From contig CP070815.1 of the NCBI GenBank assembly GCA_020344215.1, positions 2,079,132 through 2,143,131 of the forward strand: a DNA stretch of 64,000 nt, read 5' to 3'. Made by a program: the position numbers and the translations under genes. The first letter of the stretch is position 1, and the number at the start of each line of letters is the position of its first letter. The stretch comes from Gemmatimonadota bacterium (lineage in GTDB: Bacteria > Gemmatimonadota > Gemmatimonadetes > Palauibacterales > KS3-K002). The notes under the pieces were generated by a model. It had not been told where the DNA came from, ran no database searches, and saw only the letters and a program-made list of their open reading frames with translations. This document shows, piece after piece, positions 1-64,000 of this stretch.

Positions 1-241
1 GGTAGCGCAGGCTCGCCAACCGTTTCGTGATCATGGAGCGTTCCCTCGTTTGATGTGGTGACTACACAATACCGCCCTCCCTCTTCGCCGCAATCCTCGG
101 GCTCCGGGGCACGTGTCGTCCGGCGCTGCCCGGGCGCTTGACGATTCTGTGATCCGCCGGTCGCAGGCTGGTCTGGCGGACCATGGGGGTGCCGATTGCG
201 AGGGCGAGGAGGATAGGTCGGGTGAGGAGAGTGGGGAGGGC

Positions 242-2578
242 GTGAGCGAGCGGCGGGCGCCGAGGATGAGGCCGCTGGCTCTGGCGGCGCTGGCCCTCAT
301 CGCTGGACTGTTGCTCGGGCTCAGGGGCGTGGACCGGGTTCTCCCCGGAGCCGCCTTTCTTGCCGTAGCAGCGGGTTTGGCCGCCGTGCTCTTCGACCGG
401 CGCGGGCTGGCGGTGGCAGCGGCACTTCTCAGCATCTCGGCGGGCGGGCTGGCGATTGGACTGAGCTCGCGGGAGCGTGCGGCGCGGGATTGCCGGGTAG
501 GCTGGGAATCGGGCCGGGACGTCCAGCTGAGAGGTGTCGCGCTCGGCTACCTCCCGGCCGGCGAGCAGGGGGGTGTGCGGCTCCGCCCCAACTCGCGGGC
601 GGGCGACGAGACATGCGAATGGAGTGGCGCCGTTCGCGTATGGACGGAGGGGCCGCTGCGGCCCGGCGTCGTTTACGAGGTAGAAGGTGCGTGGCAGCCC
701 AGTCGAAGGCCAGGCCGCTGGCCGCGACCGCCCGATAGGAGAGGTTGGATCGCGGCACGCAGCATCTCAACGGTGGGAGCCGCCGATCCGCGCCGGCATC
801 CCTTCCTCCGCGCCCGCGGTGCGCTGGCCGAGCAGCTGTGGAAAGCGTACCCGCGCCGCTGGGCTCCGCTGGCTCAAGCGCTCGTCCTGGGCGGGCGCGA
901 GACGATCGACCCGGAGGTCTCCCGGCGAATCGCACGCGCCGGGCTTGCCCACCTGCTTGCCATTTCAGGTCTTCACGTTGGCATGCTGGCGGCGGCGATC
1001 TTCGCTGTGGCCCGCATCGCGCGGACCCCATCTCGTTCAGCGCATCTGGTCACCGTCGCCGCTACCTTCGCCTACGTGCTGTTGATCGGCGCACCGGCGT
1101 CGGCGGTGCGCGCCGGGCTCATGGTGTTCCTCTGGACGCTGACTCGGCTGGCCGGGCGCGCGTCGTCGCCCTTCGACGTGCTGGGATTGGCGGCGGTCGT
1201 CTTGCTGCTCGTCCGGCCGTGGAGCGCGCTGGAGCCGGGTTTTCAGCTTTCCTTCACCGGCGCGGCCGCGGTGGGGTATGCCGGTGCCGAGTCTCAGCGG
1301 TCCAGGTGGTTGAGGGAGCGGCCCGCCCTCCTGAGGGCGCTCATCATGGGCGTGCTCGTCAGTACGGCCACCGTGCTCCTCATAGCGCCAATCACCGCGC
1401 TCCATTTCGGGCGCGTAACACCAGCAGCCGTCCTCGGCAACCTGGCCGCCGTCCCGCTGCTGGCGCTCGCCATGCCGGCGCTCTTCATCTCGGCGCTACT
1501 GTCGCCCTGGCCAGCGCTCGCAGCGTGGCCGGGGTACGCCGCGGTGGCTGCGCTGCACGCCATCGATGGCTTGGCGCACTTGCTGAGTGGGATCCGCTGG
1601 GCTTCGTTGGAAGTCGCACGGCCGGCCCTTGTGCCGGCGCTGGCGTATGCGCTTCTGCTGGTGCTCGGCGCACACGCCCTCCACGGGGCCCGGCAGCGGC
1701 GTCGCTTCATTATGGCCCTCGGCCTGACGGCAGCGGTTGCGATCAGCTGGCCGGTCCTGCAAGGATGGTTCCCGACGGGCCATCTCTCGGTGTACGTGCT
1801 GGACGTCGGGCAGGGGGATGCCATCGCCATCGCGACGCCGAGGGGACACTGGTTGCTGGTGGACGCCGGGCCGAGGTCGGGCGATTTCGATGCAGGTACG
1901 CAGCGCGTTGTGCCGTTCTTGCGGGAGCAAGGCGTACAACGCCTCGCCGCCTGGCTGACGACCCACCCCGATCTGGACCACGCAGGGGGCGCCCGGGCCG
2001 TGCTCGACGCGGTAGAGGCCGAGCGCGTCGTCGGCTCGGGTCGCGTGACGGGGCAGGTCGGGCAGCTGGCGGTGCTGCGTTGGCTGGCCGACCGTTCCGG
2101 CCGCTGGCTACACGCCGACGCCGGGGACACGCTAACGGTAGACGACGTCCAGCTGATCTTCCTTCACCCCGGCCGGGTTGTCCCGCAGAAGAGCGAAGCC
2201 AGCAACGCCTACAGCCTGGTCTTTCGGCTCGAGTACGGGGAGTTCCGGATGTTGTTCATGGGGGACGCGCCGGGGGATGTGGAAGATCGGCTGGGCGATG
2301 AGAACGGCGAGGAGTTGCGCGCCCAGGTGCTAAAAGTCTCGCACCACGGCAGCGCGTCATCGACGTCACGCCGCTTCCTCGCAAAGGTCCAGCCCGAGCT
2401 GGCCGTCGTATCGGTTGGGCGCCGCAACCTCTACGGCCACCCGTCGCCCCGTGTGCTGTTGCGCCTAGCCGCCCGGCGGATCGAGACGCGTCGCACCGAC
2501 CGGGAAGGCACTCTGGTCATCTACGCTTGGCCCGAAGGAACGTGGCGCGCACGCGCGGCGGCGGACGGAGGATGGTAG
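242..2578 (+). CDS. comEC: ComEC/Rec2-type DNA uptake channel
   Basis: Inner-membrane protein predicted to pass single-stranded DNA into the cytoplasm during natural transformation. The N-terminal third is hydrophobic, followed by the competence-domain membrane region, whose signature SGLHVGML lies near residue 245. A metallo-beta-lactamase-like domain starts near residue 515 with LDVGQGDAI. Its metal site THPDLDHAGG is near 574 and KVSHHGSAS near 700, so the nuclease-like domain looks intact. At about 778 residues it has the usual length. I chose GTG 242 because GAGGAG lies about 13 bases upstream and the hydrophobic stretch begins soon after; GTG 113 would add a charged, low-complexity leader, and ATG 266 is also possible. 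No other competence gene is in view. Confidence 0.93.
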   Translation: MSERRAPRMRPLALAALALIAGLLLGLRGVDRVLPGAAFLAVAAGLAAVLFDRRGLAVAAALLSISAGGLAIGLSSRERAARDCRVGWESGRDVQLRGVALGYLPAGEQGGVRLRPNSRAGDETCEWSGAVRVWTEGPLRPGVVYEVEGAWQPSRRPGRWPRPPDRRGWIAARSISTVGAADPRRHPFLRARGALAEQLWKAYPRRWAPLAQALVLGGRETIDPEVSRRIARAGLAHLLAISGLHVGMLAAAIFAVARIARTPSRSAHLVTVAATFAYVLLIGAPASAVRAGLMVFLWTLTRLAGRASSPFDVLGLAAVVLLLVRPWSALEPGFQLSFTGAAAVGYAGAESQRSRWLRERPALLRALIMGVLVSTATVLLIAPITALHFGRVTPAAVLGNLAAVPLLALAMPALFISALLSPWPALAAWPGYAAVAALHAIDGLAHLLSGIRWASLEVARPALVPALAYALLLVLGAHALHGARQRRRFIMALGLTAAVAISWPVLQGWFPTGHLSVYVLDVGQGDAIAIATPRGHWLLVDAGPRSGDFDAGTQRVVPFLREQGVQRLAAWLTTHPDLDHAGGARAVLDAVEAERVVGSGRVTGQVGQLAVLRWLADRSGRWLHADAGDTLTVDDVQLIFLHPGRVVPQKSEASNAYSLVFRLEYGEFRMLFMGDAPGDVEDRLGDENGEELRAQVLKVSHHGSASSTSRRFLAKVQPELAVVSVGRRNLYGHPSPRVLLRLAARRIETRRTDREGTLVIYAWPEGTWRARAAADGGW

Positions 2579-2754
2579 AAGGGCCGTGCGACGCTGCCAC
2601 TCACGGTGTGGCTCGTCGAGAAAGCGACCGCTTGCCATGCTGGGCCGACAGGGGGATACTACCGGCTCTTGAGACAGCCTGTAGCGAGGCGCGAGATCGC
2701 CGACCGTCGGAAGGTCGATCGCGCGCCATCACCCGCGGGACGGAGAGCCAGCCG

Positions 2755-3375
2755 ATGTCCACCGATGCCCCGGCGATCACCGGTGCCATTCAAGGCGGGC
2801 GGCCACTTCGCCGCTATCGTCGCCTGATAACCCTTGTATCCCTGCTGTTCCTCGGCCCGGGAAACCTGAATGGCCAGGATGATGCCAAGGCAGAGGCCTG
2901 GGAGGCTCTGCGCTACTTCCTGGGGACCTGGGAGGGGAAGGAGAGCGGTGTGGCGGGGCTAGGAGAGGGTGAGCGCCCCTACGTATTCATCATGGACGGG
3001 ACGTACCTGGTTGCGGCGAACACCTCGACCTTCGAGCCTCAGGAGGCGAATCCCGAGGGCGAGGTCCACGAGGACTGGGCGTTCTTCAGGTACGACAAGC
3101 TGCGCATGGCGGTAGTCCTGCGGGAGTTTCACGGTGAGGGGTTCGTCAACCAGTACGTCCTTGAAGAAGCCGGACTGCCGGGAGTGCTCGTCTTCGTGTC
3201 GGAGGCCATCGAGAAGCTCCCCGCCGGGTGGCGGGCACGCGTTACCCTCACGATTCAAGATGATGATCATTTCGAAGAGACCTTCGAGCTTGCCGCTCCG
3301 GCTGAGGACTTCGAGTTGCTACTGAACAATCAATGGACTCGCCGCGTGGCCGATGAGCAGGCGGGCGAGATTTGA
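2755..3375 (+). CDS. Secreted protein, possible lipocalin-like beta-barrel
   Basis: About 206 residues. The start ATG 2755 has GGAG nine bases upstream and gives an N-terminus with a basic patch (RRYRR) and a hydrophobic segment LITLVSLLFL, read as a signal peptide. The mature part begins LRYFLGTWEGK and alternates short polar and hydrophobic strands, as in FABP/lipocalin-like or heme-binding DUF1794-type barrels, which share a GTWxG motif near the N-terminus. That family link is inferred from the motif and strand pattern only. An open frame extends upstream to 2527 inside comEC, but that part is arginine-rich shadow sequence. The gene follows comEC on the same strand and ends before a possible broken gene. 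Function unknown. Confidence 0.7.
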   Translation: MSTDAPAITGAIQGGRPLRRYRRLITLVSLLFLGPGNLNGQDDAKAEAWEALRYFLGTWEGKESGVAGLGEGERPYVFIMDGTYLVAANTSTFEPQEANPEGEVHEDWAFFRYDKLRMAVVLREFHGEGFVNQYVLEEAGLPGVLVFVSEAIEKLPAGWRARVTLTIQDDDHFEETFELAAPAEDFELLLNNQWTRRVADEQAGEI

Positions 3376-3450
3376 GCCTGCGGTACTCTCGCTCCCCACA
3401 CCTTTGACAGAACACCACCCCACACCTCAAGCTGTGCTTGACCGGCGTAG

Positions 3451-3654
3451 ATGCTAGAACTGGCTGGAGGTGCTCAACTGGCCGGCTTCCACGAGCACGA
3501 CGGTGAGCTGTGGTGCAAGGGTGTCCGCCTGTCCGAGATCGGGGATAGGGTAGGGACGTCGTGCTACGTCTGCAGCTAGGCAACGATCGGCGAGCGCTAC
3601 GCGGCTCTGGCTTCGGCGTTCGAGGAGGTGCCCGAGGAGCTTGAGAGTGATTAA
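3451..3654 (+). pseudogene. Remnant of diaminopimelate decarboxylase N-terminus
   Basis: Reading from ATG 3451 gives FHEHDGELWCKGVRLSEIG followed by DRVGTSCYVCS, an in-frame TAG at 3577-3579, then ATIGERYAALASAFEEVP and a TAA at 3652. This matches the first 50 or so residues of LysA-type PLP decarboxylases, whose usual pattern is DGxLxxEGVxLxxIAxxxGTPxYVYSxxTIxxxYxxxxxAF. Recognisable homology continues through the stop codon, which argues for a decayed gene rather than a real 42-residue peptide. The rest of LysA, including the PLP lysine domain, is absent: the homology runs straight into the start of the radical SAM gene, which uses another frame and overlaps the last 14 bases. This looks like a deletion or recombination joint. 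Confidence 0.72.
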
Positions 3655-4498
3655 GGTCGCCACGATCGACTTCCACGTTACCTCCGAGTGCAGCCAGGAG
3701 TGCCCGTACTGCTGGGGGCCACAGGACTTCGAGAATCCGGTCGACACGGCCGAGGCTCTCGGGATTATCTCCCGCGTAAGAGAAGTGGGCGCGACGCGCA
3801 TCGTCTTCACCGGTGGCGACCCACTCAAGCGCCCTGACATAGCCGAGTTGGTCGGTCACGCCAGAGCGATCGGCCTCGAGGTCGCTCTCTCGACGACCGG
3901 CGACCAGTTGACTCGCGAGCTGCTGGAGCGTGTGGGACCGGAGATCGACCTCATCTCGTTGCCGCTGGATGGGTCGACGGAGGAAGTGAATCGGCGTACG
4001 AAGGAGGAAGGTCACTTCACGGCCGTGTTGCAGGCGCTCGAGTTGTTGCGCGCGCATCCGCAGATTGACGTGAAGGTCTGTACTCCCGTCACCCGCCATA
4101 ACCTGACCGACGTGCCCGACATCTTGCGCCTGGTCGAGGATTACGCGGAGCGGACCGAGGCCCGCGTCTTCTACAACATCTTCCAGGCGTTCCCGCGCGC
4201 CATGTTCGAGGTGGAGTGGGCCGAGCTGCTGGTCAGCGATGAGGAGTTCGCCGAGCTCGAGCGGCGCCTCCAGGGCACGGCGCGCGTCCGTGTGAACTTC
4301 CTCGATCACTCGACCCTCGATCGCCTCTACGTGATGATCTTCCCGGACGGACGCCTGGTGGTTCCGTGCGGGCGCGAGTTTCGCTCCTACGGTCGCTTTC
4401 TCGATATCAAAGAGCTGGACGCCGTCTTAGAAAGGAGCCGCTTCGACTGGGAGAAGCACTTTCGTCACTCTCGTGGCTGGGCGAAGAGGACGCGGTGA
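3641..4498 (+). CDS. Radical SAM protein of unknown substrate
   Basis: A 285-residue radical SAM enzyme. The cluster motif CSQECPYC (Cys17, Cys21, Cys24) is the canonical CX3CX2C, and FTGGDP at 56-61 is the usual SAM-binding GGE-like motif. The remainder is a partial TIM barrel. There is no cysteine-rich SPASM/Twitch extension; the only late cysteine motif is VPCGREF near residue 245. The start is TTG 3641, preceded by GAGG about 13 bases upstream; no better start keeps the barrel whole. The gene begins inside the lysA remnant, and a stem-loop and an unknown gene follow. The substrate cannot be told from sequence. It resembles MoaA/viperin-like short radical SAM proteins only in general layout. 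Confidence 0.85.
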   Translation: MRVIKVATIDFHVTSECSQECPYCWGPQDFENPVDTAEALGIISRVREVGATRIVFTGGDPLKRPDIAELVGHARAIGLEVALSTTGDQLTRELLERVGPEIDLISLPLDGSTEEVNRRTKEEGHFTAVLQALELLRAHPQIDVKVCTPVTRHNLTDVPDILRLVEDYAERTEARVFYNIFQAFPRAMFEVEWAELLVSDEEFAELERRLQGTARVRVNFLDHSTLDRLYVMIFPDGRLVVPCGREFRSYGRFLDIKELDAVLERSRFDWEKHFRHSRGWAKRTR

Positions 4499-4616
4499 CC
4501 GGCCTTCGGTCATCTTGTCCTGCCGGACCGGCGGCATGGCCTCAGGCGTGGCCTCAGCTAATGGTCTATCCCTTTGCGGCACAAAGGGTTAGACTTCCCA
4601 TGTCAGGAGGATCGTG

Positions 4617-5255
4617 ATGGCCACAGACTTGCCACAGGAGGAGTTCGGCTTTGGTCCCCCCGGCCCGAACAACGCCGATGGGCCGCTTCCCCCTCCCAAT
4701 GGCACCGAAGTCTGGGTGAAGCATCGCGATCAAATGAGTGACGAAGGCAGGACTCCTCCAGAGCGAGACGACCACATCGTCCTCCCGGACTGGCTCGCCG
4801 AGGCGCCCGAGCAGGAGCTGATGCGTGCGACGGCGGCGCTGGCCCCGGGTATCCCGCGGCGGCGATACATCTTCAAGTCGACCGAGTCGGAGCGGGTCTC
4901 TCCCCGCGTGTACCGTTGCCGCGTGACGATCGTGTCGGCGGCGGGCGAGTTCAAAGGGAAATCGGAGGGCCCGGACATCCGCGCGGTGAAGGCGGAGATA
5001 GCGGCGCGAGCGGCTCTCGATGCCCTGAACAAGGCGGAGGGCGGAAAGGTGGTGCTCGCTCTGAAAGGGGCGAGGGTCCTCCGCGTGTTCGAGAGCCCGA
5101 TCGTCGTGGTAGGCGTTTACGGGCTGAACACGGGCGAGAGCGCTCCGCTGATCGGGGCGTGCATGGTGCACAACTCGGTGGAGCAGGCGGCGATACTCGC
5201 CACGCTACAGGCCGCCGACCGCTGGCTCGCCTGGCAAGCTCGAAAACACAGATAG
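4617..5255 (+). CDS. Hypothetical protein with dsRBD-like segment
   Basis: About 212 residues, no family recognised with confidence. ATG 4617 has a perfect AGGAGG at 4605-4610; GTG 4614 is directly adjacent. The first 65 residues are Pro/Gly/acid-rich and probably disordered. Residues about 95-140 contain a pattern of two strands, a KSEGPD turn and an alanine-rich helix (EIAARAALDAL) that resembles a double-stranded RNA-binding fold, which is an inference from pattern only. The tail has a second strand-rich part and a helix ending in KHR. A 7-bp stem-loop CCCTTTG/CAAAGGG (4570-4588) lies in the leader. The next gene is convergent at 5345. Confidence 0.62.
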   Translation: MATDLPQEEFGFGPPGPNNADGPLPPPNGTEVWVKHRDQMSDEGRTPPERDDHIVLPDWLAEAPEQELMRATAALAPGIPRRRYIFKSTESERVSPRVYRCRVTIVSAAGEFKGKSEGPDIRAVKAEIAARAALDALNKAEGGKVVLALKGARVLRVFESPIVVVGVYGLNTGESAPLIGACMVHNSVEQAAILATLQAADRWLAWQARKHR

Positions 5256-5344
5256 GTCCTGGCGGTCTTTCTCTCGGACCGGTGCGGCGGAAGCTGCTTC
5301 TCCGTACCTGACCCGGACATCACCCTGTCGCGCAGCTCTCAGCT

Positions 5345-7381
5345 CTATTCCGTCTGACCCGCAGAGTCGTGGGTCTCGGGCCAAACTAGCCGAGCCAGGT
5401 GCAGGTAGTCGCCTCCGACGGTCTGGAATCGGAAACTCTCTCGGACATAGGGCGACAGTGATTGGGGACTCTCTTGTCCGTCGCGAGAGTCCCAGACGAT
5501 CCACTCCATGCCGGCACGCTGCAGTCGGAGGATGTCCTCGGCCCCGGGATCGTTTCTCACCATCGACTCGGCGTAGGGATCGCGCCAATCGGTCCAGGGA
5601 GCCGGTACGACCACGATCTTTCGCCTGCCCAGGGGTTGTGCCAGCACGCCACCGAACAGTTGGCCGCTGGAAGTCTGCCAGCGCCAACGTGACACGGTGT
5701 CTGCCTGGAGGAATTCGCTGAACCCCGGGGCTTCGGACAAACCGGGGTACCCCGCGGCCAGACTCGATCGGAACGCCGTCACACCTTGTGCGGCCGGATC
5801 GCGGCCCATCTCCCACTCGAGCGCCACCGTCCGGTTGGACTCCCAGACCGCGACGCCTATGACAGCGACGGCGAAGGCGATGGTGAGAAGGTGCAAGCGC
5901 CGCTGCTGCCAGCGAGAGACGGCATCGTGGAGCACCACAGCCAGGCACGGCAGCCCCAGCGCGTGTAGCCAGAGCGTGCGCAGCGACAGTGACGGCAGAG
6001 CGACAAAGGAGAGCAGCGGCAGGATAAGCACGGTAAGATAGGCGAGCTTGAGCAGCAGCTCTCGCTGGCGCCGCCGCACCGCGAGGAAGCTCAGGTAGAG
6101 TACGGCAGGCACGGCCCCGACGATCCAGATGTAGCCCAGCCCGCCCCAGACGTAAACGAAGTGGATCGGAGCGTCGAGCTGGAGCCACGCTACGAAGACG
6201 CGGGCCCAGCTCGGGTACTGAGCCAGCCACTCCGGCATCGACAGAGCCGCCCAGTAGCTGTGATCGATCCCCGGCGCGAGGACTTTCTCGCCCAGGCTCA
6301 GCTGAATCGGGTAGATCGGGTTACCGGTGACCAGCAGGTTTCTGACGTACCAGTAGCCGCCGACCGCGACCGCGATCGCGCCTGCTAAGGCGAGGGCACG
6401 TGCTTGGCGCGACAGCCCCTGCAACCCGCTTGCCCAGAACACGGCCAGCGCGGTCAGGCATCCGATCGTGATGGCGAAAGGGAGGCCGAAACCCTTCGAC
6501 CCCAACATCAGCCCGACGTTCAGCCCCAGAAGCGTTGCCGCCCACCAGACGTTCTGCCGACCGTGAAATACGAGGATACACGAGGCCGCAACCGCGCCCA
6601 TTACCGTGCTCGCGAACCCGGCATCGATGTAAGCGCTCACGCTGACGCTGACGAATGCCGAGGCTCCGACGATCAATGCTCCAGCAAGCCAGCGCCAGAT
6701 GCCCCGCGCACCCAGATGCCCGGCGATGACCGCCAGACCCGTTATCGCCAGCGGCCAGTACCACAGGTTGCAGGCGTCCAGCAGCCGGCTCGTTCGAAAG
6801 AGGTGGTGGGCGAAGTAACTCGAAAGCTCCACGCCCATCGGGTAGTTCGTATATGGGATGTCCGGTACACCGGCGACGAAGCCCACCCGCCCCTGCACGA
6901 CCCAGTCGTGGATCGCCGGCACGTGATAGGCCAGCCCGTCATAGCCGTACGGGGAACGGAGGAGAGCGAGAACCCAGAGCTGCAGCCAGGTCCAGCCCGC
7001 CCAAAGGAGCGCCCCGGCAGCGAGGACTTGCAGAAACCGCTCGAGCTGAAGGGCCCCGCCTCCCGCCGGGCCGGGCCGTGCGACGGGTGATGACGCCGGC
7101 GGCCGGTGCCGGGCGGCAAAGAGCCACGCCAGGGCGAGGCAGGTTACCAGAACGGCTATCGCCAGGGGCTGGCTCAAGCGAACCCGAACCAGCCCGAGCC
7201 CGATGCAGGAGACCTGGATCAGGGCCAGAAAGCACGAGACCCCGGCGAAGGCGGGGAGGACCCCGCTCAGGTCGCCACCGGGTCCCGGGCCGACCTCCGA
7301 CGCCAGCGCAGCTCGCGAGTCCGCTCCGCGCTCGTCTGACAACCCCCCGTTATCGCCGGGCGCCGCGCTTTCCGTCGGCAT
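5345..7381 (-). CDS. GT-C-like multi-pass membrane glycosyltransferase
   Basis: A 678-residue protein with about ten to twelve hydrophobic segments and a soluble C-terminal domain of roughly 180 residues. The first large loop holds YDGLAYHVPAIHDWV, similar to the acidic loop of GT-C/ArnT/PMT-like enzymes that use polyprenyl-phosphate sugars. The assignment rests on topology and this loop, so the exact substrate is open (sugar transfer to lipid, protein or polymer). A Pro/Gly/Ala-rich stretch of about 40 residues precedes the first membrane segment. It is read against the upstream gene cluster and ends convergently with the gene at 4617. A lipoprotein gene begins upstream on the same strand after a 15-base gap. 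Confidence 0.72.
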   Translation of the reverse strand: MPTESAAPGDNGGLSDERGADSRAALASEVGPGPGGDLSGVLPAFAGVSCFLALIQVSCIGLGLVRVRLSQPLAIAVLVTCLALAWLFAARHRPPASSPVARPGPAGGGALQLERFLQVLAAGALLWAGWTWLQLWVLALLRSPYGYDGLAYHVPAIHDWVVQGRVGFVAGVPDIPYTNYPMGVELSSYFAHHLFRTSRLLDACNLWYWPLAITGLAVIAGHLGARGIWRWLAGALIVGASAFVSVSVSAYIDAGFASTVMGAVAASCILVFHGRQNVWWAATLLGLNVGLMLGSKGFGLPFAITIGCLTALAVFWASGLQGLSRQARALALAGAIAVAVGGYWYVRNLLVTGNPIYPIQLSLGEKVLAPGIDHSYWAALSMPEWLAQYPSWARVFVAWLQLDAPIHFVYVWGGLGYIWIVGAVPAVLYLSFLAVRRRQRELLLKLAYLTVLILPLLSFVALPSLSLRTLWLHALGLPCLAVVLHDAVSRWQQRRLHLLTIAFAVAVIGVAVWESNRTVALEWEMGRDPAAQGVTAFRSSLAAGYPGLSEAPGFSEFLQADTVSRWRWQTSSGQLFGGVLAQPLGRRKIVVVPAPWTDWRDPYAESMVRNDPGAEDILRLQRAGMEWIVWDSRDGQESPQSLSPYVRESFRFQTVGGDYLHLARLVWPETHDSAGQTE

Positions 7382-7396
7382 TCGCGCGCGCTCGAC

Positions 7397-8638
7397 CTAC
7401 GGCGTCCACCAGTAAGGCGTAAAGACTGGCCCCGACATCTCGTCGGGCGGCGGCGACACCTTGGGATAAGCCAGCCACACCGCCTCGCCTTCGGCGGGCC
7501 ACTGCCAGTCTGAAGGTACCGACAGCATCCTGACGTTCCCCTGGTCGATGACGTCGCTGGTGTTTGTCACCAGGAGCCACGGGTCGAAGAACAGACCCTC
7601 GCCGTGGTACGAGGCATACGGGTCGTAGGCGCTGAAGTCGAAGTCACAGGGCGCGTCGAAGTGCATTACGAGCTCGGCTTCGTTGGGCGGTGCGGACGTG
7701 TTGGGGACGACGACGACGTCGATGCCGGTCGCGTCATCGTAGGCACCCGAGTCCACCAGCAACCCGTCGCGGTACAGCTCGTAAGTGCCATCACATTGGA
7801 AGGTCATCTCCTCCAAGTGCATGACGTGGGTGAACCCCGCCAACTTAGCCTGCGGGATGACCGTGAAGTCCATGCGGACCAGGTCCCTGGCGCTCGTAGT
7901 GCCGAAGTACGTGGCCAGGACCCTCACGTCGGCGACCCAATCGTTGTAGTCCCAATCGGCGAGGCCGAACTGCGCCCACTGCCAGTCTTCGAAGGCCACG
8001 GTCGTCGTACCACCCTCGGGCCACTCCTGGCGAATCTCGCCCTGGACGTCATAGATCGTGCAGGTAGCCCAGTTCTTTCCGGGGAACTCGCAACCGGTGC
8101 TCCAGGCACTCTCGCTACGACTCGGATTCGAATGACGGAAACGACGACCGCGCGACGACGCTGGCGCGGCGTGCCAGCTCGACCGAAGGCTGGCGTGAGC
8201 CCCGATGTAGAGCTGGGTGTCCGTTGACCAGCTCAGTGGTATCTGGTAGTCAACGTGGGTGTCGACGCACGGTCGGTGATCTTGCTTGTAGTCGAATCGC
8301 CCCGGACGCGGATTGCCGTTCTTCTGGGGGATCTCCTCTAGGTGATCGGCCACGTGTAGGTGGGTCTCCTCTATGCACCATCCGGCCAGGGTTACGACAT
8401 AGCGCACGTGCAGATAGTCCGCGTCGTTCCAAACATGCAATTCCCCAACGTGGATCGCGCCCTTCGGGTTGCCACCGCCGGCGATCAACTGAGCGACCAT
8501 GGGGTTGGCTGCCGTGTGGAACTGAAGCACGAGCGGGGCCTCGTCGCGAGGTCCCGTCAAGTCGCCCGCCTCATCACAACCGCCCATCGCGAGTCCCGAA
8601 CAGGCAAGCAGACTCGTTATTAGCAGGCGCCTTTTCAT
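7397..8638 (-). CDS. Lipoprotein with LruC-like domain
   Basis: A 413-residue exported protein. The N-terminus MKRRLLITSLLACSGLAMGGC is a lipoprotein signal with Cys21 as the lipidation site (lipobox MGGC, slightly loose). The motif LADWDYNDWVADVRV near residue 235 strongly recalls the DYNDWVxD signature of LruC/DUF4842 domains found in cell-surface proteins. About eight further cysteines may form disulfides. No enzymatic motif is visible. The start ATG 8638 is supported by the perfect signal sequence right after it and by AGGAG just upstream. The next gene downstream is the GT-C-like protein 15 bases away, so they may be cotranscribed. Role: surface-attached, possibly adhesive (inferred). 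Confidence 0.72.
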   Translation of the reverse strand: MKRRLLITSLLACSGLAMGGCDEAGDLTGPRDEAPLVLQFHTAANPMVAQLIAGGGNPKGAIHVGELHVWNDADYLHVRYVVTLAGWCIEETHLHVADHLEEIPQKNGNPRPGRFDYKQDHRPCVDTHVDYQIPLSWSTDTQLYIGAHASLRSSWHAAPASSRGRRFRHSNPSRSESAWSTGCEFPGKNWATCTIYDVQGEIRQEWPEGGTTTVAFEDWQWAQFGLADWDYNDWVADVRVLATYFGTTSARDLVRMDFTVIPQAKLAGFTHVMHLEEMTFQCDGTYELYRDGLLVDSGAYDDATGIDVVVVPNTSAPPNEAELVMHFDAPCDFDFSAYDPYASYHGEGLFFDPWLLVTNTSDVIDQGNVRMLSVPSDWQWPAEGEAVWLAYPKVSPPPDEMSGPVFTPYWWTP

Positions 8639-8705
8639 AGCAGTACTCCTTTCGGATCGCGGGGACGCAGAGCTTGACGTGAGTCCTGCGCCCCTCGGCC
8701 AGTGG

Positions 8706-9545
8706 TCACCACTCCTTGAAGAGTCGAAGCGTTAGCCCCCCGCCGTCGTAGATGGTGGCGTAGTCCAATCGGGCGCTGAAGCCAAGACTCGACGTGAGAT
8801 ACTGAGCGAAGAACACGTTGTATGCAGCCGCGCTGTACTCAACGAGCGCGCGGCCGGGAGTGAGCATGTAGGCTACGTCTCCGTAGTCGAGCCCCGCTCC
8901 CATGTAAGTCTTCCGCCACACCGCGTACGTGACCCCGAGTCCGCCGCTCCACGACGTTGTAGTGCCCGGGTAGCTGAGGTCGTAGCGCCCCCAGCTGCCC
9001 AGTATCCAGTGCCCACGAACGTACCACGTGAATCCCAGCCCCAAGCCGTGGGCATAATTTGCGCCCTTGCCGTTCGTGTGCAGGTAGGACAGCGACAGAA
9101 TCAAGCTCTTGTCGGCGAGCACAGGCTTGCCAGCGGCGATTCCGATCTGGTATTCGGGATGTATGCTCTTGCCGGTTCCGGTGCTGAACCCTCCGCTAAC
9201 GAACACCCCGCTCGACCAGTAGCGTGTGTAGGCTGCGCCGACAGCGACACCGGCGTCGTCAAAGCGGTGGTCGAGGCTGGCGGAGAAGCGCCATTGGTAT
9301 GAGTAGGGTCGCGAAATCGAAAGCGTGACGAACTGGGAGTGTGCGAAGTCGTCGAAATAGCTTGCAAGAGCGAGCCCGCCCTCGACCGAATAGGAAAGCG
9401 GGGACCTGTTTGCCTGCGCAGCCGGCGTCTCTTGGCTGCAGAGCGGTGCCGCACCTGTTGCCGCGAAGCACAAGCAAAGGATGAGTGTGGCGGCGAAACG
9501 GTGCCGCGCACACCGGCTGGAAGAATGGCACCTCATGATGCTCAT
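8706..9545 (-). CDS. YaiO-family outer membrane beta-barrel
   Basis: A 279-residue outer-membrane protein of the YaiO type. A signal peptide (ATLILCLCFAATGAAPLCSQ) is followed by a region of alternating aromatic strands rich in GY, YxF and W, ending with the terminal strand GGGLTLRLFKEW, a typical C-terminal barrel strand. ATG 9545 overlaps the upstream membrane-protein stop by four bases (ATGA), so translation is probably coupled; ATG 9536 is the alternative. The open frame reaches further upstream to 10187, but that part only shadows the membrane gene. YaiO proteins sit beside family-2 glycosyltransferases in other bacteria, which suggests an export port for polysaccharide (inference). Confidence 0.8.
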   Translation of the reverse strand: MSIMRCHSSSRCARHRFAATLILCLCFAATGAAPLCSQETPAAQANRSPLSYSVEGGLALASYFDDFAHSQFVTLSISRPYSYQWRFSASLDHRFDDAGVAVGAAYTRYWSSGVFVSGGFSTGTGKSIHPEYQIGIAAGKPVLADKSLILSLSYLHTNGKGANYAHGLGLGFTWYVRGHWILGSWGRYDLSYPGTTTSWSGGLGVTYAVWRKTYMGAGLDYGDVAYMLTPGRALVEYSAAAYNVFFAQYLTSSLGFSARLDYATIYDGGGLTLRLFKEW

Positions 9546-10423
9546 GCTGGTTCCCTCGCTTCTTGGAATACTCGAGGCTCTGGACCCTTTTCTTCCACAG
9601 ACCACTGGCTTCGCCAACTCACTCCCCAGGCGTAGAACGCGATAAGGACGAGTATGTCCAGCGGGAGGCCGAACACAAAGAAGAGGATGGGGAGGAAGAG
9701 AAGCGTTGAATGATAGAGGATGAGCGCGTGCGCCATGTACTGCAGGGGAATGAACACGCTCAGATGCAGCATTACGACCAAGGTGAGGCCCAGCTTGCGG
9801 CTGAGGGTGAAGTCGAAGATGTAGTATATGAGTCCAAGCAGGACGGGCGTAAGCGATATCAATGCGACTCCTGCGATCAACATCCCGTGCACGTAGCCGC
9901 TGGCGCCATAGGGGAACGAGGTGGGCCAGAGCGCGAAGAAGACCTGCGCACCGGCTTGGAAGAACGCGATTACCCGGACTAGGTAGGCGACCGGTAGAAA
10001 ACGCCGCGGGATGAGGAAAGACCCTGCAAACAAGGCCAGTGTGATTGCCGCGCCAGCGATCCAGGTCCAGATACCCGGCAGGCCGGCGCCCACCGCGAGG
10101 TAGGGGGCGGAGAAGCCCAGTGGGTAATCGATGATCACGACGTACCCGTTTAAGCCAAAGACCGCACGCCAGAAGTCGAGAATCCACGCCCAGGCCACAA
10201 CCACCCAGTCGAGCGCTGCGAACCAGCCCGCTAGCAGACCGAGCACGAGAAAGACGCTGGTCAGGATTTTGGGCGCGGGGTGGGGCTCGACCGCCATGGC
10301 GCGGTGTTGAACGATCAGGCCGCCCGCATAGCCCCGATAGCGAAGCTCCTCGAGCTCTGCCGGCAGCGCCGGATCGCGGGCCGCCGGGTACTGGTATCTC
10401 CGGTCGTGGGTTTGAGTCTTCAT
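9542..10423 (-). CDS. Multi-pass membrane protein of EPS-like operon
   Basis: A 293-residue integral membrane protein with about seven hydrophobic segments, not assigned to a family. After a polar N-terminus (about 50 residues) come segments such as VFLVLGLLAGWFAAL, AAITLALFAGSFLI and LLFLPILFFVFGLPLDIL. The C-terminal tail is charged. Its start ATG 10423 overlaps the beta-helix gene stop by four bases and its stop overlaps the YaiO start by four bases, so the three genes are translationally coupled. It may form part of the polymer-handling complex with the glycosyltransferase; no catalytic residue stands out. Confidence 0.7.
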   Translation of the reverse strand: MKTQTHDRRYQYPAARDPALPAELEELRYRGYAGGLIVQHRAMAVEPHPAPKILTSVFLVLGLLAGWFAALDWVVVAWAWILDFWRAVFGLNGYVVIIDYPLGFSAPYLAVGAGLPGIWTWIAGAAITLALFAGSFLIPRRFLPVAYLVRVIAFFQAGAQVFFALWPTSFPYGASGYVHGMLIAGVALISLTPVLLGLIYYIFDFTLSRKLGLTLVVMLHLSVFIPLQYMAHALILYHSTLLFLPILFFVFGLPLDILVLIAFYAWGVSWRSQWSVEEKGPEPRVFQEAREPA

Positions 10424-11565
10424 GCCAGGGGCCCGGTCGCGCTGTCGGCGAAGGCGGTCACGTCCACCTGACAGACCCGACCCTCGACATGCGCCCAGAC
10501 CGTGCCGTGGACTAGGGCGCCAGGTGCGATATACAGGTGGTTTCCGCTCACGCTCGTCGGCTCCAGCTCGGTGCCGACGACGGTTCCTGCTCCGACAAAG
10601 ATCTCTCGCTCGGCCAAGGCCGGACCGTGGATGCGGCAGCCAGTTGCGATGTGCAGGCTGAGGCCGGCAACGGCACTTCCTTCGATCACCACCCCGTCCG
10701 CAAGGGTCAGATCGCCATGGCTCTTGATGCTCCCGGCCAGCTGCGCCCCCTTGCCGATACGGCAGTGGCCTGCCACGACCAAGTCGGCCTCCACGAGAAC
10801 GTTGGCCGGGATGTCGAGTGCCTTTTCAACGAGCCACCGACCGGCTTCTTCTTCGATGACGTTGGCCAAGTCCTCTGCACGCAGCACGACGGTCGGGGCG
10901 TCGCGCTCCGCTGTGTCCGAGGACAGCGGGCCCGGCAATTCTCTGAACTCGATACGTGGTGCGTGCAATCGCTCAAAGCCACAGCCATCATGCACCACGA
11001 GGAGCCCGTCCGCAGACACTCTTCCGTGCAGACGACAGCCCTCTGCTGCGGTGATCGTATTCTCCGCATGGACCCAGCGCAGCGATCGGCTCTCACGGCC
11101 AAGCGCGATGCTGTCCTTCGCCAGAACAGCCCGATAGATGCTCCGCTCGCGCCCGAGCACCGAGCCCGCGGCGTAGATCTCTCTGAGGAACGTCGTCCCT
11201 GCGGGCAAGCGGATATCTCCGCGCCCGAGGACCAGCCGATCGATGACCGAACCCGCTTGCTCTGCTTCAGAGAACAGAGGCAGATCGCCGTCGCCGACCA
11301 CGACGTACTTCGTGCCGTCCTGCAGGCTGTCCTCTAGAGAGCGCGGTGGGTCGCGGCGGTCGGCCAGCAGCGCGCCAAACGCCGAGTCGACGTAGGCTTG
11401 AAAGCCATGAGCAAGAAAGCGAATGTCGACCTCTGATTCACGCACGACGCGAAGCGGAGACGTGTCCTTCGGGAGCCGCCACTCCATGATCGCCGGGAGC
11501 AGCGGCAGCACCGCGAGCCCGAAAGTCATGGCGAAAAGCAGTAGGACCGCGAACCCGATACCCAA
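10420..11565 (-). CDS. Membrane-anchored bactofilin-like beta-helix protein
   Basis: A 381-residue protein. One N-terminal hydrophobic helix (VLLLFAMTFGLAVLPLLP) anchors it. Then come repeated short turns with GxxxxxGxI, such as GHCRIGKGAQLAGSIKSHG and VVIEGSAVAGLSLHIATG, typical of polymer-forming cytoskeletal (bactofilin-type) right-handed beta-helices. Repeats are clearest between residues 110-190 and 255-365. TTG 11565 follows GGAAGGG ten bases upstream, in the end of the glycosyltransferase gene. Bactofilins can scaffold cell-surface assembly, so this could hold the synthase and the outer-membrane barrel together, an inference from its place in the operon. It could also be a hexapeptide-type acyltransferase relative, but no catalytic His is obvious. 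Confidence 0.72.
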   Translation of the reverse strand: MGIGFAVLLLFAMTFGLAVLPLLPAIMEWRLPKDTSPLRVVRESEVDIRFLAHGFQAYVDSAFGALLADRRDPPRSLEDSLQDGTKYVVVGDGDLPLFSEAEQAGSVIDRLVLGRGDIRLPAGTTFLREIYAAGSVLGRERSIYRAVLAKDSIALGRESRSLRWVHAENTITAAEGCRLHGRVSADGLLVVHDGCGFERLHAPRIEFRELPGPLSSDTAERDAPTVVLRAEDLANVIEEEAGRWLVEKALDIPANVLVEADLVVAGHCRIGKGAQLAGSIKSHGDLTLADGVVIEGSAVAGLSLHIATGCRIHGPALAEREIFVGAGTVVGTELEPTSVSGNHLYIAPGALVHGTVWAHVEGRVCQVDVTAFADSATGPLA

Positions 11566-11571
11566 TGCTCG

Positions 11572-13191
11572 TCAGCCCTTCCGCTGGACGTGGGTGTTAT
11601 TGTTGTTGTTGTACACGCCGTTGTGATTATGATTGCGTTCCGTCTTGTGCCACAGCAGCTCTTCCGGCCTCCGTCGCGGAAGAATCTGGCCCAGCGTGGC
11701 ACGGGAGACCGCGAACAGGTTGACCAAAAAACCCAGAGAAATGAACGGAACGAGGCGAATCCGTTCACGGGAGCCGTCGAGATGCGCGGCGGCCGCCACC
11801 TCGAAGAAGGTCGCGAAGTTGCCGAGCGTGCAATACGAAGTAACCAGAAGGATGACTATCAGACCGGGCTTCGCCTCGCCTAGATACCAGAGCACGATCC
11901 CCAACATCCAGCCAATCAGCAGTAGCGGAGACATCGCATAGACGCCCAGCAGCAGCAGGCCGTCCAACTTCTCCAGCGCGTTGGTGCGGGTGCTAGTCAG
12001 CAGGCGCCTGGCGTAGCGTGCCGCCGCCTGGTTGTGGCCTATCGCCCAACGTCTGATCTGGTTTAGCCGTGGCTCCCAGGTGTCCGGGACCTGCTCGTAG
12101 CACTCTGAGCGGTTTTGATAGACGGTCTTCCAGCCGGCGAGCAGCAGGCGGTAGGTTGCGTCTGTGTCTTCAGCCAGCGCATCTTCGCGCCAGCCCCCCA
12201 CGCTCATCAGCGCACGCTTCCGCACGCCGCCGACCGTTCCTCCGTATTGTGGCACTAGCTTCATGTTCATCCGCGCCTGCTGATCGACTTGATAGCCGCC
12301 GGCGCGCTCGAGGTCGAGCAGTCGGGTGAGCAGGTTGGTCTCGGTATTGTGAGGCACGACCCGGCCCATGACCGCGCCGACCTCCGGATCGAAGAAGGGA
12401 GCAACGAGCTGTTTCACCAATCCGCGGCCGGGCACGTAGTCTGCATCGAAGACCAGCGCTATGTCGGCCTCGACGCTTGCCATCGCATCTTGCAGAGCCG
12501 CCGCTTTGCCCGACTTGCCGTCTTCCCTGTGGTAGGGCTTTACGACGTCAGGGTATTCCGCCTCGAAGGCCTGAATCCGCTTGCATGTTTCGTCCGCAGA
12601 GCGGTCGTTTATCGGCACTATGGTGAGTTTCGCTCGCGGATAGTCCGAGTCGACCAGCGCCTCGAGAATCTCCCCGATGACCAGCTCCTCGTTGTGAGCA
12701 GGTATCAGGACGGTTACGGGCGGCCATTCCGCGGTGTCGATGTCGACGTACGGTTGTCTCGGCGTGCGAAACAGCCGGTTGAGGGTGAAGAAGTAGTGGC
12801 GAATGATGTAAACACAGACGAAGAAGATCACCGTGTACAGCGCGTAGAGGAGAACGGTCACGAGCCAGAAGCGACCCGCGGGGGTCTCAGCCTGTTGGGC
12901 AGGCGCGAGTCCCGCGCACGCCTCATCGAGCGCCGCCTCGCAGTTCAGATGTCCAAGGTCAGCGGCGGCGACGTGCCTGAAGCGCTCGGTTGGATGGGAG
13001 CGCCGGTTGACCCCCTCGGTCGCCGGTGCGCTGATCGCCACTGCCAGCAAGACCACCCAGGCTTGCAGCACGACCAGCGCCTGGGCTGCGGTGCGCGAGT
13101 GGCGGGAATACCAGGTTTCTCTTCTTGCGCGGGGACGTGACTCAGCGGCGGGCGGGTGGGAGATGCGGGTAGAGCGTTGTCGAACAGCCAC
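11572..13191 (-). CDS. Processive family-2 membrane glycosyltransferase
   Basis: A GT2 synthase of about 539 residues, of the cellulose/PgaC type. It has membrane helices on either side of the GT domain. Motifs in order are VTVLIPAHNEE, the UDP/DxD motif FDADYV, the base motif LAEDTD and QIRRWAIGHN (QxxRW), the last typical of processive polymer synthases. The open frame starts at GTG 13215, but GTG 13191 has AGGAGG seven bases upstream and is preferred. The C-terminal tail is odd: HNHNG then VYNNNNNTHVQRKG, encoded by an AAC-type triplet run. The beta-helix gene starts six bases after the stop. Likely product is a secreted polysaccharide; the sugar is unknown. Confidence 0.85.
   Translation of the reverse strand: MAVRQRSTRISHPPAAESRPRARRETWYSRHSRTAAQALVVLQAWVVLLAVAISAPATEGVNRRSHPTERFRHVAAADLGHLNCEAALDEACAGLAPAQQAETPAGRFWLVTVLLYALYTVIFFVCVYIIRHYFFTLNRLFRTPRQPYVDIDTAEWPPVTVLIPAHNEELVIGEILEALVDSDYPRAKLTIVPINDRSADETCKRIQAFEAEYPDVVKPYHREDGKSGKAAALQDAMASVEADIALVFDADYVPGRGLVKQLVAPFFDPEVGAVMGRVVPHNTETNLLTRLLDLERAGGYQVDQQARMNMKLVPQYGGTVGGVRKRALMSVGGWREDALAEDTDATYRLLLAGWKTVYQNRSECYEQVPDTWEPRLNQIRRWAIGHNQAAARYARRLLTSTRTNALEKLDGLLLLGVYAMSPLLLIGWMLGIVLWYLGEAKPGLIVILLVTSYCTLGNFATFFEVAAAAHLDGSRERIRLVPFISLGFLVNLFAVSRATLGQILPRRRPEELLWHKTERNHNHNGVYNNNNNTHVQRKG
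11597..11612 (-). repeat. AAC triplet run coding for poly-Asn
   Basis: Within the 3' end of the glycosyltransferase gene the coding strand carries five consecutive Asn codons (AAT/AAC). Such runs can change length by slippage, which would lengthen or shorten the tail without a frameshift. Confidence 0.6.
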
Positions 13192-13361
13192 GGCACAGCC
13201 TCCTGCGGGGTTCACCGGATCCAGCCCGCCGTGGAGAATCGCAAGGGAGAGTGTATCTAGCTCTTTTGGAGGCGGTGAGCAACTGTTTGGCTAATGATAA
13301 CTATTACAAGAACGCGGGCATGGCCGTGCGCTTGCAGCCTCGCAGCGGTCGGCGCGGCCGG

Positions 13362-14798
13362 TCAGTGGCAGCCGATGGAGGTGAGCAGCCCCTTCTGGAG
13401 GTCAGTGAGCGGGGCGGGGTAGTTGCCGGTGAAGCAGGCGTCGCAGTAGGGCCCGGACTCCTTCACAGCGCCGATCATCCCCTCGAGCGACAGGTAGCCC
13501 AGCGAGTCGACGTCGAGGTACTGGCGGATCTCCTCGACGCTCCTACTCGACGCCAGGAGCTCCTGCCTAGTGGGCATGTCGATGCCGTAGAAGCAGGGGA
13601 AGCGGATCGGCGGCGACGAGAGGCGGAAGTGGATCTCCTTAGCGCCCACGTCGCGGATCATCGATACCAGGCCGCGGCTGGTCGTGCCGCGCACCAGGGA
13701 GTCATCGACGATCACGACGCGCTTCCCCTCGATCACCTCACGCACGGGGTTGTACTTGATCCGTACCTTGAAGTCGCGGTCCCGCTGCAGCGGCTGGATG
13801 AATGTGCGGCCGATATAGTGGTTACGGATGAGCGCCAGCTCCAGCGGTATGCCTGACTCTTCCGAGAAGCCGAGGGCGGCGGAGTTAGAGGAATCGGGTA
13901 CCGAGAAGACGCTGTCGGCTTTGACCGGATGCTCCCGCGCCAGCTGGCGACCGAAGGCGCGGCGCGCGGCGTCGACCGAGCGCCCCCAGATCCTGGAGTC
14001 CGGTCGCGCAAAGTAGACGAGCTCGAAGATGCAGGCCGCCGGCCCTTCGGGAGCGAGACGCGGCAGCTCTTCGATCACCCCGTCGCGGATCTTCAGGATT
14101 TCGCCTGGCTCGATGTCGCGCCTGTACTCGCCCTCGATTAGATCGAGTGCGCAGGTTTCCGAGGCGACCACGATCGCCGGCCCCTTGCGACCCAGGACCA
14201 GCGGTCGGAAACCGCGTGGGTCGCGTGCGGCGTAGATCGTGTCGTTGACTATGATGGCCAGGGAGAACGCGCCCTCGATTTGGGCCAGCGCCTCGAGCAC
14301 TTGGCGATCCGGGTCGGGTTGCTGCGAGCGGGCGATCAGGTGGACGATCACCTCCGAGTCCATCGTCGACTGGAAGATCGCGCCTTCGGCGACGAGCCGG
14401 GCCCGCAGCTCGGCGGCGTTGGTCAGGTTGCCGTTGTGAGCCAAGGCGAGCGTGCCGTCCCGGTAGTTGACGAGTGCCGGTTGCGCGTTGTGAAGCTCGG
14501 ACGCGCCTGTGGTGGAATAGCGGGCGTGGCCGATCGCGACGCGGCCGCGCAGCCCTTGGATGTCGGCGCTCGCGATGGCCTCGGCGACCAGCCCCATCCC
14601 CTTGTGGATACGGGGCTCGCCGTCGTCGTCGACGACGACGATCCCGGCCGACTCCTGGCCGCGATGCTGGAGGGCGTAGAGCCCGAGGAACGTCAGCTCC
14701 GCCGCGGCATCGTGACCCGATACGGCGAAGACGCCGCACTCCTCGCGGAGCGACTTGTCGAGTACGGCGAGCTGTCTTCTAATAGGGGTCCGCGTCAT
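13362..14798 (-). CDS. purF: Amidophosphoribosyltransferase
   Basis: Catalyses the first committed step of purine synthesis, PRPP plus glutamine to phosphoribosylamine. The N-terminal glutaminase has its nucleophile in EECGVFAVSG (Cys21, after a propeptide-like leader). The glutaminase motif GHARYSTTGA follows. The PRPP site VVIVDDSLVRGTTSRG is near residues 355-370. Cysteine-containing segments (CIFELVYF, RFPCFYGID, CDACFTGNYP) fit the Fe-S cluster type of the Bacillus subclass. The length of 478 is normal. It stands between a glycosyltransferase operon downstream and the purC/purB genes upstream, separated from them by psd and pssA. Confidence 0.96.
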   Translation of the reverse strand: MTRTPIRRQLAVLDKSLREECGVFAVSGHDAAAELTFLGLYALQHRGQESAGIVVVDDDGEPRIHKGMGLVAEAIASADIQGLRGRVAIGHARYSTTGASELHNAQPALVNYRDGTLALAHNGNLTNAAELRARLVAEGAIFQSTMDSEVIVHLIARSQQPDPDRQVLEALAQIEGAFSLAIIVNDTIYAARDPRGFRPLVLGRKGPAIVVASETCALDLIEGEYRRDIEPGEILKIRDGVIEELPRLAPEGPAACIFELVYFARPDSRIWGRSVDAARRAFGRQLAREHPVKADSVFSVPDSSNSAALGFSEESGIPLELALIRNHYIGRTFIQPLQRDRDFKVRIKYNPVREVIEGKRVVIVDDSLVRGTTSRGLVSMIRDVGAKEIHFRLSSPPIRFPCFYGIDMPTRQELLASSRSVEEIRQYLDVDSLGYLSLEGMIGAVKESGPYCDACFTGNYPAPLTDLQKGLLTSIGCH

Positions 14799-14824
14799 CC
14801 CAATCGCGCCCGTGCGCCTCTAAT

Positions 14825-15112
14825 TCACTTCGTTCTTGAAGGGCCGCGCTTGCGAAGACGCAATGATAATCTGGGACGCTTGCGACTTCCACCCCGAGGC
14901 TTCCGTGTCGGGTAGCAGCCGTCCGGCTTACCGACGTCTGGATAGCAGCCGCCGTTACGGTCGCGCACCGGGTAGCAGTCGGTGGACGGGTGTTGCAGCG
15001 CCGGGGGCAGGCGTGAGCGACGTCGCCCGCGGACGAGCTTGGAAAGGGCTTCAGGAAGGCCGGCGAGGGCCGATCCGATTACGCGAGGGGGGAATGCCGA
15101 ATCGCGGGTCAT
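14825..15112 (-). CDS. Small Cys-Tyr-Pro repeat peptide (possible)
   Basis: A 95-residue possible protein of unknown family, with ATG 15112 only ten bases after the stop of the upstream secreted-protein gene. A GGAGG is about 14 bases upstream, which is long. After a leader-like helix (SALAGLPEALSKLVRG) come three decapeptide units at exact 30-base spacing: DCYPVRDRNG, GCYPDVGKPD and GCYPTRKPRG. The tail is very basic (SRKRPRLSLRLRKRG). The TGC TAC CCG, TGC TAT CCA and TGC TAC CCG codons vary silently while keeping Cys-Tyr-Pro. It could be a small basic DNA- or membrane-binding protein or a modified peptide precursor; no modifying enzyme is adjacent. It might also be non-coding. Confidence 0.42.
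   Translation of the reverse strand: MTRDSAFPPRVIGSALAGLPEALSKLVRGRRRSRLPPALQHPSTDCYPVRDRNGGCYPDVGKPDGCYPTRKPRGGSRKRPRLSLRLRKRGPSRTK
14911..14980. repeat. Three 30-bp spaced GGTAGCAGCC repeats
   Basis: Copies of a 10-mer start at 14911 (GGTAGCAGCC), 14941 (GATAGCAGCC) and 14971 (GGTAGCAGTC), spaced by exactly 30 bases. The intervening 20 bases differ. The period is a multiple of three and the differences are silent in the minus-strand reading as Cys-Tyr-Pro, supporting a coding origin, but tandem non-coding sites are not excluded. Confidence 0.75.
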
Positions 15113-15122
15113 AGTACTTCGC

Positions 15123-15839
15123 TCAGCCTCCAGTCTCTCCAAAGATCCGGTCGAAACAGATGGAGCTCGCCTGCCTGACCCGCTCATCCTCCGTCTGATG
15201 GGTCGGATCGAGCTGCACCTGCTGCGTGATCTCCGCTATCGTCGACGGCTCCACGCCCAGCGCCTCGCTCTCCTCGGCCGTGCACTCGCAGAGAGCCTGC
15301 GAGTCGCCCTCGCTTACTCCGCTCTGCACCATCGCCTGCGCGCAGACGGGCACGAAGAGGGCGAACTCATCCGGCGCGTCAGGTGGTTGGGCAGCCTCCG
15401 CCGGTACCGTCGCTGGCATCTCGGCCGGTAGCGTCTCGGCCGGCGGCGCCTCGGCGGGCCGGACCTCGACGCTCTCGATCGTGGTCGGGACCTCGAGGCG
15501 CATGCCACCGGGCGTCGCTCGGGCTACCGTTCCCTTGGGCGACGAACTCTCGCCGGCGTACTCGTTCCAGGGAGCACGCAGCACGGCATCTACGACCTCG
15601 TCGTTCTCGAAGATCACCAGGTCGGGAAACCCGCACTCGTACTCGCAGCCGTTGTCGTAGTAGTAGTAAGTGAACGGCCCTCTGGCGGCCACGCCCCTCG
15701 GCTCGCCGAATTCGGCTTTCACCTGATCGGTCGTCATGCCTGGGGCGATGGTTCGCACCTCCTGCGCCGCCCCAGCATTGGCCGTGAGAAGGATGGCCGC
15801 TAGCCCGATCGCCCACCGCGCTACTCTCCTGATGCCCAT
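15123..15839 (-). CDS. Secreted protein with SmpA-like and Cys domains
   Basis: About 238 residues from ATG 15839, which has a purine-rich GAGAGGGGGA ten bases upstream; the long frame upstream to 16067 is shadow. The signal peptide is WAIGLAAILLTANAGAAQ. Residues about 28-90 match the SmpA/OmlA-type fold (IAPGMTTDQVKAEFGEPRG, then a YYYYDNGCEYECGFPD sheet), which usually binds a partner in outer-membrane assembly. A Pro/Ala/Glu linker (about 125-160) leads to a C-terminal helical segment with cysteines (VCAQAM, LCECTAEE, ICFDRIF). Function unknown; not tied to pssA directly. pssA ends 49 bases upstream. Family membership is inferred from motifs. Confidence 0.68.
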   Translation of the reverse strand: MGIRRVARWAIGLAAILLTANAGAAQEVRTIAPGMTTDQVKAEFGEPRGVAARGPFTYYYYDNGCEYECGFPDLVIFENDEVVDAVLRAPWNEYAGESSSPKGTVARATPGGMRLEVPTTIESVEVRPAEAPPAETLPAEMPATVPAEAAQPPDAPDEFALFVPVCAQAMVQSGVSEGDSQALCECTAEESEALGVEPSTIAEITQQVQLDPTHQTEDERVRQASSICFDRIFGETGG

Positions 15840-15888
15840 ATTATTCCCCCTCTCGTTCACGATCGCGGCTTCGTGATCCCCAGGGTCG

Positions 15889-16773
15889 TCATTCCTCGTC
15901 GCTGGAGTCCTCCGCCGACTCCTCCAAATCGGCTGCCCCCGTCCAGTGAGGGCGCATGTCTTCGTACTCCAGATCCCGTGCGTCTGTTTCCTCGGCTCCC
16001 AGCTCCTCGCTGAGCGGGTCACGATCGGGCAGCCGATCGAGCAAACCGACCGTGACGGCCCTCGCAACGCCGACGGCTATGTAAGCCAGCCCGACAGGGA
16101 AGACGACCAACTGGGGGTGCCAGATGAGCAGCGCGACAGCGATCAGGATGATCGCGATGGCGGCGCGCCCACTGGGGTTCCGGACGCTCAGGCGGGGAAT
16201 TGCCGGATAGATTACATGACTCAGCATCAACCCGGCCACTACAATCATACCACCGCCGATCAGCTGAGTCCATGGCCAGCCGGAAAGATAATCGTTAAAA
16301 AAAGAAGTCTGGCTGAACGGGTAGAAGGCGGCGAGGGTCACGCCCGCCACGGGTGAGGGGAGCCCGTGGAAGTGGAGGTGGGCCCGGCCGCCTTGCTCGA
16401 TGTTGAAGCGGGCCAGGCGCACGGCCACGGCGGCGACGTAGATAAAGGCGAGCGTCCAGCTCCAGTCGCCGGCCTCGAGTAGCAGCTTGTAGAGGAGGAT
16501 CGCAGGTGCGACGCCGAAGCTGACCAGGTCGACGAGCGAGTCGAGCTCTACGCCAAAGGGTGAGCTGATGCGTGCGAAGCGTGCGATGCGGCCGTCGAGA
16601 CCGTCAGCGACGCCGGCCACGAAGACAAGCCAGGCGGCGAGGCTGTAGTCGGCGCCGAGGGCGGCAATCATAGCCCAGAAGCCAAAAAACAGATTGCCCA
16701 ACGTGAAAGCGTTGGGGAGGATAACGATTCCCCGGCGGCGCTCACCGACGGCCCGGCTTCGCTTGACCATCAT
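15889..16773 (-). CDS. pssA: CDP-diacylglycerol-serine O-phosphatidyltransferase
   Basis: Makes phosphatidylserine from CDP-diacylglycerol and serine in the inner membrane. The CDP-alcohol phosphotransferase motif is complete: DGLDGRIAR at 57-65, Gly74, Asp78 and Asp82 in GVELDSLVD, with the final Asp catalytic. Several membrane helices follow. The C-terminus ends in an acidic tail after residue 250 (LEESAEDSSDEE), which is longer than usual. The start ATG 16773 overlaps the stop of psd by one base (TAATG), so the two are coupled; ATG 16770 is a second candidate. The product feeds psd and phosphatidylethanolamine synthesis. Confidence 0.93.
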   Translation of the reverse strand: MMVKRSRAVGERRRGIVILPNAFTLGNLFFGFWAMIAALGADYSLAAWLVFVAGVADGLDGRIARFARISSPFGVELDSLVDLVSFGVAPAILLYKLLLEAGDWSWTLAFIYVAAVAVRLARFNIEQGGRAHLHFHGLPSPVAGVTLAAFYPFSQTSFFNDYLSGWPWTQLIGGGMIVVAGLMLSHVIYPAIPRLSVRNPSGRAAIAIILIAVALLIWHPQLVVFPVGLAYIAVGVARAVTVGLLDRLPDRDPLSEELGAEETDARDLEYEDMRPHWTGAADLEESAEDSSDEE

Positions 16774-17441
16774 TAGTTCTCCGCGCCGCCCGGCAGGTTG
16801 GCGAGGACGGTGATGCCGCCAACCGCTCGCTCGCCGATCCGCACGTTGGGGACGGCGTCCTTGGGGAGGTAAACATCGACCCGGGAGCCGAACCGAATGA
16901 GACCCATCCGTTCACCCTGCTCGACCCGATCGCCGACTTCGGCGTAGGTCACGATCCGCTTCGCCGCCAGGCCGGCGATCTGCCGGACGAGCACAGCGTA
17001 GCTCGGTGTCTGGATTCCCGTCGAGGCGCGTTCGTTCGAGCGGCTGGCCGAGTTGCGCCAGGCCGGCTCGAACCGCCCCTCATCATATGACCTGTGGTCG
17101 ATGTTCCCCGTTACCGGGTAGCGGTTCACGTGTACGTCGAAGAGCGACATGAAGATCGAGACGCAGAGTGACTCGCCCTTCATGTACAGCGGCTCGTGAT
17201 CGACCTGGATGTCGATGACCTTCCCGTCCGCCGGCGCGAGCACGAGTTCCGCGCCCCTCGGGCCCGTGCGTTCCGGGTCGCGGAAGAAGGCCGATACCGC
17301 GGCGGCGAGCGCGGTCAAGCAGAGCGCCAAAATCCAGAGGAAAGTACCGTGCAATGTAGCGGCAGCGAGCAACAGCACGAGCGCGGGGGCCGCCGCGCCG
17401 ACGATGAACGGATAGCCTTCGCGGGCCAGTGGGATTCGCAT
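16773..17441 (-). CDS. psd: Phosphatidylserine decarboxylase, short form
   Basis: Converts phosphatidylserine to phosphatidylethanolamine. At 222 residues it is the short (archaeal/Gram-positive-like) form. Two hydrophobic helices lie at the N-terminus, then FRDPER and LAPADGKVIDI. The self-cleavage site that makes the pyruvoyl cofactor is FGSRVD near residue 191 (Gly-Ser). The gene overlaps pssA downstream by one base, so both enzymes of the pathway are made together. Upstream lies purC with a 20-base gap, so this part of the chromosome is one dense minus-strand block. Confidence 0.93.
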   Translation of the reverse strand: MRIPLAREGYPFIVGAAAPALVLLLAAATLHGTFLWILALCLTALAAAVSAFFRDPERTGPRGAELVLAPADGKVIDIQVDHEPLYMKGESLCVSIFMSLFDVHVNRYPVTGNIDHRSYDEGRFEPAWRNSASRSNERASTGIQTPSYAVLVRQIAGLAAKRIVTYAEVGDRVEQGERMGLIRFGSRVDVYLPKDAVPNVRIGERAVGGITVLANLPGGAEN

Positions 17442-17461
17442 TGCCTATGCTTCCGGACAGC

Positions 17462-18376
17462 TCACTCGAGTGGCGCCTCGCCGGTTATCAACTCATACGC
17501 TCTAAGGTAGCGTTTCGACGTGTTCTCTACGACCTCCGGCGGCAGGGTCGGGGGAGGCGGCATGCGGTTCCACTCGCCCTTGGCGACCAGCAGGTCGAGG
17601 TAGTCGCGCACCGGCTGCTTGTCGAACGACTGCTGGCTGTGCCCGGGCTCGTATTGATCGACGAGCCAGAAGCGGGACGAGTCGGGCGTCAGGATCTCAT
17701 CGATGAGGAGAATCTCGCCTTCCTTACCCACCCCGAACTCGAATTTAGTGTCGGCCAGGATCACACCACCCTCCGCCGCAATGTCGTGGGCGCGTCGGTA
17801 CAGGTTGAGGCTCATCTCGCGGAGCGTGTTAGCCACCGCCATTCCGACTGTCACACAAGCGCGCTCGAAGGTGATGTTCTCGTCGTGCCCCTCGCTAGCC
17901 TTGGTGGCCGGCGAGAAGATCGGCGGGTCGAGCCGCTGGGCCTCCACCAGGCCGGCAGGCAGCGGCTCGCCGGCGAGCGTTCCGCTCTCGCGGTACTCCT
18001 TCCAGGCGGAGCCGGTGATGTAGCCGCGCACGACGCACTCGATGGGGAACGGCTCCGTCTCGCGGCAGAGCATCGATCTACCCTCCCATCGGTCGCGGCT
18101 TCCTGCGAGCGGCGGATGGCGTTCGATGATCTCGTCGGCGTTCGCCGTGACGAGATGGTTCGCCACGATGTCGCTCGTGCGCGCGAACCACCACAGGGAT
18201 AGCTGAGTGAGCACGCGACCTTTGTGAGGGATCGGCTCGTCAAGCACTACATCGAAAGCGCTCAGCCGGTCCGTGGCCACGAGCAGCAAGTCGCCGCCCA
18301 GCGCGTAAACCTCTCTGACCTTGCCCTCCTTCACCAGCGGAAGGTCCAGCTCGACGTTGCGCAGCGGTTCTGTCAT
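17462..18376 (-). CDS. purC: SAICAR synthase
   Basis: Phosphoribosylaminoimidazole-succinocarboxamide synthase, which joins aspartate to CAIR in purine synthesis. The 304-residue length is the longer form seen in actinobacteria and many other phyla. Seen motifs are KEGKVREVYALG (nucleotide-binding N-terminus), VVRGYITGSAWKEY, PPIFSPATKASEGHDEN and ILADTKFEFGVG. The start ATG 18376 fits the family N-terminus. It sits just downstream of purB (27-base gap) and upstream of psd. The neighbourhood carries three purine genes (purF, purC, purB). Confidence 0.95.
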   Translation of the reverse strand: MTEPLRNVELDLPLVKEGKVREVYALGGDLLLVATDRLSAFDVVLDEPIPHKGRVLTQLSLWWFARTSDIVANHLVTANADEIIERHPPLAGSRDRWEGRSMLCRETEPFPIECVVRGYITGSAWKEYRESGTLAGEPLPAGLVEAQRLDPPIFSPATKASEGHDENITFERACVTVGMAVANTLREMSLNLYRRAHDIAAEGGVILADTKFEFGVGKEGEILLIDEILTPDSSRFWLVDQYEPGHSQQSFDKQPVRDYLDLLVAKGEWNRMPPPPTLPPEVVENTSKRYLRAYELITGEAPLE

Positions 18377-18403
18377 CGCGTCTTCTCGCCAGGTAACACC
18401 GCC

Positions 18404-19837
18404 TCAAACGGTGAGGGTCGGGCTATGGTGTTCTATCTCGTCCTTGTACCGCTCCAGCAGCGGATCTACCCGCTCGGCTATGAAGTTGTCGACCTGCTGC
18501 GGCGCGCGGCCTGCCATCGCCTCAGGGGTCAGCATCCGCTCAAGTTCATCCCGTCCGATGCCGATCGCCGGGTCAGCCGCCAGACGCTCCGCCAGGTCGT
18601 TCGGCTTCCCTTGTCGCACCTCTTCCGCCGCCGCCATCGCGTGCTTGCGGATGACCTCGTGCAGCGTCTGACGATCACCCCCGCGGCGTGCCGCAACCAA
18701 GAGGACGGGCTCCGCCGCCAGGTAGGGCAGCTGTTCGGCCAGGCGTCGCGCCGCCACCTCCGGATACACGTTCATGCCGGCGGCGACGTTGTGCCAGAGC
18801 AAGAGCACGGAGTCGGTCGCCAGGTACGCCTCAGGGACGGCGATCCGCTTGTTGGCCGAGTCGTCGAGTGTGCGCTCGAGCCACTGGGCCGCCGCGCTGA
18901 TCGCCGGGTCGAGGGCCAACACCATCACGTGGCGCGCTAAGGCGTTCATTCGCTCGCAGCGCATCGGGTTGCGCTTATGGGGCATGGCGCTGGATCCGAC
19001 CTGCGAGCTCTTGAACGGCTCCTGGATTTCGCCGAAGCTCTGGAGCAGGCGGACGTCATTGGCGAACTTCGAAGCCGACTGGGCGATCTCCGAAAGTGTG
19101 GCGAGCAGCGTGGCGTCGAGCTTGCGCGGGTACGTCTGCGAGCTCACGCCAAACAGTTCCCTGAAGCCGAGCTTCTCAGCTACGAGCGTGTTCAGGCGGT
19201 CGACCTTCTCACTGTCGCCGTCGAACAGGAGGAGGAAAGAGGCCTCGGTCCCCGTAGCGCCTCGCGCGCCCCGGAAACGGAGTTTGTCGAGGCGGAACTC
19301 CACCGACTCCAGGTCGAGCAGGAGATCCTGCAACCAGAGAGTGATTCGCTTGCCCACGGTGGTCGGCTGCGCAGGCTGCAGGTGGGTGTAACCGACGCAG
19401 TTTACACCGCGGTGCTTCAGCGCCTGGTCTCGCAGTGCGGCGACGACGCCGAGTATGCGTCGGCGGATCAGCTTGAGCGCCTCACGATGCTGGACCAGGT
19501 CGGCGTTGTCCATGACGAAAGCCGAAGTGGCCCCCAAATGGATGACGCCTTTGGCTGCTGGCGCCACCTCGCCGAAGTGATGGATGTGGGCCATCACCTC
19601 GTGCCGCGTCTCGGCCTCGAACTCGGCGATCCGATCGAGGTCGATATTGTCAAGACCCGCCCGCATCGCCGCGATCGCCTCCTCACTGACGTCGAGCCCG
19701 AGCTCGCGCTCGGCTTCGGCGAGGGCGATCCAAAGCTGGCGCCAGATACGGGCGCGGTAGCGCGGCCCGAAGATGGTGGCCATCTCTACTGAGGCGTAGC
19801 GGGTAATGAGCGGGTTCTGATACGAGTCGGCGCTCAC
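18404..19837 (-). CDS. purB: Adenylosuccinate lyase
   Basis: Removes fumarate from SAICAR and from adenylosuccinate, so it acts in both IMP and AMP synthesis. The 477-residue protein carries the superfamily signature GSSAMPHKRNPMRCE near residue 295, with the His and Ser catalytic loop, and the earlier GATSAFVMDNAD stretch for the substrate phosphate and dimer interface. The HxxQPAQPTT-like segment YTHLQPAQPTTVGKR is present. It lies four bases from the start of the HtrA-like stop, so the block is operon-like; purC follows downstream. Confidence 0.96.
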   Translation of the reverse strand: MSADSYQNPLITRYASVEMATIFGPRYRARIWRQLWIALAEAERELGLDVSEEAIAAMRAGLDNIDLDRIAEFEAETRHEVMAHIHHFGEVAPAAKGVIHLGATSAFVMDNADLVQHREALKLIRRRILGVVAALRDQALKHRGVNCVGYTHLQPAQPTTVGKRITLWLQDLLLDLESVEFRLDKLRFRGARGATGTEASFLLLFDGDSEKVDRLNTLVAEKLGFRELFGVSSQTYPRKLDATLLATLSEIAQSASKFANDVRLLQSFGEIQEPFKSSQVGSSAMPHKRNPMRCERMNALARHVMVLALDPAISAAAQWLERTLDDSANKRIAVPEAYLATDSVLLLWHNVAAGMNVYPEVAARRLAEQLPYLAAEPVLLVAARRGGDRQTLHEVIRKHAMAAAEEVRQGKPNDLAERLAADPAIGIGRDELERMLTPEAMAGRAPQQVDNFIAERVDPLLERYKDEIEHHSPTLTV

Positions 19838-19841
19838 CCGG

Positions 19842-21377
19842 TTATCCCTGTGTGTTTATGCGGAACGATGTATACCACCCGCGGCCTTCCCGCTCATAAG
19901 AGACCCGTATGCCCCCGCGACCGGCAAGGTAGTCGAGGAGCTCTGCTACCTCGTCGGCGCTGGAGACGCGTCGACGGTTGATGGCATAAATCAGGTCACC
20001 CTGCCTGAGCCCGGTTATCCGCGTAACGTAGTCGGAGATGCCAACGATCAACGCGCCTTGTTCGTTGTGAAGCCCCCGCTCGGCACGGATAGCCGGAGTC
20101 AGGGTAATGAGCTCGAGGCCCTCGAGCACCTCCACGCGGTCAGCGCGCACGGACGGTAGGTCCTCCACCGACAGCCTCACCTCGCGCTGGTCGCCTCCGC
20201 TGTCGAGCAAGGTCAGGCTGAGCTCATCGCCCGGCGCCACGTTGAACAGCTCGGCCTCCCAATCCAGAGGAGACTTCACGGGCCGACCCTGAACGGCGAC
20301 CAACTCCATCCCCTTCGTGAGGTCCGCGCGATCCGCTGGCGACCCGGGGGCCACCCGCGCGATGCTCGCTCCGCGACGGCGCCCCGCCCGGTCGGCTTCG
20401 GTGTAGCCCACGTCGATGCCCACCCACGGGCGGCGTACTTGCCCTTCGTTGCGCAGCTGATCGGCGATCCGCAGCGCCCGGTTGATGGGGATCGCAAACC
20501 CGAGCCCCTGCGAGCCGCCCGAGCGGGAGAAGATGGCGGAGTTCACCCCGATCACCCGGCCCTCCGCGTTGACCAGCGGGCCGCCGGAGTTGCCCGGGTT
20601 GATAGAGGCGTCCGTTTGGATCATGTCGGCATAGATCGTCTGATCTTCGCCAACGGAACCTGCGAACACCCCCGGGAGGATATGGCGCCCGGTACCCGAT
20701 ATCACGCCTGCCGTGACGGTGGGCTCGGCGTTAGAGAGCAGGTAGCCGAATGGATTGCCGATGGCGATGGCTGGTTCCCCTATGACCAGGCCGTCCGAGT
20801 CGCCGAACTCGGGGACCGGAATCTCGGCCTCCACCTTGAGCAGCGCCACGTCGGAGAGCTCGTCGGTGCCGATCAACTCTGCCGGATGGTCACCGCCAGC
20901 CACGCTCGACACCACGATCTCGATCGCGCCCTGAACGACGTGGGCGTTGGTGAGGACGTAGCCTCCCCGGGCGATGGCGAAGCCGGAGCCCAAGCCCGCG
21001 ACCTCGCGCTCGTAGCCGAACGGGGCGAAGAAATCGTCGAAGACCGAGCGCCGCCCAACCCGCTGCCTGCGGATCACGTTGACGCTCACCACCGACGGAG
21101 TGACTCGACGAGCCGCCTCGACGACCGGTGTCTGCCGGGCGGCGATGAGGCCGGAGAGCTCGCGCCTGACCTGACCCTCGGCGGTGCCCGGCGCGGACGA
21201 TGGCTCCGCCTCAACAGTCTCCGGTGCCGCGGTATCGTCGTGCTGGCCCGCCCCGCCCAGGAAGGCCGGCGGCCCGAACACTATGAGCCCCAGTGCGATG
21301 AGGCCAGTGGCGATGCCCGTCAGCCACCCGGCGCGGAAGCCGGCGCCCGCTCGACCGTGGTCTCCTTGTGCAGCTAT
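19842..21377 (-). CDS. HtrA/DegP-type membrane-anchored serine protease
   Basis: Periplasmic trypsin-like protease with a C-terminal PDZ pair. The catalytic triad is visible: TNAHVVQ (His), ELSDVALLKV (Asp) and GNSGGPLV (Ser). The first ATG/GTG/TTG start in frame is GTG 21281, which would cut off a membrane helix. The frame is open a further 32 codons upstream as AAQGDHGRAGAGFRAG then WLTGIATGLIALGLIVFG, an anchor. The only well-placed Shine-Dalgarno (AGGAGG, 21385-21390, overlapping the fsa stop) sits seven bases before an ATA codon at 21377, so I place the start there. Either ATA is used or the base is a sequencing error. fsa ends 11 bases upstream. Confidence 0.82.
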   Translation of the reverse strand: MAAQGDHGRAGAGFRAGWLTGIATGLIALGLIVFGPPAFLGGAGQHDDTAAPETVEAEPSSAPGTAEGQVRRELSGLIAARQTPVVEAARRVTPSVVSVNVIRRQRVGRRSVFDDFFAPFGYEREVAGLGSGFAIARGGYVLTNAHVVQGAIEIVVSSVAGGDHPAELIGTDELSDVALLKVEAEIPVPEFGDSDGLVIGEPAIAIGNPFGYLLSNAEPTVTAGVISGTGRHILPGVFAGSVGEDQTIYADMIQTDASINPGNSGGPLVNAEGRVIGVNSAIFSRSGGSQGLGFAIPINRALRIADQLRNEGQVRRPWVGIDVGYTEADRAGRRRGASIARVAPGSPADRADLTKGMELVAVQGRPVKSPLDWEAELFNVAPGDELSLTLLDSGGDQREVRLSVEDLPSVRADRVEVLEGLELITLTPAIRAERGLHNEQGALIVGISDYVTRITGLRQGDLIYAINRRRVSSADEVAELLDYLAGRGGIRVSYEREGRGWYTSFRINTQG

Positions 21378-21388
21378 GCTCGCGCCTC

Positions 21389-22054
21389 CTAGGTGCTGGG
21401 TATCTCGATGTTCGCCTTCTCGGCGTCCCTCAGAAAGGCCTCGATCCCGCGGTCGGTGAGCGGGTGGTTGAGGAGCTTCCAGAGCACCGCCGGCGGCACT
21501 GTGGCGACATCGGCTCCGATCATCGCTGCCTCAACGAAGTGCAGGGGGTGGCGAATCGAGGCGACGAGGATCTCCGTGTCGAGTCCGTAGTTGTCGTAAA
21601 TCTCGCGGATCTGAGCGATCAGCTCCATTCCCTGGTGCGAGATGTCGTCGAGTCGACCGACGAACGGCGAGATGAAAGTCGCGCCCGCCTTCGCCGCCAG
21701 CAGCGCCTGCGACGGCGAGAAGCACAGGGTAACGTTGACACCGACGCCCTCGGCACGCAGTCGGCGCGTGGCCACCAGGCCGTCCTCGGTCAGCGGGACC
21801 TTGATCACCACGTTGTCGGCGAGGCTAGCGAGGTCCCGCCCCTGGGAGAACATGCCTTCGGAGTCGGTGGCCAGAACCTCCAAGCTGACGGGCCCGGCGA
21901 CCACCTCGGTTATCTCCTTCATGTAGTCGGCGATGTTAGCGTCTCCCACCACCTTCGACAGGAGCGACGGGTTGGTCGTCACTCCGTCGATAAGCCCCGC
22001 TCTGGCGGCCCGGCGGATCTCCTGGATATCGGCTGTGTCGATGAAGATCTTCAT
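21389..22054 (-). CDS. fsa: Fructose-6-phosphate aldolase / transaldolase-like
   Basis: A 221-residue TIM-barrel aldolase of the short transaldolase (TalC/FSA) type. The Schiff-base lysine is in [12 protein letters not shown] near residue 87. The family markers [39 protein letters not shown] and ILVASIRHP are all present. FSA-type aldolases and true short transaldolases cannot be told apart by sequence alone. The stop overlaps the Shine-Dalgarno of the HtrA gene. The start ATG 22054 overlaps the stop of truA by four bases, so these are coupled. Likely pentose-phosphate or dihydroxyacetone metabolism. Confidence 0.9.
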
Positions 22055-22911
22055 TCGCTACCCCCTTGACCCCTCGCTCTATCCTCCGTGTAGTCTGTAC
22101 TATACTCGACTCGCGCCAAAAACAAACCCTGCGCCGGCGCTGGCGGCGCCGCTTTCACCCCCGGCTCGACGCCCAGCAGGCGGGCCATGTCATCGACCGG
22201 CCGGAACCTCTGGCCGATCTCCACCAGCGTGCCCACCAGGTACCGAACCATCCGGTGGAGGAACCGGTCGGCAGTGATCTCGAACTCGAGGATCCCCTCG
22301 GCCTGAGGCGCAACGCTCCATTCGGCAGCCAGCACCTCGCAACGAACGCCCCGCAGCGGCTGGCCCGACTTGGCGAAGGCGCTGAAGTCATGGTCGCCGA
22401 TGATGCAATGCGTGGCGTCGACCATCAGTTCTAAGTCCAGGGCGCGGCCCAGCGGCCAGCACCACGGCGCCTGAAACGGCGAACCGGACCTGTGGTCCAC
22501 TCCTACTCTATAGATGTACGTTCGCGAGACAGCGTCGTAGCGCGGGTGGAAGGAGTCCGGAACTCGCTCGGCGGAAGCGATCCACAGGTCCGGCGGCGCC
22601 AGCGCGTTGAGCGCCCTGAGCAGCTCACCCTCGTCGAAGCGTACCGGGATCAGCGCGCTCGCCACTTGGCCGGTCGCGTGGGCCCCAGCGTCGGTGCGAC
22701 CGGCGGCAGTGAGCTTACGGGAGCCTTCGCCGCAGATGCGACGCAATAAAGCAGAAAGCTCACCCTGCACCGTGCGCCGGTCTTCCTGAATCTGCCATCC
22801 GTGGAAGTCCCGGCCTTCGTAGTGCAAGACGAGCTTGACTCGCCAGTAACCCGTGTGGTGCTCCGACCGCGCCACGGTCGCCAACTTACCGGGGCCGCTC
22901 GAGCGGGTCAA
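22051..22911 (-). CDS. truA: tRNA pseudouridine(38-40) synthase
   Basis: Modifies uridines 38-40 of tRNA anticodon arms. The catalytic aspartate is in [13 protein letters not shown] near residue 73. The other signatures [12 protein letters not shown] (N-terminal), SRTYIYRV and [13 protein letters not shown] are intact. The length of 286 residues is usual. The N-terminal 22 residues before [11 protein letters not shown] are extra, so the start may be a little later. It overlaps fsa by four bases. lexA follows upstream on the same strand with a 54-base gap. Confidence 0.95.
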
Positions 22912-22965
22912 GCGGACCCTTTCGTGTTGGCGCCGCTGACTGTGGGTGGGGGACGAGGGGGCGAA

Positions 22966-23577
22966 TCAATACCTGCGTATGACGCCGACGACGACCCCGC
23001 GGACCTGAACATCCTCCTCCTCGTAGTACTGCGGGGCATGGTCCTCGTTCGCCGGCTGAAGTCGAATGCGTCCGTCGCTCTCGCGGTAGAAACGCTTCAC
23101 GGTCGCGGAATCGCCGCGCACCAGCGCGATCACCATCTCACCGTTCTCAGCCATCTCACGACCGTGGACGACCACGCAATCACCATCGCGGATCTGGTCG
23201 TCGATCATCGAGTCGCCGCGCACACGCAGCACGTAGTGGGGCCCCTTGCCGGGTAGCATGTCTTCGGGGACCGAGACCGTCTCGTTGTCCTCGATCGCCT
23301 CGATCGGAACGCCGGCGGCAACCAGCCCCAGCAGTGGGAGCCCGGCGGCCGCGGCCTTCGGGCGCGCCGTCTCCAGCGGCTCGACCGAGCGGCTCTCGTT
23401 GTAGTTCCTGCGGATGTAACCCTTGCGCTCCAAGTTGGAGAGGTGCTCGTGCACCGTGGCCAGCGACCGGTAGCCGAAGAATCCCGCGATCTCCTCAAAG
23501 CTCGGCGAATAACCGGCGTTCTGGATGAAGCTCTCGATGAAGTCGAGGATCTCTCGCTGCCGCTTGGTGAGCGCCAT
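22966..23577 (-). CDS. lexA: LexA SOS repressor
   Basis: Repressor of DNA-damage genes, self-cleaved when RecA filaments form. A winged-helix DNA-binding domain occupies residues 1-65. The cleavage site Ala88-Gly89 lies in LVAAGVPIEA. The catalytic Ser123 is in GDSMID and Lys161 in ATVKRFYRE, matching the E. coli 84/85, 119 and 156 positions in order and spacing. The length is 203. A promoter with a candidate operator lies upstream (23632-23677), and the gene is divergent from the HEAT-repeat gene at 24029. Neighbouring truA may be cotranscribed. Confidence 0.96.
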   Translation of the reverse strand: MALTKRQREILDFIESFIQNAGYSPSFEEIAGFFGYRSLATVHEHLSNLERKGYIRRNYNESRSVEPLETARPKAAAAGLPLLGLVAAGVPIEAIEDNETVSVPEDMLPGKGPHYVLRVRGDSMIDDQIRDGDCVVVHGREMAENGEMVIALVRGDSATVKRFYRESDGRIRLQPANEDHAPQYYEEEDVQVRGVVVGVIRRY

Positions 23578-23631
23578 GACGCCTCCATTGTGCTGTCGCT
23601 GCTGCGCGCGACGGCTTGCGCGGGGTCTCCC

Positions 23632-23677
23632 GAACAGGAGCCGAAACTACAATACCCGAAAAGGCACCGAAGCGCAA
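23632..23677 (-). promoter_or_regulatory. lexA promoter with possible LexA operator
   Basis: On the minus strand a TTGCGC (-35, 23672-23677) is 17 bases from TATTGT (-10, 23649-23654). Just after the -10 comes GTTTCGGCTCCTGTTC (23632-23647), a near-direct repeat of GTTC-type half-sites that resembles the alphaproteobacterial GTTC-N7-GTTC LexA box, with one extra base. Position over the start site suits autorepression. The operator identity is inferred. Confidence 0.45.
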
Positions 23678-24028
23678 CCCCCGGTGCCGGCTGCCGGGGC
23701 CGGCGCTCGGCGCCGGTCACCTCCTCGCCGCGACCGATCACCGCGTCGCTGGGCCCGCGAGGGAGCGGGAACTTGGGCCTGCCAACGGGGGTCAAAGGGC
23801 AGAAGGCGCCGGCGCTGGGCATGACCGGTTGGATTGGGTGACGAAGAGGGGGTAACGCACTATATTATTGGCAGTTGTCGGTCCGGACGCCCACCCCTGC
23901 CTTTGTCCGCGAGTTCCAGACCGTCATGTACGAGGCGTGTCGCCGGAAGCTTGTCAGTCGCGGGCCAATCCCCTGGCGGTGTACACGATAGGAACCGAGG
24001 ACGGCATGCTGCCGAGAGGGAAACTGTG
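23678..24028. other. Leader/intergenic region before the HEAT gene
   Basis: This stretch between the lexA promoter and the HEAT gene has no gene I can support. An open frame continues from 23834 into the HEAT gene, but ATG 24029 with GAGAGGG eight bases upstream is the likely start. TATATT (23861-23866) is a possible -10 with no good -35. The part 23680-23740 is a run of GGC/CCG blocks of low information. Confidence 0.4.
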
Positions 24029-25792
24029 ATGGACGAAGACGTCCTGAATGGTCTGCCCGATTTCGACTCCGATATTGAAGCGGAGGTCGGCCCGGAACCG
24101 GCGGAGGAGCTGGTTCCGGGGGATGGCGCTCTCGACACGGAAGTCCGGGAGTTCCTCACGGCGTTCGTGAAGACGGTCCGGGCCGCGCAGCTGTACGTTC
24201 AGGGTAATCCGCTCCTCCACCAGTTCGTCCAGGACCTCAAGAAGCGGATCACGACGATCTGGGACCGGGTGCCGTCGCTCAACTTCACGGTCTACGAGAG
24301 CGAGCTCCGTTGGCTCGACAGCACGGTGTACCGGGAGAAGCTGGGCGGACAGGATAACCTGGCCTTCCAGCTCTACCGGGACGGTATCCGGCGCGTGGAA
24401 CTGTTACCCGGCGTTGAGGAGGATGAGCTTCGCCAGTTCATCGACGTGCTCCGGCTCTCCAAGACGTTGAAGGAGGACGAGGACGACCTCCTGACCTTGA
24501 TGTGGAACTGCGACTTCAGCTTCATCCGCTACGAGTACGTCGACGTTCTGGGCGACGAGCCGCCGGTCCCCACACCCGACCTGTCGCAGGCCGACGACAC
24601 GCTCCCGGCGCTGCCCGAGCTGGAGCTGTCGCCCGAGCTCCATACGCCGCAGCTGCGCGAGGACTTCGAGCCGTCGCTCTACTTCTTGGACGAGACGGAC
24701 GTGGCGCACCTCCAGCAGGAGTTGCATCGCGAGTGGGAGCGACCGACGAAGCGGGATGTGATGGTCGCGATTCTCGACCAGTACGAGATGGGTGACGAGG
24801 AGCGCCGTGCCGAGATCGTGGACATCCTCCGCCAGATGCTTCCGCGTGTGCTCGCGGAGGGCAGTTTCAGCCAGGCATCCTTCATCGTGGGCGAGCTGAA
24901 GGGGATCGCCGACAGGATGATGGCGAGTGACCCGACCATGGCCCAGGAAGTCGACGCGATCATCGGCGAGCTGAGCGAGCCGATTGTGCTCGAGCAGCTC
25001 GTCCGGATCTTGGAAGACGGGACGGTCGACCCGAATAGCGAGGCGCTGGCCACGCTGCTGGGCGCGCTGAAGCCGGAGGCGGTCATCGTGCTCATCCAGG
25101 CGGTCCCAACGGTGGTGCGGAAGGAGGCTCGCGAACAGCTCATGGCGACGCTCGACCGGCTCGCGTCGATGAACCCGAAGCTGATGCCGGGCCTCATCTC
25201 GGCGGATGACCCACGGGTAGCGGCGGAGGCGGCGAAGATCTCGGGCCGCCTGAAGATGGCCGGCACGGCGGATCCGATATCCCGCTTGCTGAAGCGGGAG
25301 GAGCAAGAGGTACGGCTGGCCGCAGTGGAGGCGCTGGTCGCTTTGCGGACCTCGATGGCGGGAGGGCCGCTGATGGGGGCGCTGACCGACAAGAGCCGCG
25401 AGGTTCGGGTGGCGGCGGCGAAGGGTATCGCGAGGCTGAAATACAGCCCGGGCGCCCAGCAACTTGAGGCACTCGTCAAAGGCAACGAGCTGCGCAAGCG
25501 GGACCTGACAGAGCAACTGGCTTTCTTCGAGGCCTATGCCCGCGCCGCAGGAGACAAGGGCATACGTCTGCTGAGCCGCATGCTGAACGGGCGGCGGTTT
25601 CTCTGGTTCAAGTACCCAAGCCCGCTGCGCGCCTGTGCCGCTCGGGCGCTGGGCCTGGTAGGCGGCCGGGATGCCGATATGGAGTTGAATGTGGCGGAGA
25701 CGGACAAGGACCCGATGGTCCTGAGCGCCGTGCACGCGGCGCGGCGCGAGCCCGAGGAGGACGAGTCGGATGATGATGGTGATGAGAGGTGA
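24029..25792 (+). CDS. HEAT-repeat regulatory protein
   Basis: About 587 residues from ATG 24029 (GAGAGGG eight bases upstream). The N-terminus (about 40-160) has a conserved-looking segment EVREFLTAFVKTVRAAQLYVQGNPLLHQFV. A Pro-rich acidic linker follows around 190-230, and after residue 370 come repeated helix pairs such as RLLKREEQEVRLAAVEALVAL and ALTDKSREVRVAAAKGIARL, which are HEAT-like. The C-terminus is strongly acidic (EPEEDESDDDGDER). The gene overlaps the HD-GYP gene by 23 bases, so the two are probably a functional pair. The N-terminal part resembles the start of the HD-GYP neighbour (Leu-Tyr, xxNP), suggesting a shared domain. Confidence 0.78.
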   Translation: MDEDVLNGLPDFDSDIEAEVGPEPAEELVPGDGALDTEVREFLTAFVKTVRAAQLYVQGNPLLHQFVQDLKKRITTIWDRVPSLNFTVYESELRWLDSTVYREKLGGQDNLAFQLYRDGIRRVELLPGVEEDELRQFIDVLRLSKTLKEDEDDLLTLMWNCDFSFIRYEYVDVLGDEPPVPTPDLSQADDTLPALPELELSPELHTPQLREDFEPSLYFLDETDVAHLQQELHREWERPTKRDVMVAILDQYEMGDEERRAEIVDILRQMLPRVLAEGSFSQASFIVGELKGIADRMMASDPTMAQEVDAIIGELSEPIVLEQLVRILEDGTVDPNSEALATLLGALKPEAVIVLIQAVPTVVRKEAREQLMATLDRLASMNPKLMPGLISADDPRVAAEAAKISGRLKMAGTADPISRLLKREEQEVRLAAVEALVALRTSMAGGPLMGALTDKSREVRVAAAKGIARLKYSPGAQQLEALVKGNELRKRDLTEQLAFFEAYARAAGDKGIRLLSRMLNGRRFLWFKYPSPLRACAARALGLVGGRDADMELNVAETDKDPMVLSAVHAARREPEEDESDDDGDER

Positions 25793-27233
25793 AGAGGGCC
25801 TAATCCAGGATACCAGCGCCCTACTGAGCGGTGAGGGGCGCAAGGTTCTGGCGGCGCTGTACGCGACCATGCGCTCGCTGCGGCTCTACCCTCTCGAGAA
25901 CCAGGTGGTGCAGCGGGCACTGGCCGAGGTGGAGGCGACGGTGCGCATACCGTTGAACCGGGAAGGGCGAGTGCAACTCCGCCTCGCCGGCGACTTCGTC
26001 TTCTTCAACGACGTGCGGGTCAGACTCGATCTCGGCAACTACGCCAGCTTCGTCTTCGTGCGGAAGTCGTTGGAGGTGCACGGGGTGGGCAGCATCGACA
26101 TCAATCCAGCGGTCGATATCCGCGAGTGGACATCGTTCCTATCCCTGCTGGTTCAGGAGCCGGAGGCGACCCCGGAAGCGACTCTGGAGGCGGTCCAGCA
26201 GCGCATACAGCAGGCGGGTGTCGAGTACATCAGCGTGGGGCCGCCGGCAGCGCTGGTCGAAGCACTGAGCCTGAGCGAAGAGGCCAAGGAAGCGGCGCGG
26301 CGGACGTATGCACGCTCGGTCAGCGTGGTCAAGGATGTGATGACCAGTGTTCGGCTAGGTAAGGCCTGGAGCGGTCGGCGCGTCAAGCGCGTCGTCTTGG
26401 GAATCGTGGACCAGGTGCTCCACGACGAAGCCGCCATGCTCGGCATGACGACGCTCCGCGACTACGACGAGTACACGTTCACCCACTCGGTGAACGTTTG
26501 CATCCTCTCGGTGGCTCTCGGGCAGAAGCTCGGGTTCAGCCGGCTACAGCTCTTCGATCTCGGTCTGGGTGCCCTGTTCCACGATGTGGGCAAGTCGCGG
26601 GTGCCGCTCAGCGTGCTGAACAAGGAGGGCCGGCTGGACAAAGAGGAGTGGAGGGTCATGAGCCAGCACCCGGAGTTCGGGTTGATCCTCCTCTTCGACC
26701 TGCACGGGTTCGAGGAGCCGCCCTACAGGGCGATGCTCACGGCCTACGAGCATCACATGCGCACCGATTTCACCGGCTACCCGAGGGTGGTCCGCGATCG
26801 CTGGATGGGGTTTTTCTCGCGAATCGTTGCTGTGGCCGATGCCTTCGACGCCGCGACCAGCAAACGGAGCTACCAGTACATTCCGTTCCCTCCCGACGAG
26901 GTGCTGCGCGAGATGCGGGACAACCCATCCCGCGGCTTCGACTCCACCGTGGTCAAGGCCTTCGTCAACATGATGGGTATCTATCCCGTCGGAACGCTGT
27001 GCATCCTCGACACGGGCGAGTTGGCTGTGGTTGTGGCGCCGAGCCCGAACCCCGAAGAGCTGCACCGTCCCCTGGTGAGGGTCGTCTCGGATGCCAGCGG
27101 TCGGAAGCTACCGGAGCCGCCCCTGGTCGACCTATCGGATGAAGACCCGGCGACCGGGCGTCCGCTGCGCACCATCGTGAAAACGACCGACCCCGACAAG
27201 TACAGCATCACGGTCTCCGACTACGTCGCCTGA
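25770..27233 (+). CDS. HD-GYP domain protein
   Basis: A 487-residue predicted cyclic-di-nucleotide phosphodiesterase. The HD motif FHDVGKSRVP is near residue 273 with an upstream His in FTHSVNV, and the GYP-like motif EHHMRTDFTGYPR lies near 335. It departs from the usual HHExxDGSGYP: Glu is Met and Gly is Phe, so activity may differ. The N-terminal 170 residues (LYATMRSLRLYPLENQVVQ) form an unknown domain shared in style with the preceding protein. ATG 25770 has GAGGAGG ten bases upstream, inside the HEAT gene. Ending at 27233, it is followed by the pan promoter. Confidence 0.85.
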   Translation: MMMVMRGEEGLIQDTSALLSGEGRKVLAALYATMRSLRLYPLENQVVQRALAEVEATVRIPLNREGRVQLRLAGDFVFFNDVRVRLDLGNYASFVFVRKSLEVHGVGSIDINPAVDIREWTSFLSLLVQEPEATPEATLEAVQQRIQQAGVEYISVGPPAALVEALSLSEEAKEAARRTYARSVSVVKDVMTSVRLGKAWSGRRVKRVVLGIVDQVLHDEAAMLGMTTLRDYDEYTFTHSVNVCILSVALGQKLGFSRLQLFDLGLGALFHDVGKSRVPLSVLNKEGRLDKEEWRVMSQHPEFGLILLFDLHGFEEPPYRAMLTAYEHHMRTDFTGYPRVVRDRWMGFFSRIVAVADAFDAATSKRSYQYIPFPPDEVLREMRDNPSRGFDSTVVKAFVNMMGIYPVGTLCILDTGELAVVVAPSPNPEELHRPLVRVVSDASGRKLPEPPLVDLSDEDPATGRPLRTIVKTTDPDKYSITVSDYVA

Positions 27234-27314
27234 GCGAGCGGGGCGGCGGGGGCACATAGTCGGCCGGTAGCACAACGGGCGAGTGCGGCCCCTCCGTCAT
27301 CGCGGCCCTCCGGT

Positions 27315-27344
27315 TTGACACCTCCAAATCGGCGGGGCTAACAT
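27315..27344 (+). promoter_or_regulatory. Strong sigma70-like promoter for panB
   Basis: A perfect TTGACA (27315-27320), an 18-base spacer and TAACAT (27339-27344) precede panB. The expected start site at about 27351 is within a few bases of the GTG 27352 and ATG 27355, so the transcript would have no leader. Confidence 0.72.
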
Positions 27345-27354
27345 CCGATCTGTG

Positions 27355-28191
27355 ATGGCCAAGGAACCCCCAGGGCAGAAGAAAGCTCGGCGCCAGGTGA
27401 CGACGCTCGAGTTCGTCGCCATGAAGCAGCGCGGCGAGCGGATCGCCATGCTCACGGCTTACGACTACCTGATGGCCGGGCTCGTCGATGAGGCCGGCGT
27501 CGACTGCGTGCTGGTAGGCGACTCGCTGGGCCAGGTCGTCGCGGGCGAAGACTCCACCCTGCCAGTCACCCTCGACCAGATGATCTACCACGCCAAGGCG
27601 GTACACCGGGGACTCGAGCGGGCGCTCCTCGTCGTAGACATGCCGTTCCTCACCTACCAGATCTCGGCCGAAGAAGCGATCCGCAACTGCGGCCGCGTGT
27701 TACAGGAGACGGGCGCCCAGGCGGTGAAGCTGGAAGGTGGCCACGCCGAGATCGCGCGGACGATCCGCCGGCTCGTGGACTCGGGTATCCCCGTGATGGG
27801 TCATCTGGGCCTCACGCCACAGTCGGTGCACAAGCTCGGTGGCTACCGGCTCGTCGGCAGGGCGGAGGACGAGCAGCAGCGGCTGCTGGCCGACGCCGCG
27901 CGCCTGGTCGACGCGGGGTGCTTCAGCATCGTGCTCGAGATGCTGCCTAGAGGGCTTGCCGGCACGATAACCCGCTCGGTTCCCATCCCCACCATCGGGA
28001 TCGGGGCCGGCCCTGAGTGCGATGGCCAGGTCTTAGTCCTCCCAGACATGCTGGGTTTGAACGAAGGATTCAGCCCCGGCTTCCTCAAGCGCTACGCCGG
28101 GCTGGCGACGAGCGTCCGCGAGGCGGTCGGCGCCTACGTGCGCGATGTGAAGGAGGGCAACTATCCCGGGCCCGAGCACTCGTACGAGTGA
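27355..28191 (+). CDS. panB: Ketopantoate hydroxymethyltransferase
   Basis: First enzyme of pantothenate synthesis: transfers a hydroxymethyl group from methylene-tetrahydrofolate to ketoisovalerate. Family motifs are MLTAYDYLMAGLVDEAGVD, VGDSLGQVVAG (metal aspartate), FLTYQISAEEAIRNCGRVLQ, KLEGG and IGIGAGPECDGQVLVLPDMLG. The length is about 278. GTG 27352 directly precedes ATG 27355; there is no Shine-Dalgarno, and the promoter lies only eight bases away, so a leaderless mRNA is likely. panC and panD follow, giving the full panBCD set. Confidence 0.95.
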   Translation: MAKEPPGQKKARRQVTTLEFVAMKQRGERIAMLTAYDYLMAGLVDEAGVDCVLVGDSLGQVVAGEDSTLPVTLDQMIYHAKAVHRGLERALLVVDMPFLTYQISAEEAIRNCGRVLQETGAQAVKLEGGHAEIARTIRRLVDSGIPVMGHLGLTPQSVHKLGGYRLVGRAEDEQQRLLADAARLVDAGCFSIVLEMLPRGLAGTITRSVPIPTIGIGAGPECDGQVLVLPDMLGLNEGFSPGFLKRYAGLATSVREAVGAYVRDVKEGNYPGPEHSYE

Positions 28192-28210
28192 GCTGCCGCG
28201 CCTACCTGCC

Positions 28211-29080
28211 GTGAAAACCGTCAGAACGATCTCAGAGGTCAGAGAAGAGGTGAGACGGGCCCGTAGCGCCGGGCGCACCGTCGGGCTCGTGCCGACAATG
28301 GGCTTCCTTCACGAGGGCCATCTCAGCCTGGTAGACCGATGCCGCGAGCTCTCAGACTACGTAGTCATGTCGATCTTCGTGAACCCGCTTCAATTCGGCC
28401 CGTCTGAGGACTTCGATCACTACCCCCGCAACCTGGAGCGCGATCTGGACTTGGCGGAGGAACGGGGCGTCGACCTGGTGTTCGCGCCTGACGACCGCGA
28501 GCTCTACCCAGGCGCGATGACCGTGGCCGTCACACCCAGGCGGCTCGCCGATCGACTGTGCGGCCTGAGCCGCCCGGGCCACTTCGAGGGCGTGCTCACC
28601 GTTGTCAGCAAGCTGTTCGGGATCGTTCAACCCGACATCGGCGTTTTTGGACAGAAGGACTTCCAGCAGGCCGTCCTGATCGCGAAGACGGCGGCGGACC
28701 TCAATATGGCGATACGCGTCGAGGTGGCGCCGACGGTGCGGGAGCCGGACGGCCTGGCTATGAGCTCCCGCAACGAGTATCTGTCCGAGGCGGACCGCCG
28801 ACGGGCCTTGAGCCTGTCCCGCGCCCTGGCCGCTGCGGTGAGGGCCTTCCAATCCGGCGAGCGTGACGCGGGGCTGATTCGCTCGGGCGTTGTCGAGATC
28901 CTGGAAGCCGCCGGCGTCGAGGTGGAATACGCCGAGGTCGTCTCCGCCGACGAGCTCGCACCTGTGGAACGGGTGGAGGAGGGGACTGTGGTGGTGGTGG
29001 CGGCTCGCGTCGGCGCGACCCGGCTTATCGACAATGTACGGCTGGGGCGGCCGGACCGGGGGCTGGCAGAGCTACTCTAG
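28211..29080 (+). CDS. panC: Pantothenate synthetase
   Basis: Joins pantoate and beta-alanine with ATP. It carries the HIGH-like motif TMGFLHEGHLSLVDR and the KMSKS-equivalent AMSSRNEYLSEADRR region, plus NPLQFGPSEDFDHYPR and FGQKDFQQAVL. At 289 residues it has normal length. The start is GTG 28211 (19 bases after panB) with no strong Shine-Dalgarno, so coupling to panB is likely. The three pan genes are in order B-C-D, with a longer leader before panD. Confidence 0.95.
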   Translation: MKTVRTISEVREEVRRARSAGRTVGLVPTMGFLHEGHLSLVDRCRELSDYVVMSIFVNPLQFGPSEDFDHYPRNLERDLDLAEERGVDLVFAPDDRELYPGAMTVAVTPRRLADRLCGLSRPGHFEGVLTVVSKLFGIVQPDIGVFGQKDFQQAVLIAKTAADLNMAIRVEVAPTVREPDGLAMSSRNEYLSEADRRRALSLSRALAAAVRAFQSGERDAGLIRSGVVEILEAAGVEVEYAEVVSADELAPVERVEEGTVVVVAARVGATRLIDNVRLGRPDRGLAELL

Positions 29081-29178
29081 GGCAGGGAATCGCGTATATT
29101 TCCGGTGCTAGGAACGGAATATAACCCCTGGTCGATCAAACGGTCTCGGCATGTGGGTTATTGATGATTGAGTGTGAG

Positions 29179-29553
29179 ATGCGAAGAGAACTCTGCAAGT
29201 CGAAGATACACGGCGCGACGGTAACGGAAGCGAACCTCTACTATGAGGGCTCGCTCACGCTCGACCTAGATCTGATCGAAGCCGCTGACCTCGTGCCGTA
29301 CGAACGGATCCAGGTGGTGAACATCAACAACGGCTCGCGACTCGAGACGTACGTGATACCGGGCGAGCGTGGCTCGGGCGCCGTGGCCCTGAACGGGGCC
29401 GCCGCCCGCCTGGGCACGGCAGGGGACCAGGTGATCCTAATCAGCTACGCTCACTACGACGAGTCGGAGGTCGTGGGGCATGAGCCACGCGTCGTCTTCG
29501 TCGACGAGCGCAACCGGGTCTCGAAGCGAAGCCTCCGGGTAACGGCGCCCTGA
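29179..29553 (+). CDS. panD: Aspartate 1-decarboxylase precursor
   Basis: Makes beta-alanine from aspartate with a pyruvoyl cofactor formed by self-cleavage. The cleavage site is YYEGSLT, with Gly24-Ser25 when ATG 29179 is used, exactly the E. coli numbering. The open frame begins at TTG 29161 but the six extra residues do not fit the family. [20 protein letters not shown] and [15 protein letters not shown] are family motifs. The C-terminus ([12 protein letters not shown]) is of normal length. The leader 29095-29123 contains an imperfect palindrome (see findings). Confidence 0.95.
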
Positions 29554-29637
29554 AGCCCGTCTGACCCCCCTTCTGCGCGTCGGAGCATCGCCGGATATGT
29601 GCATCCGCCTGTGCAGGCGGAGCGATCGACCGCACCG

Positions 29638-30213
29638 ATGATGCGTCTCGAACTGCACCCGCTCATCGTCGCCGCCGCAGGTGGCGAACTGCCCGAGTGG
29701 GCCCAGGTGCGGCCGGCGCGGATGCCTCATCTCGCGTCGGTGGCGAACCTGCTGGCGCGCTGGGCGACGGAACTGGGTCTCGACGAGCACGATCACACAC
29801 GTTGGGCGGCGGCCGGCTGGCTGCACGACTCGCTCCGTGACGCGGCTGCAGGGACGCTCGCCGCGGATGCACGTGATTACCCGGAGCCGGTCCGCCACGC
29901 GCCGGCTGCCGCCGAGCGACTGAGGGCGGAGGGTGTGGCCGACGGGGAGCTCCTGGACGCCATCAGGTACCATCCTCTGGGAAACCGGGGCCTCGGCCCG
30001 CTCGGTCGCTATCTCTACCTGGCAGACTACCTCGAGCCGACGAGGCCGTTTGCCCCGGCGGAGAACGCAGCCTTGCGCGCCCGGCTACCTCATAGACCCG
30101 AGCCGGCCTTGAAGCGGGTTTGCGCTCTCCGCATCGCCGAGACGCTGAGGCGCGGGATGCCGCTTCGTTACGAGACTGTCGCCTTCTGGAACGAGCTGCA
30201 GGAGGGCGAGTGA
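29638..30213 (+). CDS. YqeK-like HD-domain hydrolase
   Basis: About 191 residues, HD superfamily. It has the metal residues His (RMPHLASV), the pair GWLHDSLRD and the later RYHPLGNRG...YLADYLEPTR, the arrangement of YqeK-type diadenosine tetraphosphate hydrolases. The start may be ATG 29638 (chosen), ATG 29641 or GTG 29599; no strong Shine-Dalgarno separates them. YqeK normally lies by nadD and rsfS, neither of which is here. The stop overlaps the next gene by four bases (GTGA). Probable role is breakdown of stress nucleotides (inference). Confidence 0.78.
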   Translation: MMRLELHPLIVAAAGGELPEWAQVRPARMPHLASVANLLARWATELGLDEHDHTRWAAAGWLHDSLRDAAAGTLAADARDYPEPVRHAPAAAERLRAEGVADGELLDAIRYHPLGNRGLGPLGRYLYLADYLEPTRPFAPAENAALRARLPHRPEPALKRVCALRIAETLRRGMPLRYETVAFWNELQEGE

Positions 30214-30713
30214 ACAGTCGGCTGCAGACCGTCGTCCTCGCCGTTGTCTTCCTGGTCGTCGGCGCCTTCACGGCCTCGCTGTGGCTCGAGATCCGGCGCG
30301 AGACGCCGCTGTCAGTCGAGCCGCCTCAGGGGCATTGGCAGGGACGGCGCATACGCGTCGAGGTTCTCAACGGGGTGGGGGTGAACAGGTTGGCCGAGCG
30401 TGCCACCGAGCGCCTCCGCGAGCTCGACTTCGACGTGGTCTATTACGGCAACCTCGAGCCATTCGACCGGGACAGCTCGGTCGCCATCGCGCGGCTTGAC
30501 GATTTGGAGCCGGCCCGGCGCGTCGCAGACGCCTTGGGGCTCCACCGTGTCGTCCACGAGCCCGACCGCAACCTCTACCTCGACGTCACGGTGGTCTTGG
30601 GTGCCGACTGGGCCCACCCCGGTGAGCTTCCCAACGTGGGAGAGGAGATAGGAGAGGGGACCACCTGGTGGCACCGAGTGAAGCGGGCGGCGAAGCGTCT
30701 GTGGCCGGGGTAG
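30210..30713 (+). CDS. LytR C-terminal-like membrane protein
   Basis: A 167-residue protein that begins with a single membrane helix (TVVLAVVFLVVGAFTASLW) and a short linker. It then has a LytR_C-type domain: IRVEVLNGVGVNRLAERATERL and VVYYGN with the spacing of that family. GTG 30210 overlaps the yqeK-like stop by four bases, with GGAGGG five bases upstream, so coupling is strong. LytR_C domains usually follow a LytR-Cps2A-Psr enzyme; here the domain stands alone, probably at the cytoplasmic membrane with the domain outside. Function unknown. Confidence 0.75.
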   Translation: MNSRLQTVVLAVVFLVVGAFTASLWLEIRRETPLSVEPPQGHWQGRRIRVEVLNGVGVNRLAERATERLRELDFDVVYYGNLEPFDRDSSVAIARLDDLEPARRVADALGLHRVVHEPDRNLYLDVTVVLGADWAHPGELPNVGEEIGEGTTWWHRVKRAAKRLWPG

Positions 30714-30802
30714 CGGGGCGCTCCAGACTGCGCTCGGACGACTTCCCCGGGCGCCCGCGTGTAAGGTGGCTGCAGCGTTGTTGCAGTAACCGCCTGGCTC
30801 TG

Positions 30803-30831
30803 TTGATGGGCCTCAGCGGTGCTAATATCTT
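30803..30831 (+). promoter_or_regulatory. Promoter of the ptsN gene
   Basis: TTGATG (30803-30808), a 17-base spacer and TATCTT (30826-30831) form a sigma70-like promoter; the predicted start is near 30838 and the gene starts at 30869. Confidence 0.55.
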
Positions 30832-30868
30832 ACACGTTTGGGTCTTACTTTGAGTACCGGTACCGTAG

Positions 30869-31390
30869 ATGTCGCAAGCGAGCGCGCAGGGCGGGGCGGA
30901 GAGCGCCGCCGCAGGGTTGAACGTCATTCGGGTCAGCGACCTGCTCGCACCCGAGCGCGTCAAGGTGCCGCTGGATAGCCTCGACAAGGAGGGCATTCTG
31001 CTGGAGCTTGTCGACCTTGTCGCCAGCTCGGAGGGGCTCACAACGCAGCGGGATGAGGTCTACCAGGCCATCTGGGAGCGGGAGGAGGTTCTGAGTACGG
31101 GCATCGGCGAGGGGGTCGCGCTCCCGCACGCGAAGCTGGGCGGCCTGGAGGCAATGGTGATGGCAGCCGGTGTCTGCCGCGAGCCGGTAGATTTCGGCGC
31201 GTTGGATAGCGAACCCGTGCGGCTTCTCTTCCTGCTACTGAGTCCCGAGGCGGCGGCGGGCTCACAGGTCAGGGCCTTGAGCCGCATCAGCCGCCTGGTG
31301 CGCGATGAATCGTTGCGTAAGCGGCTGGTATCGGTTGAGGACGCGGGGCGGTTTCTCCAGGTACTGGAAGACGCTGAGCGCGCGATCTGA
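30869..31390 (+). CDS. PTS IIA (PtsN-type) protein
   Basis: A 173-residue fructose/mannitol-type PTS EIIA domain. The phosphorylated His is His87 in GVALPHAKL. The region TQRDEVYQAIWEREEVLSTGIGEG and LLFLLLSPEAAAGSQ are typical for PtsN-like nitrogen-PTS proteins. No EI, HPr or EIIB/EIIC is in the window, so a regulatory role is more likely than sugar transport (inference). The first 20 residues (SQASAQGGAESAAAG) are a disordered extra segment. It lies between the LytR_C gene and aspS with its own promoter at 30803-30831. Confidence 0.87.
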   Translation: MSQASAQGGAESAAAGLNVIRVSDLLAPERVKVPLDSLDKEGILLELVDLVASSEGLTTQRDEVYQAIWEREEVLSTGIGEGVALPHAKLGGLEAMVMAAGVCREPVDFGALDSEPVRLLFLLLSPEAAAGSQVRALSRISRLVRDESLRKRLVSVEDAGRFLQVLEDAERAI

Positions 31391-31518
31391 GTATCGCCGC
31401 ACTCGGTCGCCGAACCATATGAGATCGTCACTCAGACTCACGTCCGGTTATTTCCCCTCCGCAGCGGGTGACTGTCGCCTGGGCTGAGATCCCACACCCT
31501 TAGCAATTGGCTTATTGC

Positions 31519-33306
31519 ATGTCGGATTCGCTCTACAGCACCTCTTACCGAACTCATATGGCGGGTGAGCTGCGTGCCGAGCATGTTGGCACGAGGGTTC
31601 GCCTCGCCGGCTGGGTACACAGGCGTCGCGACCTGGGCGGCCTCGTCTTCATCGGCTTGCGTGATCGCAAAGGCGTCGTGCAGGTCTCTTGCGATCCCGA
31701 CGTGTTGTCCGAGGCGGCGATGGAGGGGGCGCGGCGGTTGGGCTCCGAAGTAGTGGTCGCCGTCGAGGGCGAGGTCGTCGCCCGGCCGCCGGAGGCGGTC
31801 AACCCGGACATGGAGACTGGGGCAATCGAGGTGAAGGCAGAGGCCATCGCGCAGCTCGCGCCGGCCGAGACACCGCCGATCCTCGTCGCCTACGGCGCCG
31901 ACGAGGAGCTGTCCTCGGAGGAACTGCGGCTTCGTTATCGGTTCCTAGATCTGCGCCGGCCGGAGATGCAGCGCAATCTCGTGTTGCGACATCGCATCTT
32001 CCAGTCGATCCGCCGCACCCTGGACGAGTTGGAGTTCATCGACGTCGAGACGCCGATGCTGACACGGCCGACCCCCGAAGGGGCACGCGACTACCTTGTT
32101 CCCAGCCGCGTGAGCCCCGGCGAGTTCTATGCGCTACCCCAGTCGCCGCAGCTCTACAAGCAAATCCTGATGGTCGCAGGCTTCGATCGCTACTTCCAGA
32201 TCGCCCGCTGCCTGAGGGACGAAGACTTGCGCGCCGACCGGCAGCCCGAGTTCACCCAGCTCGACCTCGAGATGTCGTTCGTCAGCGAGGAGGACGTCTG
32301 GACGGCGATCGAGACCGTCATGGTTGCCGTGTGGCGGGATGTCGCGGGGCGCACGGTAGAGCAGCCGTTCCTGCGCATGCCCTTCCGCGACGCGATGGAG
32401 CGATACGGCTGCGACAAGCCGGACCTGCGCATCGCGTGGGAGCTGCGCGATCTGAGCGAGGTCTTGCGGGAGAGTGAATTCCGCATCTTCCGCGGCGCTG
32501 TCGAGAGTGGGGGGCGGGTGCGCGGCTTCCGGGTGCCGGGAGGCGCGCAGCTCAGCCGGAAGGCGCTGGACGAGCTGGACAAGGTGGCTCAGAGCGGGGG
32601 AGCGCCGGGCGCCCTCTGGACCAAGCTCAGTGGCTCGGGAGCCCAGGGCGGTTTCGGGCCGAAGCTGGCAGAGCCGGAGCTGGCGGCGGTGAGGGAGCGG
32701 CTCGAGGCGCTGGACGGCGATCTCATAGTGGTGATCGCTGGCGCCGATGATCTGGCCAACCCGGCCCTCGACGCCCTGCGGCGCCACCTCGGGTCGGTGA
32801 TGGGGGCGGTGGAAGAGGGGGACCGCTTCCTCTGGGTCACGGAGTTTCCGCTCTTCGAGCGCGAGCCGGAGAGCGATGATCCGGTGCCGAGCCACCACCC
32901 GTTCACCGGGCTCAATCTCGAGGATCTCGATAAGCTGGAGCATGATCCGCTGTCCGTGCGCTCACGCGCCTACGACCTCGTCTACAACGGCTCGGAGCTC
33001 GGCAGCGGCAGCATACGTATCAATGAGCCCAACCTGCAGCGCCGCGTACTGGCGGTGCTCGGCATCGGGCCGGAGGAAGCCCAGCGCAAGTTCGGGTTCC
33101 TGCTGGAGGCATTCAAGTACGGCGCGCCCCCGCACGGCGGTTTTGCCATCGGTCTCGATCGCGTCGTGATGCACCTAGCCGGCGCGTCATCGTTGAGGGA
33201 GGTCATCGCGTTCCCCAAGACTACGGCTGCCCGGGCGCTCATGGAAGGAGCTCCGGCGCCCATGGCCGATAAAGATCTGAAGGAACTAGGGATCAAGCTT
33301 AGCTGA
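31519..33306 (+). CDS. aspS: Aspartyl-tRNA synthetase
   Basis: Class II aminoacyl-tRNA synthetase, 595 residues from ATG 31519, the bacterial form with a GAD insertion (about 300-410). The N-terminal OB fold (VRLAGWVHRRRDLGG), motif 2 FQIARCLRDEDLRADRQPEF and motif 3 GFAIGLDRVVM are all present. TTG 31507 is an in-frame alternative. No Shine-Dalgarno is seen before ATG 31519; instead an inverted repeat GCAAT/ATTGC (31503-31518) touches the start codon. Whether the enzyme is discriminating or also charges tRNA-Asn cannot be told. phoH follows 8 bases later. Confidence 0.96.
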   Translation: MSDSLYSTSYRTHMAGELRAEHVGTRVRLAGWVHRRRDLGGLVFIGLRDRKGVVQVSCDPDVLSEAAMEGARRLGSEVVVAVEGEVVARPPEAVNPDMETGAIEVKAEAIAQLAPAETPPILVAYGADEELSSEELRLRYRFLDLRRPEMQRNLVLRHRIFQSIRRTLDELEFIDVETPMLTRPTPEGARDYLVPSRVSPGEFYALPQSPQLYKQILMVAGFDRYFQIARCLRDEDLRADRQPEFTQLDLEMSFVSEEDVWTAIETVMVAVWRDVAGRTVEQPFLRMPFRDAMERYGCDKPDLRIAWELRDLSEVLRESEFRIFRGAVESGGRVRGFRVPGGAQLSRKALDELDKVAQSGGAPGALWTKLSGSGAQGGFGPKLAEPELAAVRERLEALDGDLIVVIAGADDLANPALDALRRHLGSVMGAVEEGDRFLWVTEFPLFEREPESDDPVPSHHPFTGLNLEDLDKLEHDPLSVRSRAYDLVYNGSELGSGSIRINEPNLQRRVLAVLGIGPEEAQRKFGFLLEAFKYGAPPHGGFAIGLDRVVMHLAGASSLREVIAFPKTTAARALMEGAPAPMADKDLKELGIKLS

Positions 33307-33314
33307 AAGAGTAC

Positions 33315-34319
33315 ATGCCTGATCAATCAACGGACTCTTCGCAGATAGTTCAGCACCGTATCCCCGCAGAGGGCGCGGACCAGCTCATCCTGGCAGGGGT
33401 GAACGACGCCAACCTTCAGGAACTGGCTGGGATCTGCGGATGCCGTGTCGTATTGAGGGATGATGCGCTCGTGCTCTCGGGTGCACTCGCCGACGTGGAG
33501 CGCTGTGTGCCCATCGCGCAGCACATGATCGATCGTGCCCGCATGCAGACGCCGTTCTCTGTCAGCGACATACAGCGTTTCGCCGATGTCGTGGCCGAGA
33601 GCGAGGGTTTGGCACCCAGCGCCCTTGAGGCCACCAAGATCATCTTGGCGGGTTCCCGCAGGATCATCACACCAAAGTCCGCCGGCCAGAAGCTCTACAT
33701 CGATGAGATCAACCGTGATGAGATCGTGATCGGCATCGGACCGGCGGGTACGGGGAAGACGTATTTGGCGGTGGCTATGGCCGTCGACGCGCTCCACAAG
33801 AAGCGCGTTCGCCGCATCGTTCTGGTACGCCCGGTGGTCGAGGCCGGCGAGCGGCTCGGGTTCCTGCCGGGCAGCGTGGAGGAGAAGGTCGATCCGTACC
33901 TGCGGCCGCTCTACGACGCGCTGGGCGACATGATGCCGCCGGAGCAGCTACGTCGAGCGCTGGAGAACAGAACACTGGAAATCGCGCCGCTCGCCTACAT
34001 GCGCGGCCGCACGCTCTCCGATGCGTTCGTCATCCTCGATGAGGCCCAGAACACGACTACGTTACAGATGAAGATGTTCTTGACGCGGCTGGGTCTGAAT
34101 TCGAAGGCGGTGATCACCGGTGACAAGACGCAGATCGATCTACCGCGTCGCGAGGACTCCGGGCTGCTGGAGGTCGAGCGAATCCTCCAGGGCATCGACG
34201 GGGTCTCCTTCGTCTACCTGACGGGGGCAGATGTGGTCCGCCACCGATTGGTGAAGGATATCATCAAGGCGTACGCACGGGTCCGCCCCAACAACGAACA
34301 CTCGCAGGAGAGCGAATGA
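33315..34319 (+). CDS. phoH: PhoH-like ATPase
   Basis: A 334-residue protein with an N-terminal KH-like segment and a P-loop domain. Walker A is GPAGTGKTYLA near residue 142 and Walker B is FVILDEAQNTT near 240. The motif DKTQIDLP and RGRTLSDAF are conserved in the family. Role likely in RNA or ribosome metabolism, as it precedes the 7TM-HD and ybeY genes, the usual phoH-HD-ybeY order. The next gene overlaps by four bases (ATGA). Confidence 0.93.
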   Translation: MPDQSTDSSQIVQHRIPAEGADQLILAGVNDANLQELAGICGCRVVLRDDALVLSGALADVERCVPIAQHMIDRARMQTPFSVSDIQRFADVVAESEGLAPSALEATKIILAGSRRIITPKSAGQKLYIDEINRDEIVIGIGPAGTGKTYLAVAMAVDALHKKRVRRIVLVRPVVEAGERLGFLPGSVEEKVDPYLRPLYDALGDMMPPEQLRRALENRTLEIAPLAYMRGRTLSDAFVILDEAQNTTTLQMKMFLTRLGLNSKAVITGDKTQIDLPRREDSGLLEVERILQGIDGVSFVYLTGADVVRHRLVKDIIKAYARVRPNNEHSQESE

Positions 34320-36577
34320 ACCCGGGTCGGATAAGCAAGACCTCGATTCGGCTGCGCTATTCCCTCCGCGAGCTGTCCAGGCGCCCTGGGGTGCAGGCGC
34401 TCGCGCAGCGATCCAAGGATTCCTACCGCCTGCTGCTACTGGTGACAGCGGCGGTCGTCGTCGTCTTGGCTTTCCCTGGCGGCTCCGCTCCCGACTTCGT
34501 CGTACTCGAGGAAGGAATGCTAGCGCGGGAGGACGTGATCGCGCCGGTCACGTTCCCGGTCCCGAAGTCGGAGGAGGAGATGACAGAAGCGCGGGCGGAG
34601 GCCGCGGCGGGCGTCGAGCCGATCTTCGATCACTGGCCGGAACTTGCCGACAGCTCCGCCGCCGCCGCCGCCGCATTCTTCGATACTGTCGCAGCCGCCG
34701 TCTCTGCGGTTACCGTGGAGGAAGAGCAGCGCGAGGCCGTGCGCGCCGTGCTCGACCAGCACAGGATAGCGGCGTCTGAGGGCCAGATCGCCCTGCTCGT
34801 AGGGTCCGAGTCGCGTGAACAGTTCGAGAGGGCGGTCGAATCGACGTTCCAAAGGCTGCTGCGTCCCGGTGTGGTGCGGGGTGCCGATCTCGGCGCCGTA
34901 GTCTCTAGCGGTGTCATCATCCGCTCGGGCGAGGGTAGGGACGAGAGCCTCGTGCGCGGCGATTCGCTCACGACGATGGAGATGTTCTTCGAGCGTGCCG
35001 ATTCGCGCTCGCCCTCCGAGCTTGGCGTCGATGCACACCGCTTGTTCCACAACATCATCGTCCGCTTCGCGCGGCCCACAATCATTCTCAACCGGGGGGC
35101 GACGGAAGCGACCCGGAACCAGGCGCGGCTCGCGGTCAACCCGGTCAAGTACGAGGTGCTGGAAGGCGAGCGGATCGTCGCGGCGCATGAGCGAGTTGGC
35201 GCGGAGGAGAGGGAGCGCCTGCTCGCCCTGCAGGATTACCTTGCCGAGCAAGGTGGTGGCCGGAGATGGCCGGCCAACTTCGGCGGCTTGCTCTACAACG
35301 TCCTGCTGCTCGCCATCCTCGGTCTCGTCATCAAGTACTTCCGTGCCGATGTCTATGCGTCCGGCCGTTCGCTGACCCTGATCTGGTTCCTCGTGCTCGC
35401 GGTGGCGGGTGCGGCCGCGCTGATCTCGAGGACCGGCGCGGCCTGGCAGTTGATACCGATCGCGTTCGCCGCGCTCGCGCTGGCGACACTCTACGACGGT
35501 GTGCTGGCGCTGATCGCCGTGTTCGTGCTCGTCGCTCTGATCACGGCGCGCCCGCCGTTCGCAGGCATAACCGTTCCCTTCTTTACTGTGATGGGCGGAG
35601 CAGCGGCGGCGCTGAGCGGAAGGGTCGTGCGGCGGCGCGCGCAAACCTGGGCGTTTGCCGCCGTCATCGCCGGTACTTACGTACTGGCGGCCTTCAGCCT
35701 CGGGCTCATGGGACTGCAGAACACTGAAGGCGTCTTGACCGGCGTGTTTTGGGGGACGGTGAATGGTGTGGGTTGCGCGTTGCTCGCCACCGGCATCCTC
35801 CCGCTGGCCGAGTCGTTCACCAAGATCACGACGGACCAATCGCTGCTGGAACTCGCAGACGTCAACCGGCCGCTGCTGAGACGCTTATCGCTGGAGGCCC
35901 CGGGTACGTACGCGCACTCGATCAATGTGGCCAATTTGGCGGAGGCCGCCGCCCGCGAGATCGGCGCGAACGCTTTATTGGCGCGAGTCGGCCTCTACTA
36001 CCACGACATCGGCAAGGTGAAGAAGCCCCAGTTCTTTGTTGAGAACCAGCCGCTGGGGCGGAACCCGCACGACAAGCTCAAGCCGTCCACCAGCGCCAAC
36101 ATCGTTCGCGAGCACGTGGATGACGGGCTCGAGCTGGCGGAGGAGGCCCGGCTGCCCGACACGGTGAAGGCGTTCATCGGCGAGCACCACGGGACGCAAA
36201 AGATCGGGTTCTTCTGGGACAAGGCCAAGGCGCTCGATCCTGAGGCCGAGCTCAGTCCCAAAGACTTCCGCTACAGCGGTCCTAAGCCGCAGTGCAGGGA
36301 GACGGCCATAGCTCTGCTCGCCGATTCGGTGGAGTCTGCGGCACGCGTGCTGCAGGATCCGACGCCGCAAGGTATAGAGGAGCTCGTCGACCGGATCGTC
36401 GGTTTCAAGATGTCCGAAGGCCAGCTCGACGAGGCCCCCCTCACGATGCGCGAGATCGATGCCATCAAGGGCCAGTTCGTGAAGGTGCTCACCAGCATGT
36501 ACCACCACCGCCTCGACTACCCGCTGCATAACAATCAGGCCGCGGAAGCTGAAGAGCCGGGGGTGCCCGGGACATAG
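34316..36577 (+). CDS. 7TMR-HD membrane phosphodiesterase (PgpH-like)
   Basis: A 753-residue protein. The N-terminus has one helix, then an extracytoplasmic region (about 60-305), then seven membrane helices (about 320-490), and last an HD domain with YYHDIGKVKKPQFF near 565, HSINVANLAE before it and GEHHGTQK after it. This matches the YqfF/PgpH family, known in other bacteria to hydrolyse c-di-AMP. It overlaps phoH by four bases and shares the TAGTG overlap with ybeY downstream, giving a three-gene coupled unit. Confidence 0.92.
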   Translation: MNPGRISKTSIRLRYSLRELSRRPGVQALAQRSKDSYRLLLLVTAAVVVVLAFPGGSAPDFVVLEEGMLAREDVIAPVTFPVPKSEEEMTEARAEAAAGVEPIFDHWPELADSSAAAAAAFFDTVAAAVSAVTVEEEQREAVRAVLDQHRIAASEGQIALLVGSESREQFERAVESTFQRLLRPGVVRGADLGAVVSSGVIIRSGEGRDESLVRGDSLTTMEMFFERADSRSPSELGVDAHRLFHNIIVRFARPTIILNRGATEATRNQARLAVNPVKYEVLEGERIVAAHERVGAEERERLLALQDYLAEQGGGRRWPANFGGLLYNVLLLAILGLVIKYFRADVYASGRSLTLIWFLVLAVAGAAALISRTGAAWQLIPIAFAALALATLYDGVLALIAVFVLVALITARPPFAGITVPFFTVMGGAAAALSGRVVRRRAQTWAFAAVIAGTYVLAAFSLGLMGLQNTEGVLTGVFWGTVNGVGCALLATGILPLAESFTKITTDQSLLELADVNRPLLRRLSLEAPGTYAHSINVANLAEAAAREIGANALLARVGLYYHDIGKVKKPQFFVENQPLGRNPHDKLKPSTSANIVREHVDDGLELAEEARLPDTVKAFIGEHHGTQKIGFFWDKAKALDPEAELSPKDFRYSGPKPQCRETAIALLADSVESAARVLQDPTPQGIEELVDRIVGFKMSEGQLDEAPLTMREIDAIKGQFVKVLTSMYHHRLDYPLHNNQAAEAEEPGVPGT

Positions 36578-37011
36578 TGACAGCGTCCGGCCCCGTCGTT
36601 CACGTCAACAGGTTGGAAAGTGCCGAAGCCGTGACGGCGGCCGAGGCGGAACGGGCGGTGGCGGCGACCGCTGAAGCCGAAGGCGTTGAGGGTGGCGAGA
36701 TCTCGATCACCTTCCTCGACACTCCCGCCATGGCGGCGCTGAACGAGGCCCACCTCGGGCGAATGGGAGCCACCGATGTCATCGCCTTCAACCTCGCTGA
36801 GCCGCGGGAACCGCTAGGCGACGTCTACATCTGTCCCGAGGTGGCGAAGGAATCGGCGCGGGAATACGGGGTCGGGCTCCGGGAGGAGCTGTTGCGGCTC
36901 GTCGTGCACGGGGTACTGCACGTATTCGGTCACGACCACCCTGAAGGGCCGGAGCGAACGGAGAGCGATATGTTCCGGCGCCAGGAAGCCATCCTGTCGC
37001 GGGTATTGTAG
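36577..37011 (+). CDS. ybeY: Endoribonuclease YbeY
   Basis: Zinc endoribonuclease for 16S rRNA 3'-end processing and ribosome quality control. The zinc motif H111-x3-H115-x5-H121 is in HGVLHVFGHDHPEG. TDVIAFN is the family strand. The length of 144 is normal. The start GTG 36577 overlaps the stop of the HD gene by one base (TAGTG). The N-terminus up to residue 30 is alanine-rich and may be less conserved. It is followed by a 154-base gap. Confidence 0.95.
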   Translation: MTASGPVVHVNRLESAEAVTAAEAERAVAATAEAEGVEGGEISITFLDTPAMAALNEAHLGRMGATDVIAFNLAEPREPLGDVYICPEVAKESAREYGVGLREELLRLVVHGVLHVFGHDHPEGPERTESDMFRRQEAILSRVL

Positions 37012-37165
37012 TCGATATCCACTATCCGATATCCAACGCCCGGTTGCCCGAGGAAACCCCGAGGACCAGGGCCCGACATCCAAGATCCACGGTCAGGCTA
37101 TAGGGCTCACGCCCCCCGTAGACGAAATGCCGGCATCTAGGTACAGTTAGGCCGGGTGAATCGCT

Positions 37166-37795
37166 ATGGGAAAAGACAAGACCATCTGGCAACTCCTCAG
37201 GCGCTACTTCCTGACCGGCATAGTCGTGATCGCGCCGGTCGGCGTGACGGCGTATGTCCTCTGGTGGATCTTCGCCAGGCTGGACAGGATCCTCGGAGGC
37301 CTGTTCAGCGTGATCGGCATCCGTATCCCCGGGCTCGGTTTGGTGGTGCTGATCGGGATCGTGATCGCCGTAGGTTGGGCGGCGCACCAGGCCCTGGGAC
37401 GCGAGTTCATCGCACTTGGCCGGGGCTGGCTCAAGAAGTTCCCCCTCACGCGGACGATCTACAGCGCTGCCAGCCAAATCGTCGAGCAGATCGTCGGGGA
37501 AGATCGCAAGTTCTTCAAGTCGTGTGTAATGGTCGAGTACCCGCGCCCCGGCTGCTGGGCGATCGGGTTCCTCACCAGCGAGGCCGCCAAGGAGATCAGC
37601 GACACGGCTCAGGCGGACGCGGTCGCAGTGTTCTTACCGACGACTCCGAACCCAACGTCGGGATACATGGTGTTCATGCCTCGCACACACGTGCGGCGCC
37701 TTGGCATGAGCGTGGAGGAGGGCTTCAAGCTCGTGGTGTCTGCCGGTGCTGTGACCCCCGAACTTGCACAGGAGCTGGGCAAGAAGGATGTCTAG
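37166..37795 (+). CDS. DUF502 membrane protein
   Basis: A 209-residue protein of the DUF502 family. It has two membrane helices (YFLTGIVVIAPVGVTAYVLWWI and LGLVVLIGIVIAVGWAA), then the conserved TRTIYSAASQIVEQI and a soluble strand-rich part (FFKSCVMVEYPRPGCWAIGF, VFLPTTPNPTSGYMVFMPR). Its function is not established. The stop overlaps the mgtE start codon region (ATGTCTAG). A 154-base gap to ybeY has short direct repeats of GATATCC (37014, 37028). Confidence 0.88.
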   Translation: MGKDKTIWQLLRRYFLTGIVVIAPVGVTAYVLWWIFARLDRILGGLFSVIGIRIPGLGLVVLIGIVIAVGWAAHQALGREFIALGRGWLKKFPLTRTIYSAASQIVEQIVGEDRKFFKSCVMVEYPRPGCWAIGFLTSEAAKEISDTAQADAVAVFLPTTPNPTSGYMVFMPRTHVRRLGMSVEEGFKLVVSAGAVTPELAQELGKKDV

Positions 37796-39173
37796 CCAGG
37801 GGAGCGGCGGTAAGGTGAGCGACGACGCTCAGGTCCTCGAGGCGGGCGTCGAGCGGGTTCGCCAGCTGCTTGGCGCTGGGGAGAAGGAGGAGCTCCGCCG
37901 TTACCTGGAGGCCTTCCACCCCAGCGACATAGCCGACTTGGTGGAGTTGCTCGACGAGGAGGAGCGCGCGCCCGTACTCCATGTGCTCCCCGACGAGCTC
38001 GCTTCCGAGACCCTCGCCGAGATGGAGGAGGGGGAGCATCCGGAAGAGCTGCTGATCGCCGAGCCCGAACGGGTCGCCGAACTGGTCGGCGAGCTGTCGG
38101 TCGACGACGCCGCCGACATAATCGGCGACTTGCCGCTCGAGAAGCAGCGTGAGGTGTTGGCTCAGCTACCGCTGGACGACGCCGACGAGCTGCGGGACCT
38201 GCTGGCCTACGATGAGGAATCGGCCGGCGGCATCATGACCCCCGACGTCGTGGCCGTTCAGGAGAACGCGTCGGTGGGCGAAGCGATAAACGAGATCCGT
38301 CGGCAGGTTGCAGAGGGCGAGGATTTCTACACCGTCTTCGTCGTCGATCGCGAAGGGAGGCTGCGTGGGACCGTATCCTTCCAGGATCTGATCATCTCAC
38401 AGCCGGCCACCCCGATACGTCAGGTGACCGAGCCGGCCGTGGCGGCGGTACCGGCGACGACGGACCAGGAGGAAGTGGCACGAGTGATGTCCCGCTACAA
38501 CCTAGTCTCGGTGCCGGTGGTCGATCCCGCCGACCGTCTCATCGGCCGTGTCACGTTCGACGACGTCATGGACATCGTCGAGGCCGAGACCACTGAGGAC
38601 ATCCTCCGCTTCTCCGGTGTCTCCGATGAGGAGTACCTGCACGGCGGCGTCGGCCAGGCTGTAAGAAACCGCCTCCCCTGGCTCGCTCTCGCCCTGGTGA
38701 CGACGTCTGTTGCGGCCGCCGTCGTCTGGCTCTTCCGGGAGACCGTGGAGCGTGCCGTCATACTCGCCGCAATCATGCCGGTGATCGCGGCCGTCGGTGG
38801 TAACGCGGGCACGCAGGCCCTCGCCGTCACCGTGCGCCGACTGGCGTTATCCCCTGAGCGGGCGCGTGCCTGGGGGGTGGTGTTCAAGGAGCTGGCCGTG
38901 GGCTTGGCGAACGGCGCGGCTGTGGGGCTCTTGGCGGGGATCGCCGGCGTCCTGCTGGGTGCGAGCCTGTACCTCGGTCTCGTTGTGCTGCTCGCCATGT
39001 GGGGCAACCTTGTTGTCGCCGGCTTTGCCGGAGCCTTCGTTCCGACCTTGCTCGAGAAGCTCGGCGTCGACCCGGCGGTCGCATCGTCCGTTTTCTTCAC
39101 CGCGCTCACCGACATCTTCGGTTTCTTCTTACTGCTCGGGCTCGCCAGCTGGATTCTGTTGCCGCGGCTCTGA
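37788..39173 (+). CDS. mgtE: MgtE-type magnesium channel
   Basis: A 461-residue magnesium transporter/channel. The N-terminal superhelical domain (about 20-130), two CBS domains (about 140-260, with VVAVQENASVGEAI and RYNLVSVPVVDPADRLIG) and a membrane domain with five helices (about 290-460) are seen in order. The pore-signature segment GNAGTQALAVTVRRLAL is present. ATG 37788 overlaps the stop of DUF502 and has GAAGG nearby; GTG 37815 is a later alternative. The acidic N-domain senses Mg2+ in family members. Confidence 0.94.
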   Translation: MSSQGSGGKVSDDAQVLEAGVERVRQLLGAGEKEELRRYLEAFHPSDIADLVELLDEEERAPVLHVLPDELASETLAEMEEGEHPEELLIAEPERVAELVGELSVDDAADIIGDLPLEKQREVLAQLPLDDADELRDLLAYDEESAGGIMTPDVVAVQENASVGEAINEIRRQVAEGEDFYTVFVVDREGRLRGTVSFQDLIISQPATPIRQVTEPAVAAVPATTDQEEVARVMSRYNLVSVPVVDPADRLIGRVTFDDVMDIVEAETTEDILRFSGVSDEEYLHGGVGQAVRNRLPWLALALVTTSVAAAVVWLFRETVERAVILAAIMPVIAAVGGNAGTQALAVTVRRLALSPERARAWGVVFKELAVGLANGAAVGLLAGIAGVLLGASLYLGLVVLLAMWGNLVVAGFAGAFVPTLLEKLGVDPAVASSVFFTALTDIFGFFLLLGLASWILLPRL

Positions 39174-39375
39174 CCCGTATTCATTCCCCAGATCTCTCGT
39201 CGCTCTCGGGCGGCTCCCTGTCGGATAGATGGCTCCCGGTCTCCTGGGAGGACCTCCGCGCGCGGTCCAGAGTCCTCGAGGGAGGGGGGCGGGTGGCCCT
39301 CCCGCCACCGAGACCCCTGTGTGAGGGCTGGAGGATCGGTTATCTTGCAACAAGTACCTAAGAGTCGGGGTTGGT

Positions 39376-40458
39376 GTGGAAGCACTGAAGTCAAGCGAAC
39401 GCGAGCTCCTGAAGGCGTTCGAAGCAGGCGAGGCCCGGGCTCTGGCCCGGGCTATTTCGTGGGTGGAAAACGCCCGGCCTGGCTTCGAGGGCCTGTTGAC
39501 CGCGCTGCACGATCGTGTCGGGCGAGCCCACCGCATCGGGATCACGGGTCCGCCCGGTGCAGGGAAGTCCACGCTCATCTACGCGCTGGCCAAAGTCGTG
39601 CGGAAAGACGGCGAGCGAGTCGGAGTGGTGGCGGTGGATCCCACCTCGCCGTTTACCGGCGGGGCGCTGCTGGGCGATCGGATCCGCATGACTGGAACGG
39701 CGGGGGATGACGGCGTGTTCATCCGCTCGATGGCGAGCCGCGGCTCGCAGGGCGGCCTGGCGACGACGACCCGGGAAGTCGCCGATCTCATGGACGCGTA
39801 CGGGTTCGAGCGCGTAGTCGTCGAGACGGTGGGCGTCGGGCAATCGGAGCTGGAGATCGCCGAAGCGTCGGACACCACGGTCGTCGTGCTGACTCCCGAG
39901 TCGGGCGACTCGATCCAGGCGATGAAGGCCGGGCTGATGGAGATCGCCGACATCTTCGTCGTAAACAAGGCAGACCGACCCGAGGCGGCGCGGGCAGCCG
40001 GCGAGCTTAAGACGATCCTGCGCCTTCGCCGGGGTCAGGTGTTCGATCGCGTCCCGGCACATCACGGCGTAGACCTTACGGAACTCGCAAAACGCCGGGC
40101 GGCGAAGCCGCAGGCAACGGGCGACGCGGGCCAGCCTGCGGAGGATGAAGGACCGGCACGCTGGGAGATCCCCGTTCTTCTGACTGTCGGCCACGACGGC
40201 GACGGCGTCCCGGAGCTCGTGGAAACGCTGGACGCCCACTACGCGTGGCTGAAGCAGACCGGCGAGCTGGCGAAACGTCGCCGAGAGCGGCTGCTGGAGC
40301 GTGTGCGCGCCGTGGTCGACCGCGGGCTCAGGACTCGGGTCTGGCGTGACGGCGACGGTGAAGCGCTCCTCGATGCCGCCCGCGCCGACCTGGAATCGGG
40401 GCGCCGGACACCGTACGATGTAGCGGCGGAGATACTGAAGGAGACGAGTGGTCGGTAA
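39376..40458 (+). CDS. meaB: MeaB/ArgK-type G protein for acyl-CoA mutase
   Basis: GTPase chaperone that protects and loads cobalamin-dependent mutases. The P-loop GPPGAGKST is at residues 58-66, with VVAVDPTSPFTGGALLGDRIRM, ETVGVGQSE (switch) and VVNKADRP (base motif). Length 360. GTG 39376 begins the gene. The mutase large subunit follows 26 bases later, and a short repeat overlaps both this stop codon and the mutase start. Because the mutase looks like isobutyryl-CoA mutase, this protein may be its matching chaperone (inference). Confidence 0.92.
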   Translation: MEALKSSERELLKAFEAGEARALARAISWVENARPGFEGLLTALHDRVGRAHRIGITGPPGAGKSTLIYALAKVVRKDGERVGVVAVDPTSPFTGGALLGDRIRMTGTAGDDGVFIRSMASRGSQGGLATTTREVADLMDAYGFERVVVETVGVGQSELEIAEASDTTVVVLTPESGDSIQAMKAGLMEIADIFVVNKADRPEAARAAGELKTILRLRRGQVFDRVPAHHGVDLTELAKRRAAKPQATGDAGQPAEDEGPARWEIPVLLTVGHDGDGVPELVETLDAHYAWLKQTGELAKRRRERLLERVRAVVDRGLRTRVWRDGDGEALLDAARADLESGRRTPYDVAAEILKETSGR

Positions 40459-40486
40459 ACGGTAATCGGTGATCAGTAAACGGTAT
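40451..40486. repeat. Simple GGTAATCGGTGATCAGT repeat at the mutase start
   Basis: GTAAACGGTA occurs at 40455 and again at 40476, separated by ATCGGTGATCA. The run covers the meaB stop and touches the mutase ATG. A similar run, inverted, lies after the mutase at 42301-42343. Confidence 0.7.
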
Positions 40487-42212
40487 GGGTGAAGAGAAGA
40501 AGAGACCGTCGATTGATGAGCTTTCCGCCGAGAACCAGGGACTGAAGGCGGAACTGGAGAAGTTGCGGCGCGAGCGTGCGGCGTGGCTGGGCAAGTACGG
40601 GTCGGTGCCGAAGCGCGACGAGGTGCTGTTCGACACGCTCTCGGGGTGCGAGGTCCAGCCGCTCTACACGCCGCTGGATATCGGCACCTACGATCCCGCG
40701 TACGCGGATAAGCTCGGGTTCCCCGGCGAGTACCCGTTCACTCGCGGGCCTTACACGACTATGTACCGGACCCGGCTCTGGACGATGCGCCAGTTCTCCG
40801 GGTTCGGCACCTCCGAGGAGACCAACCAGCGCTACAAGTACTTGCTCGACCATGGCCAGACGGGGCTGTCGGTCGCCTTCGATTTCCCGACGCTCATGGG
40901 CTACGACTCCGACGACCGGCGCTCGGAAGGCGAGGTCGGGGTGTGCGGCGTGGCGATCTCGAGCTTGGCCGACATGGAGACGCTATTCGACGGGATCCCG
41001 TTAAAGGATGTCTCGGTCTCCATGACGATCAACGGGCCGGCGATGATGCTCTACTGCTTCCTGCTGGCGACGGCGGAAAAGCAGGGCGTGGACATCCGAG
41101 AATTCCGCGGGACGATCCAGAACGATATTCTGAAGGAGTACATGGCGCAGCATGCCTGGATCTTCCCACCCGAGCCGGCGCTCAAGATCATCGCCGACAT
41201 CTTCGAGTGGTCGTCGGTCAACGCGCCCAAGTTCAACACTATTTCGATCAGCGGCTACCACATCCGCGAAGCGGGCTCCACGGCTCTGCAGGAACTCGCC
41301 TTCACGCTGAAGAACGGCTTCACTTATGTGGAGAAGGGGATCAAGCGCGGCCTCGACGTGAACGAGTTCGCCCCCAGGCTCTCCTTCTTCTGGGATGTCC
41401 ACAACGACTTCTTCGAGGAGATCGCCAAGTTCCGCGCCGCACGCCGCATCTGGGCGCGCCACATGAAAGAGATCTACGGGGCGAAGGACCCGGACAGCTG
41501 GCGGCTGCGCACCCACGCGCAGACGGCGGGCGTGTCGCTGATGGCGCAGCAGCCGGAGAATAACATCACCCGGGTCGCCTATCAGGGCCTGGCCGCGGTA
41601 CTCGGTGGCACGCAGTCGCTGCACACGAACGCGCTGGACGAGACGCTGGCGCTGCCAACGGAGAAGGCGGTCCGCATCGCGCTCCGCACCCAGCAGATCC
41701 TGGCCTACGAGACGGGCGTGCCGAGCACGATCGATCCGCTGGCCGGGTCCTACTACGTCGAGTGGCTCACCGACCAGATGGAAGAGGGTGCCGAGCGCAT
41801 CTTCGCCGAGATCGACGAGATGGGCGGCGTGGTGAAGGGGATCGAGGATGGCTACTTCCAGGGCCAGATCGCCCTATCGGCCGAGCGCTTCCAGCACGAG
41901 GTGGAGACGAACCGGCGCATCATCGTCGGGGTGAACGACTTCACCGGCGGTAACGAGGACCTGTCGATCGATCTTCTGAGGATCGGACCCGAGATCGAAG
42001 AGAAGCAGCGGCAACGGCTCGCCGACTTGCGGGAACGCCGCGATCAGGCCGAGGTCGATGGCGCGCTCGAGCGCTTGGCTGAAGCGGCTCGCAACGATGA
42101 GAACTTGATGGAGCCAGTACTAGACGCTGTCCGTGCTTATGCGACGCTCGGCGAGATCAGGCACGCGCTGGAGAAGATCTATGGTCGGTTCAGGGAGCCG
42201 GTCTTCTTTTAG
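40485..42212 (+). CDS. B12 acyl-CoA mutase large subunit (isobutyryl-CoA type)
   Basis: A 575-residue TIM-barrel subunit of a cobalamin-dependent acyl-CoA mutase; the B12 domain is encoded separately at 43417. Residue 104 is Phe in TMRQFSGF, where methylmalonyl-CoA mutase has Tyr, and residue 222 is Gln in KEYMAQHAWIF, where methylmalonyl-CoA mutase has Arg. Phe/Gln is the published pair of isobutyryl-CoA mutase. GYDSDDRRSEGEVG and LSVAFDFPT also fit. A coiled start (about 10-35) is present. Many annotations would call this methylmalonyl-CoA mutase. galT sits between this gene and its small subunit, an unusual order. Confidence 0.9.
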   Translation: MGEEKKRPSIDELSAENQGLKAELEKLRRERAAWLGKYGSVPKRDEVLFDTLSGCEVQPLYTPLDIGTYDPAYADKLGFPGEYPFTRGPYTTMYRTRLWTMRQFSGFGTSEETNQRYKYLLDHGQTGLSVAFDFPTLMGYDSDDRRSEGEVGVCGVAISSLADMETLFDGIPLKDVSVSMTINGPAMMLYCFLLATAEKQGVDIREFRGTIQNDILKEYMAQHAWIFPPEPALKIIADIFEWSSVNAPKFNTISISGYHIREAGSTALQELAFTLKNGFTYVEKGIKRGLDVNEFAPRLSFFWDVHNDFFEEIAKFRAARRIWARHMKEIYGAKDPDSWRLRTHAQTAGVSLMAQQPENNITRVAYQGLAAVLGGTQSLHTNALDETLALPTEKAVRIALRTQQILAYETGVPSTIDPLAGSYYVEWLTDQMEEGAERIFAEIDEMGGVVKGIEDGYFQGQIALSAERFQHEVETNRRIIVGVNDFTGGNEDLSIDLLRIGPEIEEKQRQRLADLRERRDQAEVDGALERLAEAARNDENLMEPVLDAVRAYATLGEIRHALEKIYGRFREPVFF

Positions 42213-42300
42213 GACGCCGAAGGTCGTGCCCGAGGTTTCAACCTCTGTCGTCGAACGTCTATCATTGAAGTTCCGCTGATTCGCTAACGTAGACAAACTG

Positions 42301-42343
42301 ATTTACCGAATACCGATCACTGATCAGCGATCACCGAATACCC
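42301..42343. repeat. Inverted copy of the GGTAATCGGTGATCAGT repeat
   Basis: Reads ACCGAATACCGATCACTGATCA on the plus strand and a second ACCGAATACC, i.e. the inverse of the run at 40451-40486. It covers the possible start of galT. The two copies flank the mutase gene in opposite orientation. Confidence 0.65.
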
Positions 42344-43360
42344 CACCTCCGGACCAACGCCCTCACCGGCGAGCGCGTGATTGTCGCGCCTGGCAGGGCA
42401 GAGCGTCCACTTCCGTCGGAGCAACCGCTACAGGCTGTGACATCGCGACCGATTGACCGCGGTTGTCCGTTCTGTCCCGGTAACGAGGAGAAGACGACGG
42501 CGGAGTTGTATCGAATCCCCGGCGGGCGAGCGGGGGAAGGGCCGGGCTGGCGCGTGCGGGTGGTGGAGAACAAGTACCCAGCCCTTGGTCAGCTGGGGGG
42601 GAGCCATCAAGCCCTGGGCCGCTTCTGGCAGATCGAACCTGCCGTAGGCCGGCACGAGGTGATCGTCGAGACCCCTGCTCACGACCGCGAGCTGGCCGGG
42701 CTCGGCCTGGAGGAGGTCTTCGAGGTCATGCAGGCCTATCGGGCCCGCTTCGCCGCGGCAGCCGCCGATCCGCGGGTCCAGCATGTGGTAGTCTTCCGCA
42801 ACCAGGGCCGGCTGGCCCACGCGTCGCTCGTACACCCCCACTCGCAGCTGGCCGGCCTCCCGTTCGTGCCGCCGTTCGTGGCGGATGTGCTCGAGCGGTC
42901 ACGAGCGCACGCTGCCGAGAGTTCGACGGCGCTGCTACTCGAGATGGTGGAGGAAGAGGTAGCGGACGGCTCAAGGTTGGTCGAGGGGACGGAGCGCCTG
43001 GCCACATTCGTGCCGTTCGCGGCAGCACACGATCACGAGGTCTGGATCGCGCCGCGCTACCTCCCACGCCGCTTCGACGGGGTCGACGACGAGACCCTGG
43101 ACCAGTTGGGAAGCGCCCTGCGGCGCGCCTTGCGGGCCCTCGCCGAGGCACTGGGCGATCCCGACTACAACTACATACTCCACGCGCCACCGCTCAGGAA
43201 CGATGCTGAGGGAGTGCTTCCTTGGTACGTCCAGATCATACCCCGCCAGTCGGTGGGTGCGGGCTTCGAGATGGGCATCGGGGTGCGTATTGTGGCGACG
43301 GCGCCCGAGGCGGCGGCGGAACAGCTCAGATCGGCGCTCGGTAAGGTTGCCGCGGTCTGA
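42338..43360 (+). CDS. galT: GalT-like nucleotidyltransferase
   Basis: Galactose-1-phosphate uridylyltransferase-like HIT-fold enzyme. The zinc motif [11 protein letters not shown] and active-site HPHSQLAG are seen; the second half has [10 protein letters not shown], which also fits the family. The first ATG/GTG/TTG in frame is GTG 42377, but that valine is internal to [21 protein letters not shown], the usual N-terminus. The frame is open upstream to a stop at 42299, so I start at ATA 42338 (IPHLRT); the true start may be CTG 42320. It lies between the mutase subunits and has no clear link to them. ADP-sugar phosphorylase relatives are the alternative. Confidence 0.72.
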
Positions 43361-43416
43361 GGGCGCGGGTATTTTGCGATCGCGAGTCCCGACCGACACT
43401 CATATCGCACAACGCT

Positions 43417-43839
43417 ATGGTAGAACGGAAGATACGCGTGCTGGTGGGTAAGCCCGGACTCGACGGTCACGATCGCGGTGCCAAGGTCGTGGCCGCGGCG
43501 TTGCGTGACGCCGGTATGGAGGTCATCTACACGGGCTTGCACCAGACACCTGAACAGATCGTCCAGGCGGCGATCCAGGAAGACGTCGATGTGGTGGCGT
43601 TGTCCATCCTCTCCGGGGCCCACATGACTCTTTTCCCCAGGGTCCTCAACCTGCTGCGCGAGGAGGGTGCCGACCACGTGCTGTTGACGGGTGGCGGCAT
43701 CATTCCCTCCGAGGACATGGAGAAGTTGCAGGAGATGGGGGTCGGCCAGCTCTTCGGACCCGGTACGCCCACCACGGATGCCGTGGCGTATATCCGGGAG
43801 TGGTTCACGAAGAATCGGGCCGGGGACGACGAGGGGTAA
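43417..43839 (+). CDS. B12-binding small subunit of acyl-CoA mutase
   Basis: A 140-residue cobalamin-binding domain. The base-off motif D16-x-H18-x-x-G21 in LDGHDRGA, the SILSG strand and the GGG of LLTGGGIIP are present. It is the small partner of the large subunit at 40485; split mutases usually have both genes next to each other, whereas galT separates them here. The start ATG 43417 needs no further residues. The carboxyltransferase gene follows 36 bases later. Confidence 0.95.
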
Positions 43840-43875
43840 TCCAAGCGGCGCAAAGCGCCCGACAGCGAGTACAAT

Positions 43876-45528
43876 ATGGCGAAGAAGGCTGCGAAGGCGG
43901 AGGGGTCGAAGTCGCGAATGCGCCGCCTGGCGGAGGAGCTTGGCGCGCTCGAAGCGCAGCTACGGCAGGGCGGTGGCGCGAAGTATGTCGAGAAGCAGCA
44001 CTCGGAGGGCAAGCTCACCGCGCGGGAGCGGCTCGAGCTGCTCTTTGACAAGGGCTCCTATTTCCAGGAAGTCGGCTTGCTCGTCGCCTACGACGAGTAC
44101 GATGGCAAAGCCCCGGCCGCCGGCGTGGTCACAGGATACGGCGTCGTCGAGGGCCGTGAAGTCGTGGTGGTGGCCAACGATGCCACGGTGAAAGCGGGCT
44201 CCTGGTGGCCGGAGACGATTCCAAAGATGCTCCGCGCTCAGGAGATCGCGATGCGCTGCCGTATCCCGATCATCTACCTGGTCGACTCTTCCGGTATCAA
44301 CCTCCCGTATCAGGGCGGTGTCTTCCCCGGTCAGTACGGAGCTGCGCGGCTCTTCTACTACAACTCGCTCATGCGGCGCTACCTGCGCGTGCCACAGGTC
44401 TCGGCGGTCATGGGGAACTGCATCGCCGGCGGCGCGTACCTGCCCGCGCTCTCCGACGTGATCTTCATGGTTAAGGGCACCAGCTTTATGGGACTGGGCG
44501 GCCCCAACCTGGTGAAAGGTGCGACGGGCCAGACCGTGGATGGGGAGACGTTGGGCGGCGCAGACACGCACACCAAGATCTCCGCCGTCGCCCACTACGA
44601 GCCGGAGAACGACGAGCAGTGTGTCGAGTCGATCCGTCAGTACGTCGGCGACCTGCCGCCGGTCCAGGGGATTCCCATAACACTCTCGGAGCCGCGGCCG
44701 CCGGTCCGGGCACCGGAAGAGGCCTACGAGCTGCTTCCGGATGATCACCGGGGCGGTTACGACATGCGGGCTGTGCTGGAGACGATCGTCGATGAGGGCG
44801 AGTGGTGCGAGTTCCAGCCGGAACACGCGGCCGAGATGATTTGCGTCGACGCCCGCATAGACGGCATACCCGTGGGCATCCTCGCCAACAGCCGGGGGAT
44901 CGTGCGGGACCACCGGACCGGGCCGCCTCGCTTCGGCGGTATCATCTATACGGAGAGCGCCGAGAAGTGTGCCTACTACATTGAGACGTGTGACCGGCAC
45001 CGCCGACCGCTGCTCTACGTTCAGGATGTGTCGGGCTTCATGGTGGGGACGGACGCCGAGCACTCGGGGATCATCCGGGCCGGGGCGCGCATGGTCGAAG
45101 CCATGTCGGTGGCGACGGCGCCGAAGATCGTGCTCACCATCAATCACGCGAGCGGCGCCGGGTACTACGCAATGGCCGGTCAGGGCTTCGACCCCGACTT
45201 CATCTTCTCCTGGCCCACCGGCCGCATGGGCGTGATGGAGGGCGAGTCGGCGGCGCAGGCCGTCCACGGTCGGGTGATCGACGAGGCGAAGCAAGCGGGC
45301 CGCGAGCTCGACCTGGAGACGCAGAAGAAGGTGGAGGCGACGCTGGCGACCTATGAGCACCAGTTAGATGCCCGCTACGCGGCGGCCCGCGGCTACGTGG
45401 ACGCGGTCATCACGCCCGAACAGACGCGTGACGCGCTGAGTTTGGCGCTGCGGGCGGCGATCCAGAATCCCGGACCCCACATCGGTCCCTTCGCCCTTCC
45501 CGGAGCGCTCGAGTCGTTCCTCACGTGA
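43876..45528 (+). CDS. Acyl-CoA carboxylase carboxyltransferase subunit
   Basis: A 550-residue carboxyltransferase with two crotonase-like halves (about 40-290 and 290-530). The oxyanion-hole glycines are in GNCIAGGAYLPALSD and GAGYYAMAGQGFDPDF. VDSSGINLPYQGGVFPG matches the methylcrotonyl-CoA and glutaconyl-type branch more than propionyl-CoA carboxylase. Without the partner biotin carboxylase, which is not in the window, the substrate is uncertain. It follows the mutase small subunit and overlaps AtuA by four bases (GTGA). Together the operon suits branched acyl-CoA breakdown. Confidence 0.9.
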   Translation: MAKKAAKAEGSKSRMRRLAEELGALEAQLRQGGGAKYVEKQHSEGKLTARERLELLFDKGSYFQEVGLLVAYDEYDGKAPAAGVVTGYGVVEGREVVVVANDATVKAGSWWPETIPKMLRAQEIAMRCRIPIIYLVDSSGINLPYQGGVFPGQYGAARLFYYNSLMRRYLRVPQVSAVMGNCIAGGAYLPALSDVIFMVKGTSFMGLGGPNLVKGATGQTVDGETLGGADTHTKISAVAHYEPENDEQCVESIRQYVGDLPPVQGIPITLSEPRPPVRAPEEAYELLPDDHRGGYDMRAVLETIVDEGEWCEFQPEHAAEMICVDARIDGIPVGILANSRGIVRDHRTGPPRFGGIIYTESAEKCAYYIETCDRHRRPLLYVQDVSGFMVGTDAEHSGIIRAGARMVEAMSVATAPKIVLTINHASGAGYYAMAGQGFDPDFIFSWPTGRMGVMEGESAAQAVHGRVIDEAKQAGRELDLETQKKVEATLATYEHQLDARYAAARGYVDAVITPEQTRDALSLALRAAIQNPGPHIGPFALPGALESFLT

Positions 45529-46904
45529 GCGCCCGGGCCGAGTGCGCGCGGATTGCCGCCGGGCAGGGCTTCTGGGGCGACTGGCTCGAGGCCCCCGTGC
45601 TCCAAGTCGAGGCGGGACCGATCGACTACCTGGTGATGGACTACCTGGCCGAAGTCACCATGTCCATCCTCCAGAAGCAGCGTAACCGCGACGCGTCGCA
45701 GGGCTACGCCCGCGATTTCGTTCCGCTCATCGGCCGGATCCTCGGCACCTGCATCGATAGGGGGATCCGTGTGATCGCCAACGCCGGCGGCGTCAACCCG
45801 CTCTCTTGCCGCGACGCGGTCTTCGACGTCGCGGCTGCCGCGGGCTTGGCCGGGAGGGCACGCGTCGGCGTCATCACCGGCGACGATCTGCTGGAGCGGA
45901 TCGATGAGCTGCTCGCGGCCGGGATCGAACTCCGCAACATGGAGACCGGTGAGCCGCTGGAGAGCGTCCGCGGCCGCATCCGGTCGGCCAACGCCTACAT
46001 CGGTGCCGCGCCCATCATCGAGGCGCTGAAGGATGGCGCCGATGTGGTGATCGCCGGTAGGACCACGGATACCGCACTGACCTACGCACCGATGATGTTC
46101 GAGCACGGGTGGGCGCCCGACGACTGGGACAAGCTCGCCGCCGGCGTCGTCGCCGGGCACATCAACGAGTGCGGCGCCCAGGCCACCGGCGGCAATACCG
46201 GTGTCGACTGGCGGGCCATCGACTACAGCGAGATCGGCTACCCCATCATCGAATCGTTCGCCGACGGCGAGTTCGTTGTCACCAAGCACGACAAGCTGGG
46301 CGGTCGTGTGACCGTGGCCACCGTGGCCGAGCAGCTGCTCTACGAGATGGGCGATCCGTCGGAGTATATCACACCCGACTGCGTCGCCGACTTCCGGACG
46401 ATCCAGCTCGAGCAGGAAGCTCCCGACCGCGTTCGTGTGCACGGCGTGCGCGGCAGCTCCGCAACCGACCAGCTCAAGGTCTCGGTCTCTTACCTCGCCG
46501 GTTACAAAGCCCTCGGCCGCATGGCCTACTCGTGGCCCGACGCATTGGAGAAGGCGAGAGCCGCCGACCGCACGATTCGCGGTCGCATCGAGCGCATGGA
46601 CCTGCGTTTCGATGAGATCCACACCGAGTACTTCGGTGCGGGCGCCTGCCACGGACCGCTCGCCGGCCCGCTTGGCGACGATCTGCCGGAAGTCGAGCTG
46701 CGCATCGGCGTCAAGCACTCGAATGACCGCGCTGCGGTCGAACGATTCACGCGGGAGATCGCCGGCCTCATTCTGGCCGGGCCGCCCACCGCCACCGGGT
46801 TCGGCGGCGGCCGGCCCAGGGTTCAGGAGATGGTCGCCTACTGGCCCGCTCTTATCCCGAAGTTCCAGGTGCAGACTCGTGTCGAAGTGGAGGTTGTACC
46901 ATGA
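45525..46904 (+). CDS. atuA: AtuA-family protein (N-terminal domain)
   Basis: A 459-residue AtuA/DUF1446 protein. Motifs: GQGFWGDWLEAP at the start, NAGGVNPLSC, RANAYIGA-like ANAYIGAAPI, VIAGRTTDTALT and HINECGAQATGGN. In Pseudomonas AtuA is needed for acyclic terpene (citronellol) use, and it has a C-terminal ferredoxin-like domain. Here that domain is a separate gene at 47260, with a small membrane-protein gene between. GTG 45525 overlaps the carboxyltransferase stop by four bases, and ATGA links it to the next gene. Role in acyl-CoA catabolism is inferred from context. Confidence 0.88.
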   Translation: MSARAECARIAAGQGFWGDWLEAPVLQVEAGPIDYLVMDYLAEVTMSILQKQRNRDASQGYARDFVPLIGRILGTCIDRGIRVIANAGGVNPLSCRDAVFDVAAAAGLAGRARVGVITGDDLLERIDELLAAGIELRNMETGEPLESVRGRIRSANAYIGAAPIIEALKDGADVVIAGRTTDTALTYAPMMFEHGWAPDDWDKLAAGVVAGHINECGAQATGGNTGVDWRAIDYSEIGYPIIESFADGEFVVTKHDKLGGRVTVATVAEQLLYEMGDPSEYITPDCVADFRTIQLEQEAPDRVRVHGVRGSSATDQLKVSVSYLAGYKALGRMAYSWPDALEKARAADRTIRGRIERMDLRFDEIHTEYFGAGACHGPLAGPLGDDLPEVELRIGVKHSNDRAAVERFTREIAGLILAGPPTATGFGGGRPRVQEMVAYWPALIPKFQVQTRVEVEVVP

Positions 46905-47257
46905 CCGCCAATCCTGTGAAACCGAGCCTGCTTCTACCGTCCGGCGCCACCATCTCGGTCGTCGCCGCGCTGCTCGAAGGTCTAGGCGTGGCCGGACCTG
47001 CGGCTCTGGCCCTCGCCCTGGCTGGCGCCGTCTCCGCCGCCGCCGCATGGGCACTCGCCGTGCGCAAAAGCGGGGAAGCGGGCTACCTGGGCGTCCGCTT
47101 CTTCAGCATCCTCGCCATCGCTCTGGCTATCTCGAGTCTGTTCGTCGGCGTGGACGCCGGTTGGCTGGGGATGATCGGTGTGATCGGCCTCTGGATCGCC
47201 GCCGGCGGTGCCGGTGTCGAGTGGCTGCGGGGCCAGACCTACGGCGGGGAAACCTGA
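46901..47257 (+). CDS. Small membrane protein
   Basis: A 118-residue hydrophobic protein with about three helices (TISVVAALLEGLGVAG, ALALAGAVSAAAAWALAV, FSILAIALAISSLFVG and GMIGVIGLWIAAGG). No family recognised. ATG 46901 overlaps the AtuA stop by four bases. It separates AtuA from its C-terminal domain gene by two bases. May help anchor the complex at the membrane, but this is only inferred from position. Confidence 0.7.
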   Translation: MTANPVKPSLLLPSGATISVVAALLEGLGVAGPAALALALAGAVSAAAAWALAVRKSGEAGYLGVRFFSILAIALAISSLFVGVDAGWLGMIGVIGLWIAAGGAGVEWLRGQTYGGET

Positions 47258-47259
47258 CG

Positions 47260-47619
47260 GTGATTGTGCGGCTGCTCGATATCGCCCACGCCCGCTCGGG
47301 CGACAAAGGGGACACGGCGAACATAGGTCTAATCGCCTTGAGGCCGGAGTTCTATCCCATTCTGGTTAAAGAGGTTACAGCGGATCGTGTAAAGGCTCAC
47401 TTCAACGGGGTCTGCCACGGTTTGGTGGAGCGCTTCGAGCTGCGGAACCTCATGGCGCTCAACTTCTTGCTCCACAACTCGCTGGGCGGTGGTGGCACGC
47501 TGTCGCTGCGGACCGACGCCCAGGCGAAGACGTTCAGTGCGGCGCTGCTGCGGATGGAGGTCGAGGTCCCCGACGAGCTGGGCGACGTGATCGAGGGGCG
47601 GCCTCGAGGTGGCGGCTGA
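47260..47619 (+). CDS. AtuA C-terminal ferredoxin-like domain protein
   Basis: A 119-residue protein that is the AtuA C-terminal domain standing alone. The start of the domain IAHARSGDKGDTANIGLIALRP is characteristic, followed by FELRNLMALNFLLHNSLGGGG. GTG 47260 is two bases after the previous stop, and GTG 47266 is an alternative. A longer frame upstream overlaps AtuA, but only this part matches the domain. In fused homologues it forms the C-terminal 100 residues of AtuA. Confidence 0.87.
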   Translation: MIVRLLDIAHARSGDKGDTANIGLIALRPEFYPILVKEVTADRVKAHFNGVCHGLVERFELRNLMALNFLLHNSLGGGGTLSLRTDAQAKTFSAALLRMEVEVPDELGDVIEGRPRGGG

Positions 47620-47640
47620 CTTAGAGACCGGAGGGCCTGA

Positions 47641-47814
47641 ATGCTGGTGCGCGCGATCATCTGGCTGCTCCTGATCAGTTGTGCGGTTGTCGCCATCGTC
47701 GGGCTGGTGTTCGAGCTCGGCGAGTTTGGGACGACGTTGCTCGTGTTGGGAAGCGTGGGCTTTCTCATCCTGGCGCTGGCCGTCATGGCCGAGCGGCGCT
47801 GGTTCGGAGGTTGA
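47641..47814 (+). CDS. 57-residue membrane peptide
   Basis: ATG 47641 has GGAGGG five bases upstream and opens a frame of 57 codons to TGA 47812-47814. The product has two hydrophobic helices (IIWLLLISCAVVAIVGLVF and LLVLGSVGFLILALAV) joined by a short acidic turn, ending in AERRWFGG. No family known. It follows the AtuA C-terminal gene by 21 bases. Together with 46901 and 48680, three tiny membrane proteins lie in the same operon. Confidence 0.65.
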   Translation: MLVRAIIWLLLISCAVVAIVGLVFELGEFGTTLLVLGSVGFLILALAVMAERRWFGG

Positions 47815-47849
47815 GGCCCGGTATCTGTGTATCGACTGGAGAAGGCGGA

Positions 47850-48653
47850 ATGTACGAGGAGAGCTTCAGCACGATCGCCGTAGATGTCGATGAGTCGTCC
47901 GGCGTTGCCACGATGAGCCTCAACCGGCCGGAGAAACGGAACGCGTTGAGTGCCGAGCTGGTCGATGAGCTGTCCGACGCGCTGGCCTGGGCAGACGCCG
48001 ACGAGCGGGTACGAGTGGTCCTGTTGCGAGGCGAAGGGAAGGATTTTTGCGCAGGCGTCGACCTCAACGCGTTGTCCGAGATGATGGAGGCGGGCGTCGA
48101 GGATCAGCTTGCCGACGCGGATGCGCTGGGCGATCTGTTCCTCATCCTCCGCAGGATCGAGCTGCCGGTGGTAGCGGCGGTGCGGGGACACGCCGTGGCA
48201 GGCGGCTGCGGCCTGGCTACGGCGTGTGACATCGTTCTGGCGGCCGACGACGCGCGCTTCGGTTACCCGGAAGTGAAGATTGGCTTCTTGCCGGCGATGG
48301 TCATCGCGATGCTGCGCCGTGCGGCAGGCGAGAAACGTGCGTTCGAATTGGTAGTGACGGGCCGGACAATCGATGCGGAGATGGCCGAGCGCTACGGACT
48401 TGTTCAGCACGTCTTCCCCTCCGACGAGTTCGAGAGAGGTAGCCGCGAGTTCGCCGAGGACCTGGCGCGGCGGAGCGCCAGCGCGGTCTCGCTGTCTAAG
48501 CGGCTGATCTACCAGACCGAGCGGCACTCGTTCGAGGCGGCGATTCGCGCCGGAGCCGAGATGAACGCCCTTGCTCGGATGACGGAGGACTATCGGGAAG
48601 GCGTTCGCAGCTTCCTCGCGTCGAAGAAGAAGAAAGGGAAGAGGGATCGCTGA
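47850..48653 (+). CDS. Enoyl-CoA hydratase/isomerase
   Basis: A 267-residue crotonase. The acyl-CoA oxyanion hole is in DFCAGVDLN and RGHAVAGGCGLATACD, the latter lacking the first catalytic Glu of mitochondrial enoyl-CoA hydratase (Cys in its place), while the second site FGYPEVKIGFLPA keeps its Glu. Start ATG 47850 has GGAGAAGG five bases upstream; the frame open upstream is shadow. The C-terminus is basic (KKKKGKRDR). It fits methylglutaconyl-CoA or enoyl-CoA steps in the operon. CTG 48650 of the next gene overlaps its stop. Confidence 0.9.
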   Translation: MYEESFSTIAVDVDESSGVATMSLNRPEKRNALSAELVDELSDALAWADADERVRVVLLRGEGKDFCAGVDLNALSEMMEAGVEDQLADADALGDLFLILRRIELPVVAAVRGHAVAGGCGLATACDIVLAADDARFGYPEVKIGFLPAMVIAMLRRAAGEKRAFELVVTGRTIDAEMAERYGLVQHVFPSDEFERGSREFAEDLARRSASAVSLSKRLIYQTERHSFEAAIRAGAEMNALARMTEDYREGVRSFLASKKKKGKRDR

Positions 48654-48679
48654 GTAGCCGGCTAACGCTGAAGCTTGCC

Positions 48680-48874
48680 TTGATCTTCGTTGGTGCTCCG
48701 CTGGCGCTGGCCGCCGATCGTATCGGCCAGCGCTGGCTTTTCTACGTAGGGCTGGCGCTCCTCATCATCGCTCTGGCGATTCCCGCACGGCCGGGCCAGG
48801 CGCTCAGGGGGCGCATCGATTACCTGATACGCCACCTGCCAGGCGCGCGCTGGATTCGTCGTGACCGGGAATAA
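48680..48874 (+). CDS. 64-residue membrane protein
   Basis: From TTG 48680 the frame reads IFVGAPLALAADRIGQ, WLFYVGLALLIIALAIPARP and a basic tail RWIRRDRE. Two hydrophobic segments and a positively charged end suggest a small inner-membrane protein. The frame stays open for ten more codons to CTG 48650 (LSSRLTLKLAL), which overlaps the enoyl-CoA hydratase stop (CTGA) and is preceded by GAGGG, so the CTG may be the real start. It ends five bases from the convergent HD gene. No known family. Confidence 0.5.
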   Translation: MIFVGAPLALAADRIGQRWLFYVGLALLIIALAIPARPGQALRGRIDYLIRHLPGARWIRRDRE

Positions 48875-48879
48875 GGGGA

Positions 48880-50526
48880 CTACTCCTGCTTCTTTTTCTT
48901 CGCGGTCCCCGGCTTCGTGGGAGGCAGGTCGATATCCGGCTCGTGGGGCTCCTGCGGGACCTCCAGCTCCCCGCGCAGGTGAAGCGCGGCGGCAGCCTCG
49001 GCGACCTCGGGGTCGAAGTGGCTGCCGGCGTCCTGCGAGATAGTCTCCACGGTCTTGTCGAACGACCACGCTTCGCGGTAGGGGCGGTCGGAGCTCAGGG
49101 CATCGAGTACGTCGGCGACCGCCAGCAGGCGGCCGAGAAAGGGGATGTTCTTGCCGGCGAGGCCATCGGGATAGCCCGAGCCGTCCCATTTCTCGTGATG
49201 GTGGCGCACACCCGGTAGGATCGCCTTGACGCGGTCGATCTCCGCCTCGCGCAGGATGTCCTCCCCGTGGATGGGGTGCTCCTTGATCTTCTCGAACTCC
49301 TCCGGCTCGAGCTTGCCCGCCTTCCCGAGGACGTCGTCAGGAACCGCGATCTTCCCGACATCGTGAACCACGCCCGAGAACTCGATCAGCTCGAGCGCGT
49401 CATCGCCCTCCCCGAGTTCGGCCGGGAACCTCTCCTTGCCAAGCTCGACCGCGATCTTCTTCGCGAACTCCCCTACGCGCACCGAGTGGGAGTGCGTGTA
49501 GCCGTCCCGTTTGTCGACCGCCTTGGCGATCAGCCGGATAGTGCTTGAGAAGAACTTCTGTCGTTCCGCCTGTCGCTCCTCGATCAGGCGGGCCCGATGG
49601 ATGGCGACACCGGCCTGGTTGCCGATGAGCGCCAGCAGCTCGAGGTCGGCTTCCGTAAAGGCGCCTGTCAGGCTGCGGCTGTCGGCGTAGAGCACACCGA
49701 TCACGCTGTCGTCGGTCGAGACCGGGGCGCACATCACCGAGCGGATCCTCTGCTGGATGATGCTTTGCCCCTCCTTGTAGCGCGCGTCGGCACTGGCGTC
49801 GCGGCTGACTAAGGATGCGGCGTTCTCGAGGACGTCCTGCACCACGGTCCGGCTGACCCTGATCTCCTCCAGGTCCTCCTCGTCGCCTGTGCGCGAGCGG
49901 GCCGCCACGATGCTCAGCTCGTCCGATCCGTCGCTGCCGTCCTCGAGCAGCAAGGCGGCGCGATCGGCATTGATCGCGGCGAAGATCGAGTCGATCACAC
50001 CGTCGAGCAGTTTCCCCAATCCCGGAGCGCTGGCCAGCATCTTGGAGACCTGGTAGGCGGTGGCCAGGTTGCGCTGGGCGCGCTGCAGGTCGTCCAAATC
50101 CTCCGGTTTGGCGGCAGCCTCCAGCGCCTCCATGCCCGGGTACTGAGTGTCCACGACCTTGCGGACTACGGTCGTGGTCCCCTCCTCGCCGTAAGCCAGC
50201 GTGGCTTCCCCGGGCGCCCGGTCGGGACGTGCGGGCCTGGCCCGGCACTCGAGGATAACCGGGCCCACCGCCAGCTGGTCGCCCGGGCTCAGCGAGCCGC
50301 GTTCGACGAGCTGGCCGTTGATGTAGCTGCCGTTCGCCGACTCGAGGTCGACGACCCGGAGTACGGCGCCCAGATTCTCGAGGGTGCAGTGGCGGCGCGA
50401 GACGCCCTGGTCAGACAGGCGGATATCGCACTCGGGGGCGCGGCCGATCGTCTTGCGACCGCCCTGAGAGACGGTGAAGACACGCCCGACCTGCGTGCCT
50501 TCACGGACGACGAGAACGAGATCCAT
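48880..50526 (-). CDS. FHA-GAF-HD-GYP signalling protein
   Basis: About 548 residues. An N-terminal FHA domain (about 1-90, KTIGRAPECDIRLSDQ, VSRRHC, ESANGSYING) binds phosphothreonine. A GAF domain follows (about 145-320). The HD-GYP domain has VVHDVGKIAVPDDVLG near 375 and HHHEKWDGSGYPDGL near 430, a full canonical motif set, so a c-di-GMP phosphodiesterase is predicted. The tail is PPTKPGTAKKKKQE. The start ATG 50526 has GGGAGG ten bases before it and is preferred to GTG 50547, which overlaps the kinase stop. A partner kinase lies just upstream. Confidence 0.9.
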   Translation of the reverse strand: MDLVLVVREGTQVGRVFTVSQGGRKTIGRAPECDIRLSDQGVSRRHCTLENLGAVLRVVDLESANGSYINGQLVERGSLSPGDQLAVGPVILECRARPARPDRAPGEATLAYGEEGTTTVVRKVVDTQYPGMEALEAAAKPEDLDDLQRAQRNLATAYQVSKMLASAPGLGKLLDGVIDSIFAAINADRAALLLEDGSDGSDELSIVAARSRTGDEEDLEEIRVSRTVVQDVLENAASLVSRDASADARYKEGQSIIQQRIRSVMCAPVSTDDSVIGVLYADSRSLTGAFTEADLELLALIGNQAGVAIHRARLIEERQAERQKFFSSTIRLIAKAVDKRDGYTHSHSVRVGEFAKKIAVELGKERFPAELGEGDDALELIEFSGVVHDVGKIAVPDDVLGKAGKLEPEEFEKIKEHPIHGEDILREAEIDRVKAILPGVRHHHEKWDGSGYPDGLAGKNIPFLGRLLAVADVLDALSSDRPYREAWSFDKTVETISQDAGSHFDPEVAEAAAALHLRGELEVPQEPHEPDIDLPPTKPGTAKKKKQE

Positions 50527-50543
50527 TCGTGCCGGTTCCTCCC

Positions 50544-52865
50544 TCACTTCGCGGGCAGTCTCAGATTGGTGAGCCTCTCCTCACCGAACCTCGGGACCGT
50601 GAAGTTGCTGGTGTACACCCCGTAACGCGAGAGGTTCTCCTGCGTCGGGTGCAGCTCCAGCTTGTGCGGGCCAGAGGGTAAAGTGTAACCCGCGAGCGGC
50701 GTGGAGGACACATACTCGCCGTCGATAAATACGTCGGCCGCCGGAGCATCGGGAGCCGTCGTGACGGTGATCCAGCCGAACGGGCCAATCTCCGGAATGA
50801 TATCCCGGTGCTGCCCGGGACCGAGCGTGAAAGCCTCCCTATGAATGGGCATCGAGAAGGCGGAGTAAGGCGGTGCCCCTACGAGCCTCAGGTTGTGCTC
50901 CACCCGCGACGAGACCTCAACGTTGAGCTTCGGTACGTAGCCCAGGTCCTCGTTGTCCAGCAGCAACTTCACGTAGTTGCGCGCCTCGGGCGGCATCACG
51001 TTCACGGTGATGGTACCGGGAGCAGCCGGGACCGAGGTCGTCGGCTGGGCGGCCCGGGTTGAGAAGACGAGGCTGTCCGGCACCAGCCGATTGCCCGCTA
51101 GGTCCCTGACCTCGTTGGTGAGCACTAGCGCGTAGCGAGTCCCCGGCCTGAGCGATGTCGCCGGCTGGATCTGGGCGGTGCGGCCGTCCTCGCTCGTGAA
51201 AACGCCAATCTGCAGTCGAGTCCCCTGGGCGTCACGGAGCAGTATGCTCTCTGAGTTGACAGTACTCGGGTCAACGAGCTCGTTGAAGCTGAGGGTGATC
51301 GACGCGCCTGTCGAGACGTTGCGTGCGTTCTGCGTCGGTGTGCTCTCCGAGAGGTACGGGCGCTCGGTATCAGGCGGTGGGAGGCGCGTATTGAACGGGA
51401 ACGCGGCTCCCGGTTGGCTCGCCCTGGCGTTCTGCCTGATGGGGTCGCCTCGTGCGCTCAGCAGCCCAGGACCGATCTGGATCTCGTAGCGTGTGTTGTA
51501 GGCGAGCCGGACGCTCGGCACGACGGTTATCCGTGTGCCAGCCTCCCTCACCTCGACCTCGGCGGCCACCAAGCGTGCGGAGGGGCCGATGAGCTTCACG
51601 TTCTCACGGCTGGCGGTCGTTGGATCGATGGGGGCGCTGAACCTGATGTCGAACGCGGCATCCTCGACGTCGGCTCCCCCCTCCACGGCAGCGTAGTAGA
51701 AGCTGGTCACGTAGACGCTGCCGGTGCCGATGACCGGCAGATTGGCGAGGAAGGGGGCCTTAGCCTCGCCGAAGGTGCGGAATCCGGCGAGGTCCGTCGC
51801 ATAGGCTGTAACGGTGCCGGCCAGCACCGCCGCCGCGGCGAGCCATATCCAGACGCGGCTCTTCTTCTTCGGCGGCTGCGTCGTCGCCTCATACAGGTCG
51901 GCCGGGCTGCGCTGCGCCTCCCTGGCCTCCGACTCCTGAGCCGCCGCCACCGAGGGTGCTGGCGTCACCGGCGTCGGGGTCTTCTCCTCCTCGGTCTTCT
52001 GGACGGTGAGCACCACTGTACGCTGCGTTGCCCCTTCCAACCTCGCCAGCTCGGAGCGTAGGTGCTCGGCGCTCTGGTAGCGGTCCGCCGGGTTCTTCTG
52101 CAGGCACTTGAGCACGATGCGCTCGAGGTCGGCGTCCAGCTCGGCGTTCTTTTCCCGCGGTAGCCCGGGGAGTTCCTCGATGTGCTTGCGCCCCAGCTCG
52201 AACCAGTCGCGGCCGGTGAACGGCGCTTCACCCGTCGCCATCTCGTACAGGGTGACGCCCAGCGAGTAGATATCGGAGCGATGATCGACCCGATGGCCGC
52301 GCGCCTGCTCTGGCGACATGTACTTCGGCGTGCCCACGTACACCGTCGTGCCGGTCGCCGCTGTGTAGTTCGTCGCCGCTTCGGAGATGCCGAAGTCGGT
52401 GACGACGGCGTTACCATGGCGGTCGAACAGGATGTTGTCGGGCTTGAGGTCCCGGTGCACGATCCCGCCCTCGTGTGTGTGGGCGAACTGCAGAGCGGAA
52501 GCCACGTCCATCCCGACTTTGATGATGGCGCCCTCGTCCATCGGTTTGCCCGCGACCATCAGATCCTTCAAGCCGGTCTCCAAGAGGTCCATGGAGAAGA
52601 AGACGATATCGTCGTCCTTGCCGGCGTAGTGGATGGCGATCACGTTGGGGTGGCGGAACTTCGCCGCCCGGTGGGCTTCGCGCCGGAAGTTCTCCTCGAA
52701 CACCTCGTCGTAGGCGAATGCCGGCTTCAGGATCTTCAGAGCAACGTCGATGTCGAGGTTCGTATCTCGCGCCCTGTAGACGTAAGCGAAGCCACCCTCA
52801 CCGAGGAACTTGTCGATCCGGTAGACCGCTACCCTGCGGCCTAGGAATAAGTCCTTCCTTTTCAG
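50544..52865 (-). CDS. Transmembrane Ser/Thr kinase with Ig-like and PEGA ectodomain
   Basis: A 773-residue eukaryotic-type Ser/Thr kinase. The Gly loop GEGGFAYV is at 22-29, the lysine VALK44, HRDLKPDN around residue 139 and GTPKYMSPEQ around 180: all catalytic parts are kept. A TM helix (about 338-358) is followed by two SbsA/Big_5-like Ig domains (including DTERPYLSESTPTQNARNV) and a PEGA-like domain near the end. The first GTG in frame (52703) would remove the Gly loop and the lysine. Upstream codons open to a TAG at 52887, and CTG 52865 has AAGGGGG five bases before it, so I start there. Confidence 0.87.
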   Translation of the reverse strand: MKRKDLFLGRRVAVYRIDKFLGEGGFAYVYRARDTNLDIDVALKILKPAFAYDEVFEENFRREAHRAAKFRHPNVIAIHYAGKDDDIVFFSMDLLETGLKDLMVAGKPMDEGAIIKVGMDVASALQFAHTHEGGIVHRDLKPDNILFDRHGNAVVTDFGISEAATNYTAATGTTVYVGTPKYMSPEQARGHRVDHRSDIYSLGVTLYEMATGEAPFTGRDWFELGRKHIEELPGLPREKNAELDADLERIVLKCLQKNPADRYQSAEHLRSELARLEGATQRTVVLTVQKTEEEKTPTPVTPAPSVAAAQESEAREAQRSPADLYEATTQPPKKKSRVWIWLAAAAVLAGTVTAYATDLAGFRTFGEAKAPFLANLPVIGTGSVYVTSFYYAAVEGGADVEDAAFDIRFSAPIDPTTASRENVKLIGPSARLVAAEVEVREAGTRITVVPSVRLAYNTRYEIQIGPGLLSARGDPIRQNARASQPGAAFPFNTRLPPPDTERPYLSESTPTQNARNVSTGASITLSFNELVDPSTVNSESILLRDAQGTRLQIGVFTSEDGRTAQIQPATSLRPGTRYALVLTNEVRDLAGNRLVPDSLVFSTRAAQPTTSVPAAPGTITVNVMPPEARNYVKLLLDNEDLGYVPKLNVEVSSRVEHNLRLVGAPPYSAFSMPIHREAFTLGPGQHRDIIPEIGPFGWITVTTAPDAPAADVFIDGEYVSSTPLAGYTLPSGPHKLELHPTQENLSRYGVYTSNFTVPRFGEERLTNLRLPAK

Positions 52866-52886
52866 AGCGGCCCCCTTGCCATGTGT

Positions 52887-55841
52887 CTATGCTCCAGGTC
52901 TCACGTTCCCGAAGAAGCGTTGCGTCTCCGGGTTGTATATCCGTAGCCCGTAAAGTTGTCCGAGCCTCGCTATCTCCCGGTCGAGGTTGAAGTCGGGTCT
53001 TACGGAGAAGATCTCGCGGAACGTGTCCTCGGCGCGCCCCCGGTCGCCGTACGCGAAGTAGGCACAGGCCAGCACCTGGCGCGCCACCACCGTCTGCTCG
53101 CTGATTAGGTTCCCCTGCCGCAGCAGGTCCTCGAAGAAAGCGACGACCTGCCCGTAGTTCGCCTCGTTCCAGTAGCGGAAGCCGGGACCGAGGAGATGAC
53201 GCGTCGAGAGCACGACGACCGAGTCGGCGTACTCGTCCTTGAGATACTGAATGCTCTGAGGTATCGACCCCTGATAGAGGCGCAGGTACTCCAAGCCGTC
53301 CTCCGGATAACCGACGTCGCGAACGCCCCGGTACACCCGGAAGGACTGCTCGATCACCTGAGAATTCTCATAGTACTCGGGACGCGGACCCTGGCCAACG
53401 AGATGCAGAATGTGCTGGCTGGCTGCCCGCGGGTCTTGGAAGTGCATGTACACTTCCGCCATCATGAAGTCGAACTGGATGATCTGCTCCCGAGGGATCC
53501 GGTCCAGGTAGCTTGCCGCCTTCCGCGCCCATTCGACTGCCTCTTGGAATTCACCCTGTGCGTAGGCGCTGCCTACGGCGATGAACAGAATCCTCCCCCT
53601 CACCTCGTCGCTCGCTTGGATGACGCCCGCATCGAGCAGCCGGTCTGTCTCGGCGACGTCGAGCAAGGCCGTCGCGTAGTCCTCATTCTGGTACGCTCGG
53701 TTCGCCGCGAAGTAAGCGAGCGGCAGCGGGTTCGATGCTCGACCGCGCACGCCGGTGATGAATACGGGAGCCACCCGGATATAGCGCGGCGGCCGCTCTG
53801 GGACATCCGCGGACGTGATGCGTAGCGGCGAGGCATCGGCCAAGAACACGGCGCTGTACGGCCCCTCGGGCGCCGCGGCTCCCTGTATCTCGTATCCGCG
53901 GACGAAGCCAGCCGGCCCGGGGCTCCAGCGCATTAGGGCCGCGTCCGTCTCGAAGTCGACGTCGAAGCCGGCGAGCGGCGGGAACTGGACGTCCCAGCGG
54001 AAGACCACCGTCCGCTTGGCCCCCTCATCGGTGATATAGATGTTACCGTCGCGGTCGACGTTGATTCGCGTCGGTCGGTCGAGGCCACGCTCGGCGCCCA
54101 GCTGCGTGAGGACCTCCTCAAAGCCGGCCCTGATGATTGTGACGCGGTGCGTGGCGCTGTGGAGCGCGAAGAAGTTTCCGGCCTGGTCGAAGGTGATCGC
54201 CGCGACTGGACCCGGCAGCAAGCCCCCCTCCAGCGGATCGAAGGTCTGCGCCACACTGTTGAGGTGCGCAACCTGTATCCCGTCCTCGTCCCAGACGTAG
54301 ATCTCGCCGTCGGGGTCGACCGCCACGCCGACCGGCTTGGGGAACGGATAGCTGGCCACGAGGCTTGCCAGATCGGGGCTGAAGATCTTGACCCGGTTGT
54401 TGCCCGTGTCGGCGATCACGATGCGGCCGTCCGCCATGACCGCTACTCCCTGCGGACTTCTGAGCCGGCGGTCGTCCTGGTAATTGTCGCCGTAAGTTCC
54501 TAGCGGCGCCCCGTCCTCCAGGTCGTAGATGGCGAAGCAGTTGCGACGCGCGTCGGCGATCACCACCGTCGAGTCCGTCAGCGCCGCGGCTCCGATCCGG
54601 CCGAGGTCGCCGCTGAACAGCATCGCCTGGACTTCCGGATTGTGTAGGTAAACAGGAACGCTGTCGCCGTACACCGTCTCACGCACCTCCGCCACCGCCG
54701 GTACGAGCGCGAGGGCCCGGTCCCCGCTATCGATGAGGAAGCGCGGCCGACCGTCGGGCCCAGCGGCGACGTCGAGGAGCATCCCCGCCAGACTCGTCCC
54801 GACCTGGGTCACCCTGATCGGGAAATCGAGATCGCGGCGGCGCGTCAGCCCCTCCTCCGTCGTCAGGCGGATCCTCTCCACCTTGCGCAACCTGCTATCG
54901 AGGATCAGCAGCTCGTCGGGCCCGGCGAAGGCGATGTCCACCGCCTCGCGGAACGATCCGCGACCGGTGCCTATGCCGCCGTAAAGCACGTCGTCGGGTC
55001 CGATGAGCTGGTCGCCGTTGACCCGGTACAGGCGGCCGACCTCCTTATCGAGGACGATGACGCTACCGAACTCGTTCACGGCCGTGGCGACCGGTTCCTC
55101 GAAGCGGGCGCCCCGAAAGCTGATCTGGCCGGCGAGGCCACGCGGCGTTGGCCCGACCCAGGGCACATCGGTGAAGGGCGGCAGAGCGTGTATGTGGTTC
55201 GGTGTCCGCTCATCGGCGATGTACATCCAGCCGTCGCTCCCGACGGCCAGCGACACGGGCTGGCTCGACGTCGTCGACAGATCGACGGCGCGGACGAACA
55301 GGCCGTCCTGGCTGAATACCTGCACGCCGCGCCTGCCGGCGTCGAGCACGTAGACGTGCCCGCTCGGTCCCAGGGCCATGTCCACGGGGTTGGCCAGCTG
55401 GCCGCCGCGGTCGCCCTTGCTCGCAATCGTGCGCACGCGTTGGCCGCCCGGACCGAAGACGAATACCTGGTTGCGGTCGGTGTCGAGGACGTACGACTCG
55501 CCGGCCGCGGTGATCCCGATGGCCGCGGGCTTCCGCAGGTCGCCCTGCCCGTAACTCCTGCGGTAAACGCCGGTGGAGTCGAACACGAAGATCAGCCCCC
55601 GCTCGTCGGCGATATGGACGGTACGGTCGGGGCCGAGCACGACGGCGGCCGGCCGGTCTGGCGCTCCGGGCTGCCCCTTACCGGGGAGCTGGAACGAGCC
55701 TTCCGGGACGTAGCCGGCCTTCGGCACGGCCTGCCCCAGGGCGTCGGCTGCTGACAGAATGACCAGCGAGAGGGTGACGGCCCAAGCTGTGAGCCCTCTC
55801 AGGTAACCTCGCACGGTGTACAGACGCTGTCTCAGTTGCAC
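52887..55841 (-). CDS. Secreted NHL-repeat beta-propeller protein
   Basis: A 984-residue exported protein. Signal peptide LTAWAVTLSLVILSAADALGQ. The middle is a series of NHL-like units such as GVAVMADGRIVIADTGNNRV and PVDMALGPSGHVYVLDAGRR, about 8 to 10 of them up to residue about 640. A fibronectin-like stretch (around 660-720) and a helix-rich tail with paired helices of TPR type (about 730-980) follow. NHL propellers bind ligands or other proteins. GTG 55841 overlaps the FHA stop by ten bases. The stop TAG is in the same frame as the kinase, with no stop for 18 codons after it. Confidence 0.82.
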   Translation of the reverse strand: MQLRQRLYTVRGYLRGLTAWAVTLSLVILSAADALGQAVPKAGYVPEGSFQLPGKGQPGAPDRPAAVVLGPDRTVHIADERGLIFVFDSTGVYRRSYGQGDLRKPAAIGITAAGESYVLDTDRNQVFVFGPGGQRVRTIASKGDRGGQLANPVDMALGPSGHVYVLDAGRRGVQVFSQDGLFVRAVDLSTTSSQPVSLAVGSDGWMYIADERTPNHIHALPPFTDVPWVGPTPRGLAGQISFRGARFEEPVATAVNEFGSVIVLDKEVGRLYRVNGDQLIGPDDVLYGGIGTGRGSFREAVDIAFAGPDELLILDSRLRKVERIRLTTEEGLTRRRDLDFPIRVTQVGTSLAGMLLDVAAGPDGRPRFLIDSGDRALALVPAVAEVRETVYGDSVPVYLHNPEVQAMLFSGDLGRIGAAALTDSTVVIADARRNCFAIYDLEDGAPLGTYGDNYQDDRRLRSPQGVAVMADGRIVIADTGNNRVKIFSPDLASLVASYPFPKPVGVAVDPDGEIYVWDEDGIQVAHLNSVAQTFDPLEGGLLPGPVAAITFDQAGNFFALHSATHRVTIIRAGFEEVLTQLGAERGLDRPTRINVDRDGNIYITDEGAKRTVVFRWDVQFPPLAGFDVDFETDAALMRWSPGPAGFVRGYEIQGAAAPEGPYSAVFLADASPLRITSADVPERPPRYIRVAPVFITGVRGRASNPLPLAYFAANRAYQNEDYATALLDVAETDRLLDAGVIQASDEVRGRILFIAVGSAYAQGEFQEAVEWARKAASYLDRIPREQIIQFDFMMAEVYMHFQDPRAASQHILHLVGQGPRPEYYENSQVIEQSFRVYRGVRDVGYPEDGLEYLRLYQGSIPQSIQYLKDEYADSVVVLSTRHLLGPGFRYWNEANYGQVVAFFEDLLRQGNLISEQTVVARQVLACAYFAYGDRGRAEDTFREIFSVRPDFNLDREIARLGQLYGLRIYNPETQRFFGNVRPGA

Positions 55842-56437
55842 GGCGGCGTAGGCTCCAATCTGAGGTTCACGAGTGGGCGATCACCTTCCTGAAAGACGAA
55901 CCTCGAGAACCCGGTAACGACTTCATCTCCGTGCTCGAGTCGCACCGGCGCCGACAGCGGCGCCCCATGGACGATCGTCCCGTTGGTGCTCTCCAGATCC
56001 TCGATCCACCATGACCGCTCGCTCCTGCGGATCCGGCAGTGGTGGCGGGACACGGAACGATCGGGAAACTGGACGTCGTTGTCGGTGGCGCGGCCGATCG
56101 AGAAGTCGGCTCTGTCGACTCGGAAGACCTTGCCACGGTGCACGCCGGCCACCACCCAGAGGCGGCCGAGCACCCCGTCCCCGTGATCGTCGGTAAACCG
56201 GAACACGAGGTCGGCAAGTCCTATGAGATCCCCGTCGCTGAGGGTCCGGCGGTCACCCGGCTGCAGCTCAGAGCCGTTGAGCGTGGTCGGGGCGTCGTTT
56301 GCCGTGACCTCGAGGACGAAGTGGGAATCCTCGCGCTCTATTCGGACATGATGGGCAGCGATCCGAGAGTCGCTGATCCTGAGCGTGTTGGCGTTCGCGC
56401 GGCCGACCGACAACACAGGGACCCGCAAGGGATACAC
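55832..56437 (-). CDS. Tandem FHA-domain protein
   Basis: A 201-residue protein with two FHA domains. The first (about 1-85) has LSVGRANANTLRISDSRIAAHHV and the second (about 105-190) has FSIGRATDNDVQFPDRSVSRHH and ESTNGTIVHG; the Arg, Ser and His of the pThr site are present. GTG 56437 has GGAG nine bases upstream. The frame is open another 20 codons to a CTG at 56497, with AGGAG eight bases before it, giving LGAQSNGAALIG-type leader. A promoter lies upstream. First gene of the signalling operon; it likely reads phosphorylation by the kinase. Confidence 0.85.
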   Translation of the reverse strand: MYPLRVPVLSVGRANANTLRISDSRIAAHHVRIEREDSHFVLEVTANDAPTTLNGSELQPGDRRTLSDGDLIGLADLVFRFTDDHGDGVLGRLWVVAGVHRGKVFRVDRADFSIGRATDNDVQFPDRSVSRHHCRIRRSERSWWIEDLESTNGTIVHGAPLSAPVRLEHGDEVVTGFSRFVFQEGDRPLVNLRLEPTPPCN

Positions 56438-56542
56438 CCGGTTCCGCTCCGCGTAAAACTGCCCGATGAGCGCTGCGCCGTTGGACTGTGCGCCCAGTGG
56501 TCCTACTCCTGTGCGGGGAAGGTCATCGCCGTACGTCCCACA

Positions 56543-56572
56543 ATATTAGGGACTTTGTGTACGGACCGTCAA
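56543..56572 (-). promoter_or_regulatory. Promoter of the FHA-NHL-kinase operon
   Basis: On the minus strand TTGACG (56567-56572), 18 bases and TAATAT (56543-56548) fit a sigma70-type promoter. The expected start near 56536 leaves about 40 bases before CTG 56497 and 100 before GTG 56437. Confidence 0.58.
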
Positions 56573-56808
56573 TCAGGGCTATCGCCGCTTCTTACCAGGG
56601 TTTCCGGCGCCCGAAGGGCACCTTCCGGAGGGGGAGCGCGGGCCGTCTTTCGCGCGGTCGGGCAAGGCCGTTTCTTCTTACACCAGTTGGGCTTGCAGGT
56701 GCCGCACCCTGCCGGTGCCCCACAATCAGCCGCCGCGCCCGCCGACTATTCGCCGCCGATCGCTGCGTCCGTTGAGATTCCTTTGATCGCGGTGGGCGAT
56801 CCTGCGGT
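56573..56808. other. Divergent intergenic region before recQ
   Basis: Between the operon promoter and GTG 56809. Short open frames on the plus strand here lack Shine-Dalgarno sites and look like shadows. I see no clear promoter for recQ, no tRNA and no repeat. Confidence 0.4.
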
Positions 56809-58518
56809 GTGTGGTCGCAGGCACGCTCCGCCCTCGAGCGATACTTCGGGTACGACGACTTCCGCCCGGGTCAGCGGGAAGCGATCCTCTCGGTCCTCAG
56901 GGGTCGTGACACGCTGATCGTCATGCCGACGGGCGGCGGTAAGTCGCTCTGCTATCAGATCCCCGCCCTCGTCCTCCCGGGGCTCACCCTCGTCGTCTCC
57001 CCGCTCATCGCCCTAATGCTCGACCAGGTGGCCGCCCTCGAACGCCGTGGGATCGCCGCCGCCCTGATCAATAGCAGCCTTTCCGGCGCCGAGATCGATG
57101 AGCGCCTCGCTCGGGCGGTGACCGGAGAGCTGAAGCTACTGTACGTGGCTCCGGAGCGATTCGGCAGCCAAGTCTTCCTGCGCGCGCTGCGTGAGATGGA
57201 GATCAACCTCGTGGCGGTCGATGAGGCCCACTGCGTCTCGGAATGGGGACACGACTTCCGGCCCGCCTACCTGGAGCTGCGAAAGATCTGGCCCGAGATC
57301 GGTCGCCCGCAGCTCCTCGCTCTCACGGCGACCGCCACCCCGGAGGTACGTGGCGACATCGTCGACGAACTCGACCTCCGGGAGGCCCGCGTCCTGGTGC
57401 GCGGATTCGATCGTCCGAACCTGCGCTTGAGCGTCCAGCGGGAAGAGAAGCTCACCGAGAAGGGCAGGCTGCTGGTCTCGATCCTCGATGGGAGCGGCGC
57501 GAGCGCCGTCGTCTACGCTTCAACGCGTAAGGTGGTGGAGGCGGCGACAGAATTGCTGAGGAGCGCCGGCGTTGACGCCGCGGCCTATCACGCGGGTCTC
57601 CCCACGGGGCGGCGTGCCCGGGTCCAGGAGGAGTGGACCTCCGGTCGTCTGCCGGTCGTCGTGGCGACGAACGCCTTCGGCATGGGGATCGACAAGGAAG
57701 ACGTCCGGCGCGTCGTTCACTTTCAGATGCCCGGCTCCTTGGAGGCTTACTACCAGGAGGCGGGCCGCGCCGGTCGCGACGGCGAGCCCGCCGATTGCCT
57801 GCTGCTCCACAGCTACGGCGACCGGTTCATCCACGAGTTCTTTATCCGTTCGTCCTATCCCCCGCAAAAGGTTGTGCGCGCCGTGTTCCGCGCGCTCCAG
57901 GCGGCGGTGCGCTCGTTCGGCGGACCGGCCATGCCGGCTCAGTTCGCCCACCGCGTGACGGGCGCGAAGAGCGAAGCCGAGATCCACTCGGCGTTGCGCA
58001 TCCTTCGTGACGCTGGAGCTGTAAAGGACACCGCCGCCCGCTCCAGTTGCACCGTCCGCTGGATCGCCAGCCCGGCACAAGTGCGTGACCTGATCGAGCG
58101 CGAGAGCGGGGGAAGAGACCCACCCGAGGTTCTTCCGGTCCTGGCAGGTCTGGCCCGAGCCTCAGCCCAGGGCGAGCGCCGACAGTTTCGGCTCTCGCGT
58201 CGCGAGATCGCCCGCTGGGCCGGCGGCGACTTCGCCACGGCGCGAGCGGCGCTCGATGCGCTGCAGCAGGCGGGCATCCTCGGCTGGCGCGACGACAGTC
58301 TCCGCTCGGGCTATGTGCCCTCTGACCTGAAGCTGGCCGTCGAGGCACTGCCCGTGGACTGGGAGCGTGTCGCCGCGCGCCGAGCGCTGGAGATTCAAAA
58401 GCTCAGGCGCATGGAGCGATACGCCTATCAGGGCGGCTGCCGGCGTCGCTACCTGCTTCGCTATTTCGGCGAGCACTTGGGCCGGTCGCGATGTGGAGGC
58501 TGCGATCGCTGCGGCTGA
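56809..58518 (+). CDS. recQ: RecQ-type DNA helicase
   Basis: A 569-residue 3'-5' DNA helicase. The helicase motifs are full: FRPGQREAI, Walker A MPTGGGKS (39-46), VDEAHCVSEWGHDFRP (about 136), SATA-like TATATPEV, FGMGIDKEDVRRVVHF and QEAGRAGRDG. The zinc domain, normally right after the second helicase domain, is instead at the extreme C-terminus (about 540-569: YAYQGGCRRRYLLRYFGE, CGGCDRC), after a winged-helix-like part. No HRDC domain is seen. GTG 56809 is used; its stop abuts the mazG stop on the other strand with no gap. Confidence 0.92.
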   Translation: MWSQARSALERYFGYDDFRPGQREAILSVLRGRDTLIVMPTGGGKSLCYQIPALVLPGLTLVVSPLIALMLDQVAALERRGIAAALINSSLSGAEIDERLARAVTGELKLLYVAPERFGSQVFLRALREMEINLVAVDEAHCVSEWGHDFRPAYLELRKIWPEIGRPQLLALTATATPEVRGDIVDELDLREARVLVRGFDRPNLRLSVQREEKLTEKGRLLVSILDGSGASAVVYASTRKVVEAATELLRSAGVDAAAYHAGLPTGRRARVQEEWTSGRLPVVVATNAFGMGIDKEDVRRVVHFQMPGSLEAYYQEAGRAGRDGEPADCLLLHSYGDRFIHEFFIRSSYPPQKVVRAVFRALQAAVRSFGGPAMPAQFAHRVTGAKSEAEIHSALRILRDAGAVKDTAARSSCTVRWIASPAQVRDLIERESGGRDPPEVLPVLAGLARASAQGERRQFRLSRREIARWAGGDFATARAALDALQQAGILGWRDDSLRSGYVPSDLKLAVEALPVDWERVAARRALEIQKLRRMERYAYQGGCRRRYLLRYFGEHLGRSRCGGCDRCG

Positions 58519-58863
58519 CTAACGGTTGTCGCCGCTGCCTTGCAGCATTCCTCGTTCTGCTCGGCTTCGCAGCTTCTCCAGATTCCGCTGCGCCACGTCG
58601 TCCAGGTTCACGCCGAGCACGGTGGCGACCTCGGCCATGTACCAGAGCACATCTCCGAGCTCGTCGGCCAACGCGTCGCTGTCCTCGGCGCTGATCCTGC
58701 CGCCTCTGTCACGCAGGAGCTTGCCCACCTTCTCGCCGAACTCTCCCGCCTCGCCGGCCAGCTTGAGCGTGGGGTAGAGCAGGCGGCCCATCGGCTCCTG
58801 CTCGCCGTAGCGCGTCTTCAGGCTCGTTACGTGTGCACGCTCTTGATAGTCACTGAGTTCCAT
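58519..58863 (-). CDS. MazG-like NTP pyrophosphohydrolase
   Basis: A 114-residue all-alpha NTP pyrophosphatase of the MazG-like type. The metal motif is EAGEFGEK (about 38-45) and ADELGDVLWYMAEVA (about 66-80), the E-x-x-E ... E-x-x-D pattern. It probably removes non-canonical or damaged nucleotides. The stop lies directly next to the recQ stop. The next gene on this strand is the zinc-ribbon protein 363 bases upstream. Confidence 0.88.
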   Translation of the reverse strand: MELSDYQERAHVTSLKTRYGEQEPMGRLLYPTLKLAGEAGEFGEKVGKLLRDRGGRISAEDSDALADELGDVLWYMAEVATVLGVNLDDVAQRNLEKLRSRAERGMLQGSGDNR

Positions 58864-59225
58864 CGCGCTTCCGTCGCGGGTGTTCGGGGTCCTGATTCGC
58901 TGGCGAGCTGGCCAACTCGCCGACGAGCTGACTGGCTCTGGGCTATCGTGCTAACAAGTAGATCGCGTGTGGGAAAGATGGGCCGGAGCCGGTTGAGCAT
59001 CAACGCGGGCAGTCACGCCGACAGAGCTGCCGCTGATGTGGTAGGAGTGTGGGGGTGCGACGGCGGCGTTTCCCATGAGATAGGATACATTCTTGGGCGC
59101 GCCACGGGGCTGGCTGGGATTGCTTGAGATCACCCGGTCCGTCCCCAGGTGGCCGGAGAATGCACGAAGCTTCCCCACTCCGCCTCGCCCCACGCCCTGA
59201 TGCACCGGGACCCCGCCGTCCCCTC
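58864..59225. other. Intergenic region between mazG and zinc ribbon genes
   Basis: 362 bases without a supported gene. It contains an inverted repeat GGCGAG/CTCGCC (58902-58921, 8-base loop) with no T-run, and several CG-rich short repeats. Open frames here do not have start signals. Confidence 0.4.
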
Positions 59226-59408
59226 CTAGTCCTGAGGGGGTCTCAGGTCTATCAGGAATCGTCCCCCCGGCACGTCCTGCGTGCGTACGCGCCATCTCTG
59301 CCCACAGTTGGGGCACCTGACCTGTCCGAGCTTCAGCAGCTCTTCGACCGGGAACTTGCCAGGGCAGGCGGGGCAATCGATCTCGTCCTGGTGGGATCCT
59401 GAGTTCAT
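59226..59408 (-). CDS. Small zinc-ribbon protein
   Basis: A 60-residue protein with two CxxC pairs, DCPACPGK and VRCPNCGQRW, separated by about 17 residues, giving a likely rubredoxin-like zinc ribbon. The helix VEELLKLG sits between them. ATG 59408 begins it, and GAGTTC is upstream with no strong Shine-Dalgarno. A likely role is protein or nucleic-acid binding (inferred). It lies between the MazG-like gene and an acyl-CoA dehydrogenase, with no operon link. Confidence 0.6.
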   Translation of the reverse strand: MNSGSHQDEIDCPACPGKFPVEELLKLGQVRCPNCGQRWRVRTQDVPGGRFLIDLRPPQD

Positions 59409-59608
59409 CTACCGCCTCCTCACTCGTGAGCGTGGTCCAGGATGGGGCCCGAGGCCCAAGTCTGTCAACGATTCAGGCCTCTCGACGGGGCGGGCCCCTA
59501 GCCTTAGCAGGGACATTTGTACATTCTTATGAGCTAATAGCCGGCGGAAGCGGCTGACGGTTCGCCGTCGGGCCCCAGGGGCGGGGCGCGAGCGAACGAG
59601 ACAGTCAT

Positions 59609-60868
59609 ATGAACTTGCTCACCAGCAGTGTAGAAGATCGGTATCTGAGCGACGAGCACCGCATGCTCCGGGATATGGTCCGTGAGTTTGCGGCGAACGA
59701 GATCGCACCGGTCGCTCGGGAGTTCGACGCGGCGGCGCGATTCCCTTGGGCGAACGTCGCCAAGATGGCGGAGCTGGGCCTCTTCGGCGTCCCCTGGCCG
59801 GAAGAGTACGCCGGCGTCGGGATGGACGTGCTGGCCTCGGCGCTGGTGAGCGAGGAGCTGTCAAAGGTCTGTCCTTCACACTCGATCACGGTGGGTGCAA
59901 CGATCTCGCTGGCGGCGAGCCCGATATTCTATTTCGGCACCGAGGAGCAGAAACAGAGGTACCTGACGAAGCTTGCCAGGGGCGAGGTCCTCGGGGCCTT
60001 CGGGCTCACGGAGCCGGAGGCCGGCTCCGACGCGCAGGGGACGCAGACGCGAGCGGAAGAGAAGGGCGACCACTGGGTGCTGAACGGGACCAAGATCTTC
60101 ATCACCAACGGTGGTGTAGGTGAGATATTCGTGGCTACGGCGGTCACCGGCCAGCGGCCGAACGGCCAGAAGGAAATCAGCTCCTTCATTCTGACGAAGG
60201 AGACGCGGGACTTGCAGGAGGCGGAGGCCGTTGGCGTGGGCCACGCTGACGACTTGGAGTACACGCCGGGCTTCACGCACGGCAAGAAGGAGGACAAGCT
60301 GGGCTGGCGAGCCTCCGACACGACCGAGCTCGTTTTCGAGGACGCGATCGTGCCCAAGGAGAACATGCTGGGCGAGCGCGGTCACGGGTTCAAGAACTTC
60401 ATGCAGACGCTGGACGGGGGGCGGATCGGGATGGCGGCGCACCTGCTGGGGATTGCCGAGGGTGCGCTGGAGCAGACGCTGAAGTTCACGAGCGAACGTA
60501 AGCAGTTCGATACGCGGATCTGCGACTTCCAGGGCATTCGCTTCGAGCTCGCCGACTGGTGGACGCGCATCGAGGCGGGTAAGCATCTGACGTATCACGC
60601 GGCGACGCTGCGCCAGGCGGGTGAGCCGCACTCGAAGGAAGCGGCGATGGCCAAGCTATACTGCTCGGAGCTCGCAAACTGGGCTACGGTGAAGGCTGTG
60701 CAGTTCCATGGTGCGTACGGTTGCACGACCGAGTACCCCGTGGAGCGGCTGATGAGAGATGCGAAGATAGGGGAAATCGGAGAGGGAACCTCCGAGGTCC
60801 AGAGGATGGTGATTGCGCGCCACCTGCTCGGTCCCGAAAGGACACCTGAGGAGGAGGGCGCCCAATGA
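59609..60868 (+). CDS. Acyl-CoA dehydrogenase
   Basis: A 419-residue FAD-dependent acyl-CoA dehydrogenase. Motifs: LTEPEAGSDAQGTQTRAE (FAD/substrate), GTKIFITNGGVGEIF, DKLGWRASDTTEL and GEIGEGTSEVQRMVIAR, whose Glu near residue 391 is the catalytic base. DHAGxx-type QFHGAYG is kept. The 200-base leader upstream has no clear promoter. The HGKKEDKLG insertion with YTPGFTH is normal for short-chain members. It could supply branched-acyl oxidation with the operon at 39-48 kb, but this is distant. rng follows 21 bases later. Confidence 0.94.
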   Translation: MNLLTSSVEDRYLSDEHRMLRDMVREFAANEIAPVAREFDAAARFPWANVAKMAELGLFGVPWPEEYAGVGMDVLASALVSEELSKVCPSHSITVGATISLAASPIFYFGTEEQKQRYLTKLARGEVLGAFGLTEPEAGSDAQGTQTRAEEKGDHWVLNGTKIFITNGGVGEIFVATAVTGQRPNGQKEISSFILTKETRDLQEAEAVGVGHADDLEYTPGFTHGKKEDKLGWRASDTTELVFEDAIVPKENMLGERGHGFKNFMQTLDGGRIGMAAHLLGIAEGALEQTLKFTSERKQFDTRICDFQGIRFELADWWTRIEAGKHLTYHAATLRQAGEPHSKEAAMAKLYCSELANWATVKAVQFHGAYGCTTEYPVERLMRDAKIGEIGEGTSEVQRMVIARHLLGPERTPEEEGAQ

Positions 60869-60889
60869 ATGGAGTAAGAATAGTAGCAC

Positions 60890-62401
60890 ATGAAAAGGCA
60901 AATACTCATAAACGCGGCTCCGCACGAGACGCGGGTCGCGATCATGGAGGACGGCGTCCTTGTAGAGTTGATGATCGACCGCCCCGACGCACAGCGGATG
61001 GTGGGCGACATCTACCTCGGGCGTGTTGAAGGAGTCCTACCGGGCATCCAGGCCGCCTTCGTCAACATCGGGACTGAGAAAGCAGCCTTTCTGCACGTCT
61101 CCGACCTCGCCGACGAGGATCCCGAGGCTTCGGAGGAAGAGAAGGGCGTCAAGCGCTATCCGCCCATCCAGACCCTGATCAAGAAAGGCGAGGAACTACC
61201 CGTCCAGGTCACGAAGGAACCGATCGGGACGAAGGGACCTCGCGTCACCGCCCAGATATCGCTGCCGGGACGCTACCTGGTCTACATGCCGCGCAGCGAG
61301 CACATCGGTGTCTCCCGCAAGATCGAGGATCGGGACGAACGCACCCGGTTGCGCCGGCTGATGCGCGACGTGCTGCAGCAAGGGCAGGGCGGTGTGATCG
61401 TTCGGACTGTCGGCGAAGACGCCGCCCGCAAGCCGCTGGAGCGTGAGCTCAAAGGGCTGCGCAAGACGTGGAAGAGAATCGAGGCTCGCGTCTCTCAGGC
61501 ACAGGCGCCCGCGATCATCCACGAAGAGGCGCACCTCGCCGCCGGGATCATCAGGGACCTGTTCAGCGAGAAGGTCGACTCCCTTGTCGTCGACTCCCGG
61601 GAGATCTTCAACGAAGTCCGCGATTACCTGGAGGCGGTGGATCCGGAGTTGATGCAGCGCGTGAGCCTGTACGACGGCACGGTTCCGCTGTTCGACAAGC
61701 ATGAGATCGAGGATGAGATCCGCCGCTCCTTCGAGCGCGACGTGGAGCTGCCATCGGGCGGCTCGATCGTCATCGAACCGACGGAGGGGCTCATAGCGAT
61801 CGATGTGAATACGGGCCGCTACACGGGCAAGAAGGACCCGGAAAAGACGATCCTCCGCACCAACCTGGACGCTGCCCGGGAGATCGCGCGCCAACTTCGG
61901 CTGCGCGACATCGGTGGCATCATCGTCGTCGATTTCATCGACATGGAGGACAAGGCGAACCGGGATCGCGTCATGCAGGAGCTGCGCATGCACCTGGGTC
62001 GTGACCGGGCGCGGACGAAGGCATTCCAGATCTCTGACCTGGGGCTGGTGGAGATGACGCGGCAGCGAGTCCGGCCGAGCGTCTACCACACGGTGACCCG
62101 GCCCTGCCCCTACTGCAGCGGCGCCGGCCGCATCGTCGCCCCAGCCACGGTGGTCCGGCGCGTCGAGCGTGCGGTGTGCCGTGTGGCGGCGGCGAAGGAA
62201 GAGAGACGCCTGGTGGTTCGGCTGCACCCCGAGGTGGCTCTGCACATCCTGGAGGAGGAACCGAACCTGCTGCGGCGCCTCGAGTCGGAGTACAAGGTGG
62301 ATATCGAGGTGCGCGACGATCCGCTGATGCGCGCGGACGAGTTCCGTATCCTGGCCGGTCCCGCCGACGTGGATGTGACGTCCCGTTACGCCGTGGCCTG
62401 A
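60890..62401 (+). CDS. rng: Ribonuclease G
   Basis: A 503-residue endoribonuclease of the RNase E/G family, processing rRNA and mRNA. An S1 domain (about 38-120, VGDIYLGRVEGVLPGIQAAF), an RNase H-like domain, the catalytic GLIAIDVNTGRYTGKKDPEKT segment with the DNase I-like site IIVVDFIDM and the zinc link CPYCSGAGRI near residue 405 are present. No C-terminal scaffold, so it is RNase G size. rplU and rpmA follow downstream, a common order. Confidence 0.95.
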   Translation: MKRQILINAAPHETRVAIMEDGVLVELMIDRPDAQRMVGDIYLGRVEGVLPGIQAAFVNIGTEKAAFLHVSDLADEDPEASEEEKGVKRYPPIQTLIKKGEELPVQVTKEPIGTKGPRVTAQISLPGRYLVYMPRSEHIGVSRKIEDRDERTRLRRLMRDVLQQGQGGVIVRTVGEDAARKPLERELKGLRKTWKRIEARVSQAQAPAIIHEEAHLAAGIIRDLFSEKVDSLVVDSREIFNEVRDYLEAVDPELMQRVSLYDGTVPLFDKHEIEDEIRRSFERDVELPSGGSIVIEPTEGLIAIDVNTGRYTGKKDPEKTILRTNLDAAREIARQLRLRDIGGIIVVDFIDMEDKANRDRVMQELRMHLGRDRARTKAFQISDLGLVEMTRQRVRPSVYHTVTRPCPYCSGAGRIVAPATVVRRVERAVCRVAAAKEERRLVVRLHPEVALHILEEEPNLLRRLESEYKVDIEVRDDPLMRADEFRILAGPADVDVTSRYAVA

Positions 62402-62427
62402 GGCCGAGGGGAAGGGCGCGGCGGGCG

Positions 62428-62456
62428 TTGACAGAGAGGCTGGGGGCGGATAGCCT
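62428..62456 (+). promoter_or_regulatory. Promoter of rplU-rpmA
   Basis: TTGACA (62428-62433), 17 bases, then TAGCCT (62451-62456). The -35 is perfect; the -10 is weak (three of six). The gene starts at 62500. Confidence 0.5.
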
Positions 62457-62499
62457 TCGTAGTTCTCGAAATCGGTAACTCTCACGTGGTAGCACGGTT

Positions 62500-63072
62500 G
62501 TGACATACGCCATCTTCAAGGCCGCTGGCTTCCAGTACCGAGCCGAGCTCGGCGATGTACTGCGACTGCCGTCCATCGACGTTGCGTCCGGCGCGACGGT
62601 CACCTTCGAGGAGGTGCTGCTGGGATCCAGCGACGGGGAAGTGCTCATCGGGCGGCCCACACTGGATGGTGCGGCGGTGCGCGCCGAGGTCCTGCGGCAC
62701 GGTCGGGCCGACAAGATCGTCGTCTTCAAGTTCAAGCGTCGCAAGAATTACCGGCGCAAGACGGGTCACCGCCAGAACTACACCGAGGTGCGGGTGAGCG
62801 AGATCGATCTCGGCGGCGATCGGCGGTTCAGCCTCGAGGTTGAGAAGAAGGCCGCGCCCAAGAAGAAGCCGGCCAAGAAGAAGCCGGAGGCGAAGGCGGC
62901 GGCCAAGCCGAAGGCCAAGAGGGCGCCGGCCAAGAAGCCACCGGCCAAGAAGGCGGCTCCCAAGGCGAAGGCGAAGACCACGACAAAGAGGCCGGCGGCC
63001 GGGGCCAAGGCGAAGACGACGGCCCAATCCAAAGCCAAGACCACGTCGAAGTCGAAGAAGAAGAAATCCTAG
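62500..63072 (+). CDS. rplU: Ribosomal protein bL21 with lysine-rich tail
   Basis: Large-subunit protein L21. Residues 1-103 are the normal protein ([41 protein letters not shown]). After residue about 112 it continues with a tail of about 75 residues made almost wholly of Lys, Ala, Pro and Thr, in repeats like [17 protein letters not shown] and KTTTKR, as in histone H1-like proteins. Whole length 190, nearly double the usual. GTG 62500 is used. rpmA follows 13 bases later. Typical bL21 stops near residue 103. Confidence 0.95.
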
Positions 63073-63085
63073 CGGGTAGGACCCT

Positions 63086-63340
63086 ATGGCTCACAAGAAA
63101 GCAGGCGGATCGACACGCAACGGTCGCGACAGCAACCCGAAGTATCTCGGCGTGAAGCGGTACGGCGGCCAGTTCGTGCGTGCGGGTAGCATCATCATGC
63201 GGCAGCGCGGTACGAAGTTCCACCCCGGGCACAACGTCGGGAAAGGCGGCGATGACACTCTCTTCGCGCTGTCCGACGGCTACGTGAGCTTCGGAACGAG
63301 CCGGGGAAGAAAAGTCGTCTCGGTGAGCCCTGAGAATTAG
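63086..63340 (+). CDS. rpmA: Ribosomal protein bL27
   Basis: 84 residues. Starts [20 protein letters not shown], the typical N-terminus of bL27 that reaches the peptidyl-transferase centre, with no extra leader. The end is KKVSVSPEN-like (KVVSVSPEN). A Shine-Dalgarno-like GGGTAGG lies upstream. A strong terminator follows. Confidence 0.97.
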
Positions 63341-63361
63341 GGAACTAGGGAAGTGTGCGAG

Positions 63362-63385
63362 AGCCCGGCTTCGGCCGGGCTTTTT
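63362..63385 (+). terminator. Rho-independent terminator after rpmA
   Basis: AGCCCGGC, a TTCG loop and GCCGGGCT, then TTTTT. An eight-base GC stem with a stable UUCG tetraloop and a run of T, 22 bases after the rpmA stop. Confidence 0.92.
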
Positions 63386-63407
63386 GTTGGGAATGGAGAG
63401 GTTCGTT

Positions 63408-63537
63408 GGGAATTCTCGGATGTCGAGTCGGGGATTCGGGGAGATAGGGAAGTAAAGAGGCAGCTGCGTCGAAACGCACCTCCAACTTCCCCACCTCCCT
63501 TGCCCCCCAATCCCCGAATTGACATTCGAGGATTCCC
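63408..63537. repeat. Large imperfect inverted repeat
   Basis: Left arm 63408-63453 (begins GGGAATTCTCGGATGTCG) and right arm 63485-63537 (begins ACTTCCCCACCTCCCTTG), which read in reverse complement match at many positions over about 46-53 bases, with a small insertion. The 31-base centre holds a GCGT/ACGC mini-hairpin. It lies between rpmA and the DinB gene. Looks like a palindromic mobile or structural element. Confidence 0.75.
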
Positions 63538-63561
63538 AAAAGGCTTTCCCAGGTTGGAACT

Positions 63562-64000
63562 TTACATCCCTTCATCCGCCGACGGCCCGTAAGTCGCCGG
63601 TATCGGTACCCCGTTAAGCCTCAGGAAGACCGATAGCTGCCCGCGGTGATGCACCGCGTGGTTCAGCACCATCCCGCGCAGCACACCGACCTTCGGCTGC
63701 GTGAAGATCGCCTCCCCGGCATTCTTCAGTGTCCAGGGCTTCATGAGATCTTCGTCGCTCGCCGATTTCAGGGCCTCGAGCAGCTTGGCAATGCTGGAGT
63801 CGAAGTGTTCGAGGATCTCCGAGACGGTTCGCAACTCGACCGGCTTGTACGGCTCCCCGCCCGGCGGATTGATGTCCAGCTCGTCCGTGGTCAGAGCCTC
63901 CACGCCCCAGTTCGGCAGCTCGGCCAGGTGGGTGGCCAAGCGGCTCAGCGTCATCGACTTTTCCGCCGGCTTCCAATCGAGCTTCTCTTCGGGCACCCGC
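63562..64000 (-). CDS. DinB-family protein, cut by the window edge
   Basis: At least 144 residues, N-terminus missing because the frame runs to the window end; GTG 63996 is an internal residue of [25 protein letters not shown]. DinB-like four-helix bundles bind a metal through His in LATHLAEL and [13 protein letters not shown], both of which are present. The C-terminus ([13 protein letters not shown]) is complete. The family covers thiol transferase- and hydrolase-like proteins; the exact role is unclear. It is transcribed towards the palindromic element. Confidence 0.8.

Follow-up and report, generated by a model that had tools for sequence, protein, structure and literature searches.

A putative signalling operon of Gemmatimonadota with an exported propeller protein, a receptor kinase and an FHA-GAF-HD-GYP protein

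Several described systems resemble parts of the locus analysed here. In the GlnH-GlnX-PknG-OdhI relay of actinobacteria (PMC8546545, PMC9769921), an amino-acid-binding lipoprotein serves as the extracytoplasmic sensor, a transmembrane protein relays the signal, and a soluble Ser/Thr kinase, separate from the membrane protein, acts on an FHA target (GarA or OdhI) that controls 2-oxoglutarate dehydrogenase. The target recognises its own phospho-tail through its FHA domain, as in the ETTS tail-FHA switch of GarA (PMC12321487). Bdellovibrio DgcB, an FHA-GGDEF protein that makes cyclic-di-GMP, is gated by a phosphothreonine tail, and its kinase had not been identified by the authors in 2019 (PMC6733907). 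A connection of Ser/Thr kinases with cyclic-di-GMP enzymes has been suspected, often with the kinase unidentified. Mycobacterium PknD (PDB 1rwi) is a Ser/Thr kinase that carries an NHL propeller as its ectodomain. The hybrid two-component sensors BT4663 and BT4673 (PDB 4a2l and 3ott), which carry two propellers and an Ig-like domain in the periplasm, have the sensor fused to a histidine kinase.

The window, the whole stretch of 64,000 nucleotides that was analysed (G000:C1:2079132-2143131), comes from a Gemmatimonadota MAG, a single contig of 4.74 Mb related to Kutchimonas, a genus which sits in Palauibacterales (PMC10469786). Four minus-strand genes follow a promoter at 56572-56543 and run down to 48880. 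In window coordinates the promoter and the genes are:

56543..56572, minus strand: promoter, TTGACG-18-TAATAT
55832..56497, minus strand: double-FHA protein, 221 codons, CTG start
52887..55841, minus strand: exported two-propeller/FN3/TPR protein, 984 aa, signal peptide at about residues 1-37
50544..52865, minus strand: transmembrane Ser/Thr kinase, 773 codons, CTG start
48880..50547, minus strand: FHA-GAF-HD-GYP protein, 555 aa

Like the GlnH relay, this set combines an extracytoplasmic sensor, a transmembrane relay, a Ser/Thr kinase and a candidate FHA target, but the kinase is itself transmembrane and the sensor is a propeller protein, so the locus does not belong to that system. As in DgcB, an FHA domain is fused to a cyclic-di-GMP enzyme, but one which presumably destroys the messenger, and a candidate kinase is encoded alongside. 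Like PknD, the locus pairs Ser/Thr kinase signalling and an extracytoplasmic NHL propeller; here, however, the double propeller is a separate exported protein, unlike those of PknD and BT4663/BT4673, and the kinase carries Ig-like and PEGA-like domains instead. A PknD-type NHL receptor kinase was rejected as an assignment because the NHL repeats are not in the kinase chain. The domain kinds are all known; for their arrangement no name was found, in agreement with the original prediction, and a search of the open-access literature found no paper that describes an FHA-HD-GYP protein together with a kinase.

Pfam profile matches place the four predicted domain sets in the four genes at 48880-56497, on the strand and at the place originally given: two FHA domains in the first protein (E=4e-34), NHL (E=3e-28) with a weak TPR match in the exported protein, Pkinase (E=4e-49) and two Big_5 domains (E=7e-31) in the receptor, and FHA (3e-17), GAF (2e-15) and the HD-GYP-type HD_5 (1e-33) in the last. 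The PEGA match of the receptor is sub-threshold (19.5 vs 20.8 bits). The gene junctions are, in order, an overlap of 10 bp, a gap of 21 bp and an overlap of 4 bp. The promoter agrees with the sigma-70 consensus at 9/12 positions, a score at which 0.7 sites are expected by chance in the region. It is credible not from this score but because TTGAC is invariant in seven aligned genomes, followed 16-18 nt on by a TAA(C/T)AT-like box that is degenerate in two of them. With its overlapping or nearly abutting genes and this footprint, the locus looks like one real operon encoding a signalling cassette, and the single promoter proposed for it holds. An inverted repeat across the -10 box was considered as an operator and dropped, since it is not kept in G005 and G002.

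CTG is a rare start codon in bacteria. Two of the four genes begin with it, the double-FHA gene at 56497 and the kinase gene at 52865, and both starts are well supported because the aligned homologues either keep CTG, as most genomes of the family do, or swap in ATG (G004, kinase) or GTG (G002, double-FHA) at the same position. Reading from ATG, GTG or TTG leaves both genes too short, the kinase then lacking its full N-lobe.

The sensor and the receptor have the following parts:

54864..55718, minus strand: NHL propeller 1, residues 42-326 (AlphaFold2 model, Pfam)
53988..54818, minus strand: NHL propeller 2, residues 342-618 (AlphaFold2 model, Pfam)
53760..53963, minus strand: FN3-like beta-sandwich, residues 627-694 (AlphaFold2 model)
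52908..53717, minus strand: TPR-like helical tail, residues 709-978 (Pfam, AlphaFold2 model)
52041..52826, minus strand: kinase domain, with GEGGFAYV, VALK, HRDLKPDN and DFG intact
51798..51854, minus strand: single transmembrane helix, residues 338-356 (hydropathy; helix in model)
50547..51731, minus strand: ectodomain of two Big_5 Ig-like and two PEGA-like domains

In the AlphaFold2 model of the exported protein, built on a 10-row alignment (mean pLDDT 82, pTM 0.56), two propellers of six blades each are followed by an FN3-like domain and then by a TPR-like tail of 15 helices. Foldseek matched a single propeller to the NHL domain of TRIM71 (TM 0.80 on the target), the sole informative match; the whole-length model gave low TM scores only, and the listed 4a2l and 3ott are weak fold matches at that length (TM about 0.2-0.27). 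The original prediction had the signal bound externally. The signal peptide bears out export, and the location would be periplasmic, as no lipobox was seen in the protein. In the ectodomain model, beta-domains that Foldseek matches to Ig-like folds form a chain whose inter-domain order is uncertain (pLDDT 84, pTM 0.38).

The kinase carries all the Hanks-type motifs (Gly loop, VAxK, HRD, DFG), which are invariant in six homologues, in support of the original prediction. Its kinase domain is by far the most constrained part of the receptor, with a mean identity of 89% over six genomes, against 42-57% for the domains of the ectodomain. By kinase-domain sequence it is closest to PknB, also the nearest among solved structures, yet a PASTA-type PknB/Stk1 was rejected: there are no PASTA domains, and NF033483 (NCBIfam) scored 322.4 against a cut-off of 450. 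The sister species G001 has a second related cluster beside a 100-N gap (L056, G001:C1:610000-626000, 7042-9972), with an ectodomain-less kinase, 63% identical to the operon's kinase domain, and GAF, HD and FHA pieces.

On the cytoplasmic side the relevant parts are:

56174..56476, minus strand: FHA-1 of the double-FHA protein, degenerate phosphothreonine site
55883..56173, minus strand: FHA-2 of the double-FHA protein, canonical GR...SRHH...STNG site
50146..50187, minus strand: EEGTTTVVRKVVDT, conserved Thr motif of the linker between FHA and GAF, a candidate site of phosphorylation
49213..49563, minus strand: HD tract, residues 329-445, divergent in the window genome only

The roles given here to individual residues are general knowledge of the kinase, FHA and HD-GYP families. 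Both FHA proteins had been cast as readers of phosphothreonine, and they are plausible cognate partners of the kinase. The binding residues (GR, S, H, NG) are present in FHA-2 and in the FHA domain of the HD-GYP protein. FHA-1 lacks the full set, its phosphate-contacting Ser being Ala in 7/7 family homologues, and is probably no longer a phosphothreonine reader. C-terminal to the FHA domain of the HD-GYP protein, the linker motif T-[VIL]-[VL]-R-K is kept in 8/8 homologues and offers a specific candidate site of phosphorylation. It recalls the ETTS tail of GarA and the phospho-tail of DgcB, although in those proteins the tail precedes the FHA domain. The HD-GYP domain has its metal ligands intact, in line with the original prediction: H354, H395, D396, H424, H450, H451, D479 and the GYP residues are invariant in six homologues.

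The distribution of the locus was followed in eight genomes of the same GTDB family (G000-G007) and in 295 genomes of the class. The propeller alignment, used as a query, found the locus in six named records, all of them MAGs from Gemmatimonadota or from uncultured bacteria, among them Candidatus Kutchimonas denitrificans; a genome contig scan with a single propeller sequence as query gave no match. Gene order, proposed as a check, is strict within the family, with all four genes in order in 7/8 genomes, but this is weak evidence because the flanks, with recQ upstream and an enoyl-CoA hydratase gene downstream, are kept there as well. In G005 the locus match is split by 100-N gaps with its halves far apart in the scaffold, presumably an assembly fault.

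In the class genomes, profile searches detected the propeller protein in 11 and, within those 11, the ectodomain in 10; in the eleventh, G160 (L053 7798-9927), the propeller protein is missing its TPR tail and the receptor partner. G414, whose surroundings are unlike the window's, was added by the family search. The propeller gene adjoins the receptor gene in all 10 genomes and in G414. The common ectodomain, at about 30% identity, has a kinase as its fusion partner in some genomes and a class III cyclase in others. In two species, G190 and G288, the receptor is a class III adenylate/guanylate cyclase and is followed by a GGDEF-PilZ gene. In G229 the ectodomain has another membrane anchor and no recognised enzyme, and the contig ends there. 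The propeller and ectodomain trees share their deep order (the family, G414, G229, the cyclase pair), with weak nodes within the family.

The four genes had been treated as a single set, with their independent occurrence in relatives named as a refuting condition, and on this the genomes are divided. The propeller-ectodomain pair is indeed constant, but the rest comes apart: G414 has the kinase and double-FHA genes without HD-GYP, a cyclase replaces the kinase in two genomes, and in G006 the HD-GYP gene has another kinase as its neighbour. The pairing of sensor and receptor is well supported, since the two occur together, lie side by side and branch alike in the deep parts of their trees. They make up the constant unit, and kinase, FHA and HD-GYP are one of several outputs. 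Outputs that swap behind one constant pair amount to a natural domain exchange, a strong argument that its two members, the propeller protein and the receptor ectodomain, act jointly. Whether this makes a modular family seems to us an even call: one whose members would all keep the double-propeller/TPR sensor and the Ig/PEGA receptor but differ inside the cell, some having a Ser/Thr kinase and FHA readers, with or without HD-GYP, and others a class III cyclase together with GGDEF-PilZ. If so, kinase, cyclic-nucleotide and cyclic-di-GMP signalling would be joined through one sensor. This output swap, together with a candidate kinase and a putative FHA-HD-GYP target in one operon, sets the locus above an ordinary kinase operon.

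Three genomes bear on the connection between kinase and FHA proteins, in counts of only detected genes that rest on drafts 83-93% complete. In G006, a draft of 1.7 Mb, the sensor genes are missing and the FHA-GAF-HD-GYP gene is kept, divergent from the sole detected Ser/Thr kinase gene; its FHA domain is the only one detected there, and that kinase matches the operon kinase at 38% identity in the kinase domain and is no orthologue of it. G414 has a single detected kinase, the one in the operon. In G190, the cyclase-type species covered by this search, there was no FHA match despite seven kinase matches. These patterns, from draft genomes of few lineages, fit a kinase-to-FHA connection. G414 also has a class III cyclase-FHA fusion (L103 3055-4146) about 7 kb from the operon, which together with the double-FHA protein accounts for all of its FHA matches.

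We lean, by a little, towards a two-part periplasmic sensor whose kinase phosphorylates the linkers of FHA proteins and thereby adjusts cyclic-di-GMP breakdown. The exported propeller protein would detect a ligand or the state of the envelope and act on the Ig/PEGA ectodomain, presumably by physical contact. The receptor kinase would then phosphorylate itself and threonines of its partners; the likeliest of these lie in the FHA-GAF-HD-GYP protein, in its TTxVxRK-like linker. The FHA domain may then dock on the phosphorylated linker, in cis or in trans, much as in DgcB and GarA/OdhI, and so rearrange the GAF-HD-GYP part, raising or lowering the breakdown of cyclic-di-GMP. FHA-2 probably docks on the phosphorylated kinase or substrate, as a scaffold. 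In the cyclase-type relatives the same sensor pair would drive a class III cyclase instead, with the GGDEF-PilZ gene adjoining.

The kinase form need not act through cyclic-di-GMP, because the G414 operon has no HD-GYP gene, and kinase cross-talk is possible because the window genome has 25 kinase matches and several other FHA proteins. The lack of HD-GYP in the G414 operon and the other FHA proteins of the window genome, along with the cyclase-FHA protein near the G414 operon and the closeness of the operon kinase to PknB, speak for a reading that we consider unlikely, though it deserves weight: that the sensor operon is real but the main kinase targets lie elsewhere, among other FHA, envelope or division proteins, with the HD-GYP protein a passenger run mainly by its GAF domain. 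Against it, the HD-GYP and kinase genes overlap and are found together in 7 genomes of the family, and in G006 the HD-GYP gene neighbours the sole detected kinase though the sensor genes are gone.

Cyclic-di-GMP is the favoured substrate of the HD-GYP domain. Among solved structures 4mcw, likewise of the GAF-HD-GYP type, is the closest, and against it the metal ligands are kept save for a tri-metal Glu replaced by Tyr; GGDEF proteins are present in every genome checked, and the cyclase-type version carries its own GGDEF-PilZ. The 3'3'-cGAMP phosphodiesterase 5z7c is also among the closest solved relatives and sequence does not settle the substrate, but it seems quite improbable that 3',3'-cGAMP or some other cyclic dinucleotide is what the protein cleaves, or that it serves for binding or scaffolding, so that the output is not cyclic-di-GMP. 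That the genes are coincidental neighbours held together by inherited synteny alone, as the conserved flanks might suggest, is very improbable given the gene overlaps and the one conserved promoter, and is largely refuted for the propeller and receptor, whose pairing recurs in three other genera in different surroundings.

One part of the FHA-GAF-HD-GYP protein is unusual in the window genome. The HD tract at 49213-49563 is 44-54% identical to its relatives, against 76-89% just downstream. A donor sought among the HD-GYP loci of G000 and G001 gave none closer than the family itself, and the tract looks like the product of recombination with an unseen HD-GYP gene or of local rapid change. The profile search also found a further HD-GYP-type match outside the operon, at about 26445-26969 of the window.
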